Shown here in pieces: positions 1 to 64,000 of a DNA stretch of 64,000 bases. The stretch lies in NCBI GenBank assembly GCA_000827495.1, contig KN817549.1, positions 162,164 through 226,163 of the forward strand. Direction: 5' to 3'. The position numbers and the translations under genes were made by a program. Source of the stretch: Hypholoma sublateritium FD-334 SS-4 (lineage: Eukaryota > Basidiomycota > Agaricomycetes > Agaricales > Strophariaceae). The notes under the pieces are model-generated. The model searched no databases, was not told the origin of the DNA, and saw only the letters and a program-made list of their open reading frames with translations. How positions within the stretch are numbered: the first letter of the stretch is position 1; each line of letters starts with the position of its first letter.

Positions 1-406
1 CGGCTTCCAAGACAGAATAACGGACATGTTTGTTGAATGCTGCGCTTTGGTCATGGCTGTCAGCGTTCTCCACCTGGTCTTTGCCTCGGTCGAGTACAAC
101 GGCGCGATGATCACACTTCAGCTGCTGCCCCATGCATGCGTATGTATCTGTCCCGAATGGTCCTGTCTTTTGACTGACAGGCCCGCATAGGCGATATCTC
201 CTTTTTTGGTGATTTTGAGGTTAGCGGAAGGAAAAGGAGCCGTTATATTGCGCCCAGGCGAAATCCATAAAGCTGCGGATAAAGGGGCGGGGAGACTAAC
301 GACAATTGAATTCGCTAGGGACAGCCTTACATCGGATAGTGAGGATGACGTAGAACGCAGTCAAAGCCCTCCTGCTAGCATAGACTATAGTATCGAAGGA
401 TGGTAG
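1..406 (+). CDS. 7-span membrane protein, 3' part
   Basis: Partial gene entering from the left edge. Exons 1-139 and 191-406, intron 140-190 (51 nt, GTATGT..CATAG). The visible protein begins near QDRITDMFVECCALVM, passes through a hydrophobic helix and continues LLPHACAISPFLVILRLAEGKG before an acidic and Ser-rich cytosolic-looking tail ending IEGW. The YTRI-like / FVESCAL / LPH..AISP..VI.RLA.G pattern is that of the last two helices of a basidiomycete-restricted multi-span family that I recognise but that has no assigned function. The next gene on the same strand is a paralogue with the same last intron position (after the LPH.C motif). The role is unknown; calling it receptor-like would be inference only. 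Confidence 0.75.
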
Positions 407-1220
407 TTAGTTAAAAATATATACGCCACTCACTCGGAGTCGCAAGCGCAAATAATGCTCTCAAATATCTGTCCGGCCCTTCACCCGACTTCTATGCGAT
501 TTCCTGAGATACGCGCTTTGTGCGTACTGACGTCTGCTAAAACCTAATTGAACGTCATCAATATTCACTGAGAACCCGGAACCCAAGCTTGACTTCCCTT
601 CCATTGGCGCCAAGAACTCATGATAGAAGTAGAAAAAATCAGTATGATGTACGAATTGGTCGATTCCGCGCCGGAAACCGTCCCGGACACCAGTGCGGAG
701 CGCCCGCGCACGATGCAGGGATACTGCTAGCGCCGGCTTCCAATTTCGCCAGCCTTAAGCTCGATTCTAACTGTCCACCGTCAACGCATCGACCCTGTCT
801 ATATAGTATATAAGGTGCTGCGTATCTTAACTTTGAATCTCACTGTATGGAAATGTCTAAACCCTCCTGAGCGCCAGGGCCCAAGTGCGGCCGCTGCTTG
901 GGATAAGTGCTGATAGATCCAAGATAGATCCATGAAAAGGTGCAGACATGCATTTGCAGTTCTTCCATGCAACTCATCTAAAATTAGATATCATGTTCTA
1001 GAAATACGTAAAGTTGCACGCCGGAATGTTAGCGAGCCTTTGTAAGGTTGTTCGTGGAGTTTAGTCTGCCGAGAAGGTATCACATAATACCATATAATGG
1101 CCTCTGCTCACCGCCGCTCATACCCCACCCAACTTGAACCCAATCGTTTCCCGGCCTTGCTTTTCACGGTTCCGCATTCTCCCTTCGACTCCCCGTTCTG
1201 AGTTCCGAGAGAATTGCACG
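407..1220. other. intergenic
   Basis: About 0.8 kb between two membrane-protein genes on the same strand. It must hold the 3' end of the first transcript and the promoter of the second. A short reading frame at 589-813 has no recognisable features and I do not call it. Confidence 0.5.
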
Positions 1221-2439
1221 ATGCTCGATGGAATACCGACGCGCCTGTTTGCTGTAACGTCCGACGCGGACAGCGTCTACCTCTTTCAAATGGAACTTCT
1301 GGGGACCTTTCTGGCGGCCGTTGCATTCGGTATAATTGTAGTCCTGGTAGTGAGCACCATCCAGGTCTTATTGGGGGATACATGCATCTACGGCAAGCCC
1401 ATGCGAACGACATTGCTATGTTATATTTTTTTTATGCTCCTGCTGGCACTCCTGGCGTCCGTGCAACAGATTGCGTTTGTCATACGACGCGTGTTGGTTT
1501 TACCGGGTGCCGCGACAACGAGCTCTGCATCACCTCCTCAGCTACACCAAACGTTTGCTCTGCCATTCTGTATCTGGGGTGCGGATGCGTTTCTGGTACG
1601 TCAGGTCACTACTTTCGATCTGAGAACGACTGCTAAAACTTGACTAGATCTGGAGGTGTACGCTGTTGTATAAAGGAATCTCCAGAGTATGGACAGTCCT
1701 ACTATTTTTGCTGTTGTTCATTGTGTCTATCTGCTCGTTAGGTATGTCACTGTTCAAAATATTATACTGCAATTGGGAGCTAATGGCAGCGGCTGGATTC
1801 TAGGAACCGGAATCTTGTTTTTCTTCAGCGAAAGATTTATCTCGACCAGGCTCTACAACCTCCCGACTATACTTGCCGTTTCAAGTAGTGGGCTGGTGAA
1901 CATCACCCTTCGAACTGTAATTATTGGGCGTATCGTATACCACCAGCAGTATATCCGAAAGGCCATGGGAGTCCACTACGCATCAATATACACGAAGATT
2001 ATAAGCATGTGCGTTGAATCGTGCCTCATGACATCCTTTTGTGGCGCGGTGTTCCTCGGCTTGTATTTCTCGAACGATCATCGGCGAGAATTGGCGTCCG
2101 TGGTGCCCTTAACACTCTTCCCTCACACCTGCGTAGGCCTCTAACTAATTCCTAAATTACGCGACCAGTTAATGAAACTTTTACTCGCAGGTTATTACTC
2201 CACTCCTTCTAATTTACAGAGCCGCTAAGGGGAGGAGCATCACTGACCTTGCAATATCCGGGCCCATCACGGCGAGCACTATTGCCAGATCTGATGAAGA
2301 TGCGAAGGAAGGAATGGAATTCAGTAACCACGTCAGTATTGGGTCCACAGGAATGCTCTCTTCCTTCACCTCCAGCCTACCATCCACGGACGTCGACCGA
2401 TACGCGCATGAAAATGCCGAAAAAGGACAGCGCCTTTAG
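1221..2439 (+). CDS. 7-span membrane protein (basidiomycete family)
   Basis: Exons 1221-1595, 1648-1741, 1804-2132, 2191-2439; introns of 52, 62 and 58 nt with GT..AG. Phases close to give 348 aa. The start is the first ATG in frame (protein begins MLDGIPTRLF). About seven hydrophobic segments follow, e.g. MELLGTFLAAVAFGIIVVL, TLLCYIFFMLLLALLASV, then WGADAFLIWRC, a VLLFLLLFIVSI helix, and FPHTCVITPLLLIYRAAKGR as the last. The IWR(C) turn, IVYHQQYIRKAMG loop, YTKIISMCVES and the final VI.P.L.IYR.A.G motif fit the same family as the partial gene at 1-406. The C-terminal tail of about 70 residues is Ser/Thr-rich and polar. Function is unknown; the topology suggests a plasma-membrane or secretory-pathway protein. 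Confidence 0.8.
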
Positions 2440-2813
2440 ATCCATTTCATACCCATCCACTCTTTCCTTACACAAACTTGCAAATTTTCATCCATGGATG
2501 TTTACATATCGGCATTGAAATATCAGAAATTGCGCAACTATAGGCTGAATATTAAGTACTTACATATACAATACATATGTCTCATGGGATGTGTTATCCC
2601 CCATGTCAACAGTAGTTAGATTGGATTCTTTCGCCAGGAATATTGGCAGGACGTTCATTGATACTTCAAATACACAATATATATTGCCCAGGTGGCCCAC
2701 ACATACAATCAGCGCACGTAGTCTAGATTCATCGGTGCAGGTTACAAACGATAGCGAAGATACTCGCAAATATGGAACTCGGAGGCGTAAGAGGAACTAC
2801 ACCTAGTCAGATT
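2440..2813. other. convergent 3' ends, intergenic
   Basis: Short AT-rich spacer between the stop of the membrane protein (plus) and the stop of the CmcJ-like gene (minus). It should carry both polyadenylation regions; no other structure seen. Confidence 0.5.
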
Positions 2814-3773
2814 CTAGTCGTAGAAGACAAGAGCACGAAGCTCGATGGATTGACGGAGGGGAGCTCCTTCCGGCGTTTGCGGATCCTTGAATCCAGTGTG
2901 TGGAGTGAACACTGCAACGCTGCCATCTTGAACCGAGTCAAAACTGTGTATAAACCGTCAGAAATTTCGCTAAATATTATCTTGAATAATTGCTCACCAT
3001 TTAATGAGCACGATTTCTTCGGGCGTCATCCCATGGAGGTACGTCCACTTGTGGCTTTTGTTGTATTTTACGCCGTACGTCTCGCCTTCGCGATCAGGGT
3101 AGACAAGCGCCACTGGGAACGGATCCTGCTTGGCGTCTACGCTCCTGTAGTCGCACAACGCAAGTGGCCAGTCGACTGCAGGGTTGTCGATCGGACGCCA
3201 GAGATTGATGATCTGGAACCGGCCCGCGAGTAGCTTCGGCACGTCTGACGCAGGTAGGTGGCGGTGGACGCGCGCGATGGAAGACGGTGTTGTCTGGTCG
3301 ACATGCACTTGTGGCACGGGCTGGCGCTTATCTGGCGTGTCCTCAGTAGCGCCAGGGATGTTACGGCGGATCGCTAATAGATTTAATGAAATACGTTAGC
3401 CTTCCATTCCTCCCATGGCATGTGCTAATGGGGACGCACTGTGGTCAAACAGCTCGACGCGGCTAGCGCCGGTCAGCTTCTTGAGGAGTTCGATGCTTTC
3501 GGGGTAGTACTCTGCGCGGATAGCGGCGTCGTTGGTGAAGGCGTTGAACTTCGACTTGTGCTTGTAGAATTGATAACCGGTAGTGTCGAGCGAGTAGTTG
3601 GCCTCCTTCCCGCGCACGTTTTCGATCACCACGGTTTTCTCTTGGCGGGTGAAGTTCCGCTTTCGCTCGCCAGTGGCATCAGAATTGATATGCTGATACG
3701 CGCGCTCGCCGCTGGTTGGGGGGACGAGATACAAGAGCGTCCCGGTCGTGGAGTTGGGTCCTGAGCTTGCCAT
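2814..3773 (-). CDS. CmcJ/AsaB-type oxidoreductase, copy 1
   Basis: Exons (minus order) 3773-3440, 3373-2998, 2943-2814; introns 3374-3439 (66 nt, branch CTAAC) and 2944-2997 (54 nt). Phases close to 279 aa, the usual size of this family. The protein starts MASSGPNSTTGTLLYLVPP and carries the hallmarks GYQFYKHKSKF, YYPESIELLKKLTGASRV, FDHTIRR, the HVDQT motif, FQIINLWRPI, DWPLALCDYRSVD, VYPDREGETYGV and LIKCFDS, and ends SIELRALVFYD. HVD in HVDQT and the later FTPHTGF histidine could form a 2-His-1-carboxylate iron site, as known for Fe(II)/2-oxoglutarate relatives such as NvfI. Relatives act in secondary metabolism (cephamycin CmcJ, AsaB-like hydroxylase/desaturases), but no substrate can be named here. 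A close copy lies at 63.5 kb. Confidence 0.9.
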
Positions 3774-5832
3774 TGAAGTCGTGTAAGGGTTTCGTGAGGT
3801 GGTGAGAAGGATTTTAAGGATGCACAGCAGTGTGTATTCGAGTTTTCTTTTATAGCTATGAGCCGACCGAGGACTGACTTCATCCTTGGGAACTCTTGCG
3901 TGATCAAGGCGCTTCCTTTTGCTGACTTAGAACGAACATTACAAACATAGACTGGAGAGCTTTTGTAATTCACGATAAACTTGAACAGTTAGATAAGCGG
4001 CTTACAGAGGATATTGCAGGATATTGCATACACTCCGCTCGAGCCCGTTGAAGTACTAGGAAGAGTCTGTGAGCGAATTCATCAAAACTTGAACAAAACT
4101 TGAACTGGTGATGAACTGGTGATGACCTTAACGCAAGGGATCATTATGAGTAAACATCTTCAGTCTCAATAGATCAGACAGATTCAGATGGTATGGAACG
4201 GGCTGGAGGCTAGGTAGGAAGTTGGTAGTATGACTTCAACTGGCTCTCAGGAAATCAGGGTTCTGTTTCCGTCCACAAGGGGACGGGCCTACCACGTGAT
4301 CTCTCAGGCTCGCCGTCGTCGCTTGTGCGCTCCTCCAAGGACTCGGTTTACCGCAGTTTGTCCGCAGTCGCCCCAAAATCCAAAGATTAAGGTTCCTGGT
4401 CGAGGCTAAGCTGTGAATTGCGCACGATCACCTTTGTCATGACGGGCAATCGAGAGAAATTATCTGATAACATGGCAAACGCGTAAGTAGTATCAATTCA
4501 TTCAAAGAAACAGGATACATGGACATCAATTATACTGATATTATACCTGACTTAAACATAAGCCTGCTCTTCGTATCTTAAGGCGGGACTGGTACTTATT
4601 TAATAACTAGTTTCACCCCAGGTAAAGCCGAATGTCGATGCCAAGACGAATGAAACGACGATTTTATGGAGGTAACGATTGGACAACAAAGGCTCGGACG
4701 TCATATGAATGTCTGCTAACAAGAGTTGCCTAGATGCGTGCAGTAGCCGACATTATAGCGAATTGGCGCACTCGACTGACCAATTTTTTGTCTATCCTAG
4801 TTAGACGAAAGGTGAGTTGGGAGCACCAATTATGTCGGACGGAAAAGCTAACTGACGGGCCAGACAGCGCAAAGAAGATTCGAGACTAATTCGAGACCGT
4901 AAAGCTTCACCTGACATGTCATATTCCAAATTGCCAGGCAGAACAGATTTCGATACGCACTCCGGGAGAGCAAAGGCCGAATACAGAGGATGCCCATAGA
5001 AAGTGAGGTCTACGATGCAGTTTGATCGCCGTTCGTGTCCTCGACTGCGCTGCAGCGACCAGTGAATTGGATAGCCTCCAACAAGCCTCCAAGCGTGGAG
5101 CCCATCAAAAGTCCGGACTTCCTCCAGATGCCAGCCTCGGTCCGTCTGCGGTAGAATTGCTCACTTGGTCATTTGGCAGTCGATGTGGGAGATAGCTTTT
5201 CATGACAGAAGAGCTTCAAACTTGAAATTCAAGTTGAACTGAAGTTGAATCGAGCTTGACTTGCCGCTTTGTTGGTGACTGATTGTGACTTTCCGGCATA
5301 GAGAACGGGGCAAGCCGACGGAAAGATATGATTGTCAATCAAGTCGTTATGGCGCGATATAGTCATATTGGGACACGCAAACCTGTGCGGTGATTAGACA
5401 TAATGAAGCGAACTTGAAGCGAACTCACCGTAAGTAGCACCATCGTTAACTCACTGGGATTCGTTCTGTACGGGCAGAGAAGCCATGATAGGTATTTTGA
5501 GGCATCAGCGATCTGGCAAGCTGGGTCAAAACATCGGTGTAGATGAGGAGAAAAGGCTAAATGGGATGTTTGGAAAACAATGGAAATGTTTACCTAAGCG
5601 GGTCTTGTGGCTGTCACCAATCACCCTTTTTTTGCTCTTGCACCTCCTTCGTTATGCTTTGAATTTCTCTCACTTGTATTATATCTTCAGTCGTCCAGTA
5701 TCTTGTAATTTCCTTCAGAACGTCTCATTCCTCACCGTTCTTACTTCGTACGCACCCTGAACGACATTGGATCCGCTGCACTCCTAACTCCGCCCTCGCA
5801 TCGACCTTACGCAGTCACTTTTGTCCACCAGC
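3774..5832. other. divergent intergenic region
   Basis: About 2 kb between divergently transcribed genes (CmcJ-like, minus; zinc finger, plus). No convincing gene. It has repeated short words around ACTTGAA: two AAACTTGAAC copies and two TGAACTGGTGA copies near 4085-4125, more around 5215-5260 and 5410-5425. A pyrimidine-rich stretch near 5620-5830 precedes the zinc-finger start codon, as is common for fungal core promoters. The 91-aa frame at 5485-5760 falls in this leader and is not called. Confidence 0.5.
3848..3854 (-). promoter_or_regulatory. TATA-box candidate of CmcJ-like gene
   Basis: TATAAAA on the minus strand, about 75 nt upstream of the ATG at 3773, a normal distance for a fungal TATA plus a short 5' UTR. 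Confidence 0.45.
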
Positions 5833-8546
5833 ATGGTAGCAGTAGAACGTATTTCCAGCAATGGAAACTCTACTTCGTCCAGACCTCCTCCATTGACGGT
5901 ATGTCTTTTTGTTTTCTAACACCGCTTCTGGGAAGGATATGGGAGGATATAGGAGGGATCAGGGTCTTGCTTACTCATAAGTAACAACAACTGACTCGTC
6001 ATTGTACATTTTCTAGCAAACGGACGCTGTTACCAGCCTTCTTTCTCTCAGTATCGCAGCAGCAGGCGAAGCTGCTGTGTCTGGGGAAAGTCCTACTACG
6101 ACCTCGACTGCAAGCTACGACTCTGCGCTTGACACAGGCCCTATCTCTACTACGGCTGGTGTACCTGGAGGCCATGGAGCAACAAGTTCGGCCCCGACAA
6201 CTATCCCAGTGATTCCAACGACGGCAGTACCTCTATCGACCTCTATTACTTCTAGTGTCAACGGGAAGCACCATCGTAGACTCGGGTCTACAGGCCAGAC
6301 GAGGAGAAGACTCAGCGATGCTCGCGAAGCAACTGTACGGCCAATGTTCGTCCTTCCTTTCTCTCTTTGTCCTCTCAGCTTCGATCTCTTCTTCTATTCC
6401 CCCATATCGTCTTCAAATCATCCACTTCCACTGTTCCCCATATTCTGATACGGTGTGACTGCATAATTATTTCTGCACTGCATTCCTTTTTTGGAACGTT
6501 CATATTTCCTGCTGGACGGCTATCTTGTTCTTTGTTTGCACGGTTATGCCGTTCAAGCGATCCTTCCTGTTTTCGCATGGCCTTCCTGTTTTCGTGTATG
6601 GGCCGAGACACTTCATATGTCTACTGCTATGGATAGCGACGCTGTTGTCCCCAACTTTTTTTTTTCGCTGCATCAACGATCAGTGATCATATTGAGGCTG
6701 CATAAATGATTCGCTTGTTCGGCATGTTTGGTCCGTTCACAGCTGCACTTCTTCTGGCCAATGTTTTATCATACCCGCCAGAAGATCGACAATTTCTGTG
6801 GCGCGACCATCCATTTTCAATAGTCTCATTAGATCTATCGCTCTATTTTATTTTTTTGTAATTGTTTTGGCGCATTTTCTAAATTTCTCGTTGAACCGTG
6901 GTCCTTGTTTCTAATTTCGTTCCGTATCTATTTATCTCTACAACCTGGCTTCACAATCCCTTTAACGATGTGCTAATTGGGTAAATAGACTCTCAGCAAC
7001 CGCAACCGCAACATCAAGCGCCGCGCTTTCCCTTGCATCACTGTCACTGTCGACGTCGCCGCCGACCGGGCACGCACACACGCGTTCACTATCGCAGTCC
7101 ATGCAAATTCTCGGTCATGGACACTCACAGTCTTTGGGACACGGCTCTTTACCTTCTTACTCTTATACTCAAGGTTACCCATACCACGGCGTGCCAATCG
7201 TCTCTGGTTCCCTAAACAATAGCGGCGCGGTGCCAATTCCCATCTCGAGTACCGGTTCGGCATCCAGCGATGGTTATAAACTTGAAGGTCTAAGCGGGAG
7301 TGTTGCTGATGGAAGCGAGGCCGGTGGGAATGGCGAGAAATCCTCTAAGCCAATTTCGATTTCAGCCAGTGCCAATGGGAAAGCAAAGAAGCGAGGTGTT
7401 GATTACAAGTGCGAAAGCTGCGCGAAGGTTTGTCTTCTTCTCGTATTCGCTCCTCCATGGCTAATTGAACTACTTAGATCTATCGTCATCCCAACTGTCT
7501 CAACAAGCACCGTTGGGAGCATACCCGTCAATGGCGAGAAGCGTCTAAATTTGTGCTGAGCAAACACCAACAGGTACAACTACTCGAGGTACGTTGACCG
7601 TTCTCATGCTACTTGCCATCGAGCTTGACGGCTATTGGCACAGGCCGCTACCATTCTCTCGTTTATGGGCACCACCTCCACGTCTCTTCCGGATGACCGC
7701 TCCGAATGGCCATCCTTCCTGTCGGGCGGGTCTTTACCCAAGACAGAGGCGGATGGTTCTAGTACTGCTAACGCAGTAACCGCACCGTCTGAGTATTCCT
7801 CCACCCCTGTATCTTCTGGTCTGGGGCACTCGCATTATGCTCCGCAGCAGAGAACGACAACATACGCACTACAGCCGCATCTCGTATCGAGCTCGGTGCC
7901 AAACGTACCTGTGGGGCCCCGGATGCATGATTACGCCCTGCCCGCGGCCGGCACCCCCGTCAAGGTTACGCAGGTGCGGCCAGGCCTCTTGGGCGTCCCG
8001 ACAAACTCGTCGGTGGGCGCCGCGAATGGTTCCGCCATGGTGCACGGGAGCCCGACCGCCATGCCTACCGGCGAAGGCGGTTGGTCCCTCCCGAGCTCGG
8101 CGCTGCGCTCTGACTCATACGCGTCCCGAGGCCGGTCGGGCAGCCGCTCGCGATCCCGCAGCGGCAGCGGGAGCCGCAGCGACGAGAGCCTCGACATCGC
8201 AGTCGACATCGAGGGGATGGACGAGGAGCCGGACGTCCGCGTGGCCTCCGTCAACAGCGCCGTGCGCGGCGCATATGCTGGCTATCCCGCGTACGGTTCT
8301 GTGGGCCTGAGCAATAGCCCCGGATACGGCTATGCTGCCCACGTTGCGGGGTATGGGTACGGCCATGGCTACCCTGGCCGGCGCAGTGTGGGCATGAAGC
8401 GCGAGGAGGACGAGATGAGCGTCGGCTTCAGCGTGCGCGAGGAAGATGAAGAGGACGAAGAAGAGGACGACGTGGCGCAGGCCATGGGCACGCACGAGAG
8501 CAAGTGGGACGGGATGGAGATGGAGCTTGATATGGACATGGACTGA
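5833..8546 (+). CDS. C2H2 zinc-finger protein, putative transcription factor
   Basis: Proposed exons 5833-5898, 6017-6345, 6989-7427, 7478-7588, 7644-8546; total 615 aa with closing phases. The N-terminus MVAVERISSNG leads into TDAVTSLLSLSIAAAGE. A single TFIIIA-type finger spans about residues 271-293 (C273, C276, H289, H293; CESCAKIYRHPNCLNKHRWEH) and is followed by the conserved block QWREASKFVLSKHQQVQLLEAA. This extended finger is recognisable from basidiomycete orthologues. Downstream come low-complexity Ser/Gly/Tyr regions, an Arg-Ser run near residues 476-497 and an acidic stretch near 580-590. The exon 2/3 junction is the weak point: it needs a 643-nt intron from a GTTCGT donor, and an extra small exon could lie in 6346-6988. 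Codon use becomes very GC-rich in the last exon. Confidence 0.8.
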
Positions 8547-9550
8547 GCATCGGGCTGATTGGCTCGCCGCTCGGGACGAGGCGACCGCGCGCCGAAGAAG
8601 AAGACGAGAAGATGTACGATCGCCTGCTGACGCCTGGGGGCGGGCAGGCCTGGACACGAAGATAACCAACGACGCCCATTCATACCTGACAGCTTCCGCT
8701 GTCTGTACATACCTTCGAAGGACCGTTACTTCGACGGCGATGCGAGGCGATAAGAAACCACCCTTTCGCCTCGTGTCTATATAAGATATCAATATATCAC
8801 CGGGGACTCTGCTCCTTTTCTCTTTTCTTTTTTATGTGTAGGATACGTCGGGTTCGGACATTTTCCTGTCTGATTTCTCGTGCGCTTTTCTTGGTTTATA
8901 TCCTCGATCTTTCTTCGCCCTTCGTTCTTCTATCTTTTTTTTGTTGCTTACTGTCGTCCGGATCCCGCTGGCTCCATTACACCGACCGCATCGCTCTCCA
9001 GCTATTCACAAACAGCATCACGCCATCATCACCTGCATCATCGGCATATTTATCTCTGCACCTCCAATTCGACACAACCGAAATTTATCTGTCTCCGGTC
9101 GCCGTCTTCCCAGTCGTCTGTTTCTTTTTCATCGTTCATCTACCTTTCACGACCCCATATCTGTCTGGCTCTAGCCTCCAGCTATATGTTCTTTCACTGT
9201 CCAATATTTCCCCGTTCGGATGAACGGCCTTCTTGATTTCTGCCACATCGCATCTACGTTTTATATTCACCTTTTAAACATTTCCCCCTGTTCTTTTTAT
9301 TGTGTAACGTGTCTTTTGTACGAAATGTCAACTGTACCACCATCATGTTATCTGTTGTTCGCCTGAAACGCGCCAATCTTGGTCTATAGGTCTTTACGCT
9401 CTCTAGCAAGGGATAATTCAGGAACTACCTCGTCGGGGCAAATTCCATAGGCTTAAGCTAGAGGAAAGCATCGGTGGTTTAGAATAAAATACGAATAATT
9501 AAGGTAATTTATGTATCTACTAAACGTTGCTTGAGTTTCAAAAACCAGTA
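8547..9550. other. convergent intergenic region
   Basis: About 1 kb between two convergent genes. Right of 8800 it is strongly T/C-rich (poly-pyrimidine on the plus strand), consistent with a 3' UTR of the zinc-finger gene. Frames such as 8834-9236 are open only because of that composition. Confidence 0.5.
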
Positions 9551-11830
9551 TTATCTCCGCTCTGAGTCCGAGTTTTGCGCCCTCTGCCTTTCCTTTGGCC
9601 TCTCCTGCAACATGGTTAGATCAAAAGACAGTGACTGTCTTTCCGGGCTCATAACTCGAGAATACTCCAGGAACAGCCTACAGAGACGAGCACATGCAAT
9701 AGTCAGAAACAACGCCATCATTACTCGTGTCCAGCGAACCTGAAATTATAAGCCACCATGTCCTCCCTTCTCCAAAATGTCTTGCTCCATTCTCGCCCAT
9801 CTTCTGCGATTTGCTTGGCCATCTGGTCATGGGCGCCTTTCTCTGAGGGACCACCACGGAAGAAGACAAGGGCGTCCCACAGGTCAGAAAGATCGACTTG
9901 TATGGGGACGTAATGCACCCATGGTGCGACACGATCGGTGTACCTGCACCCAGTGGATGATCAGACCTTGTATGGAACAAATGTGGAACAGAAATACCAT
10001 TCAGGATAGACCGTGGACTTGAATACGAGCGCGTTGGACGTGATCAGGCGTTTGAATCTGCTTGACCATCCGTTCCCGTCGACCTATTCAGCATGCAGAT
10101 CAGGACTAAAGCGACGAAGGTGCGCCAAGTTTTCTACTCACGTCGATGTAATACTTATACCGCCCTGCAGTCACCACATCGTGGCGCTTTCGATACTCGA
10201 AGATGTCTGCTAGCCGTCTGCACATGTCCGGCGCGCAGTTGATCTGGTCGCCCGCAAATGCAACGTCCACCATCGCCGGTGCCCACTGCGCTTTGCGCGC
10301 GCGCATGGGGCGCCCCACCCGCACATCCTCGTCCGCTGGCATCAGCACACTCAGCTCCTCGTCGACGAGGCCTAGCCCCCGTGCGCCGTCGCCGCCCCAG
10401 CCCACGAGCCGCGCGCGCTGCGCGAGGTCCCAGCGCGTGTCGTCCGCGTGCCAGATGCCCGTGTTGCTCCCGCGCCACTGCAGCCGCGCATCGCTGCGCG
10501 CGTCCCACGGCGGGTCGTCCGAGCGCGGCAGGATGTCCTCGACCCAGTTGATGGGCATCGCGGGCGTGATGTCGTGGTGCAGCATCGTCGGCCCGTACGA
10601 GAACTGCGGAACCATGAAGCGGTGCGGGATTGGGCCGCGCTGGTGGGAGATGAACTGCCCGTGGAGCAGGAGGTGGGACGGGTGCAGACAGGGGTCCATG
10701 GAGACGCGGTGGTCGTAGATGAAGGATTTAACGCGCGTAGATGCGGGCGCGGTGTTTGGAACACCGCCCCAGTTTATGACTTGGTTTCGTGCAGGCGACC
10801 GGGGCGAGCAACCGGAGATCCAGCCGTCGAGCTTCACTTCTGGAGGATTCTTGATGTCGATGACTGCCCAGTGGCGCCCCAGTCAGTCTAATTTTCTTCC
10901 TCGTGTAATGGTACTTACATGTTCCGGATCGTGCAGCTTGCAATGCTTTCTCTTTTAGCTCGTGATCGGTGGGGAGGTTAGGATTATCGTGCGGTGAAAA
11001 GACGGCGCGGAACGGAGGCAGCATGTCCGCGACTTCTTCCATCATTTCTGTCATCTCATAGGCCCCCTTTGCCAGGCCGTCTCGACTGGTGTCATCGTTG
11101 GGGATGGAATAATTCTTCAAGGTAAACACATCGTCGTAAGAGTCTTTTCCGATGGTGAACGAATCAGTATGATCTTCCCAGTCGCGCTGTAGGGTCTGTA
11201 AGTCCTTCGGATCCATTCCCCAGTATGGCTCAAGGTCGCGATATATTTGATCGTACTCGTCGGGCAGCTGGACATTCTTGTCTTTGACATATGACCACCT
11301 TGTCATACTCTTAGCACTTCCGCACTTGACTTAGAGTCGATATATGCGTACCAGTCGTCAAATCCTTTGGGGGGTAGCCTCTTGTACCGCCGTCTGTACT
11401 CTTCCACCGCTTCCTCAAGCGTTTTACTGGCCATTCTAGTCTTCTGCTCCCAATCCTTCTGCGCTCTTCGCACGAGCTCGTATATAGGATGCGGCCCTGC
11501 TGGGTTGACCTCTACCAAACCATCGTCTCTGTAGTGGTGCGTCCCCATCTCGTCATCTACGGCACTCAGCGCTAGCACGCCTTGTTGGCCTCGCGCTTTC
11601 GGTTGAGCTAGTTCTTCGACATTATCTCTGATCTTCTCCGACGCATTGGCTTTTACGCGTGAATGTATGCGCGAAAATGTGGAGGGTGCCTTCGCTGTAG
11701 GATTTACTTTCCCCAGGTCCGTTTCCGAGCTCCTGAACGGAGCTCCCAGAAGAACAGTACAGATGATGGCGCAGAGGATAATGATTGGTCGTCTCGTCGA
11801 TCTTCGGGGGGCGATACTTTGGAGAAGCAT
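9551..11830 (-). CDS. CAP10-domain (GT90) glycosyltransferase
   Basis: Exons (minus order) 11830-11352, 11298-10919, 10863-10142, 10083-9998, 9943-9740, 9677-9551; introns of 53, 55, 58, 54 and 62 nt. Phases close to 665 aa. A signal anchor ([19 protein letters not shown], about residues 14-32) suggests a type II Golgi protein. The conserved N-terminal region of the family is clear ([39 protein letters not shown]). The CAP10 core includes INNPP-like [70 protein letters not shown] and [19 protein letters not shown]. Relatives include the cryptococcal capsule protein CAP10 and GT90 xylosyl/glucosyltransferases; donor and acceptor here are unknown. The splice after GFDDW restores the WW motif, which supports the model. 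Confidence 0.92.
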
Positions 11831-12999
11831 TTAAGGAATTGACGCAAGCCGCGACGATATGTAGGCTAGTCGGTCGGCGCACACTGGTGGTAGAGGGAAG
11901 TGGGAGCAAAGGAGCGTTAGCCTGCGTTAGCGATAGGGTGCGGAGCGTTAGAAACGAACAGCTCCGCAAGAAAACTTTTATGAATGAATGCGGCGGATGT
12001 AATGTAGGAGAAGTTCATGCATGGCGATTCTTGAATGGAGACGCGCACTGACATGCAAGTGACGGCCGCTTGTCGCCTTAATTAGGGACTTTTTTCCACT
12101 TTTGGTAAATTGGGTGATTCTGCTTCCGCCTCCCATTCCACGTGCACAACCGGAACCCAATGTCTGTCTATTACAAGTCTAGGGCGAATACGACTAGATC
12201 CCAAGGCAGTTGCAATTTATGATCGTATCACTTGATGGACTGGACATGTACAGAATTTCCCATCATCAACTATGTCATTCGTTTCGTGGAAAACGAAGCT
12301 TGGAGCAGTCAGAACCCAGCTATCCACGTGTCCTAACTTGCGGACGATTTACAGTAAGCGATTGCCTGTCATTTCCAGGTCTCCCCAGCTTGACTGCGGA
12401 TCCCAATAGCTTGACAAATTCTCCTGCCAAAAATACGGTTCCATTCAATCAGTTGGTTGTGCTGACTGAGATGACTTGTAAGACGGAATTATACTTAGTT
12501 GCTACACATTCCCGTTCCTTTTCTCAGGTCATATTTCAAGATGGTACCACAATCACGACCGACGATATCTGTAGAGGTGTTAACCTTCTGGCAAGACTTG
12601 AAAGATATACAATATCATTGTGCCCGGGTTGGCATTCATAATTTACACTGGACCTCGTAGAGGTTTGAAGTCTACCCTGTCGTTGTACTTTCTCAACGGC
12701 CTCCTCAAGGAGTCTGGACTGTATTTCTTTATTTTTATTTGCCCCGCAAAAGTAATTTAAGGACAGCAATAGCCTCGGACCCGGATATGGACCAGTTATA
12801 TAGCCGGGATGTTATACCGCTTCGGACGTTTTATCTGACAGTGCCACTAACACCAATTAATAGCACGGACAATTTCAAGGCATTATTTCGCTCGACGTTT
12901 GATGGATATCCATAAGACACGTGTAGTGGACTGTTGCGCGCCTCTTCTGCCGCCCCCCACATCCTCAGACAGCCACCACACGAGCAAGACACCAATGGG
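11831..12999. other. divergent intergenic region
   Basis: About 1.2 kb separating the divergent GT90 gene (minus) and the 8-exon membrane protein (plus). It contains both promoters. I see no additional gene; frames at 12210-12641 and 12536-12769 lack any recognisable motif. Confidence 0.5.
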
Positions 13000-14436
13000 A
13001 TGGCTCTGTCTCCAGATGTCGCAATAGCGGCCTCGATCTGGGTTGAGGTATAGTTCTCGGTGGTTCTCTCTTTCGTTGTATACAAATGACGTCTTTATCC
13101 CGGATAGGCAGTGCTATATGGTTTGAACGTCCCATGTTCTTCTAGTGGATTTAAACCCTTACAATCCTTGGCAGGCGTCTATGTATGCCTTTTCTTCGAA
13201 GCCTTCTACATCATGGTTAAGAAGCAAAATCGGGGGGTGACCTCGGCAAAGGTAATTCCTCTCACCATTACGGCTTGTGCTCAGTGAACGCGGTGAAATT
13301 TCAGGTCTTTCTGGTCGGTACCTTAGCAATGTTTCTGGTAGCCACTGCAAATATGGGTATGCGAAGCCACTGGTTTCGCAGTGTGTAAGAAGCACTAATC
13401 TATCAAAAATCAGTCGTGAATCTGTACCGCTTCCTTCGCGCATTTGTCTTTCAAGTCGATCCTTTAGGTCCTTTTTCGTATTTCTTTGACTTTACAAGAT
13501 GGGATAACCTTGCGCACAACGCCATGTTGTGCGTTATGACCTGGCTTGGAGACGCTCTCGTCGTACGCAAATCTCACTGCTCTTCCATCCGCTGGGCTCA
13601 AACTATATCGACGGATACATTCTAGATATACAGGTGTTATGTCATCTGGGACCGCCAGCTCTGGGTTACTGTTCTCCCAGTGATTCTCTTACTTCTTAGT
13701 ATAGGTACCTGCTCAAACCTTCTTCCATGTCATTACTTGCTCATAAGCCTGAACTACACCAAAGCCACAAACGCCGCATTATTTTTCTGGTTCACCCATC
13801 CAAACGTCGAGTCGCCCACTGGAATCGCCCACTGGATGGGAACCATTTACCCATTTGCATTCGCACAAAATATCATAACGACAGGGATGATCGCATTCAA
13901 GATATGGAGGCAGCATCGCCGTTCGGTCGATTCGGGAGTCGTCAGCCACTCCCCCCTCGACCTGCTCACCGTCATGCGCATCATTATCGAGAGCGCGATG
14001 ATATACACGCTGCAGCTGCTCATCCTCATTATATTATTTCCGCTGCACTCACTCGCACAGCTCATCGTCCAGAACGCAGTCATTCCGAGCATCGGTGAGC
14101 CAGCGCTTATTTATATATGTACCGTGTTGGATCTGACTTTAGCATGTGTACATAGGTATAATATTTGTCTTGATCGCCGTACGAGTACACTTCACCCGCG
14201 CGAGGGCGATATTTGGACCGACCGCGCTACCGTCATTTCCCCCATGGCTGCCTACCATCACCAGCGACCGCAACTCAACATACACGCCACAGAGTTCTGA
14301 AGCTGCGGACGCAGTCATTACCAATGAGCCTGCCATGGTTGCCCCACCGGGCGCCGCGGAGAATAGAATCGTGCTGACAAGGACAACCCGGTATTCGAGT
14401 TCTAGGCCAAGAGGGAAGTCCGCGAGCGCGCCGTGA
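13000..14436 (+). CDS. multi-span membrane protein, paralogue A
   Basis: Exons 13000-13047, 13108-13120 (13-nt micro-exon), 13175-13251, 13305-13356, 13414-13562, 13626-13704, 13765-14094, 14156-14436; 342 aa, all phases close. The third donor (GTTTGA) is weak, the others normal. The order of motifs matches paralogue B: IWVEAVLYGVYV, FYIMVKKQNRG, LYRFLRAF, FTRWDNLAHNAMLCVMTWLGDALV, IYRCYVIW, FAFAQNIITTGMIAFKIWRQHR, IMRIIIESAMIYTLQLLILI-like, VIPSIGIIFVLIAVRVH. Roughly seven helices are expected. This is another basidiomycete-specific uncharacterised family. The ATG at 13000 is preceded by an out-of-frame ATG 5 nt upstream. The C-terminal tail (about 75 residues) is Pro/Ser/Thr-rich and does not match paralogue B. 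Confidence 0.82.
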
Positions 14437-16935
14437 TTCAGAATCAGATGTCCATATTTACTTGGATAATTATTGGAGCTCTGCCATAATGTAGCTATTG
14501 CATATCGGGGTGCTTTTCATACGTATATATGTAAAGTGCACATATCATACTTGTAAGTACTATCATACCAGGTCTTTACTTCGCGCACCGTGATCGGCTA
14601 CTTAAGTGGTAGATGCTTGCTGCGCAGCGGCTCGGAGGCATTACTTACTGATGCATCGGCGGGTGCCGGTCTGCAACCATGTCGGGAGATCGCGAGATTT
14701 GGTAGAGATCCATAGGCTAAATGGAGATGAAGCAGTCCCTGCAGTGCCTCGGTGGACGCTATTTCTCTGCAGGTCGGCGCAGGTCGGCGTCGCACGACCG
14801 ACGACTTCCTCAATCGGGAAAGTAGATAATTACACGCGATTTCACTTTCCAGACAAAATTCTAGGATAGAGCAGAAGGTGCGGGCGCCAGTTACGTTTCA
14901 ACCTGGAGCAAGCACACTCGCATATGGCGCAGTATCGATAACCGCTGGCGTCGGGTGACTGGATTAGCAACGGTCAGAATGTTAGGCTGTGTGGTTAGAA
15001 TCATCTCTTTCACGCGAGACGCTCAAAGAGCGCTCGTGTATGAGGATATTAATAATCTCCTACAGTCCTCTCGCTCAATCCGTGCGTGCGTGTGCTTTTT
15101 ACCTGAGGTCTTCGCTGAACGGCCAGGACACCCGGGCGGATATACGGTTTATAAGACGATAACTAATACTACATCAAGCAAAAAAATCTGACAGCTACAG
15201 ATGTATGGAGAGAACCCACACCAGCAGAGCGCGTGAACCCCATACCCCATGCTGAAATGTGGCGGGACACCTCGGTGTCTATTCTTCAATTTGTCGGTGC
15301 CGCCGCCACCGAGTCCCTACCGCCCAATGCCCGCTTTGGAGGCGCGCTCTGGGAATCGGCGCCTATATCAACGCGCGCCTCCGCGATTCAAATCTGCGTC
15401 TCAACAAACTGGCCATTTCTTACCGTTCACTAGTTACAAAATCGTCTTTAGATTACAAATTTGTTGCCAGTGGGTCTGTAAGCCATTGCGTTACCGCCGA
15501 CGCGATTGGAGCGTACATTGGCGCAGCACCGCGTCAAATTTTCAAATTTACATTGCAGTCGCCCAGAGTCGAGACCAGACGTCTCAATCAGCCTGCACCA
15601 TCTTCGCACTGTCAGTCAGTTGCAAGCCTATTCAAACGGGGGTCGTAATGCATATGATACCCATGCTTTACTCATCGCTCACTATCTGAGTTTCGATGGC
15701 CATAAATACTCGCCCCCGCGCCTTCGTGATTACTATATAGCCGCCCCGTACTGTCGTCCAGAGACCTAGACTCGCGTAGAAGCGCCGGTGCAGGTCTGGT
15801 ACGCGCCGGCCGACGGCTGGAGAAGTAAGGCGCTTTCTTAGTCTAACTAGCCTCAGTTTTTCTATTTTAATCCAGGACGATGATCATTAAAAGGAGCTCC
15901 CTGAGCCTTTGTGGGTCTTTGTGTAGACCGGAATGATCCTGAGGGATGAGTCGCCCTGAGCCTGGGGATGTAAATCTCCATAACACGAGGCAATTCCACC
16001 TTAAATATGCTTACGATCGGAATCCCGCAGATTTTTATAAACCAGATGGGGGCCGTCTGAATTTATTACCAGGGAATGTATTAAGCACGGGTCACGGTGC
16101 TTGCCTGTTCCAGCTCTGTTAATACAGTCGATAGTACCCTGCAATACCTCCCAGGCATTCTGTCACTTGTTGCTATGTTAAGAGCGCACGTGAATCCAGT
16201 TTTGCCACCATGAATTATCTCATTGCAAGCCTCAGTACTTGGCTGGATTACAATCACTTTGCCAGAGCATCTACCACCCATTCTTTTCCTAAGCAAAAAT
16301 GGGTTAGCCGATTGAGTGCGCCTTTTACAGAAATTAGACAAGAATACCGCCCTAAACCTCTTGCATCGTATTTGGGGATCATGCAAAGCGGCGTGGAAAC
16401 TGTGGGTTAGACAGCTGCGAGGCGCGAGAAATGAACTAATTTTACTTTGGTCGGCTCCAGGGGCTGGGTGCTGCATGATGGTTTGGTGATGGTGCTAGAT
16501 CCTCCCCTAGACGACAGTAGAGAGTGTCGACCACGATTCAGTGGAGATATGTTTTTGCAGCTTGAGCTTGCGGGTTTTGAGGTGTTTAATTGTGTGCCAG
16601 GCGATCACAGGAACGAAGTTGCCGGCATAAAGTCGGGAGCTCGGCGGTTGATGATGGTGGCTCCTGATTTGATCGGCATTTGCCGTGTACTTAATCAAAG
16701 TCCATCCGGAATTCTGCAGGTCCCTCAGCATACGTTATTTCGAACTCACGTTCTACTTTTACACACACATGTAAATGCTGTCAAGTGGTGGCCCTTTCCT
16801 GCTTCCCTCCCCTATAACCCCCGGCTCTGTTATACTTATACCTTCGCAAGAGTTGGAAGAACGCTTATTTCCACGAAACTTCCCTTCACTAACCACGTTG
16901 GCTCAACCACAGGGGGTCCCCAGCGCTGAGGCAGG
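14437..16935. other. intergenic, no gene supported
   Basis: About 2.5 kb between the two tandem membrane paralogues. Frames at 14598-14869, 15249-15769 and 16081-16476 overlap one another on several frames and show no signal peptide, domain or believable intron-exon pattern. I see no inverted or tandem repeat of note. Confidence 0.45.
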
Positions 16936-18326
16936 ATGTCGGCGGAGCTTGAGTTTAGCGGAATAAACATCGACATCACCTATACTCTGTCCATATTCGT
17001 GGAGGTACGAATTTCACACCATTAGTTCTCGTTTTGGAATGTTCATCTCTCTGACCAGACTCTGATCCATGGTGAGTTGAGACCCAACGCATGGGCTGTT
17101 CCGATCGTCTCAATCGCGCAATAGGCATATATACCTCCTTGTTTCTCTCTGCTCTACCTGTGATGTTCAAGTCGCGGTCGCAGAGGGTGTCGCGGAGGAT
17201 GTCAACGAATTGGGTGAGGGCCGTTTCTGCTTTCTGATCGACGTTTCTGTTTACCTTGCCTAGGTATTCCCCATTGCCACTGTGTTGATGTACACTGTTT
17301 CTTCCCTACACGTTGGTGAGCACGCACATTTTACGTAAATTTTCAACCCTAGATTAAACCCCACACCACCTTGCAGTCCTCTCGCTCTACCGCTTCCTTC
17401 GGGCGTATATCGTTGAACCGGGTATTGGATGGTTATATTTCTGGCAATTCACCAGGTGGGACAGCTTTGCCAACAGCATTGTGGTCTGCATCATGACCTG
17501 GCTGGGCGACGCTCTTGTGGTACGTTTTCAATTAATATTGTCTGACAGGGTTTCATTTAGAGTTCTTTGACAGATATACCGCTGCTACTGCGTCTGGAAT
17601 AATAATCTCCCTCTGGTCATCGTTCCCCTGCTGCTATTAGGGGGCTCAATCGGTACGTCTATCCAATGCTCTTTTCTCGGCAGTTCCTTCATTATATGTC
17701 AACCTAGGCGTTAATATATATACCCTCATATGGTTCTCCCATCCTCTCGACTTCGGCAAAAAATCGGAAATAATGTCTTTGAACGCCATTTACCCTCTTT
17801 CTCTAGCCCAAAATGTGATCACTACCGGCCTGATTACGCTCAAGCTATGGTCTCAACACCGTCAATCGTCCGCATCTGGGGTCATCGATAGGAGCTCCCG
17901 CCTAAGCCTAATTAAAATCATTCGTATAATCATCGAAAGCGCCATGGTCTACACAATCCAACTATGTATCCTCATCGTTCTGTACTTCCTCAATGACACT
18001 TTCCAGTATATCGTGCAGGCCGCGATCGTGCCAAGCATCGGTCAGTAACTACCTACGAAATGCATTCTTACCCCTGATTATTTACATTCAATACAGGCAT
18101 CGTCTTCGTGCTCATCGCACTGCGGGTACATCGCGCCAAGCAGCAGGATGCAGACATTGGCAGCAGCCTTGGTGTCATCCCTACAGCTTGGCTGACAGAC
18201 CGTGACAGCACAATGGAGACTTCCCAGCAGGACAGCGCATCCATGGACGACCAGTCCTTCCCCAAACCAGTGGCAAAAAGCGAGAGCATGGAAATACAAC
18301 AAGCCCGCGTAACTTTCGAGCACTAG
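16936..18326 (+). CDS. multi-span membrane protein, paralogue B
   Basis: Exons 16936-17004, 17059-17071 (13-nt micro-exon), 17125-17213, 17264-17315, 17377-17519, 17574-17652, 17708-18040, 18097-18326; 335 aa. Exon count, phases and several sizes (13, 52, 79 nt) equal those of paralogue A at 13.0-14.4 kb. It starts MSAELEFSGINIDITYTLSI, the typical N-terminus of the family, then ETLIHGIYTSLFLSALPVMF, LYRFLRAYIVEP, FTRWDSFANSIVVCIMTWLG, IYRCYCVWNNN, SIGVNIYTLIWFSHP, LAQNVITTGLITLKLWSQHR, IRIIIESAMVYTIQLCILI and IVPSIGIVFVLIALRVHRAK. The tail of about 60 residues is polar. Function is unknown; head-to-tail duplication with paralogue A is clear. Confidence 0.88.
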
Positions 18327-21300
18327 TGCAGTTTGCTCGAACACTTAATGATCATGACCCTGCGAGCCTGTCGATCATGTTACGGCGGTGCTGGCCGAAG
18401 GAACCACAGAAAGCAGAGGCAGACACGCGCCTGTCGCACTTAGTCATTCTTACGTGTGGCCTTTTTGCTGGCGGTTTCACGTTGCGCGCCGACCCCGTTC
18501 TTGGTTCAACAGACAAGGCGGGTCATGGGACTCGGAAGCAGGTACAGCGTCGCACGGCTCGCAGCCATTTCTAATACAATTCGCCGAAGCGTGTCATTCC
18601 TTGTGCCATATCCGAACTGCTATGTACGTCGAGAAGAATTAGTAGGAGGGCTTGGGAAAATTTCTACCCCGCAGTTTGATATACTTGTACTACCTACATT
18701 CTTTTAAGGGGAACTTTAATAGCACTTTGCCCGCGAGCTGCCTATTTTTAACGGCTTCGGTGACTTCATAGGTAACGTAGGATGTACCGGTTATGCCGAC
18801 ATCTGCTCTTATTATTCCAAGCCGCACTCTTCTTTCTTTGCTTGGTGGCTGTATTTCAGCGGCGGGGAAAGGCAATTGGCCTACTGCGCATTTTCCCGCA
18901 CTTTCTGCTCTCAGTAGCTGTCTGCGATGGGACAGTCTAAATGAGACAGTTGCATGGATGATAATATCTAGCGCGAGGGTATTCGTGTACTAGTTACTCC
19001 GACCACACATTCGGGAGATATAACATGTTGATTAGGCGGCCTTCTGACCTATGCACGGTCCCACCGAACCACACACCGGCTCCGGGCAAAGAACCGCTCA
19101 TGTTCTTCTTGGCATCTTGACGTCGTCAATTTTGCGGCGGGCACAACTTGCCTTCGGGGCGCGTTCATGTGACGGCCCCGGAGCTTAAATTGTGCCACTC
19201 CATGTTGTGGACTGCCAGTCTGTGTGGTTCGGTGTGGTCATGCGGATTTGCCTTGCCATAAGTAGGTGTCGGTGACGAGGAAGAAGATACAATCCGCCGT
19301 CTCCGCCGACGGTTGAGGGTGCTGTCTGCGTCTGTTGCTTGTTGCCTCTTAATTGACGAAGTTCGCTAGCTATACACTGCCGAACGAGTCCGAGCTACTG
19401 ATAAAACCCAGAGCAGTCCCCGGTGGGAAAGGTGGGGAAAGGTGGACAAGGAATGAACACACGGCTATGTTCGTCCTCTATATTTTAACAGAGTTTGGCA
19501 ACGTTAAGCAGAACTGGGAAGGATTATTCTTGTTTTTGGCGGTCAGTTTAGGAAGTGGCTGTTCTTTTTTGAGGTCGGGTGCAAATGCCTATTACAAGTC
19601 TCTAGGAGCCAATAGTTCTCGTGAGTACACAGAAGACATCATGATAGAAAGAAACATACGAGAGAAACATAGGGAAGACTACGCTTCATTTAATGATGTA
19701 CATGAACAATGTTGGCCAGAATATGAAGGTTTAATACTTAACTTGCCATTAGCGTGAGTCGAATTGACGATGAAGTTCCAAAGAAAGGGTCGGGCTTCCT
19801 GGTGTTCATTGACGAGGTCTGAGCTGGAAGCCGACCCGGATACGAGCAATTCTCAACGTACCGTTTCTGTCGATGAAGCGGCCAGCAGTAGACAAGAATG
19901 GCCGTCGCTCTGAGTGATCAAGTGACTTTGAATCTGTGCCTTCTGGGCTTTCTTACACAGGCACTTGTAGCAGTATCGCAGATAGTTGCTCAGTGCGTGA
20001 GTGTACCCAGCCAAAGGCGGATACAAGCAGAAATTCCTGGCCCTTGGAGCACGTCAATGGGGAGCCGGGAGTCGGAATATACTTACTTATCAACCCCTTA
20101 ACTTCAACTATAGCAAGCTTGCCGCGTATTTATTTGGCATCTGGCCCAGATTTCCGCAGCGCCACAGGTGCGCCTGTGTAAACACCTCACCGAAATGCAC
20201 AGGGACCGCAAACAAGACCAGTTTTTCAAGTAGAGCTCGAGACCAAGATTTCAGATGCGTCCAATAATGGTACTTCAAGGCGCAGTGTACATGAAGGGTT
20301 AGATCAATCGTGGCAAGCGTATATCGACCTCCAAGCAGTTCTTCCCAAGTCAGGCGGATAGGAAACTAGAACGTATTCTGGTGCGAGTCTAGCCACGCCG
20401 GATGTCGTCCGGCCATTGAACTTCGCTTCGCATCATACTTGTAACTTAGCTCGCACCAAGCGCCACATTGTGTGCGTATGGTGCCGTATAGTGTCGGCCC
20501 TTCTCGATGGGGAGACGAGCGTCGCTTCTTGTAGTAACAACCATCAGGCGGTGATCTACATGGCTTGCAATGTGCCTGTGCCGCTGTGCGCCACTGCATG
20601 TACTAGTAAAGCAGGCGATTGTGTTTCAGAGTCGGTGAGGTGAGTGAGGCCTTTCGGAGTTTCTCAGTCAAGCAGAAGAAGCATCCAAGGATTTTGAGCG
20701 AAAGCCAAGGTCGTAATTCTACCGACAAGGTTGCATGAGATTGAGCGCCTGCAGAGCCATCCAAGAAAGGTGCAGTCTAGCCTGGAGACAGGCCGCTAAA
20801 ACAGAAACGGCGAATGTCAGTAAAAGTAGAGGCACACTCAGGCATAGTGGTCATATTCCTCAGTTCGAACGATCCCAGAGAGTTGACGGTGGTCAGGTAC
20901 CTCGAGTTACCCTAAAATCGACGATTACTCCATGTTGCGCAAACTTGCAAGTGCTACACTGTAATAAGATCGCGATGTTTGCGACAGTCGGGGCAGGCTT
21001 ACCTCCCTGTAATATCCGCGTCCTGTCGGAGGTGGTTGGAGGGGCGTGATAGAGAGCTTGGTAGGTAGAGGTAAGTACATCGGGTGCAGAAAGGTGTGAA
21101 TCATCGCGAGAGTCGGGTCGAAAGGGTTGAATGAATGTACTGACGCGGCGGCCGTACGGCGAATTATAAAGGAACCGAGCTTGTCCGGCACCGGAGCCGT
21201 AGCCCCGAACTAGCCGGCATGCGACCGGAGGCCACCCCGGCCGATGTACAACACGTGACACAGAATCTCAACGCCGCGCGACCGCACTGAGGTGAGCACT

Positions 21301-21347
21301 GACCGGTCACCGGTGAGCACTGAGCAGTGTCCAACACCACGTACATC
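18327..21347. other. intergenic, no gene supported
   Basis: About 3 kb between paralogue B and ATG12. The longest frame, 19353-19757 (134 codons, plus), has no recognisable domain and its composition does not resemble the neighbours, so I leave it out. A minus-strand frame at 20893-21261 lies divergent to ATG12 and could be an unrecognised small gene, but nothing in it confirms this. Confidence 0.4.
21252..21323 (+). promoter_or_regulatory. ATG12 promoter with E-box and palindromic repeats
   Basis: CACGTG (21252-21257) is followed by two copies of GGTGAGCACTGA (21291-21302 and 21312-21323) that flank the palindrome-rich ACCGGTCACCGGT (21302-21314). The block ends 25 nt before the ATG12 start codon. 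CACGTG is a classical bHLH site; the meaning of the repeated decamer is unknown. Confidence 0.4.
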
Positions 21348-21963
21348 ATGGCGCTCGTTTCTGGAACACCGGATGGAACCCTTCGGCCGGGCGTAAGGCA
21401 GCCGTCATCCATATCGCAAGGAAATACGGACCCTAATGAAGAGGTGTTGAAAGCGCTCGACACATACAAGAAGAAAGACAACTCCAAAGGTGGGCCTCAT
21501 ACACGTAACACGCGGATTCTGGTCTTGTTGACGCATTCATTGCGTTTTACAGTGGTTGTGCGGTTTAAGGGCGTTGGAAATGCTCCGATAATGAAACAGA
21601 ACATGTACAAAATCACGGCGACGAATCGATTTCAAGCTGTCATTCAGTTTTTGAGGAAGGAGCTGGGGTGGCAAAGTGGGGAACCATTGGTATGTGATCG
21701 TCGATAGTCTGGCGTGTATCATTGAGCTCATACCTACAGTTTCTGTATATTAATTCTACCTTTTCTCCTGCCCCGGACGACACGGTGCAAAATCTATACA
21801 AAGTGCGTCCTGACATATAGCATACAGTTCTTACCAGTTGACCAGTAGCAGTCCTTCGCCACGGAGGGCTTCTTAATTGTTAACTATAGGTATCTTATGG
21901 TTCTTTTTGTCTATCAATTGGATTTTTGACATCATCTTCAGCACGACGCCAGCTTGGGGCTAG
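21348..21963 (+). CDS. ATG12: autophagy ubiquitin-like protein Atg12
   Basis: Exons 21348-21489, 21553-21689, 21740-21802, 21852-21889, 21942-21963; introns 63, 50, 49 and 52 nt; 133 aa. A short disordered N-terminus is followed by the ubiquitin fold: VVVRFKGVGNAPIMKQN, ITATNRFQAVIQFLRKELGW, LYINSTFSPAPDDTVQNLYK, FATEGFLIVNYSTTPAWG. The C-terminal Trp-Gly is the end that Atg7 activates and Atg10 transfers to a lysine of Atg5, giving the E3-like Atg12-Atg5 complex for Atg8 lipidation in the cytosol. Length and the terminal glycine are normal for the family. At the third intron an acceptor 3 nt earlier would add a Gln; I chose TAGCAG because it gives the conserved KSF. Confidence 0.95.
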
Positions 21964-23694
21964 CAATTTGATCGACACTCTTGGACTTGTACATTATTAC
22001 CTTCTAATTCTGCGCTCTCTTCGAAATGCAGCACAGATCGCAGTCACTATCAATATACCCCATTTCATCGTTTCGAACCAGACAGGCGCAGGCTGAACAT
22101 ACCACGTATACGGGATCCATGCTTGCAACATACACACGAACGGTTCTTATGAGGGTTGAACGTTGCCGGTTCGTAGTGCGAAAACTGATGAAATTGCATG
22201 TTTAGCAGTTCGAATGCGTGCTCTAGGAGGTACTGTGCTCAGGGAACACGCTAATCTACGAGGCAGCTTTCATCGAAGGGGCGAGGGTCATCAATTCCAA
22301 GTCAAGGCCAGAATCAGAGAGCCGAACGCGGTCGTCACCTTTCAACTTGGTCTCGCGGACCCGGAAACAACTCCAGGCTATTTCAATCGCTACCAATCCC
22401 TGATTTTCCCGATTGAAGCACGCGGCATAAGAGCACGCAGCTTGGGCATCGCTGGAACGGTCACACTGGTACATTACTGGGAAAGCGCCTCGTGCCCTAG
22501 CTGAAAATCTAAGCTGGAATCATCACGAACTTATGTGAGGACAATGAATTTGGGCAAGGCGATGCCGTACAATTGGATGTCTCATTGCGCAGTTGTCATT
22601 TAAGCGTCCGATAGCTTTCTCTGACTTCATTATAGGGCTTTCACCGGCGATTGGAAATTGGGGTGCGATTGGTATTCGCATAATATCAACTTATTGTCTA
22701 TACAATGCTGATCTTATCGCCCTGACAGAAAATACCCACCGATCGACATCGCACATTTCTTTTAGGCGGGGCGGCTTCCTAATTGTCGATTTTGGTAATG
22801 TACAGCGGTTCTGGTCAATTCGACAGATCCTCAGATTATCAACTGTATAGCCCGAAGCCAGTCTGGTGCACGTCTTTCATGACTTCCTATCTTTGTCGCT
22901 AACAGAGCGTATTCTCTGCAAAAATAGCGTCCTTTCAGCTTTGATCACTGATTTGGGGGTGGAGTCCAGGGGTCAAGATAATGCTACCACGTATCAGCTG
23001 TCCCGATCGAAACAGAGTACTTAGTATGTCCGCTACGGATCGAAGGCGAGTGCCTTTGTTATTTCATGTACTTTCAGTGCAATTCTGACATTCGCCATTC
23101 ATCGTTGGTCTGTTTTGCGTCATATGATGAAAGAGAAGTGATCTATGTCGGACTTTATGATGTCTATGAAAGGTCTATTCGACATATCCAATATGTTCCC
23201 TTCAGTATTTCGAGCCGGGTGACCACAGAAGTTCCAGGCAATATCTTATTTTATCTGCCTACGTCTTTGCAGCTCCAGTTCCTGTCCCGAGAAGCAACGC
23301 AGAACGCTCGATCATGGACTACTATGTGAACGAGACCCACGAATCAAGATATCTTTAAAGCCGGCGAGGTTCGATAATACGGCCATCTTGATCAGTGACA
23401 GAATAGCCATATGAAGCCCTCCCAGGCTCGAACCGACTCTGCGTCTGCATTGTTCTAGGCCACACGTTGCGCACGACCGGTACCCGTCAAAGGCAAGGTC
23501 CCCATTCTTTTTTATCGAGGCGAAAGTAAATTTACCGGCGACGATATGGACGTTAGCAAGACACTGCGCAGCTAATGAAATCATTACCACAAATGAAACG
23601 ATCGGGCCGGAGGAGAAACAAGGGGCGCCGGAACGCTGACAGAATGCAGCGATTAAACTTACGCGCGGGTGCAATCTCCGCCAGATTAGATCGC
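21964..23694. other. intergenic, no gene supported
   Basis: About 1.7 kb of moderately AT-rich DNA. Frames at 22163-22504, 22593-22850 and 23066-23329 have no recognisable features. Near 23580-23694 the minus strand is open and may belong to a gene interrupted by the element that starts at 23703. Confidence 0.4.
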
Positions 23695-23702
23695 ATTGGG
23701 AC

Positions 23703-24374
23703 AGGACCCCGGAAAGTACACCAAAATGCCTGATCCCAGATCGCTCAAATTTGGCAATTTTTAGCCAAGGCCGTTTTGCCAAAATTTAGCCAGATTTTGC
23801 CTCAGGCCTCCGGCAGATCCAGTTTTTAGCCAAATCCTGGATCAGGCCTTGCCTGGTGTTGAAATCGCTGATTTTTAGCCAAATTCCGCCTCAGGCATTG
23901 CCTAGAGCCAACCTAGAGCCGCCTGGCGCGCATTCTCGTCAAAAACACAGTTTGGAACTGAGAACGTTGTAATACTATTAAGATACTGTATTAGGATAGG
24001 CTATATAAACATAACTACGCAGTTCAATTGCAGTTCAATTGAGATACTTAATCAGGCTTTGTAAGTAAAGGTCTGTCATATTGGCTATAGAGCACAACAT
24101 TATTCAGGGTGTATAGTTGACTTGGTANGTTGCCTTAGCTTTACGTCTGCGGTTTCTTCCGAACTTGGAGTTCGAACCTCGGTGGAGCTCATTTTTAGCC
24201 AAACATTGGATCAGGCATTTGCTCCAAATCNAATTTTTAGCCAAGTTTTTGACTCAGGCCTTACCTCTCAAAAAGTCGAATTTTTAGCCACCCAGACCTG
24301 AGGCATTTCACTAAAAAATCTCCAGATCTTAGCCAGATCTGGATCAGGGATTTTGGTGTACTTTCCGGGGTCCT
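23703..24374. mobile_element. MITE-like element with 8-bp target duplication
   Basis: A 672-bp element whose ends are inverted repeats of about 34 bp, starting AGGACCCCGGAAAGTACACC on the left and matching in reverse complement on the right with a single mismatch in the first 30 bases. It is flanked by a perfect 8-bp direct repeat ATTGGGAC (23695-23702 and 24375-24382). An 8-bp duplication points to the hAT or KDZ superfamilies. There is no transposase frame, so it is non-autonomous. Inside are eight direct copies of a TTTAGCCA-type word (about 23759, 23785, 23823, 23871, 24192, 24234, 24281, 24328), most followed 10-20 nt later by TCAGGC. Two unresolved bases (24128, 24231) suggest assembly of a multi-copy repeat. 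Confidence 0.85.
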
Positions 24375-24382
24375 ATTGGGAC

Positions 24383-25227
24383 CCAGTGCGCGGGTCGCAG
24401 TAGGCATTCCCGCGTGTGGCATATCTCGTCGAGCTTCTGGGGCGCAGTCGCGGCGCGTGTATCGTGCGTGATGTTCAGCGCGTGGACGGGGCGCAGTGAT
24501 TTATGTCGGGCGCGCGGGGCGCTCGCGTCTTCTAGAAGAGGTGTGCGCATGGGCATCGCGCTGCACTGCGCGCGCCTGCTCTGATCTACGATGGCAGCTC
24601 CGGGTGCTCCGAAGTTGTACTGCGGCGGAAGCAGTTCATTATTGTCATCTGTCATCTCGGGGAGCGCACACGAAGACGGGAGAATCGTCCCACATACGCG
24701 CTCAAGCTCTGTCCCGAAGCTGCCCATTACGCTGGCTATTTCGGTGGACGGCCTCGTGATGATATCAGCGTACGTATAATGGGCCTCGTTTCGCTATCTG
24801 TACCCATTACTTACAGCGCCATTAACACGGACAGATAATAGATGTACGTGCACGCAAGAACGTCGCTCCGGCGTGGCTGCCGCTTCACATGCCAGCCATA
24901 GCCCAGACGTGAATGGGAATGCCAAAGCATACGAACGGCCGCACGCAGGCGCGCACATATAGGATCTGCCGGCACATCTGCTGTAAGGCCTGTAAGTCCG
25001 CTTCTACAGGCGCGCTTCGAGGCGCTTCGCAGGGCGGTGCAGTGGATAACGCTGATAACGGCTGCCACCGCATGAAACGCGCATTAACTACGCCGCGCGC
25101 AGGGTGGGCGCGGCGGGCGCGCGTCTGCCCACACAGAGAACCGGTGCGCGGGCGCGGGCCCCGCCGCGCTCGTAGGCTGTTGGAACCGCGGCCTTGGGCG
25201 GCTTATACCCTGCGCGCTAGGCGCTGG
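24383..25227. other. intergenic or unrecognised gene
   Basis: The minus strand 24727-24383 is open with sensible-looking codon use (MTDDNNELLPPQYNFGAPG, LNITHDTRAATAPQKLDEI), and continues in frame past the insertion site of the neighbouring element. I do not recognise the protein and cannot place its ends, so it is not called as a gene. GC content rises sharply from about 24.4 kb. Confidence 0.35.
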
Positions 25228-25233
25228 TTCGAT

Positions 25234-26233
25234 TATGGCAGTTATATTGTGCAATAATAAATTATCTACGCACCTTGCTAAAATCTGGACATTTCACGCA
25301 CATAGGACCATTTTTGTCTGGATATCACACCACTTTCTGACTTTTCAGAAGTTTGAGAACACGTTGATGGAGAGTTTAAATGTCGCGCACACACTTCTAG
25401 CCCATCAGCTTCCTCTGCGCAAGTGCGGCGTTCTGGTCAAAAAATCGTGCGCACGCAAGGCGCGCGTCGAGAAAATACTGCACGCGCAAGCCGATCTGGA
25501 TGGGCTTGTTTGGCAGAACCTTTAGGCGGGCCATCATTCGGCTAATTTCGGCAGGACTGCCGCTCCTCCAGTCCTTCACCCATTCCTCGTCCCACGGACC
25601 ACCTTCGCACCCAATCTAACATTCTCATACCTCTTTCTGTACTTCTGCTCTACACTTACGAATCTGCATCAACCTGGACTCCCGGGTGGATAGAATGAGA
25701 CGAAAGGATAATCCCAGTTCCTGATTCCGTGCTTAGCAGCATCCCTCATGTGCCTCCCTCCCAGAATCAGACTCCATGCATTAGGAAGGAGCTTTGAGTA
25801 TCAGCGTCCGCTCAGGTATATTTTTGGGCGGCGTGAGTGCCGTCAACAATATCGACGACCGGCGCTGGCTGGAGGCTGGAGCAATGGTGTAGCTCACGCC
25901 GCATGCCGAACGTCGATCTCAGATGCCGTTCAGATAGCTGTGACAAATAAAGCCAAAACAATGAATTTTATTTTGCGTCAGTCCATATTGTCATGAAAAC
26001 ACCAGTGATTTTTGTGCGCAAGTGCATTCAAGATCTTGGGGTGTGTGCATATTTGCAGAGCAATGCGCGTAGAACCTGAGCAGACGCGCGTGTAACTTAT
26101 TTTCCGCGTGCACGCAACTTGTGCACCAACTTTCATGCGTGCGCATACTCGAATATGTGTGCGTATCAAGTGCGTATACAGAAATAAACGTGCGTGAAAA
26201 GTGCAATACTTTCTGCACAGTATAACTGCCATA
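25234..26233. mobile_element. 1000-bp terminal-inverted-repeat element
   Basis: Ends are 20-bp inverted repeats TATGGCAGTTATAYTGTGCA with one mismatch (left 25234-25253; right 26214-26233 reversed). The element is flanked by a 6-bp direct repeat TTCGAT (25228-25233 and 26234-26239). The internal sequence has many GTGCGTA/TGCGCAC words near both ends and no credible transposase, so it looks non-autonomous. The superfamily is unclear: if the terminal TA belongs to the target, a TA-targeting (Tc1/mariner-like) element is the alternative reading. Confidence 0.7.
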
Positions 26234-26239
26234 TTCGAT

Positions 26240-28665
26240 CCGGGGGAGTGGGCGCGCTCGAGATGGCATCATAGCGTGGACGCGAGATCCCATCTACACA
26301 GTGTGCGTCCCACGCACGGTGATTGGGCTACGTACGGGAGCGTCTGCAGGGGGAGCCGCTGGGAACCGCTCTCTCGGCCGCTCGCGAGCAGATGCCGGGG
26401 CCTTTGCTTGTTGCAGCTGCGCAGCATGGCACGGGACCGAGCGCGCGTGGAGCGTGGTGCGCGAGAGCACTCAACAAGCAATGGGTGGGCAGCGATTTGC
26501 TGAATTCGGTGCGTCGTATCATTTAATGCATTGTAGTAACTGCTTCGGAACGCGAGGTGGGCGCATGACGTACCCTGAAAGGAATATGCTTCTAATAAGC
26601 TTTGCGCTCCCATGCGCGATCGACGTCTTCTCGCGCGCGCGGCGGCGTGGGCGTGGGCGTGCATCTTGTGCTGTCGTCCCCGCAACAGCGACGCGCGACG
26701 CGAATAGTCTGCACGCGCGTCCATTGGCGCAGGCGCTGGGGTGATGTCATTGTGAATGCAGCGCCAGATTTCTTGCCTGCTTATGAGAAGGCGGGGCGCA
26801 CTGGGTAGTGCTCTGTGAAATTGGGCGGACAACTGGGCACGCGCCCATGCGTGTGGGGAGTGCAAGTGGAGAGCCGTTGTATCCCCAGACATGACGCAGT
26901 TAGACCGTGCGCTGCGACTTAATGCGCTGCGAATACACCTGCCCGCCTGCCTATCTGCACGTCCGGAAGGCAGGACGTGGGCACGCGCCGTCGCGGCTGT
27001 CGTGTCAGCCTGGGGTGGTGTGTGGGGGTGCAGCGGCGACGGCGACTACTGCTGCTATCTACCTGGCCAGTCGCCGGAGTCGCGCTGGGTGCGAAGTACA
27101 TAGTGCAATATACCGTAATAATATTAATTAACCCCCGGGTCATCCACCCGCCTTCCGGTTCCGCTTTTCGCCTGCCTGCCTCGCCGGCGCGCCGCCGGAC
27201 GCGGGTGGACAAGCATATGTATATGTATTTACTTAATTAGATTAAGTACGGCATTGAGACTGACACGCGCAGGGGCGCCGTGCACAGCCGCGCGTGGGAT
27301 GCTGCCTCAGGCGATACCGTCGTCCGACGCCGGTGACGCGGTTCCCAGTGGCACGCTACCCGATGCCTGATAAGTAGGCTGCCTCGCGCGCGGGCTAACT
27401 CTATTGTACAGGCACAGAGATAACATTCGAATAGAGTTTAATGTACACCGCGAGTAAGTATGTGTACATAGAGAGACATCGCGTGCGTCACCGCGCGTCA
27501 TCCGTCGGCCAGCCGCGGCGCCACCGGCCTGCCATCCGCTGCATGCGCCGCGCGCATCGCCGCCGCCGCGTCCGCCGGGTGCGCGTCCGCCGCGGGGTAG
27601 CGCGCGTTAGCGACATGGACCCGCGGTGCGCCGTGCGCCGCCTCTCGCGCTTAGCGCGTATCCGTAGTATGATTGGCCCCCGCCCCAGGCACACGGGCGC
27701 GGGCCCGTGAGAGCGCGCCGCGTGCGCCTACTGTTGCTGGGAGGAACCTGGAGGAACGCGCCCGGGGCGCACGCGGCGCGGCCCGAAGGGGCAGCGTGCG
27801 CCCACCTGCGCGTGCGCGGCCCGGGTGAAACGCGGTGCATGGCTGATTGATCGGTCGGTAATTAATTGAGTTTTGAAGCCTGTGCGCACGGGCTGAGTGG
27901 CATGAGTAAGTACTGTTGATCAGTGTGTTTTGTTGATTTTGATTGCTCACCGCGTGCTGGACTCGGGCGTGGTGTCACGAGTCGATGTTGTTCGACAGAG
28001 TAAGTGTTACATTTATTTATATCTAGTGGACATCTGCAGCAGCTGATGAAGCAGCAGCAGCAGTATGTAGCGCTGCGTATCAGCGCGCCTGTGCGACTGC
28101 ACGCGCCGTTGCCAGGGCGTCAAGCGCCCATCGGCGCTAATTTCGCGTCGACGGGGCCGCAACCGCAGCCGCCACCGTTGCACGCGCGCATGGCGCGATG
28201 TCAGGTAATACATCGTGTATATATGCACCCGCTGCAATATCTTGCCTTCTTTTATATCTAATTTGCACCCGCGCATCGGCGCAAAAAACGTGGTTATGGC
28301 GCCTGCCCTGTGATCTAGCACGGATGCGGTCGCGTATGTATAGTCGCGTATCCAGCCATGCTAATTCAATAAATACACGACACGCTTCCGGCTTCTGCGC
28401 CACCTCCCTCCTCGAATTTCGGGGTAGCCATCTTCAAATGTTGAAGCAGTCCTTTCGCAGTGGTGACAGAGTTTTTGATGTACTGGAACGCTTGCACAAG
28501 GTTTGTTCGGTCTACTATGCAGTTCTTCCTTCTTTCCTTTTGCACAGTTCTCTCTGAGCACTGTGATATATGAAAGCACACATATACAGAAAAGGAAAAG
28601 TTAACCCGATCGTGGATTGCTAGCCTCACCGCGTGTTGGTCCCGGGCATCACAACCACCATAGTA
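26240..28665. other. GC-rich gene-poor DNA
   Basis: Very GC- and CpG-rich sequence in which most frames on both strands are open by composition. The many overlapping Arg/Ala/Pro-rich frames are not genes. No promoter-like or intron-like structure stands out. The minus frame at 28361-28782 reaches into the inverted repeat that begins at 28666. Confidence 0.45.
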
Positions 28666-28989
28666 TGTCCACCCCATGTATGAAACCTCAGCAACAAGCG
28701 TAAATGCCCGATGGAAGAGCCACGGTAGCAAGCGCAGATGGAAGCTGAGTGCCTCATATACAAGGCCCTTCATGGTCTTCACTCCCTTCCATCGTGCTAT
28801 AGACTTCCATCAGTCTGGCATTAAATGCCCTCATTCATGAGGATCTCTCCATGGAATACCGCGCGATCCATTTGGTACATTCACAGCCACACCAGTCACG
28901 ACCTGGGGCGTATATAGCTACATAGCTCAGTAGATGCTTTTCCTCATACACCACTGCTCATGACCCTTTAGTATTATTTAATAATTTGT

Positions 28990-29215
28990 CTAAAATTCCA
29001 GTAACGTCACTGACCTGCATGGAATAGCGTGAACCATCAATGAGCGTCATGGAATAGCATGCGCCGCATCAACAATAGCAAGCGCCATGGAATATAATAC
29101 GCCGCATCAACTACGTCTGATGGCGAACACCATGGAATATTTTACACCCCATCAACTACATTTGATAGCGAGCGCCATGGAATACTGTGCGCCCCATCAA
29201 ATGTAGGTATGTTTC
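28990..29215. repeat. minisatellite, about 45-bp unit
   Basis: Four to five diverged tandem units containing GCGAGCGCCATGGAATA followed by CGCCCCATCAACTACA. Unit starts are near 29028, 29070, 29118 and 29166. Confidence 0.6.
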
Positions 29216-30229
29216 TATATTTTTCCTCCTCCGTGGCGCTCGCTTCCAGTAATGCTGTGCACCGCACCGAATGTGTGTTTGTCTGTACATATTTCTTCCT
29301 CTACGGCGCTCGTGTCCGTCACACTGCTTCCATGAAGTCCATTTGACATCATACCACTTCATGGTCATAGAACATATATCAATGAATGAGCTATTCCATT
29401 GCATTGCTTGTAATACATCACTATAAGTATGATATGTTGTAAAAAAAAAAAAAAAAAGCGACATAATTGTACATTACTTTGTGCATTGCCTCCTATTCCC
29501 CTCAGTGCCCAGCGACTGGTCGTATTTTATTTTACCTGAACACCCGTTAACCTGATTCGGTGTGTTGTCGTGCACGTAATACTGTAGTTTTGCATATAAT
29601 CCACCGCTGTATACCATCGACAGTCCGTTGAGCGCAGATCAGCCCCCGCACACTGGTCCACGCAAGACTGAATAACAAATTGATAGCTTTTTCAACAAAT
29701 TGGGCAGTCGAGTCCTTGACGATCCTGATAAGCTGGCATCTGACATTTACTTTACGATGTTCTGTTTGTATGTTCTACACTGCCATTTATTGATCTCGAC
29801 CTTTTTTCTGTCAAACGTGCACTATGAAAATGCATAGAAATAGGTGAGAGGTATTACTACAATATATCTTTGATAGCATTTGCATTTAGCATGGCCGGTG
29901 GTCAGTCTGTCGTCTTTGGTAAGGTGAATTTATTTGCGACCCATGAAAGTCAGTACCAAGCACGTTACAAATTGTCTTTGAGATGGCGTCGTTTGATGAC
30001 TCGTCTCACTTTTATTTCCTTGCCTATAGATATATCCCGCAAGCTATGTAGGATAGAAGAAAATATTCTGACCGCTTTATATGCATAAATTTTGAAAAAG
30101 GTCTGCATACAGTACGATTTCTATTTCATTTTTTCTGTTTTTGAATTTGTATCTATAGATATCAATATATGTCATATATGCAAGCTTGTCATGGCGGCAC
30201 GTTTATCTATTGATGCCTCGTGGATGAGG

Positions 30230-30410
30230 TATACTCATGGAAGGTGGGTTTCATGTATGAAGTACTACGCATCATGGAATGTAGAGTACGCTTCATGGAA
30301 TGTGTGCTTCATGTATGAGGTGCGCATCATGTAATGCACGCTACATGGAATCTGCGCTTCATGTATGAGGTACGTATCATGGAATATACGCTATATGAGT
30401 GCGGTATACC
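30230..30410. repeat. short tandem repeat of CATGGAAT / CATGTATGAGG units
   Basis: Alternating modules CATGGAATnTnCGCTTC and CATGTATGAGGTACG repeated through the interval, reading open on both strands only because of the repeat. Confidence 0.55.
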
Positions 30411-30540
30411 ACCTGTAATGCGAGAGATCCACTCTGCAGGACCGCACCACATATTTCTGGGAGACGGGTGCGCTTTGTATTTAATCATTATGAGAATGAG
30501 GCGCACTGACATTAGATACTATTGAAATAGGTACACTAAC

Positions 30541-30765
30541 ATTGGAAGTGGCTCGATGGAAGGCGCACGGCTACATGTACGACCGGTGGTAGCCGTAAAT
30601 TTTGATGGGGCGCGCTCGATGGACGAGCGATTTGATGGGGCATGCGTACATTGGAATAGGCTCGATGGAAGCGCATGGCTGCATGGACGAATAGTGGTAG
30701 CCGCGAATTTTGATGGGGCGCGCTAACGTTGGAATGGGCTCGATGGAAGTACACGGCTGCATGGA
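30541..30765. repeat. tandem repeat, about 110-bp unit
   Basis: Two to three units sharing GGCTCGATGGAAG, CGGCTGCATG, GGTGGTAGCCG and AATTTTGATGGGGCGCGCT (near 30547, 30658 and 30735). Confidence 0.55.
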
Positions 30766-30956
30766 AAGACTACGAGGGCGGTAGGGCTTAGTTAATGATG
30801 GGTGCTGGTGGGAACTAATTTGATGAGGCACACTAGCGATGGAATAGCCGCAAGGAAGCGTACGGCACCATGTAAGCAGGGACGCTGCGCTTGCTACCGT
30901 GGCTCTTCCATCGGGCATTTGCGCTTGTTGCTGGGGCTTCATCCATGGGGTGGACA

Positions 30957-33900
30957 ACATGGCCTGTCACAACCGGGACGCACAAGAAGACTCGAGAAGA
31001 TCAACAGCACATTACTGATCATGCAGCTATTTTTGTATCAACAGATGCGGCTGCGCAACAGAGTTCAATAAACATGGACTGTAACAGATGCTACAGAAAC
31101 ACAGACGCATCATCAGCATCAACATCAACATTGAGCTGCGCTGCCACCGCCATGTATCAGCATTATGCAGTATCAGTACCAGCATCATCAACAGCGCCCG
31201 TGCTGCCCGTACATCTGGCGTCTGGCGTCCTGTGTGTACGCGTATAGTCTAGTCGCCCTTATGTTTGTATTAGTACACATCACGCCGCAAGCAGCGCCGC
31301 TGATACGCTCTCCGTGCGCGTCGCGTCAGCGCCAACGCGCGTCATCATGACGCGATGGCGCGGTGATATCACGGCGCGTCTCCAATCTGGAAAAAAACGG
31401 TGATGTGCCCAGCGACGATCGGCGCGGAGGCATATCTGCGCTATGGCAATTTACACCCGCGAAAAACGTGGTCAGGCACAGGCGCCGCGCGCTGCGCGCC
31501 TATTGCCCCCTTCGCCGCGCTCTGCCTTCTTAACCCTCCTCCGCCACCACGTGCTGTATCTCTCAGCGCTCCTCCAGTGCCGCGCGCGCCACGCTCTGGA
31601 GCACATGTCCTGTCGCCCCCGCGCGTGCTGCTTGCGCCCAGGGCTTAGGATCGGGCTCAACAGGCTCAAGCTTGAACCCGGCCGGCGCCGGTTGCACGCT
31701 GCGCCGTCGTCTCTCGGAGCTGCGGGAGCCCGCCGCGTCGCCATCGCGCCGGTGTGCGTCGCGTTGTAGCGGGCGTGCCATTGGACGGGGCGCGGACGGA
31801 AGTGCGTCTGTGCGGGAGAGGGCAGCGGGAAACCCACCGCCGCGTTCCTGGGCGCCTGCGCACGCCGCTTCTATCCATCTATCCATACCGGGCAGGCGCA
31901 GTGCGCTAGGCTCTGCGCGGGGGTGTAATCAGCGCCTGTATTGATACGTACATCGCCGCCCCGCGGCGCGCGCGGGCGCCTGAGTATCTGCTGCCATGTA
32001 GCCTTCTAGGGTGTGTCTATTATTCAACTGGGGTGTGTACCCGAGAGGCCGGGACCATGCGTCTCCGCGCCACACCCCCGGCGCGGGAGCGCACGCTGCT
32101 GCGCGGTATATATGGCGCACTGCGGTCTGTCGTGCACTAGCGCATGACGGGCGGGCGGTCGGCGGGCGCCTACGCACACCGCTTCCATCTATCATCCATC
32201 CACTCTATCTATCTATCTATACCAACCGGAGAAGCTCGCGGCTCTGAGGCGCACACCCGCGCACACCGCGTGGGCGCTTATACTGAGAATAAGAAAGCAC
32301 ACCGCCTGCGCCTGTATGAGTATATATGTACCCTTCTTCTCCTGGTGCACAGCGCCCAGCGCCAGCACACCTTCGTTCTCCAACCCCACCGAGTCGTCGC
32401 ACTCAGGCGCGCAGGCGGTCAAGCACGTATGCACACTACCCACTTGCTTTTAGAGCGCCTCGCCGTTCATCTATCCATACCGGGAGCGTTCTCGGCTCCA
32501 TGACACGCTGCCACGAGCCCAGCTGACGGCGGGCGGTCGATCGTCGGTGTGCACATACCGCGCGGGCGCCTATATATATGCACATTCCGTCCGTCCAGCC
32601 GTCTGTCTAAAATAAGAACGCTCCAGGCACTGTCCCCAGCTTTACTCTGGCTCTGGGTTCTGGTGTGGCTCTGCTGTCACGGCGCTATTTCTGGTTGTAC
32701 TAGCAGACGAGCAGCGGGCAGTCGGTCGTCAGTGCGCAGATGCATGGCTATCCGACAATTATATCTTTCTGTGTATTATTTGCATGCCATGCACATCCCG
32801 CGTGTCCCACCCCGCGCGCGGATGGGCGCTTGCACATGACCGCTTCTACTTACAGTTACACCGCCTCTGCATTCCCAGCCTTCTGTTGGTATCTATGTAC
32901 ATACACCTCGGCGCCCCACCGCACACGCGGGAAGGGCGTCGCTTGATCGTCGTTTGATCGACCCCAGTCCACCCCGCTCCACGCCATGACGCGATGAACG
33001 GACGGATATTCCCGGACATGGACGGACGCACGGACAGGAGACTGTGCGTACGGAAGATGGATATGGACAATGAACAGCATTGGACATCGACACGCACGAT
33101 GCCGTCGGATATTGAAGGCGACGCCGAGTGCGCACACCTGTCTCGGGTGGGCCGACGGTGTATTGGGTGGCTAGCTTGAGTGGTTATATGGAGGAGGGCA
33201 GACGCGAGGGTGGGGTGGAGATGATGGGCGATGGACGGCGAACGCCGAATGACGAGCCACGAAAAACGCACAACGCACAACGCGCAAAGGTGATCTTCCG
33301 AGCTCCAATGTGCGGCGGGCACCTAAAGCACACCACCTCAGTGTGAGTTATTTATTCATTTATTGTCTACATGATATTCAGTGTAAGTGAGCACCGAGCA
33401 CATATGCCTAGCAGACTCTGCGCGGCGGCCGGCCTATCTTTGTACTGTCTACTTATATCCTCTGTGCACCTGCTGCTCACCGGCCAATGTGTCACTGCGC
33501 CGCCGCCCGGGAAGCGGGCGCCTACTTATGTACATTGTATGCACCCCGCGTCCACCCGTCGTTCACCTGTCCGTCTGCATTTAGCACGCTGCTCACTGGC
33601 CGTGGCCCTGCGCGGCGTGCGTGCGTGCGTGCATTAATTAACTGCGCGGTCCACCGCGCACGCGGGATTCAGCCCCACTCCACTCCCACGACGGACGTGA
33701 ACTGGCGAGTGACGGTGAACATGGACGCGGGCGATGGAAGGCTCCGATAATTGACAAGGACCTCCCTTTGCGCCCCTGCCTCGGGAGCCGGGCGGGCCGG
33801 CGGGGCGGGTGTAAATGCGTCGCAACAGGCTACTTATGTCGTCCTATGCAAGTCCTATGATTCCAATCGTCATTGTGTAAGTGCACAAAATGTCGCCCAA

Positions 33901-34361
33901 ACCCATCGGAATCCACAACCTCCGGAAGGCTGTCCGCGCCATTCTACCTATCAGACAGATATTTTACTGCTTTTGGCCGGCTCGACAATCAAATCACTAC
34001 GGGTGAGGCGCCGAGGATAAATATAGGCGCTCTATTTTAGTCTCCCTGCAGCCACCTGACGGCTGCTTCAACACTCGGGAGCCGTGCATATCCGTGTCGC
34101 GAGTCTGTCCACTCATTATTCATGTGGAATTCACAAGAAATCTGTAACAGTTTGTCAAATTTGTCAAAAAACCTATGCGGAAGTCGGGATTCTGGATTCT
34201 CCGATTTTCTTTTCTAGACAAACCAAGGGTCTCATGTCAATTCCAGCGTGTATGGAACTAGGGCATTGTATCGATTAGCCGAGGATATGGGGCTGGATAA
34301 AAACCAACTACATTTACGCCCTCCCCTACAACCAGCCTCCCATCTGCCTCCCATCGCATCA
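30957..34361. other. GC-rich gene-poor DNA upstream of CVNH gene
   Basis: Continuation of the GC-rich block with short CATC/TATC microsatellites (around 32200) and a copy of the dispersed repeat listed at 32501. GC falls near 33.85-34.36 kb, where the CVNH promoter should lie. AT-rich words GATAAATATAGG (about 34014) and GGATAAAAACC (about 34297) are TATA candidates. No gene is supported. Confidence 0.45.
32501..32686. repeat. dispersed GC-rich repeat, single copy
   Basis: It shares the succession AGCTGACGGCGGGCGGTCGA, TCGTCGGTGTG, CGCGGGCGCCTATATATATG, CCGTCCGTCCAGCCGTCTG, AATAAGAACGCTCCAGGC and GGCTCTGCTG with the tandem array at 36.2-36.96 kb, 3.8 kb away in the same orientation. Confidence 0.7.
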
Positions 34362-35776
34362 ATGTCGTTCCAGAACACTTCCCGCAACATCGCCATTTCC
34401 AGCAGCTTTCTGAATGCTGAATGCCGTGACTGGGACAAGAACTTCAAACAATCATCTATTGACTTGAATAAGTATATCGGAAACTCTGACGGTACATTCA
34501 CCCTCACGGAGGCAGGCTTCGCTCAGACTGCGTCGAGCCTCAGCCTCCGCGGCGCCGTGTTATTTGCAAGCCTGAAGACCCGGTCAGGCAGCTTGAACAA
34601 TGTCTCGTTCGACCTCAACCTCTGCATCGCCAATATGAACGGGAAGCTCGAGTTTCAGAAGCCGTATGTGTAGCTCCCACTTGCGCGACGTAACCCACAC
34701 TAATATGTACATCAGGACCGAGTCTTTGTTGAACACCGGTGCTTGCTACTCCCTGTCGGGGTCGCTGCTGAAGGGTCTTTGCATGGGCTACGACGGCCGC
34801 CACTATTTCTCCCAGATCGACCTGGACAATTTCTACGCGAACAATAATGGATCTTTCAAATCGGGCGACAATCACTTCTACAACAGCTCGCGCAATGTGT
34901 CCCTCCACGCGTCCAGCAGCGCGCTTACACTGAAAGCAGAGCTGAAGGCCAACCACTGGCCCACTGGCGACGCGTGGGACGCGGCAGAGACTGACCTGGT
35001 GACATGCATCGTCATACGCGGCGGGAAGTTTATCTTCGAGAAACAGTACGGCATCGAGCTTATTTTGTTGGAATATCGTCGCTTATTGCTCTGTTTTGCA
35101 CAGCGATGGCCCGTTTGATAGGGAGGGCGCCTTCACCAAATTCTTCGAGCGCGTTCCATTCGTGGGTTTTGTTGTCGCCGGCATACACGCACTCGCGGGT
35201 AACGAAGTAAGCGCGATCGCGTCCATACTACATTATACTAAATGCCCGCTCGCTCTGCCCCCAGGAGCACGCGACGCGTGCCCTCGCACTATGCGCCAAC
35301 TCGAGCATCGTCTGCGGCGGCATCGTCATCGGCGCGCTCCTCGGCGGCCCCCTCGGCGGCGCCATCGGCGCCGGCCTCGCCACGCCGCTCGGCATCCTCG
35401 TCGAGACGCAGATCGCGGGCAAGATCAAGGACCCGCAGCTGCAGGCGCAGTTCGAGGAGGCGACGCTCGGGCGCTACATGTACGAGACGCTGCGCAACGT
35501 GCTCGCGGCGGGCGCGGCGGGGTACTTTGCCGAGTTCCTCGGCGCGCAGGTCGTCGGCGAGGAGGCGCTCAAGCAGGTCGCGGCGAAGTTCGCGGGGAAG
35601 GCGGTGGAGACGGTGTCGGAGTTCGCGGCGTATGCGTTTTTGAAACGGTTTGTGTGGCTTTTGCTCGTCGACATAGCGTTCTAACCTACCTGTTATGCAG
35701 ACTTGCAGATGCTCTGAAGCATTCGAAGATTCCTGAGGAATGGATTGCAGCGGAGGAGAAGGTGAAGCGCTTGTGA
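34362..35776 (+). CDS. double cyanovirin-N homology protein with glycine-rich hydrophobic tail
   Basis: Exons 34362-34663, 34716-35045, 35104-35206, 35265-35647, 35701-35776; introns 52, 58, 58 and 53 nt; 397 aa. Residues 1-101 form a CVNH domain (MSFQNTSRNIAI, SSIDLNKYIGNSDGTF, LNLCIANMNGKLEFQ). Residues 107-211 form a second, more diverged one (ACYSLSGSLLKGLCM, QIDLDNFYANNNGSF, SRNVSLHASSSALTLKAEL, GGKFIFEK). CVNH proteins are small mannose- or glucan-binding lectins. Residues 212-397 are unlike any lectin I know: a conserved-looking linker DGPFDREGAFTKFFERVPF, a helix VGFVVAGIHALAG, and a glycine-zipper segment at about 260-291 (GGIVIGALLGG, LGGAIGAGLATPLGILVE), then an Ala-rich amphipathic region. 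There is no signal peptide. Exon 4 has extremely high GC3 compared with exon 1. A lectin that can insert into membranes is inference. Confidence 0.85.
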
Positions 35777-38700
35777 GCCGATGTCGCGTGCGATGCGCAC
35801 AGACTCGTCCTCGGGATGTGTTATGGTAGGACACGCCGTCCATATCATGCAGTGTGGCATACTAATCCACGTGGAGTCTATAGGCGCTCGTACTTATGAA
35901 CGTTCACGCACACGAATCATGGCGCGTTCGCCCGCCCTCCCCCCTCGCTTCCCAAGAGAATCCGCACAATGAATAAATAAATACACGTCTGCATGTACTA
36001 CTACAATCCTCATACAGTGCGCTTGCCTGCGCACCGCCCCTACCCCTTCCCACCGGGTGCTGTTACCAGTAAGCAGGTGCTAATATAAGGCAGGGTGAGG
36101 CAGGGTGCTGCATCAATAATAGGCAGATAGGCGCGCAGCATCGCATGCAAATCACACCCGGGCGCCTATACACCTCCCCCCCGCTTCCAGCGGTTGATTC
36201 ATCTATTCACGGCGGGCGCCTTCAGCTCTTCCACGCGCCGGGCGGGCGATCGTCGGTGTGTGCACACCCCGCGGGCGCCTGTATATAAATGCACACTCCG
36301 TCCTGTCCGTCTAAAATAAGCACGCTCCAAGCTATACCGGGTTGCCTTTAGCCTCCGTACCACGCTTCCACGAGCGCAGCTGACGGCGGGCGGTCGATTG
36401 ATCGACCGTCGGTGTGCGCATGCACACCCCGCGGGCGCCTGTATATGCGCCCTCCGCCCGTCCGTCCGGCTGTCCGTCTGAGATAAGACGCTCCAGGCCG
36501 TGTCCCCAGCTCTGGGTGTGGCTCTGGCTCTGGTCTGGGTGTGGGCTTGGGTGGCTCTGCTGGGAGAGCAGCGCAGTCAGCGTCGGTGGGCGCCTACTTA
36601 AGGTTACCCCCCGCGCCCAACCAACGCATCGACATCAGCTGTCCGTCTATAATAAGCACGCTCCAAGTTATACCGGGCTGCCTTTGGCCTCCGTGCCACC
36701 CGCGCAGCTGACAGCGGGCGGTCGATCGATCGTCGGTGTGCGTACACCCCGCGGGCGCCTGTATATATATGCGCACCCCGCCCGTCCAGCTGTACCCAGC
36801 TGTGTCCAAGATAAGACGCGCAGGCCGTGTACTAGCTCTGGGTGTGGCTCTGGGTCTGGGGGTCTGGGTACCTCTGCTGAGCGAGCAGCGCAGTCGGCGT
36901 CGGTGGGCGCCTACTTAAGGTTCCCCCCCGCGCCCAACCAACGCATCGACGTCACGATACCATACCCCCGGGCGGACGGGCGCTCCGACGTGCGCGCGCG
37001 TGCGATATCGGGTAGTTGGTTCTGTTATTTTCTTTCCAGGATGTTCTATCTAGGTACAGGGCGCGCGCGCTGCGTGGGTGCATGTTTTCCTGATCTATCG
37101 AGCGAGCGAGCGCCCCACCGCGCACGCGGGAACGCACCCGCCCCGCCCCGCCCCACGCCACGCCATCACACCACGCACGCACGTACGCGCACGAGCCGGC
37201 GCTCCGGACGCCAACACGGGCACAAACGCTAGAAGGACGGACACGTCCAGTGTCCAACGACACGCACGATGGAAGGGAAGGACGCACGGTGGAAGCCCTG
37301 ACCGCCGTCGAGCTTGCACGCGGCGCCGGGTGCGTGCGCCCCTGTCTCGCCGGGAGGACGGGCCGGCTGTGTGGAGGCGACGGGTGACGCGGTGGTGAGC
37401 GACGCACTGGCACCACAGTGCCAGATGGCCGACTCGACAATTCGACGGCGCAACGCACAACGGCGCACAACGGCGCACAACCGACGGCGAACGACGCACG
37501 ACGGCACCCGCACGACGCACAACGCACCACACAGCCGCCGCGCCAACCCTCCAACCCACCCTCCAACCAACCTTCCAACCCTCCTGCTCCTGCTCCTCCT
37601 CCGAGTCATCCCCCGAGTCATCCTCCGAGTCTCCCTCCGACGGGCGCCGGCCGCCGCGGTGCTGGGTACCAAGCGGGCGGACACGCCTCCGTGTCGATAT
37701 GCTTCCCCGCACGGACATCATCAGTGACTCGGAAAAAGATAGAGAAAAATAGACAAAGATAAACAAAAGATAAACGCCAGACCACGATCAAAACACAATA
37801 GACAAAGATCAAAACCACCTGAGATACCCACGCCGCGCCGCAGAGCCGCATGCGGGGAGGTGCGCCGCGCTGCTAGCTACTAAGTAGTGGCGGTACGTAA
37901 GCTCCACGAGAACGCACGCAGTGCTTAGTGAGTAGGTGCGTGCTAATATAGGGACGCGCTAAGTGATATAAGGAAGTGCTAACACCAGTAAGCGCATCCT
38001 GATATAAGTGCGTCCCCCAGCGGGCGGCACGGCGCGCTAATTATACTTGCGGGTGCTGCATCCATCCATCCATCCGTCCGTCCGTCCGTCCAGCCAAAGA
38101 TAGATGGATGGATGGATTGGGCAGGCTCGCAGTGTCGCATGCTGCGCGGGGTGCACGGCGGTATCGACAACGCAATTTCCAAGCAAGGCGTGAATCAGCG
38201 GTGTCGCCGACGAGGGCGGCGGCAGCGGGTAGAGTCAGTAAGTACTCGAGTTAGCTTTACCGCTCGAGTCAGCGCTGTCCTCCGAGTCACTTCACAATTC
38301 AAACATTCACACAGGAGTAGGGAGCAGCAGGGGCAGGGCCCGGAATGTATGCATGCACGCATGCACCATTCGTTCGTTCATTCAATTACCAGCGTATCCT
38401 ACAACCGACCAACAAGAAACCAGCGAAAAACAGCGTATGTACGTAAATAAGATAATAGGCCTAGCGCAGTAACCGACCAACCAACCAAAAAAAGGACCAA
38501 GAAGCGGGCGAGCAGCAGTAGAGTAGAAGCATTGTGGAACGGCGAACAGGGAGGAAAAGTGCGGAGGAAAGCGAGATGGGTGGGTATGTATACAGTGTAC
38601 AGCAGCAGCAGCGGGTGCGTCTAGGCGGAATAACGATTAGGGGTCTATATGCGACGATAGCGGGATAGCGGCGATGGTGTGGTGGGGTGAAGGCGCATAG

Positions 38701-38844
38701 CGCTAGCGGTGTGGGTGGTGGTGGGGGGTGCCAGGCGGGGGGCGGGGGCGGGGCACGGACATGTCCGCGGACAGGCGGGGCGCGGGGCGGCGGCGGCGGC
38801 GGTGCGGCGTTTTTGGGCGGCGCATGCGGGCGCGGCGCTGGGTC
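35777..38844. other. GC-rich gene-poor DNA with tandem repeats
   Basis: Apart from the array at 36225-36955 the interval holds microsatellites: ACGACGCACAACG-type words at 37430-37530, CCATCCATC/CCGTCCGTC at 38058-38092 with its reverse TGGATGGATGGA near 38101. The large overlapping frames at 36414-37766 are Arg/Pro/Ala-rich composition artefacts. Confidence 0.45.
36225..36955. repeat. tandem GC-rich repeat, about 320-bp unit
   Basis: Two full units and a partial one. The core ACACCCCGCGGGCGCCTGTA occurs at 36264, 36424 and 36744. CGTCGGTGGGCGCCTACTTA occurs at 36581 and 36898 (offset 317). CGCAGCTGACnGCGGGCGGTCGA is repeated at about 36376 and 36712. Each unit also has an ATAAGACGC(T)CCAGGCCGTGT motif and a GGGTGTGGCTCTGG run. 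A further copy lies at 32501-32686. Confidence 0.8.
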
Positions 38845-39209
38845 TCATGAGGCGAAGCGGCTCTTCTACACCCCCCCATCATCAAATAAGTAACGAGCCC
38901 AAACAAATTTGAGAAAAGAAGCAAACGCACAGTGCGGATCGTAAGCTGCGCCGGGTCCTCGCCCGACGTCGGCGGCGGCAGCGCCGGCGGCGCGCGGAAC
39001 GCGGGGAGGGTGGCGGTGGAGCTCGCGGAGCGCGAGAGCGCGAGCGCCTTGTTCAGCTTCGCGGCGGACTCGGCGGCGCGCGGGGCGGGGGCGTACATCC
39101 CCGGGTGCAGCGCGACGCTGTGGATGGACGTCGCCTGCGGGAGCGTGTGCAGCGACGAGGACACGGACGGGAACGCGAGGAGGTGCGCGGGCGTCGGCTG
39201 CGTCGTCAT
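38845..39209 (-). CDS. small hypothetical protein in the GC-rich block
   Basis: Proposed exons (minus order) 39209-38931 and 38865-38845, with a well-formed 65-nt intron 38866-38930 (GTGCGT donor, GTGTAG acceptor). Phases close to 99 aa. The protein starts MTTQPTPAHLLAFPSVSSSL, runs through SVALHPGMYAPAPRAAESAA and KLNKALALSRSASSTATLPA, and ends in a short polar tail after the splice. It is Ala/Ser/Pro-rich, has no signal peptide or membrane segment, and matches no family I recognise. Unlike the surrounding frames it has ordinary residue diversity and a normal intron. It may be a small nuclear or cytosolic protein, or a chance frame. Confidence 0.45.
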
Positions 39210-40499
39210 CCTGGGTTCGTCCTGGCTGGTTGCTGATAGCTGGTAGTTGGGTGGTACGGCGGCGCGGGGGTGCTGCACTGCCCACCCACCCGAGGGCGGA
39301 TTTATATGCGCGCAGAAGCCTGCGTGGGGCCGATGCATCTCATCTCGCACCCCCATTCGGCGTGGGTGCGCCATCTGCCCGGGGCGCCGCCCAGATCCCT
39401 CCCCCGATCACCATCAAGGTGTGTGTGCATGCACGGAGGCTGGCTGCCTCGCGACGCGCGCTCCCACGCAGGCGATCCGCCGGGCATCGCCGGCCGCGTT
39501 CTGGGGTGCGCGGCGCTTTTTGCGCGCGCTGTGTGTAAGTACATAAGGACGCAGAGCTGAGAGCGTGGCGCGCTCCCATCCGCGGTGCAGAGCTTAGCTT
39601 CCCACCGCCCCGACGCGGTCTGTGTCTGCGTCCCCGGCCGGGGCCGGCGCGCTCTGCGCTGCGCAGGGTGGTGCGAAATCAATTGATATATTATCCATTA
39701 TTTATATCCCTCCCACCGTCGCGTCCCACGCCGTAGTAAAGCGTAGTAAGCAGAGTAGCGTTTTACGCTTTAGCCTACGCCCGCCCGCCCGGCGCCGTAC
39801 GTACGCATATAAAACGCGAATAGCACCCCGCGTCGCGTGCTACTGCCCCCGCCGCACATTCAGTTCGTTGCCTGGCTATGTATACCCACTTACTTACCAC
39901 TTAGAGTGCGTTTGAATTGACCGCGATCGCGTCCCACGCCGCCGCCCCCGCTGCCCCTGCCTGCCCATGCCGACAGCGTCTCGATTCACGAAGAGGGGAA
40001 GAAGGAAGGAAGGAAGGAAGGAAGTGCGGGGCGATCGAGCTCGCGCGTGCGCGTGCGCGTGGATTTGTATTGCGCGTGCGCCTGGTCCTATTCCTATTCC
40101 TCTTCTATTACCCGCTTGTGCCGTCCCCGCTGGGTAGATCCGCACCCGCCCTTCGTCTTCGTATTTATTTTAGCGCGCCGATCCCATCCATACCCTCCCA
40201 TCGCGTACCCCCTTCCGCCGACGATCAACGCAGCGCACTACCCCGCTGTGCGATTGCCCTGCCCCCCCCACTGCCCCGCTTCATCTCATCAGTGCCGTGC
40301 GTGCGGCGCTGGGGTGGGGTACACGCCGTTGGTTGTGCCTTTCACACCTGTGTGTGTGGGCGATCGTGATCATGATCGACGGGACCCGCCGGGAGGTTGT
40401 TTGAGGGTGGTGGGTAAGTTGGTGGGGTGGGTGGGTGTGTGGTGGGGTGTGCGATCGCTGTGTGTGAGCGCCGTGCGCTGTGTGCGATCGCGCTGCGCA

Positions 40500-41035
40500 G
40501 AGCTGGCGCACCGCACGCCCTCCTCCGCGCCCTGTGCTGTGCGCTGCGCTCCGCTGTGCCGTCTTCGCCTGCCATCGACCCGCGCTGCGCCGCGCCGCTC
40601 TACTGCAGAGTAGCCGCGCAGAGCTCTCGGCGTTGTAGAATGCAGACGCACAGCGCACCGCACCGCTCGCCTGACACGCCTCCTCCGCGCCCTGCGCCCT
40701 CCTCCGCGCCCTGCGTTGCGTTGCGTTGCGCTGCGCTCCGCTGTGCCGTCTGCGTCGTGCCATCGCTCTGCGCCGCGCTGCTAGTACTAGCCGCGCAGAG
40801 CCGTGTGCGTGGGGCGAGGACGCACAGCGTTGCGATGCGTTGCGATGCGCACCGCACCGCGCTTCTGATACGTCTCCTCCTCCGCGCCCTGCGTCGCGCC
40901 CTGCGCGCGCTGCGCTGTGCCGTCTGCATCGATTCGCTCGGCGGCGCGCCGTGCTACTAGTACCAGCCGCGCAGAGCTTTCTGCGGCGTGCAGTAGACGC
41001 ACCGCGCTGCGCATCGCACCGCTCGCATGACGCGC
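40500..41035. repeat. three tandem units, about 175-187 bp
   Basis: Three consecutive units share CCTCCTCCGCGCCCTG, GCTGCGCT, GCTGTGCCGTCT (40553, 40740, 40914), CCGCGCAGAGC (40614, 40791, 40967), a GACGCAC word and GCACCGC at the end. Spacings are 176-187 bp. Within the second unit GTTGC and GATGC words are expanded further. The size is close to a nucleosomal repeat. Confidence 0.75.
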
Positions 41036-42059
41036 CCACCTCCACGCCGAGCGCACGCCCGACCGCCCGCGCGCGTGCGCGCGAGTCGCCGCCGTCGCGC
41101 AGCGCAGTCGCTTCGGGCGTGCGCCGCCCTCGGTCGCTCGCCTCCACGGCCCGCGCCGCCGCGCCCCTCAGGGCCGCGTCCAGCGCCGTCGCGCGGCGTA
41201 TCGCTCCGCGGACCCTCGTCGTACAACGCGCCGAATAGGCGTAAGCAGACCGCGCCTCGCGCCCCGCGTTGGGTAAGTTGGTAGGTAGGTACGCAGGCGC
41301 AGCTACCTCCCCACCATACCGACGTACGCACGGCAAGGCGTCCTCCCAACCAGGGCCGCGCACGCCGTGCAGGGCCGCCGAGGCCGCATCAGCACTAACA
41401 TCACAGCTAGTACCGTGTCCCGCCGGATGCGCGGCGCGTCCTCCGACTCCGCGCCCTCCTATTTCTATTCGGTTCTAAAGGCGCGTGCAGGGTCGCGCGC
41501 CGTGCGCCGTTCCCTCCTCCCCTACTTACCTAAGTAGCACCAGCGCGTGGCGGGTCGCATGTAACGTAACGCCGTATCCATGCGCCGCCGCGGCGGCACG
41601 GCATGCGCTCTACTTATTAAGCAACTTATGGCAACTTATGGCATGCATGGATGTACGGGGGTAAGCAAGACGCGAGCGGGCCAATGGCGCGAGCCAGTGG
41701 CGGCGTGGGACGAGCGGGATGCGACGGGGGATGGGATAGGCTGATAGGCTGATAGGATAGGCTGGATCTGGGCTGGATAGGCTGGGAAGGCAGGGGGGAA
41801 GGGGTGATGCGAGGGGTGGGATGGTGGGATGGGCGGCCGCCGGCGGGTGGGTGGGCCGGAGGCCCGGAGGAGGAGATGCGACTGGCGGTCGACTCATCCG
41901 CCCCCGCTGCGGTGCGCGAGGATTGGTGTGTCTGGTGCGGTACGCAGCGCGACGCCACAAGCGCATGCGTGCGTGCACATGCGCGTCGGCCCCGCGCGGG
42001 CGCATAGCCCAACGCAGCCGTGCGCTGCGACGCACGCTCTCATGCCACCGGTGCAACCT

Positions 42060-42610
42060 CGTAGTTTTAATGCCAATTAATCCCATACTGTCTTTAAATC
42101 ACATATCTACTCCCATTGAACCTCGCATACTGCTCTATCCCATTCCCATCTACCCAATCCCATCCCATCCCATCCCAGCGAGCGGAGCCAATCGCGCAGC
42201 GCCTCTGCTACAACTGCATCAGTGCATATATCCTGCCACCCGCGCTAGGTACGCGCGCGGCGCGCGGGTGGGGCGATGACGCACCAGGGCAGGGTACGCG
42301 GCCAATGGGTGTTGCGATGTGCGGGCGCGTGCCGGAGCGGGGCCGCCCCCACCTCCGCGTTCAATTCGACGCGCGGCGGGTCCATAGCCGTGTCCGATAT
42401 CCCATGCAATCCCATGCTACTATTTAATCTGCCTCTTTTCCTGCTATTTAATCCCATGTCGGTATTAACCCCCAAGCTGCTGTTTTGTCCCATACTACTC
42501 GTTGTCTAATCCCATGTCAGTGTCACCACTAAACCTCAAATCAATGTTTAACAATCCCATACTGCTGCACTTTTAATCCCTCCTACCCAATCCCATCCCG
42601 CGCCGCGCAC
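42060..42610. repeat. cluster of AATCCCAT words
   Basis: Many copies of AATCCCAT or TCCCATCCCAT on the plus strand (for example about 42081, 42147-42176, 42408, 42450, 42508, 42553, 42588), embedded in otherwise unremarkable DNA; a degenerate minisatellite. Confidence 0.5.
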
Positions 42611-44944
42611 CAATCCCACGCCGGCGCCTCCATCTTGCATACAGTGCCGTGCGTCCGAGTCTGCCCTGGCGATGCGGTGTGCCGGTGGGTCGATGACGCG
42701 CCTGCCCATCACCTGCTCGCTCGTCCGGCTGCAACTAAGTACTGATTGGCAGCGACAGCGCGGGGGCCGTCCACTTCACGCTGTGTACCTCCTATGTGCT
42801 TAGCTACTCACTTACTTGGTGCAGTGCCTGCGCACGCCAACGTCAGCGGCAAGCGTCGTCCCACCTCGGCCCGCGGTGGGGATAGCGGGTCAGCTGGGCT
42901 GTGATTGGACGCGCGCGATGAGGCGCGGTGCGATGTTTCTTTGCTTGCGTGCTAGCGCGAGCCGCGCTGTGCATCGACCACTAGTGCGCAGGGCGGCGAC
43001 GAGGCGCCGCTGCGAAGACAGCCGCGCGCCGGGTGCGCCTCGCACGCTGTCGCCGCCAGCACTTGGTCTGCCAAGCAACCATCGCGTGCTCTCCCACCTC
43101 GGGCAGCGCACGCACGCAACGCGCGCGCCCCAACAGCCATCGACACTGGCAGCAAGTGAGCAAGACAGGCGCGTACCCCGCGCGCTGTCCGATTGACGTG
43201 CACATAGGAGACAGCGTGCATATAGGAGACGGAGAAATAAGTAGTGCTCAGTGGCATACCGCTGGCGCACGCGGCCCGTCAGCCTGCCACGGCCGGCCGG
43301 CGAATGGAAGTTCGGAGGCGGGCCCGGAGCGGGCCGGGAAGTCCTCCGTAGGCCGACTCCCGTCGACATCCGTCCGTAAATCTGCGACCCGCCGCTCCGC
43401 CGCCGCCGCCGTGCCAGCCTCACGTCCCCCACCGCGCCAGCTTCAGCTCCGGCTTCGCGTCCCCCGCCGCGCCACCGTCCGTTAATATTCGCCATTAATG
43501 ATTCATCTCCCCTATAATTGCCCCCATTAAACTCAAAATGACGAGCGCCATTACATTAAGCAATCTCCCAGGCCCGAATCGCACTATCGCAGCCCTAACG
43601 CGGCGTCCCCGAGGCGGCCGAGCACCCTCGTTCGCCTCGCGCCGCTTCCGCCCTCGGTCGCCCGCGCGCGAGAACGCGCGTGATAGCCAATTTAATTAAT
43701 CGCGTGGCCTTGGCGTGCCCCGTGCCCCACGCGCGCCATTCATCCTCGTTCATCTCTATGCGCCTAGCTGCTATGTAGTGTACGGTGAAACGGGGTGCGC
43801 GCTGCAGCACGCAAGCACGCCGCACATGCACGCAATCTAATCATTAACATCCCAATCATTAAAGCATCCCAATCATTAAACGTCCACGGGCCTGCAGGGG
43901 GCGCACCTGCGCATGACGTCCCGCTTACATAGGCGCACAATTAACATTATTAGGCATACGATAGCCTTCGCGCCGCCAGTCGCAGCGCGCTGCGCCGCGC
44001 GATCCCATCGGGCGTGCGTGCGTGCGTATATTTAGCGTGCGTGCCCTGGCCCCGCTTCCTTCGAACGAGTATAAGTAAAGCGCGTCTGCAGCTGGCTTAA
44101 TTAATTTTGGCCCGTAATCTATTAGGGTATGATACGATACGATGTGGTAGGACGTGGTGCGATACGATCGCGATATGTCCTGAATCGTGATATACCTCCG
44201 CGCTAACTATGGACAACCCGCTGCCCTGGGATGCACCTACACAGACGGGCGTCATGGGAGCACGCCGGCCGCGGGGAGGTAACAAGCCTGCCGCCGTCGC
44301 TCGCGATCGCGATCATATCATATCATGGATGGATGGAATCCTGATCATGATCGCGCGCGGGGGTACAAGCAGCGGCAGCATCGCTGTCAGCCCAGAAGCA
44401 GCTGCACGATAGTATCAATATCACCGCACCCCGCACACCCATCCATACGCAGCTATCACGCCCATAGATAGACGCGCCGCGATACGACGGCGCACGCATG
44501 CACCCCGTAAATTTTATACAGCCTGCGCACGTATGCGCGGACGCACATGCGCGTACGTACGTACGAGCATATGCACCGCCGCCTCGTGCCCCCGCGCTCG
44601 CACGCTGATACCCATCCTGGGAGCGCGCCGTGCTGGCTGGTGTGCTTATATTAGGAGGGGGCACAGGGCATCCGGCGCGCACCGGTCCTGGCTCCTATCT
44701 CTGCTTCGCTCCTTGCGTATCGCGCCTGGGTACATGGCGACGGCGATAGCGTAACGCACTCCCTCCCGCACCCGTCCCCGGCCGCGGAACGGGCGTCCGA
44801 CGCTCTGTGCAGTGCGCGTACGCAATACGCGCTGGGCCTGGCTGTGTGCATAGTCGCGATGATGATAGCGTGGCCGTACGCGTTCCCGACGGCGGGAAAG
44901 GCGACCGATGCCCTGCGCAGCGCGCGTTCCCTCGCGCAAGTACT

Positions 44945-45490
44945 CAGGCCCAGCGCGTATTGCGGTACAGACGCTATATATACTCGCATCCTCATCCCAG
45001 GAACGCGCGTCTACGCGCGTGCCGTGGCGCACCCCATTCCCAAGCCGAACGCCATCCAACCCGTCCGGACGACGTTAGACTGCATACAGCGCGCTCCATT
45101 CAGCCCACACCTTGATGCATTCATCCTTCCCATTGGCTTGGTCTACGCTGATAGGTGCAGGCTGCGAGCTGTTAATTTTGTAGCACGAAGGCTGGACGGG
45201 ACGGGTATTCCAGCGCGTGTTCATCACGCATTCTCCGATTTCTCAGTACTTCTATCCTTATCACGCCCCGAGGCGCGCGCGCGCGCGCACGCGCGATGGC
45301 CTAGTAGGCCCAGCGCGTATACGTCCCCGTCCCAGGAACGCGTGTCCCGCGGCGCAACCCACTGACCGCCATCCACCCCGCCGGACGACGCTAAACTGCA
45401 TACGGCGCGCTCCGTTCAGTGCGCCCTTTCATATGTTCATCCTTCTCGCTCGCTCGGTCTACATGCGCTGATACGAGCAGCGCGCAGGTG
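44945..45490. repeat. diverged direct duplication, 317-360 bp offset
   Basis: Segment 44945-45165 is echoed at 45305-45490: shared words AGGCCCAGCGCGTAT, CCCAGGAACGCG, CCGGACGACG, ACTGCATAC and GCGCGCTCC.TTCAG in the same order. A weaker third echo may sit near 45940-46000. Confidence 0.55.
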
Positions 45491-46280
45491 TTATTCACTG
45501 ATCACTAACCTGGACGGGTGCCCCGGCGCGGTGTATTCTCCTATCTCCACTTCTGTCCTTGCTGATCGTTGCCGTTGCGCCCACGAACTGACGTCGCCTG
45601 CGGTACGCTTCCTCCTAGCGGATCGGACGGCCGACGACGCGCTTCGTGTTGGGTCGTGCAGCGTATCGCAGAGCGCACATAGGCGCACATACAGGCGCGG
45701 CCAATGAGGCGGCCGACGCCTCTAAATTAATTAAAATACAGATATGACTGGGCCCCGCGTCCTGCGGCCGCAACTAATGCAGATCCCCCAGACTTGCTCC
45801 CAGGCATTGTGATGTCGCCTGCGGCACGCGCTTTCCTGGCGCGTTGCGCCGTGCATGCACGCGCGGTCGATGCGGCAGGCCGCTGCCTCTGAATTCATTA
45901 TTTATAAATGCAAGCTGCCATCTAACCCCCCGCGTCGTCTCTAACTACAAACAGCATCCTCCATTCAGCCCTCCCTTTCAGCCATCCACATACTTCCACA
46001 TACTCCACTGCACTCCATCCATCCATTCATTAACCTATTCATTCATTTGTTCATTCATCTCGCACCCAAGCTCAAGCCCACTCGCATCGGCGGCGTGCCT
46101 GTATGTATGTGCCCGCAAACCAAAGTAATTAAATCTAACTCCAGATGTGTGTAAGTAAGTGCGCAAGAATGCACGCCCGCGCGGGGCACCGTCAGCTGAC
46201 CCGCGCCCATACATCCACCCCGCGCCGCCGCCCATCTGCCCGCTGTTCATCTCGGGCGTAAGTGACAGCTGAATACCGAC

Positions 46281-48947
46281 CTACTCAACGGCCTGCACGC
46301 CGTCGTACGCGGGGAGGCGCTCGCACGCCTGCGCCCAGTCCATCGACCCGTTGACCAGCTCGATGAGTACCTCCACCACCTCGTCGATCCCGCCGATCCG
46401 CTGTTCCATCGTGTCGCGCTCCCTGCACAGCACAGAAAGAAATCACCGCGCGTCAGCGGCTGCACAATAAAATCGCGTCCGAGGGCTTACCGGAGCGTCA
46501 TCGTCCGCTTCTGGATGGCTGGGGAAAGCGTCAGCCCATCGCGCGCGAAAGAGGGGGAGGGTGGGGGTGACGTACATGCAAAATCGAGCGTGACGCCGTA
46601 CGGCGTGCCGAGCTCGTCGTTGCGCGAGTAGCGCTTCCCAATCGACTGGTTCGAGTCATCGACGCGCGAGAAGATACCCGCCTTCCGCAGCTTCGCATCT
46701 GCACCGGAGAACAGAATAAAGGCGTTATCCGATACAGATGGTAGATATTAAAAGGAACAGGGTAAGATGGAGATGGAAGATTGATCAGTCAGCGATGGCG
46801 GCGAGGCACGGCGAACGGAGTGCTACGCACGGACTTCCTTGACCAGCGGGTCAAATACGCGGGCACTCAGCGGCACGATGAGCACCTTCGTCGGCGCAAC
46901 AAGGGGCGGCAGGGATAGGACCTAATGCATAAAAAGGCAAAGTTTATTCAGAGGCACCCCAGAGTGCTGTTCATAGATTAAACTCACGCCCCGGTCGATG
47001 TCCTGCTCTCTGCTCCAGAAGCTGTGCTCCAGCAGCGTGTAAAGGATACGCCCGAGCCCAAACGAGGGCTCGATGACGTTCGGCGTAAACTCGCGGACTG
47101 CAACGGGGGGAAAAAGGGGGAGAAAATTAGATTGGCCATGTAATCGGCCATTCGATGGCCAGATCCACTGACTCACCCCACTGCTTCGTCGTCTTGAACT
47201 CAATAGTCAGTATATCAGGGGTGAGCGTGAACGTCTTCCCGTCCGCGGACGTGATCGGAGCGGAGCTGTGGGCGGAACGCGATGAGCCCTAATCGTGACG
47301 TATCAGATAAGTCCGCACGCACCCTTGCGCCAGCTGCCCCTTCAGCGCAGTGAGCTGCGCCTGATCGAGCGCCTCAACAGTCTTCGCGATCGTCGCCCCG
47401 TCCTGCTTGAACTTCTGCCCGAGCGCCTTCCTGTTCCACTCGACCACCTCGCTCTCAGTCACGATCGGCTCCTTAAGCGCCTCGCGCACGATGAGCGGGT
47501 GGCCCGTGCGCGCGGAGTGCACGCTGAGGTCGTACGCCGCGCGGTCCGCGCAGCCGACGCACTCCGTCCAGCCGCTCGAGTTGTGGATCTCCGCGTCCCA
47601 GCAGTCCGCTGCATAGTGGGCCATCTCGTTCGCCATGTGCTGCCGGAAGCGCAGGCGTGCGGGGTTGATCCCGATCTTCGTGAGGAACAGGTAGATGCGC
47701 GCAACGAAGTAGCCGAGGGTCTCGTTCGCGATGACGCCCTTGTCCACTGCGTCGCCGACGGTCATCTCCGTCGTCGTGCTTTTGCCGGCCTCTTGGATGT
47801 GGCGGTCGAGCAGCGTCAGCTTGATGTCGCGCACCTCGTCGAAACGCTCGTGGCGCTTATTCTCTGGGTCGACGAAGTGTTCGATTTCGGCCATCGTGAA
47901 CTCGCGCACGCGGAGGAGGCCAGCGCGCGGTGAGATCTCGTTACGGAACGAGCGCCCGATCTGCGCCGACGCGAATGGCACGCGCCCGTTGTTGAAGTCG
48001 AGCAGGCGCGAGAAGTTGAGGAAGTGGCCCTGCGCGGTCTCGGGGCGGAGGTAGCTGCAGCAGGACAGAATGAGTGCCGCACGCATGAGCGGAGATACGC
48101 GACGATTTACCCGGGATGTTGGCCAGTGGGTCCGATGCTGCTCGCGAACATCAGGTTGAAGAGCTGCGGCTCGCTGACCTCATTGCCAGTATCCGGGTTG
48201 CGCAGGTTGTGCTTCCGGCAGAGCTCGCCGATGTCGGCGCCGCTGTAGTTGTCGAGCTGGTAGAGAATTAGATTTAGCAGTGTATCTCGTCGCGCTACGG
48301 AGCGTACGCACCTTGGCCAGGATTGTCTCGTACTCCGCGACGACCTCGTCCGCTAGCTGCACGGCCTGCGCCTTCGCACCCTTGCCTTTCTTCTTCTTCT
48401 TGTCCTCCACCACAGGTGCCGCTGCGAGGCCGCGCGCCTCCTTGTCGCCGGCGAGCCGGGCCTCGAGAACGTTCTTCACGAGATGGTCCGCACGGAGGAC
48501 GTCGCCGGTCTTGGTATCTTTGACCATCCAGTCGGCGAAGCGCGCGACGTGGCCAGACGTCTCGAAGACGGATGCGGGCGTTATGATGGTGGTGTCGAGC
48601 TCGAGCATGTTCTCCTCGACGATGAAGTGCTTCCGCCACTGCTCGATGATGTTCGCCTGCAGCGAGGAGCCCGGCGGGCCATAATCGTACAAACCAGCGA
48701 CGCCTACATGGAATCAAACTATCCGATCAGCACGATGCTCCCCCATCCGATGTGGCATGGCCGTACCTCCATAGATTTCGAACGCTGGGGCGTAGAAGAA
48801 CCTGGAGCCGAGCAGAGAGTCGAGGCGGGCCTTATCGAAGGCGTGCGCCGTTTTGTTGAGCACGGTAGACATGCTGGAGACGAACCGACGATTGGTATAC
48901 AGATAAGATGGAGTTCTGGAGAATAGATTGCGCGCAAGCACACACAT
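46281..48947 (-). CDS. GRS1: glycyl-tRNA synthetase, cytosolic and mitochondrial
   Basis: Exons (minus order) 48947-48767, 48703-48312, 48256-48111, 48054-47323, 47265-47177, 47097-46988, 46921-46831, 46698-46576, 46518-46491, 46422-46281. All phases close: 677 aa from the ATG at 48947, 652 aa from the in-frame ATG at 48872. The class II core is complete: [37 protein letters not shown], motif 2 in [30 protein letters not shown] with CVGCADR, and motif 3 in [12 protein letters not shown]. The C-terminal anticodon-binding domain follows ([39 protein letters not shown]). The extra 25 N-terminal residues ([16 protein letters not shown]..) are Arg-rich with no acidic residue, like a mitochondrial presequence. 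It charges tRNA-Gly in cytosol and, by inference, mitochondria. Confidence 0.96.
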
Positions 48948-49350
48948 GAAAGTTTTCTGGCAGCGTTCGAGTCATGCACATCGTGACACGTCCAGAATTG
49001 GTGACCGCGATAATTTCCCTTTTTATTACCCGATAACTCCATCGGACAAAATGTTTTCTCCGAGTCGCGCTGTCTTTCTCTGCGGACACAGCGGCGGGAC
49101 AGTGGCGGTAGAATAAAATACGAGCCGCCACGCAGCGCAGAGGTGAGATTCATCACAAACAAATGTCGGAAGTCATAACAATTAATTTTTTTAAAAAAGT
49201 ATTTTACTTTCATTATTGTCAAATTATTGTAAGAAGTTTTATAAACAGGCTCAACGAAGAGAGAGTATGTCGGGGTTGTCCCAAGGAAACTAAGGATAAA
49301 AAGATTTGACCGAGACTGCTCAACAACAGACTGGATCTCTGAAGTTCGAA
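48948..49350. other. short intergenic spacer
   Basis: About 0.4 kb of AT-rich DNA between the GlyRS 5' end and the 3' end of the bestrophin-like gene, both on the minus strand. It carries the GlyRS promoter and the polyadenylation region of the upstream gene. Confidence 0.5.
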
Positions 49351-51735
49351 TTAGAATAAACTCAAACTATGCTGCATTGCCTCCGATCCCCTCTTCATCC
49401 ACTCTTCCGGAGTCCGGCGCACCTCTGTAGCCAAGTTGTTGGCAAACACCAAGTTGTTTTCCGGGGCGAAGGCCCACGATGTGGGATCTGGGGGTGGAGC
49501 AGACGTCACTGCCCGAAGCTCGTTTCCTGTATCATTGATTTAGTGAATGGTACACGCGTGGAGCGATCGTGTTTCAAGAATTGAGAAATGAGGTGACAGG
49601 CAAGATTACACAAATGAAAAAGCCACTTTGCCTATGCGGGTTTGCTCATGGAGGGGGTTTGCATGCCCATACAAGGAAACGCGGAATTGTAAAATAGAAA
49701 AAAGTAACTCACTGATGATGTCGTGCGTGAGGTGGTCGAGGTTGAGGTCATTCGCATCGTAGCCAAAGGGATCTAAGAGATGTATGTTATGATCGATCTG
49801 TCACATCGAAGCGAAATAGCTCCTGCTACAAACCCTCAATCTCCTCTCCAGCCACAAGAAACCCGAAGAAAATAAAACTCTGCATTAGAAAAAGAAAGAC
49901 TAAGGTATTATCTCGAGAAATTATGTGGTGATCTTACGACTATGATAGTGCTGGGGATCGTTAACCACTTGAGAGTGGTATATGTTTGAAGCGGCTTTAG
50001 AGAACGCGGGTTAACAGCAACCTTTTGGCGAGTAGCGTTGCGCATACCAAAGCTAGACAATATATGATGGTGACACTCCAAAGATGAGTGGAGTACCTAC
50101 AATCGAAGGTCAATGAGATATAATTTTCAGTTCTCATTGGACCAACGCACGAGAAAGGGATGGGCGTCGTCAAGATTCTCTCTAGGCCTGTGAGGCTCTC
50201 GACTAGTTGGTTTAGGGATGCAAACAACAAATCTAAAGCAAAGAGAAAATTGTTATCAAACGACAATTGAATCTACGAAGAAATGAATGCGTACTAGTAG
50301 TTGGAACATCGCAAATTTTGCGGCTTTGCAGTGCAGCGATATAAGAGCTCTATAAATATAAAACCAGTCAGCGTCAATTGAATATACAGGAAACGGAAAC
50401 CAAACGGAGGACTGAACGTCGACAGAAGAACATACGCACGATGTATAAAGAAAGTTCCAGTGGCAGATTGTGCGACCTTTGGCTGGCGGCCATTTGAGCA
50501 CGGATCCTACCAGCCCTCCTCCCATTCATCTCGCGCCCATGGCGTGTCATGAATTCAACCATCGCAGGAAACAGAATTACATCCAAGATGCCCCATCTCG
50601 GCGGCTTGTAAGCAGGCATCAAGTATTTCTCATCATCAAGTTCGAGGACCATGCGCCCTTCGCGTTTGTTTTCGTCTCCGACAGATGGAGCGCGGGTGCT
50701 CAGGTATGTCGCTTTTCTTCCCATACTACCATGAGTGGCCGGCACTGGGAGATCCTGTTCGGGCAGGCCATCAACGTAACCATTCCGGTGCATAAGAGTG
50801 GGCAGAGAGCGCCTGGCATTGGGCTGTCGTCTTTCTTTATAAGACTCGGAAGGCGAGGGCACAGCTTGGGTGTATTCCACGCTCGGGCCGGATTTCGAGG
50901 TGCTCATCTGCGAATGGTCCATGAACGCGAGAGATTGCTCAATGGAAGGCATGCTGGGCGGAAAACTGTATGCGGGCAGGAATTTGACAAGGTAGTAGAG
51001 ATCACTGGAAACATGTATGTATGCATTGAGAATGGAGCCAGATCATGAAAACGATCGTACATACTCATAGTAAATGCCATCTTCGCCCCGCAGGTAATGC
51101 TTGATGGCCACACAGAAGGCCTCAAGCAAGTTGATCACCGACTTCTTCTCGATCAAAGTGCGGCTTTTGGCTTCATCGACGGTCTCGTTGGTAAGGGGAG
51201 GGGTGGCTATATGCTCAGATTAACTCAGATTTACCAACTGTATGTGCAGTTGGGGATACATACTTGGGACATGAAACCAGATGGTCCTCCCCATAGTCCT
51301 CGTCGCTAAGATGTTCTGCGACCAGAGCTTCCGACCTTCGTTATACCGCTCGAACGAAGCTGTTGTGCGGTACGAGACAACAAACCCGAGGACTGTACCA
51401 GCGCTATCAAATTGTCAGTCCTTCGTTTCTCACTAGAGTAGGCAAAAGGCGTACGCTGTCAAGAGTGTTGGTTGCATGACCACCTTGATTCCGTGCTCGT
51501 TCAAAAGCGTTATGATTGCTGACCACGCCGCAAAGAAGCACAGTATATGCCAACATCTAAAGAGCGCAGTGGCCAATATCGCATTGATAAACGATGTACC
51601 GAAGTTAGTATGTTTTGCAAACCTATTAGGGGGTGAGTATATGCGTGTTATCCTAATATGAGGTGCCTTACAGAGGTGGTCCTTGGACATCTTGGCGGGG
51701 AGGGGTGTCCGATTTCTGGCATAGGAGGTGAACAT
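49351..51735 (-). CDS. bestrophin-like anion channel
   Basis: Exons (minus order) 51735-51455, 51403-51264, 51206-51065, 51004-50440, 50349-50295, 50232-50151, 50096-50048, 49994-49938, 49879-49834, 49772-49713, 49526-49351; 550 aa, phases close. An alternative start ATG at 51690 would give 535 aa. Family blocks appear in order: PPNRFAKHTNFGTSFINAI, LFRCWHILCFFAAWSAIITL, TVLGFVVSYRTTASFERYNE, RTIWFHVP, LIEKKSVINLLEAFCVAIKH, YLRGEDGIYY, SSYIAALQSRK, NQLVESLTGLERILTTPIPF, YSTHLWSVTIIYCLAL, FIFFGFLVAGEEIEDPFGYD, NDLNLDHLTHDIIRNEL. The region around residues 200-330 is a long disordered insert typical of fungal members. These proteins form chloride or bicarbonate channels. The last intron is unusually long (186 nt). 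Confidence 0.92.
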
Positions 51736-52931
51736 TCGCTTGGAAATTCAGAGATCAAGGTGCATATACTCACCGAGAAAGATGGCAGTATAGACTCCGA
51801 TTTCGACGTTGAGATAGGCATCTTCACAAATGTCACGGGTAGGCCAAGTATAGAGTTGCGAAGCCTGCTGCGTAACGAGACGAGGTAATGGATCTGAAAG
51901 TTGGTGAACGAGGAGAAGGTTTTAGCCAAAGTAGTAACGACGAGTGGTACAGGATCAGCACATGGAAGCAGCACCATAAAATATATTTATACTTGAATCA
52001 CGACACAGTGCTGTCGCGCATGTTCCAAGCACCATACTGTCGCAAGCCACATGCGCGCCTCAAGGCCATAGGTGATACAACTGCGCATATCGATCTATGT
52101 AGCAATATTGTTAAAGCTTTGCAGTTGTAATCCGTTCAACGGTTGTCAGAGGCTGCTAGATTGGCACAGAGATTGCAGAATACCGCCACAGCTACAACCT
52201 ACAACCAGCAGTCAAAACAGCATCCGCCTAAGCCAATTCCGTCTCTTTAGACTCAGAGTCAGCCGTCCGTAAGTCTGTTGATAAAAAGAGCCTGGGAAAC
52301 CTGTCGAGAAGTCCCCTAGGTATGGCAGCGACCAATGGACGCAAATTGAACGCTGAGTAAGTATTTCTCAAGGTAGGACCAGGCAGAGCTGCGTTGCGGA
52401 GTCGGATACGATTCTTATGCTTTGAGCTGAGCAACTCTTAACCGTAGGGCGGCGGACCCTCACGGTCGATTGCAGGACTGGAGGTTGGTAGAGGTGGGTT
52501 GTTGTCGGGTGGGTGTCGTGGTGAGTCGGGACTCGGGAGAGTCCAACGAAAAGTAGTACGTGACCGGAAAGGGTAATAATAAAACTGCGACGCTTTGCGC
52601 CGAGACCTGCCGAGCTAAATTTCTCCCGAGTTCTCTTGCCGAAGTCGGATCAGCATTCAATTTACACCGAACCCACGCCGCTCACCGTGCTAGCCAAAAG
52701 TGAGACCTTACAATAGACTTTTACTTGTTAGAACTCACGCCTAAGATATTAGTCGCTGCAACGTTTTTGTATTTCGGACTAGAGATCTACGGAAAATGTA
52801 TGTATATAACTTTTGAAATGTAGGTAAAAGCGGTTGAGCGCTTGTGAGACTGGGGAGTGTAAACAAGAGCGGCGGGGATAGGAACAAATGAGTGTCTTCG
52901 AGACCCCAGGCTCTACTCACGATTAATGTCT
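51736..52931. other. intergenic, possible unrecognised exon
   Basis: About 1.2 kb upstream of the bestrophin-like gene. On the minus strand near 51780-51850 a frame reads EDAYLNVEIGVYTAIFL up to a consensus GTGAGT donor, which looks coding, but I could not extend it into a gene or recognise it. The rest shows nothing. Confidence 0.4.
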
Positions 52932-54629
52932 TCATTCAAGCTTTGTAACAACATTCAGTCTCTCGGCCTTTTTCTGCGAAACAAAGTCCAATATCTGCCG
53001 GAACTCCTCCGTCGCCTTTATACCTCTGATATCAATGGTCACCCTCTTCCATGGCAAGATATTCGGCATAGCAGTCCCCCCATGCTTTCCGTTGAGGAAC
53101 AGCTGCAGTGTGTGATGGGAGAAATAAATCTCTCCGCTGAAAGTGATGTACTGCAGGCGCGGACAAATAACACCAACATCGCTTTTGTCGACAAATGTTT
53201 GCAAAAGCATATTAGCATCCGGTACTTTCGATGCTTTAATGCTGTGGCCCCATGCGGGGGGGTGGAGGGATAGTACAGTGAGTGAAGGGCAGTGGCGCAG
53301 AAATCCTATTGTGTTTGTGAATAATGTGTCTTCTGGAAAGTAAGGGAGAGAAAGATTCCAGATCTTCGGCGATCTCTGCAGAAAATTGGAAAATTGGAAT
53401 TTAAGGANTATTGAACTGATGTCAAGTTTTTCTAGAGCCGGAGCAGTAATGAGGTCGATTAGACTAGGAGTTCCGGATGAAGGTGGCAGTGGTCCAAAAG
53501 TTCTGTCGGTGATATATAAAGTCTCCAGAAAAGGAAGCGTTATTTTCTCAAAGTAGAGTTCGACACCTTCGCGGTTCCAACCTACAAAAGCAATGTCGCA
53601 GTGTATAAGACGCTTGGTTTGCTGCAGAATTCCGCCTAACTCATTCATAGAAAAGCAAAAATTGTCCCACTTGGCATTGAGATAAATAGAAGTCAGAACT
53701 GCCCAATTGATTGTAAAACTCCGGAGGCTGTTCGTTAGTAATGATACACGTTTGAGTGTCGGTAGTGTGAGGAATCCAGTGTCCGGAAGTGTAGAGCGGG
53801 AAATTAAGCACGCAAGGTCAAGGGACACTGACTGGAGCAGGGGAAGATCAATGGCGGTCAATGAAGCAATGCGAATCATGGGTCTGGATAGATATTGCAA
53901 ATCCGATTTGAACTTGATCTCTTTCCAGTGGGTTGAATAACTAAGAAGGGTGTCGAGAAGAATGTTTGATGGATCTGATTCATTGTCTTCTAACCTGGTA
54001 TACGAGGAGGTGGGGTCCCGTATGTATAGAGTGAGAGGCAGCCCATCCGCTCGCTCGAACCATTTACTAGCCCTACGGGCCAGAACTGAATATGCCAATA
54101 GCCTGTTGCTTCCAAAATTAGGCCAAACATCCATACGTGTCCAGATGATAGGGGTGGTCAGCGCGACGTGCCGCATTCCGCTGGATATCTGCGCCAGAAC
54201 GTAAGGCAACGAGATTTCATCACAAAAAAGAGTGGGGATGGAGTCTTTCACGCATGCAATGCATATTTCCCTAAGCACATCCTCCGGGAGGTTTTGAACG
54301 GCAGAAAGAACATGGCAATGGTCTTCGGAAGTCTCCAAGATCGCCGTTTTTTGTTCGCGCAGCCGCTGCGGCTTTGTTTCTGCCCGCTCGGCCTGTGATT
54401 TCAGCGCTTGGATGTGGACCGTTGTATCGGATATCTCCTCCTCCACAGCCTTCAATGTCGCGTTGGTGGGCACCATGGACTGATGGATGATAGCCTTTTC
54501 GTGGTCGGTAGGTGGTCGGTTGGTCTTGAGCAATGTCTCTAAAACTGAATCGCCTACGAAATAGTATCGATAATGTATTTCAAAGTAAGCACAACTCAGA
54601 CACTCACCGAACGATGTTGGATGATCCAT
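52932..54629 (-). CDS. F-box-like protein, paralogue A
   Basis: Exons (minus order) 54629-54608 (22 nt) and 54553-52932; one 54-nt intron; 547 aa. It begins MDHPTSFGDSVLETLLKTNR, then a predicted coiled coil (about residues 30-85) and an F-box-like motif LPEDVLREICIACV followed by a long leucine-rich-like region (LTAIDLPLLQSVSLDL, LPFLETLYI, LRHCPSLTVLSLHPP). F-box proteins recruit substrates to SCF ubiquitin ligases through Skp1. Such coiled-coil F-box-like proteins are a large expanded family in Agaricomycetes, so the target is unknown. One base is unresolved (N at 53408), giving one unknown residue but no frame break. The gene lies head to head with paralogue B. Confidence 0.85.
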   Translation of the reverse strand: MDHPTSFGECLSCAYFEIHYRYYFVGDSVLETLLKTNRPPTDHEKAIIHQSMVPTNATLKAVEEEISDTTVHIQALKSQAERAETKPQRLREQKTAILETSEDHCHVLSAVQNLPEDVLREICIACVKDSIPTLFCDEISLPYVLAQISSGMRHVALTTPIIWTRMDVWPNFGSNRLLAYSVLARRASKWFERADGLPLTLYIRDPTSSYTRLEDNESDPSNILLDTLLSYSTHWKEIKFKSDLQYLSRPMIRIASLTAIDLPLLQSVSLDLACLISRSTLPDTGFLTLPTLKRVSLLTNSLRSFTINWAVLTSIYLNAKWDNFCFSMNELGGILQQTKRLIHCDIAFVGWNREGVELYFEKITLPFLETLYITDRTFGPLPPSSGTPSLIDLITAPALEKLDISSIXLKFQFSNFLQRSPKIWNLSLPYFPEDTLFTNTIGFLRHCPSLTVLSLHPPAWGHSIKASKVPDANMLLQTFVDKSDVGVICPRLQYITFSGEIYFSHHTLQLFLNGKHGGTAMPNILPWKRVTIDIRGIKATEEFRQILDFVSQKKAERLNVVTKLE

Positions 54630-55874
54630 TATCTGTAGTTTTGGATGTTTCTTAGGAGAGTTTGAGAGACGCTGATCGATGGCTGAAAACAACGTGTAGG
54701 TTCAAGTTTAGCGTGGCAAGCGCACTTAACTCACACGCGGGAAATTATATAAATATGCAACGTGTAAAGGCTGCGGCGTGCACTGACGTAGAGCATCTCG
54801 ACAAAACGCAGTATGTACATTATGCTTTGTGAGCGGTTTAGATTCGTTGGTAAGAGCCAATTTCCAAAGCCGCACTTCTATCTCAACGGACTCCGAACAT
54901 AAGAAATAGCCCACCAATCCTCTGCAGTGCGGTGTCCATCGTCGCGGGGCGGATCTGAATCTGAACTCTGCGCACCCGACGCGCCGAGCGCGTTGAGGCA
55001 GTCGACAATTAGTGCTGGCAATCGGCGGCTCTAGCCTGCCGCGCGTCCTTCTCCATCCTCCCGGTGACGTTCTACCCGCGCGTGTCTAGTACCCAGAGCG
55101 GCGCGGCTGTACTCTGTCCAGGCACCAGTCGTCTTGATATATCCGTGTGTTGACACGAATTTACAGTATCAAGTCCATCCACATTCGTCATATCGAGAAA
55201 AACTCATAAATTCATAATTTTACAAACTGTATGTATAGTCGTATATTGAACTACAAAGGAGACTGGTCACGAGTCTAGATATAGCTAGCTGAGCATCTTT
55301 TCGAGGCGAATTTGATTGGCAAAACAAGATGGCGAAACGGCTTCGTGTTACTTTGCCTGCTTTTATTCTTTAGATGGTGCGACAAGCAATGCAACGTGCA
55401 AACAAACCACAGGACTTTTCCAAATGCTTTTCAGATGCGGTCTTACTTGGGTTTTACTCATCTTTGATCAAGAATGACGAGAATTGACGAGTAAGCTGCG
55501 CGTTGGCTGCGCGCGCCACCGCGCGCAGGAAGACAGAGGTGATGATTCAATTCGCACCCACGGCCATGATGCTGGCATCGCCGAGTCTAAGCACAGATGT
55601 TATGGATCCGTAGCGGTAACTTGATTTATTTGGAGCATTCTGTAAGCCATACCACCAGATTCGCGACGCTAATCCGCAGCGTCCAGTCAGTTGAAGTTAT
55701 TAATAGACAAGACCTTTGTGCATAACGCCGCCATCAACGAATTTACTTAATTGACTCACCGCGCCATATTTATGTACGTGGGTTGCGTGTAAATAACTCC
55801 GAGTCACACGCTGTATTCAACCATCGGTTAAGCTCCCTCAAAGGGTTTCCTCCGTAGACCAAAAACAAAGGAAA
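54630..55874. other. divergent promoter region between F-box-like paralogues
   Basis: About 1.25 kb separating the two head-to-head genes. I see no obvious sequence symmetry between the two halves and no gene. Confidence 0.45.
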
Positions 55875-57614
55875 ATGGATCGTTCTCCCGTATCCAGTGA
55901 GCTTCTGATTCACTCATCTGGAACCCTCAACCTCAGTTAAATCTATATTCTAGACAATTCAGCCATGGAAGCATTGCTCAAAACCAACCGACCGCCTACC
56001 GACAAAGAAAGAATGATTCAGATGCTCCAGGACTCTATTTCCGCTGACAATAAAAAATTGAAAGCGTTACAAGGGAAGATATATGAAGCTATTGCCCATA
56101 CCCAGCAGCTGAAACCGCAGAAAGTAGCACGGACGAAAATCAAGTTGCGACACCTGCGGAGGGAGGAATCAGCGATCTTGGAAACTTCCACGGACCATCG
56201 TCGAGTTTTCTCTCCCTTTACAAACCTTCCAGAGGACGTGATTCGCGAGATATTCGCTGCTTGTGTAGAAGATAACATTCCCATATTATCTTTCGGCACC
56301 ACTCCTTTTCCTTACATACTCGCACAAATCTCCAGCGGAATGCGACACATCGCACTGACAACCCCGTGCATTTGGGCATCTATGAACGTTCGCACAAATC
56401 TCTTCTATTTTGGCTCTCAACAACCGAGTAAAAAGGATTATGCAATGCTGGCTAGTAAAGTGAGCCAATGGTTCGATCGGGCAGGTGGAATGGCTCTCAC
56501 TGTATTTATGCAAGACCTCAACCGTTACTTATACGCAACGCTGGCAGACGTCCAAAATGATCCATCAAATATACTTTTCGACACTCTTCTTAGTTATTCC
56601 AGCAGGTGGAAAAGGATTCAGCTTGAATCAATTTACGGAGACGTACCATCTGCACCATTGGTCCGCATTGCTGCACTGACGGCTGTTGATGTTCCCTTGC
56701 TGGAATCAATTACCCTTTGCTTTCAATCTGGCTCCTCCGTGTTTCGCAACAGTCCAATCCTCAAAATCCCGACACTTAGACGCCTAACATTGGATACACA
56801 TTGGAATCAATTTAACGGCACCATCATCTCCCAATTCACTGTCAATTGGACCAACCTTACCTATGTTACAATTCATGGTGGCAGGGGCAACGGTGTTAGT
56901 TCCATTGATGAAATAGCACAAATACTCCGGAAAACCAAGCGTCTTGTTTTCTGCGATATTGCTGTCGGTACAGGGTCAGAACATCTGCTGGGCAAAATTG
57001 ATCTCCCGCTTCTGGAGATGTTATGTGTCGACGACAAAAGATGCAAGCCAAACTCCTCCGGAGTTCCCAGTATATTTGACTCGATCAATGCCCCCGTTCT
57101 CGTCGTACTCAAGATCCGCGCAAAGTTCCTTGACATCCCCTTGGCAGATTTCTTTGGACGAACACCAGCGATTCGGGAACTCTCCCTATCCCACTTGAAC
57201 AGTGAAAAATCTTTAGCGGATATCACGAATTTACTCCGCCACTGCCCTTCACTGTCCGTGCTTACCCTCCATCCGCCGCAGTGGAGTAGGATGAATCAAC
57301 CGTATGACGCTAACATGTTCCTGCGCACCTTTGTCGAGGACGTCAATGGTGGCGTCGGTATTACTTGCCCGCGGCTGGAGTATTTCAATTTCACAGGAGC
57401 TGTCAATTTCTCTCTTCAAACATTATCCCAATTTCTTGAGGCCAAGCAACGTGGTACTGCTCCGGTGAATGGGCTGCTCCCATGGGAAAGGGTCAAGATT
57501 GACATGTGGGGGATACACGATTTGGAGAGATCGCAGAAGTTAGATCTTGTGTCGGAAAAGCGGGCGGCGGGACTCGATGTTTACATATACGTGAAGGACT
57601 ATGTTTACGGTTAA
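55875..57614 (+). CDS. F-box-like protein, paralogue B
   Basis: Exons 55875-55896 (22 nt) and 55954-57614; one 57-nt intron; 560 aa. It begins MDRSPVSNNSAMEALLKTNR and has the same architecture as paralogue A: coiled coil, NLPEDVIREIFAACVEDNIP F-box-like motif, YILAQISSGMRHIALTTPCI shared nearly identically with A, then leucine-rich-like repeats (LTAVDVPLLESITL, LPLLEMLCV, LLRHCPSLSVLTLHPP). First-exon length and intron phase are the same in both copies, which supports a recent inverted duplication. Likely role: substrate adaptor of an SCF ligase; no substrate can be inferred. Confidence 0.88.
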
Positions 57615-59867
57615 GAACGTTATTCTTTGCGTTAGCAGTCTGTATCACGATAATCTTCCAGCCGATGCTTTACAAATAGCTAATGAAATACAGCGTCAGG
57701 ACACAGGCACAGTTAGGTAGAGAGGAAATACATACTTCGTATTCGCCTACGCAGAACTATTAGCTCTAGGTCACTGATCCCTTCGCATCACCAATGAGAC
57801 ATGTTGAACGTCGTGCAATGGGCCCTGCCTGGCGCCATCCCCCACTCCGCCATGGACTGCATATTTAGTGCACCTGTCACTCGGCGCAATTATGACACAA
57901 TGCTCTAAGGACACAGAGAACATCAGGTCGTGTGTCGGCCGTTCTGCGGCTTGCGAATTCGGAGAGACTACACGGCGGAGAAGGCAATGGCGCTGAGGGA
58001 ACGATATGGAAGGATATATAGAGGCACTACGCTGTCATGATGAGCCAGTACTCTGTACGAAAGATGGGTAGGGCGTACTATCAAAGGATACAGTGCATGT
58101 GGAAAATGAAAACCTGCATACGCTTGAGACAAGTTCGGGGGCGGTGGCGTTGCGATCGCTCTAAGGGAAAGTAAATATGGTCTTCTCGACATGGTATAGT
58201 CGCAGCTTGATTGAGAACAAAGGTAGAATGCTCGACATGGACCGCGGCGATTGCGTTCATTCCTTGAGGTCGAGGTTGTTTATTGATGGGGTGTACCTGA
58301 ATACATGAGGCCCAAGTTCGGGGTACCGTCGCTCCGCCTAGGCACCTAGGTGTCAAAAAGCGCAGGGACTAGTCACAGATGTGTAGGAGTACATTTGGTA
58401 GGCGACGAGTAGGACGAGGCAGGGAGTAGGCCGTCAATGGGAATTTCACTACCTTTACGTGCGACGTTAGCAACGGAAGAATATGACTAATTCGCACTCA
58501 CAATCGCTGATAGAGGCAGGGGAAGAGTTGAATAGACCTCGAAGACAGTAATTTCACGAGTATGCAGGTGGGGTTGTCGCTGAGCCTTTGTGCGAGTATC
58601 TGAGCAGGACATTTCGAAGTACGGGCAGCGAGTACTTAGCGCGCACGGCACGGCGCGGGCCTGCCTGCTGAGGGACCTGCTTTCGCGAGGTCCACCTGCT
58701 CGTGGATGCCCGTACATGCGACACACTCCATTAGGAGCGGGTTAAGAACGCGGAACAAGCGCAGGGGAGCGAGGCAGACACGGCGCGAGCGGAATGTAGG
58801 ACGATACACAGCGAGAGCAGACTAGAAACGAGTGTTGCGAGCTTTTCAAAAGGATGGCTGTGTTGGCGGGTCGGGAGAGAACGCGCGTTGGAAGCAACTG
58901 TACGAGCGTGATGGGAACTGCAGGAGGTGCAACAGCGGGGGGAGGACGTCCCCACGCGCGGTGCCCAGATCGCCTCCTATAAGTTCAAGGTGGGTGCTGC
59001 AAGTAGGATGAACACGGGCAGAAACTGAAAGGCAGAATCGAAGAGACGCGCACCGGACAGAATATCAAGACCCCCAAGAACAGCCCAGTGAGTCCGATCT
59101 CCGCCGCGAGTTGATTAACAGTGGGAAGGTGGATGATGTGTAGGCAAGGCAGCGAGTGCGGGCTCCGAGGCGGCGGTGGAGAAGACGCGGCCGCGCACAG
59201 CGCACATAGAGTATAGTACCGACTTGGGGAGCAAGACGGGCGCAGTTTCCTGGAAGTCGGAGTCTCGATACATGGTGGCCGGTGAGAGAGCCTAGAGGCG
59301 CGACTGCGAACGGAACTAATGACGGTAGCCGCGCGTGAATGGGCGCGAAGGCGTTGCGGACAATGAAATGTGCCATAAAGGGCTATGTTTACATACCAAA
59401 CATTCACCGGCAGCAGAACGCGGCTCGGACCGAACCTACCATAGTGGCACCTCTCGAAGTTGACCTGCAAGCGCTGGAAACATCAGTTCCTAAATTTTAC
59501 GTAGGTAGTATCGAAATCTAGGTTGCGAATCGCCGGGTGGTTTGATTGGTATATAATTTCACAGTAAGTACTAAGTAATAGGTTCGGAACGGTTGAGAAG
59601 TTGCAAATAGGGAGAGGATAGGAACTGGAACAAATGAGTGTCGACGTTGTAAGTGATATAAACACAGGGGAATGAAGGGAGATAGGTATGAAAACCAGTG
59701 TGTACTGTGAGAGGGGATAAAAGGCATAGTCTGCATACGTAAATCTTACTTGAACTGGAATATATCTATAGTAGCCATTGGATTTTGAAAGGGGAGGAAT
59801 GCAATTAGAGCGGAGGGAGTTGAACTTCGAAGTTGCGTTGTCGTTCTTCCCCGGACTATTCAGCACC
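57615..59867. other. intergenic, no gene supported
   Basis: About 2.25 kb. Frames at 58081-58356, 58731-58955 and 58985-59470 (minus) lack recognisable domains and intron structure. The part next to 59868 is presumably the 3' UTR of the secreted repeat precursor. Confidence 0.4.
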
Positions 59868-60347
59868 TCATTTCCATCCTGGGGGAGTAGGTCGTGGGGC
59901 GGCTTCGCGTTTCCATCCTGGGGGACCGGGCTGGGGGACAGCTTCGCGCTTCCATCCCGGAGGGGTGGGGGCGGCAGCCGCCTCGCGTTTCCAGCCTGGC
60001 GGAGTCGGCAGAGGGGCAGCTTCGCGTTTCCATCCCGGGGGAGTTGGCTGGGGTTCCGCCTCGCGTTTCCAGCCAGGTGGAGTAGGCAGCGCTTCACGCT
60101 TCCACCCCGGGGGAGTAGGCCCGGCTTCTCGCTAGAACAAGTAGTATTGCCAAATTAAGCGCCAGTCAAGAAGAAAAGAAGCAGCGGAGCGCACCACAAG
60201 CAAGGCGTCTCTGACGATCAGCGCATCATTCTGAACGCACGCTAGTCAGTGGTAGTTATCCCATTTTGGAACTGGACCTACAATCGGTGCAGCGAAGACG
60301 GCGCTCAGCGCAGAGACGACGAGGAGGGTAAAGCTGACGACGCGCAT
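59868..60347 (-). CDS. secreted precursor with seven Kex2/STE13-type peptide repeats
   Basis: Exons (minus order) 60347-60282, 60230-60195 (36 nt) and 60131-59868; introns 51 and 63 nt with good branch sites; 121 aa. The signal peptide MRVVSFTLLVVSALSAVFA is followed by a short pro-region (APINDALIV..) and seven tandem repeats. Each starts REA and ends PGWK: cores GPTPPGW, LPTPPGW, EPQPTPPGW, APLPTPPGW, AAAPTPPGW, VPQPGPPGW and APRPTPPGW. Between cores stands KREA: KR is a Kex2 site and EA a STE13-type dipeptide, as in ascomycete alpha-factor precursors and in Kex2-processed repeat proteins of Dikarya. The precursor stops directly after the last core plus Lys. Alternatives are a RiPP precursor of the ustiloxin type, whose repeats are also KR-separated, or a repetitive surface protein like Ustilago Rep1. 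No UstY-type (DUF3328) oxidase is seen nearby. Confidence 0.85.
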
Positions 60348-60405
60348 ATCGATATATGAATGGTTGGGGTGTAGGGCACAAACGGGTGCGGGCAATAGGA
60401 ATGAG

Positions 60406-60412
60406 TTTTATA
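60406..60412 (-). promoter_or_regulatory. TATA box of the peptide-precursor gene
   Basis: TATAAAA on the minus strand, 59 nt upstream of the ATG at 60347, with a CCATTGGC (inverted CCAAT) word about 30 nt further upstream. It suggests a strong, regulated promoter. Confidence 0.55.
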
Positions 60413-61811
60413 TTACGGCGAGGCTCGGTGCCCCTGCCAATGGGAAATACCCAGCCAACGGATATCTCCTATTGTCATGTTCAGTTTGCCCCTGACAAAA
60501 CTTTCCCATCATATTGCCAGTTCCTGTCTGGCCAAATTCAGCGAATGTTTTGATGCACCTCTTGCTTTTATTGAAGCCTTGAATGATCAAGTTTCTTGTC
60601 CAGGTGGGACTCATGATCGACATTCAGTTCGCTCTACATAGGTATGCAAGATAAGAAAAGAGGTAAAAGTACGAAGTGTTTTATTTTTAATTCATTGACC
60701 GTGTCTAAATATGACTGCTGTCGTATCCGCTCGTATCCGTGTGGCGTGCCTTAGGCGGAGACAACCTCCGGGAATTCTGGAAGCAGGATGGTCATGGATT
60801 GACTGTGGTATGAATCCGATGATTCTCGTCAGTTGACAAAGACAGCTACATATAAGTGAAGTATCATTAAGCTCCGAAGCGAATAAATCCTCATCCTTAT
60901 CTGAGCAGCCCTCATGTTCATCTATTTCACAGACACGATAAACCTTAAAAGCTTGACGACTCACAGAGGACATTTCAAGCAAAAAATCGACTGAGTTTCC
61001 CATAATACAAAGGTCTCCCCGACGCTATAAGGCACCCATAGCTTATACAGAACAATATGGATGCAATATAATCCCCTTGTTGTCTAACTAGTGGATATGT
61101 CAGCATCCTGGGTACTCGAGGTCGAACGCTGGCAATTAAGATAGATGAGATACCAAAACAAAGTTTGAGAGCTGTCGGTTCACTCCGAGAGAAATGACGG
61201 GCCAAGGCCATTGTTAGACAATGACAGCTCTCGGCCGCTAATCAAAGCAGAAGACGACTCGCCCTCCCTAAGGTGTTATGATGACGTGTATTTCTGCTCA
61301 TCCTGGATGTCCACCAATATCTCCGCGCCTTCACATCGAACAGGTAGCCGCAGCAGGCCATCGGGGCTGACATGTCAGATGAGCTGAGGGTGAGTTTCTC
61401 ATATAAAGCATCGCAACTAAACCGGATAATTGTCTGAAAATTGTGCACTATGCTCCAGGAAGCCGTTATATTTCTCCTAACCGTAATACTCTATGTGCAA
61501 GTAGCAATAATAATGTACAATAACGGCGTCTAATGCGGCCCCCCCATCCATGCGGACAATTGTGTAGCGAATATTGTCAGTGTTGGGGAAGAAAATGTGC
61601 TTTTTGACCTTCTTGAACTTCTGCGGTAAAGAAGTTGTAAACCAAAGCCAGCAATACGCGAATTTAGCGCCCGTTGAGTCGCGCGGCGTGCTGGCGAGCG
61701 GCCTCACCTTGGCCTCACCCACTGTTATATTTATAGAAGTTACTTCCCCGAAGTCACGTTACGGGCCGGCTCAGGGCGCCGGCGACTACGACCTTGCCGG
61801 TTTCCAACACA

Positions 61812-61817
61812 TATAAA
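61812..61817 (+). promoter_or_regulatory. TATA-box candidate of EXPERA-like gene
   Basis: TATAAA 43 nt upstream of the ATG at 61860. Confidence 0.4.
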
Positions 61818-61859
61818 CCCAAAGCAAACCACATCCACAGCCAATTCACAGCGCGCAAA

Positions 61860-62782
61860 ATGGCCGTAAAGACACACACCTGGATCTCTCTGTGGTTCCT
61901 ATTAACTGCTCCGGTCATCGCTTGGGATGTTGGGTACTGTTTTATGCGGTGAGTCAACGCGCTTTCCATCTTTTGTTCTCCATGTTCTCAGTGTTTGCTT
62001 GACGTCCCAGGCCTCGTTCCATGAAGGTATAACTTCTGTAAGAGAAAATTGCACGTTGTATTGACGTTTACCGCGCTGTAGGGAGGAGATCTTCACTGGA
62101 TATGGGCACCTTATGCGTTGTATCAAGAGGTGCGTCTTGTGAGGTTCCGCAGCAGAAACGCGAGGACTAATATACCGTGGTTTACATAGGTCGACTTGGT
62201 ACGCGATACTTTCTTCCCCAACTATCCTAGGGAGGGTGCCCCTGAGACGTTTTTTAGATCTATGGATTACCTGCTTTGCAAAGCGGAGATGGGTTCACGA
62301 ACGCCCAATGTACGTGTCTTCAACGTCGTGCACCTAGCAGATAATTAACAGTAAACTCTGTGACCAGCTCTCCTCAATGTGATAGAAACGTTGATGAACC
62401 TGGCTTACCTGTACCTCGCGCATGTGGTTAAATGGCCTCCAGCAACCATCGTCGGTTTCGCAGCCGCTGTGATGACACTGTCAAAGACGGTCCTCTACTG
62501 GGCACAGGAGTACTACTGCGGATATTGTGCCGTAGGGCACAACAGCGCCTGGGATTTGGTCACCCTCTGGATCATACCGAACGGGTACGTCGGACATGCG
62601 CTCCCACGTCTTCTGAAGCGTGTGTTTTTCATGGTTCATCTGGCTAATCTTTTATGGGATACGTTAGACTTTGGATTGTTGTCCCAACCTTCATCATGAT
62701 ACAACTCGGGAAGGACCTTGTTGAATCCCTCAATTTTGCAAGCGAGAAATCAGCCAAGGTAGCATCAGGGAAAACACAATGA
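61860..62782 (+). CDS. EXPERA/emopamil-binding-like membrane protein
   Basis: Exons 61860-61948, 62011-62026 (16 nt), 62082-62129, 62190-62198 (9-nt micro-exon), 62258-62309, 62368-62584, 62668-62782; introns 55-83 nt; 181 aa, phases close. Family pattern: WISLWFLLTAPVIAWDVGYC, MRPRSMKGGDLHWIWAPY, ALYQEVDLIYG, GDGFTNAQSLLNVIETLMNL, VGFAAAVMTLSKTVLYWAQE, YYCGYCAVGHNS, WIIPNGLWIVVPTFIMIQLG. Four transmembrane helices are expected, in the ER by analogy. Relatives include the sterol isomerase EBP and TM6SF/MAC30 proteins. The fungal sub-group with YYC.YCAVGHNS is uncharacterised, and sterol-isomerase activity should not be assumed. The micro-exon is needed to recover VDLIYG from the conserved block. 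Confidence 0.85.
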
Positions 62783-63525
62783 TTTTTACAGCTGGACATA
62801 GCCATAACCCATATACCCCGCAGTAGTAAGACCTTTTGATGCTTCTATCTATTAACATGCACGTTTCATTGGCGTTGTTGGAATGGAAGCTTTGGGCGAG
62901 GAAGCACAGTTCAATTTCGACACTCGATCGTTCAAGAACATGCGGTTGTCGAATGGTATCGAATGTCCCAATAACTTCACGCGATGTTTTTTTGGGGATC
63001 AGCGTGGGGTGGGGTAATTCTCATGGTCATATTTGAGCGTCAGATCGTAGTTTGAGCTAACACGAAGTCCAGTTAAAGTGATATATAGAGTCGGCTGCCA
63101 CGCGTGTTTACCTTGAATATCTAAAGGACCATCGATACCAATGAGTATCTCTACAAAGCAAGCGCCGAGTACCATGGTGAAACTGAAGGAAGGTTATTCG
63201 CCCCGTCCTGAAACTATACCGTAGCAGCTGGCTCTGTCAACAACGACAACTGACGTCGTAGTACACAAGTGAAACGGGCATTCGGACAATGCACCGGATC
63301 ATATTGTCAATACCAATTTGGGGATCGGAAGCCCAAAAAGGGATTTTATACTCCATTCATCAGGGCCACAATGCCGTTAATATCCACCCTTAAACAGATC
63401 AACAAAGCACCCTTGATTGAAAGACATTCGAAACTGCGATGCACATAGTATGTTATGTACATGTCCAAAAATACAACCGGTGAATTATAGATAGTACCAG
63501 TCAGAGTCAAAGAATACAATAATGC
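62783..63525. other. convergent intergenic region
   Basis: About 0.74 kb between two convergent genes; AT-rich, no gene or repeat recognised. Confidence 0.5.
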
Positions 63526-64000
63526 TCAGTCGTAGAAGACCAGAGCACGAATCTCGATGGATCGGCGGGGCTGCGCCTCTTCAGGCGTCGTCGGGTCCTG
63601 GAAACCGGTGTGTGGTGTGAATAGGGCAACGCTTCCGTCTTGAACCGAGTCAAAGCTATGTACACCGGAATCTGTGAGCTCATTCAGGTATCACTCCGAA
63701 GCATAAGGTGCCTCACCATTTAATAAGCACGAGCTCCTCGGGGGTCATTCCACGGAGGTACTTCCACTTGTGATTTTCGTTGTATGTCACGCCGAATGTC
63801 TCGCCCTCGCGGTCGGGGTACACAAGCGCCACGGGGAACACATCTTTCTTCGCGTCAACGCTACGGTAGTCGCACAGCGCGAGGGGCCAGTCGAGAGCGG
63901 GGTGCTCGATGGGGCGCCAGAGGTTGATAATCTGGAAGCGGTTCGCGAGGAGCTTCGGGACGTCCTCGGCGGGGAGATGGCGGTGCACGCGCGCGATGGA
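63526..64000 (-). CDS. CmcJ/AsaB-type oxidoreductase, copy 2 (5' part outside window)
   Basis: The last two exons are visible: 64000-63717 (continuing beyond the right edge) and 63655-63526, separated by a 61-nt intron 63656-63716. The last exon is 130 nt, the same as in copy 1, and the intron position (inside the LIK-Cys-FDS codon) is identical. Visible motifs: SIARVHRHLPAEDVPKLLAN, RFQIINLWRPIEHPALDWPL, ALCDYRSVDAKKDVFPVALV, YPDREGETFGV, LIKCFDSVQDGSVALFTPHT, SIEIRALVFYD. It is intact as far as seen and clearly a close paralogue of the gene at 2814-3773; substrate unknown. Confidence 0.88.

Follow-up and report, generated by a model that had tools for sequence, protein, structure and literature searches.

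A predicted STE13-signature KEX2-processed repeat protein of Hypholoma sublateritium, probably trimmed to the pentapeptide TPPGW

KEX2-processed repeat proteins (KEPs) with a STE13 signature were reported in basidiomycetes by Le Marquer 2019, where it was speculated that they are hormones, with effectors as another possibility (PMC6339444). Umemura 2020 counted 1680 basidiomycete KEPs, 103 of them with DUF3328 neighbours, and described 76 KEPs that resemble six proposed basidiomycete pheromones, 17 of which have DUF3328 neighbours (PMC7329392). Vogt 2022 found that Pleurotus and shiitake contain KEP peptides with a Trp end, described the Pleurotus precursors as having STE13 motifs, and considered STE13-type trimming likely; the P. 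ostreatus peptides MSGVAADW, SGVAADW, and LSGVAADW belong to a precursor with STE13 motifs, and the peptides QYKAPSW and QMRPPSW came from KEP 490115 produced in P. pastoris (PMC9769878). Further work on the functions of basidiomycete alpha-factor-like KEPs is called for in both PMC6339444 and PMC9769878.

Here, we describe a gene, designated KEP1, within a 64,000-nucleotide stretch of the Hypholoma sublateritium genome (the window); it very probably encodes a KEP. Comparison between KEP1 and the closest described systems revealed that (i) KEP1 shares a predicted signal peptide, dibasic-split repeats, and X-Ala/X-Pro dipeptides with the STE13-signature KEPs of basidiomycetes, as described for those of Le Marquer 2019 (Fig. 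7b), for the 76 of Umemura 2020, and for Pleurotus KEPs 1091723 and 1439342; (ii) these two Pleurotus KEPs, the products of which were seen as linear peptides (Vogt 2022), have a Trp-ended core as KEP1 does, whereas the KEP1 core is TPPGW and not SGVAADW, 11 of its 19 dipeptides are X-Pro, and its Pro-Pro start is a plausible built-in stop; (iii) Coprinopsis cinerea KEP 490115, compared by its published description only, likewise has STE13 motifs and a C-terminal Trp but a different core; (iv) KEP1 would be processed like the S. cerevisiae MF alpha 1 precursor, by Kex2, Kex1, and Ste13 and into several copies of one peptide, whereas its pro-region is almost absent, Pfam MF_alpha does not match it, its core is a pentapeptide, and its host has STE3 receptors and CaaX-ended ORFs; and (v) dikaritin (ustiloxin-type) precursors have the KEP layout in common with KEP1, which lacks a core Tyr and has no UstYa gene among the listed matches on its contig.

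KEP1 is a clean further example of a gene kind already known in mushrooms since 2019. The original prediction, made from the window sequence, saw an alpha-factor-like layout in a basidiomycete, and this holds: a signal peptide, Kex2 sites, X-Ala dipeptides, and several copies are found, and STE3 and CaaX-ended open reading frames (ORFs) lie on another contig. Novelty on the ground of a surprising design is not supported, since STE13-signature KEPs of basidiomycetes had been described (PMC6339444, PMC7329392, PMC9769878) and the supposed anomaly was therefore already known. In one open literature collection, searched by text without figures or supplements, the strings PPGWKR, APGWKR, TPPGW, PGWKRE, and GPPGWKR led to two papers whose titles are unrelated to peptides, and "PGW" is absent from the main texts of PMC6339444, PMC7329392, and PMC9769878.

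Gene model and repeat array

A real gene lies at the predicted coordinates, on the minus strand, which the original prediction had not stated (Table 1). Exon 1 encodes Met-Arg, a long hydrophobic run, and an end of small residues, a shape that is matched in two further KEPs of the genome (KEP2 and KEP3, described below); the signal peptide was judged by eye and by this match. The A+T box upstream of KEP1 has a similar counterpart at KEP2 and a weaker one at KEP3, also by eye.

Table 1. Features of KEP1 (window positions) and places of KEP2 and KEP3
Feature	Position	Strand	Remarks
KEP1 gene, ATG to stop	59868..60347	-	two exons, 109 aa; protein relatives found; ATG at 60347, stop at 59868
TATA-like box TATAAAA	60406..60412	-	about 60 nt 5' of the ATG; by eye
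Exon 1, MRVVSFTLLVVSALSAVFAAPI	60282..60347	-	predicted signal peptide, likely cut near VFA/API; judged by eye
Predicted intron GTAGGT...TTCTAG, 150 nt	60132..60281	-	two in-frame stops (60248, 60134)
Exon 2, seven repeats (X-A/X-P)n-[T/G]PPGW-K(R)	59868..60131	-	then stop TGA
Core 1, TPPGW	60102..60116	-	after REA-GP, without KR
Core 2, TPPGW	60069..60083	-	after KR-EA-LP
Core 3, TPPGW	60030..60044	-	after KR-EA-EP-QP
Core 4, TPPGW	59991..60005	-	after KR-EA-AP-LP
Core 5, TPPGW	59952..59966	-	after KR-EA-AA-AP
Core 6, GPPGW	59913..59927	-	after KR-EA-VP-QP
Core 7, TPPGW	59874..59888	-	after KR-EA-AP-RP; the last repeat terminates WK-stop
KEP2	contig C242, L010 1404-1965	+	exon 1 ends TQAAP; predicted 64-nt intron; found by protein search
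KEP3	contig C12, L058 5396-5905	+	exon 1 ends VAAAP; predicted 66-nt intron; found by Trp-Lys/Arg pattern

A TAG in the repeat frame stands immediately 5' of exon 2, so that the repeats can be linked to the signal peptide only by an acceptor at this place or slightly within exon 2. Acceptors farther upstream were excluded, because this TAG abuts CGAGAAGCC, and donors other than GTAGGT at 60281 were judged by eye to be poorer or phase-changing. No splice model was found that places a Lys before the Arg of the first repeat. The predicted intron (60281-60132) is supported by the equivalently placed introns predicted in KEP2 and KEP3. A message that retains the intron (60249-60347, minus strand) would encode 33 residues ending VGPVPKWDNYH.

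The predicted product consists of MRVVSFTLLVVSALSAVFAAPI, then REA-GP-TPPGW-KREA-LP-TPPGW-KREA-EPQP-TPPGW-KREA-APLP-TPPGW-KREA-AAAP-TPPGW-KREA-VPQP-GPPGW-KREA-APRP-TPPGW-K. Its seven near-identical repeats are split by six dibasic KR sites, the arrangement by which KEPs are recognized. The array exceeds what chance would give: TRF reported it with scores of 180 and 224 and, in one row, of 86, and the codon comparison and the protein relatives described below agree. PGWK is constant in all seven repeats, as had been predicted. The other details of the prediction need adjustment: (i) the KREA signals assigned to seven repeats are present in six, the first repeat having REA straight after the acceptor; (ii) the PTPPGW core has Thr before PPGW in six copies and Gly in one; (iii) a core length of 7-10 residues does not fit, as two copies have 7 residues and the other five have 9 from KREA or REA to the next Lys; and (iv) of the short pro-region there is hardly any, about three residues (API) standing between the likely signal-peptide cut and the first REA. 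The sole Pfam match of KEP1 at E<=1, a methyl-CpG-binding domain (22 bits versus a cut-off of 21), was taken as spurious, no stretch passing alone.

Dipeptide register of the spacers and predicted processing

The spacers of all seven copies are 4 or 6 residues long (EA included) and consist of in-register X-Ala/X-Pro dipeptides, which stand immediately C-terminal to the Kex2 sites as in the STE13 signature. The second position of these dipeptides is Ala or Pro in 19 of 19 cases (8 Ala, 11 Pro), and the 19 first positions comprise 8 Glu, 4 Ala, 2 Leu, 2 Gln, and one each of Gly, Val, and Arg, with no Pro.

This arrangement suggests a processing route. The signal peptide would take the product into the ER, and Kex2 would cleave C-terminal to each KR; a Kex1-type carboxypeptidase would then strip the trailing K or KR to leave a C-terminal Trp, and a membrane dipeptidyl aminopeptidase (DPAP; Ste13-like) would strip the in-register dipeptides EA, EP, AP, LP, QP, AA, VP, and RP. 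Trimming would halt at Thr-Pro-Pro or Gly-Pro-Pro, where the Pro beyond the would-be cut would block the DPAP; DPP-type enzymes are not known to cleave ahead of a Pro. The secreted products would be TPPGW (six copies) and one GPPGW, and the first copy, which has no KR of its own, may remain joined to API. The preference for Ala or Pro at P1 is documented in PMC5807507 and in a table row on fungal DPAP B in PMC9147577; Pro at P1' of DPP enzymes is not mentioned in the consulted passages of PMC9147577, PMC5807507, and PMC7804941. Splicing, secretion, cleavage, trimming, and the Pro-Pro stop are predictions for KEP1, while the sequence itself shows the layout, the register, codon signs of selection on register and core, and the presence of Kex2 and DPAP family genes.

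The trimming rule was applied in silico, N-terminal X-Ala/X-Pro being stripped as long as the following residue is not Pro, after the Kex2 and Kex1 cuts. The EALP, EAEPQP, EAAPLP, EAAAAP, and EAAPRP units all gave TPPGW, and the EAVPQP unit gave GPPGW; the first unit, if released at its single Arg, also trims to TPPGW. Seven distinct segments are thereby reduced to two, TPPGW (six) and GPPGW (one). When residues were shuffled within the spacers, as few products were reached in 3 of 200,000 shuffles for all seven KEP1 units, and 0 of 200,000 trimmed every one of the seven completely; the corresponding counts for the six KR-flanked units were 9 and 0 of 200,000; the KEP1 repeats arose by duplication, so these shuffles overstate independence and are not independent trials. 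The same comparison, on hand-chosen unit sets as for KEP1, gave counts (few products, then complete trimming, of 200,000) of 4 and 0 for KEP2 (8 of 9 Trp-ended segments, AELGTDG- being omitted, with 7 of the 8 trimming fully), 1471 and 201 for the relative P0001 (4 units, the C-terminal APAPAPG being omitted), 2 and 0 for P0014 (3 of 6 printed segments), and 5459 and 51 for P0002 (4 of 9 printed segments).

The codons of the repeats show where change has been tolerated. Pairwise comparison between repeats of the core TPPGWKREA (6 units, 9 codons) gave a pS of 0.71 and a pN of 0.033 (pN/pS 0.05). For the five 4-residue spacers after EA, the second (Ala/Pro) positions gave a pS of 0.80 and a pN of 0.10 (pN/pS 0.12) and the X positions a pS of 0.64 and a pN of 0.54 (pN/pS 0.85), each of these spacer ratios being based on two codons in five units. 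The conserved positions are those on which cutting by Kex2, trimming by a DPAP, and the mature peptide itself would depend, and the drifting X positions appear to be the residue least read by a DPAP.

The original prediction expected one precursor to release up to seven related peptides. A KEP of that kind would yield seven longer, related peptides side by side, each ending PTPPGW and either keeping or lacking EA, and the variation among them would be functional. All seven segments are indeed distinct before trimming, and multi-core KEPs such as KEP3 exist; against a functional mixture, the variation falls mostly on the first residue of the dipeptides and is near-neutral there, in contrast to the Ala/Pro positions, and the spacer lengths vary by two residues only. 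The variable residues are trimmable dipeptides, so that the products should converge on TPPGW and GPPGW. We regard the mixture as improbable and the expectation of up to seven peptides as probably wrong, and convergence of the products on TPPGW as likely.

Relatives and further KEPs of the genome

A protein search with KEP1 found 6 relatives at E<=1e-3 (best 2.3e-21), and a search with an alignment of seven sequences found 23 related proteins among the 7997 scored candidates, those sharing most words, five of the 23 (P0001-P0004 and P0006) being rows of the query itself. Species names are attached to 13 of the 23: Termitomyces, Lyophyllum shimeji, Arthromyces, Favolaschia, three Mycena, Pholiota, Pleurotus eryngii, Collybiopsis, Melanogaster, Sanghuangporus, and Arthrobotrys entomopaga, the last being the sole ascomycete among them.

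Loss of the KR sites with the rest conserved, which the original prediction had set against itself, is the opposite of what the relatives display. Among the 148 Trp residues of the 23 proteins, 121 are followed by a dibasic pair, 9 by one basic residue, and 7 by neither, and 11 are the last residue; the commonest Trp ends are PPGW (33) and APGW (30). That 11 of the 23 relatives end exactly at Trp, as KEP3 does too, points to Trp as the last residue of the mature peptide. APGWamide-type peptides use a Gly after the Trp as amide donor. A mimic of such an amidated PGW neuropeptide was rejected, as 0 W-G-dibasic sites occur in the 23 relatives and none in the seven KEP1 repeats; the search for Cu2_monooxygen gave no match, and the control genomes were silent too.

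Of the four units of the metagenomic P0001, three contain TPPGW and one TPPDW, and the dipeptides differ from those of KEP1. Three units of Pleurotus eryngii P0014, with spacers of 12, 8, and 10 residues, all trim to WRADW. In P0006 of Arthrobotrys entomopaga, EA-QPPGW-KR occurs together with DP-IP-TPPDW, which is followed by KEKR. The closeness of the P0006 cores to agaric cores may reflect convergence or transfer.

At least two more Trp-ended KEPs, KEP2 and KEP3, are encoded in the genome, with an intron predicted at the equivalent place (exon 1 of KEP1 ends FAAPI). For 7 of the nine Trp-ended segments of KEP2, trimming leads to GSPVQGW or GSPTQGW; those with AELGTDG- and ESAP- fail to reach the core. 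KEP3 has two core types, GSGTTDW and GSSTEDW, with hardly any dipeptides; it was found among the listed matches (up to contig C26) of a loose Trp-KR pattern, which gave 276 matches over the genome versus 145 in a reversed control. The KEP3 cores resemble the shiitake SGTGEASAADW peptide. A protein match on contig C49 (E 0.38) was dropped, as the surrounding frames hold no KEP. Many relatives (e.g., P0009, P0017, and P0020) do not trim to a single core, and with KEP3 nearly devoid of dipeptides, the register is therefore not general to PGW-type KEPs.

Processing enzymes, mating genes, and possible functions

Enzymes of the families that the proposed route would use are encoded in the genome. 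Kex2-type P-domains occur in three places, one with a subtilase domain beside it, and DPPIV_N (PF00930) matches in one place (E 3.3e-63), the domain being confirmed in one exon and of a DPAP type that is Golgi or vacuolar. A hydrophobic stretch lies about 0.5 kb upstream of the DPPIV_N match, and a simple pattern for the usual active-site serine motif found none in the unspliced DPAP DNA.

Kex2- and DPAP-type genes, together with a precursor layout the same as that of ascomycete alpha-factors, are what an alpha-type mating pheromone acting through a Ste2-like receptor would call for, and Sordariomycete alpha-pheromones, too, have Trp as their last residue (PCW; PMC6339444). Several observations argue against this. 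The STE3 search gave 15 exon matches on contigs C10 and C6; a search of 46 kb around these exons found four CaaX-ended ORFs (59, 54, 53, and 64 aa; CVIS or CIIS), all of them at 182-191 kb of C10. The mating signals thus look ordinary and are placed elsewhere than KEP1, which is on contig C32. STE2 gave 0 matches at E<=10 in the genome, by the method that found STE3, although this is weak evidence because the control genomes gave 0 as well; Pfam MF_alpha and MF_alpha_N gave no match in KEP1 at E<=1; and the core has no Cys and only five residues. An alpha-type pheromone is unlikely, in our estimate highly so. The region L067 (C10:182001-192000), where the CaaX ORFs lie among STE3 exons, is a likely pheromone/receptor mating locus, to all appearance of the usual a type.

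A precursor of a cyclised dikaritin-type RiPP (ustiloxin-like) is another design with this layout, and the genome is rich in UstYa (DUF3328) genes, with at least 39 matches on 13 contigs, several of them grouped (e.g., on C31, C81, C135, C136, and C65). A dikaritin core needs Tyr for its cyclisation, and the cores TPPGW and GPPGW contain none; in the exon-by-exon search, the 39 listed matches all lie on contigs other than C32, C242, and C12, which carry the three KEPs. DUF3328 genes are near 22% of the KEPs that resemble proposed basidiomycete alpha-pheromones, which favors such a product, but near only 6.1% of basidiomycete KEPs overall (Umemura 2020, PMC7329392). The RiPP reading offered by the original prediction is weak, given a core with neither Tyr nor Cys and a KEP1 contig free of the listed UstYa matches, and a dikaritin-type product is likewise unlikely, to the point of being very improbable.

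The neighbourhood of KEP1 was no help towards a biosynthetic cluster, which was rejected on the unspliced neighbouring ORFs. Ten chosen unspliced ORFs of the window at 44.6-59.5 kb, a set in which genes may be missed, gave a single Pfam match, a tRNA-synthetase core, and for ten of the 26 unspliced frames of at least 130 codons within the next 10 kb past the window, Dna2/AAA was the sole match. A Dna2 exon about 2.7 kb past the window is, among the best 120 of 287 matches, 63% identical to Pholiota conissans, 60% to Flammula alnicola, 58% to Galerina marginata, and 88% (over 78% of its length) to a further record, as would fit an agaric close to these dark-spored genera. Around KEP2, ten chosen unspliced ORFs gave NACHT-type, carboxylesterase, and Mur-ligase matches. 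Two open frames of the window, 52935-54701 (minus strand) and 55941-57611 (plus strand), 589 and 557 codons from stop to stop, have no Pfam or NCBIfam match.

A structural or surface peptide (a Rep1-like repellent) or one directed at the environment is a functional reading compatible with the proposed processing. Rep1 repeats are much longer than a pentapeptide, and the KEP1 product falls far below their length; moreover, Rep1 has no STE13 signature (Le Marquer 2019, PMC6339444). For a peptide directed at the environment, six C. cinerea kep knockouts had no growth or fruiting phenotype and a role in biotic interactions was proposed, whereas no antibacterial role was seen for the peptides tested (Vogt 2022, PMC9769878). 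We consider this group of functions possible but rather doubtful. The lack of a phenotype in these knockouts also speaks against a strong developmental signal, and a signalling role of the KEP1 peptide has, in our judgment, somewhat less than an even chance. The bolder proposal, in which apparently diverse repeats, one exopeptidase, and a Pro-Pro stop yield TPPGW as a non-mating mushroom hormone with a receptor other than STE2, is unlikely; TPPGW kept in P0001 with other dipeptides and the similar cores in P0006 count toward it.

The best overall explanation, which we consider probable, is that KEP1 is a STE13-signature KEP trimmed by a DPAP to TPPGW. We infer that its product functions as a linear secreted peptide, either a signal of the fungus to itself or a signal directed at other organisms, and not as a mating pheromone. 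The predicted main product would be TPPGW ([M+H]+ 557.27) instead of seven peptides; the calculated [M+H]+ of GPPGW is 513.25, and those of the seven EA forms are 911.43, 967.49, 1208.56, 1135.58, 1067.52, 1134.56, and 1178.60. KEP1 would yield a precise prediction of DPAP specificity for a basidiomycete, namely, to trim X-Ala and X-Pro and to stop before Pro. As a simple peptide obtainable by synthesis, TPPGW would suit screens for receptors and for behaviour, and the register of the spacers may help predict the mature products of such KEPs.
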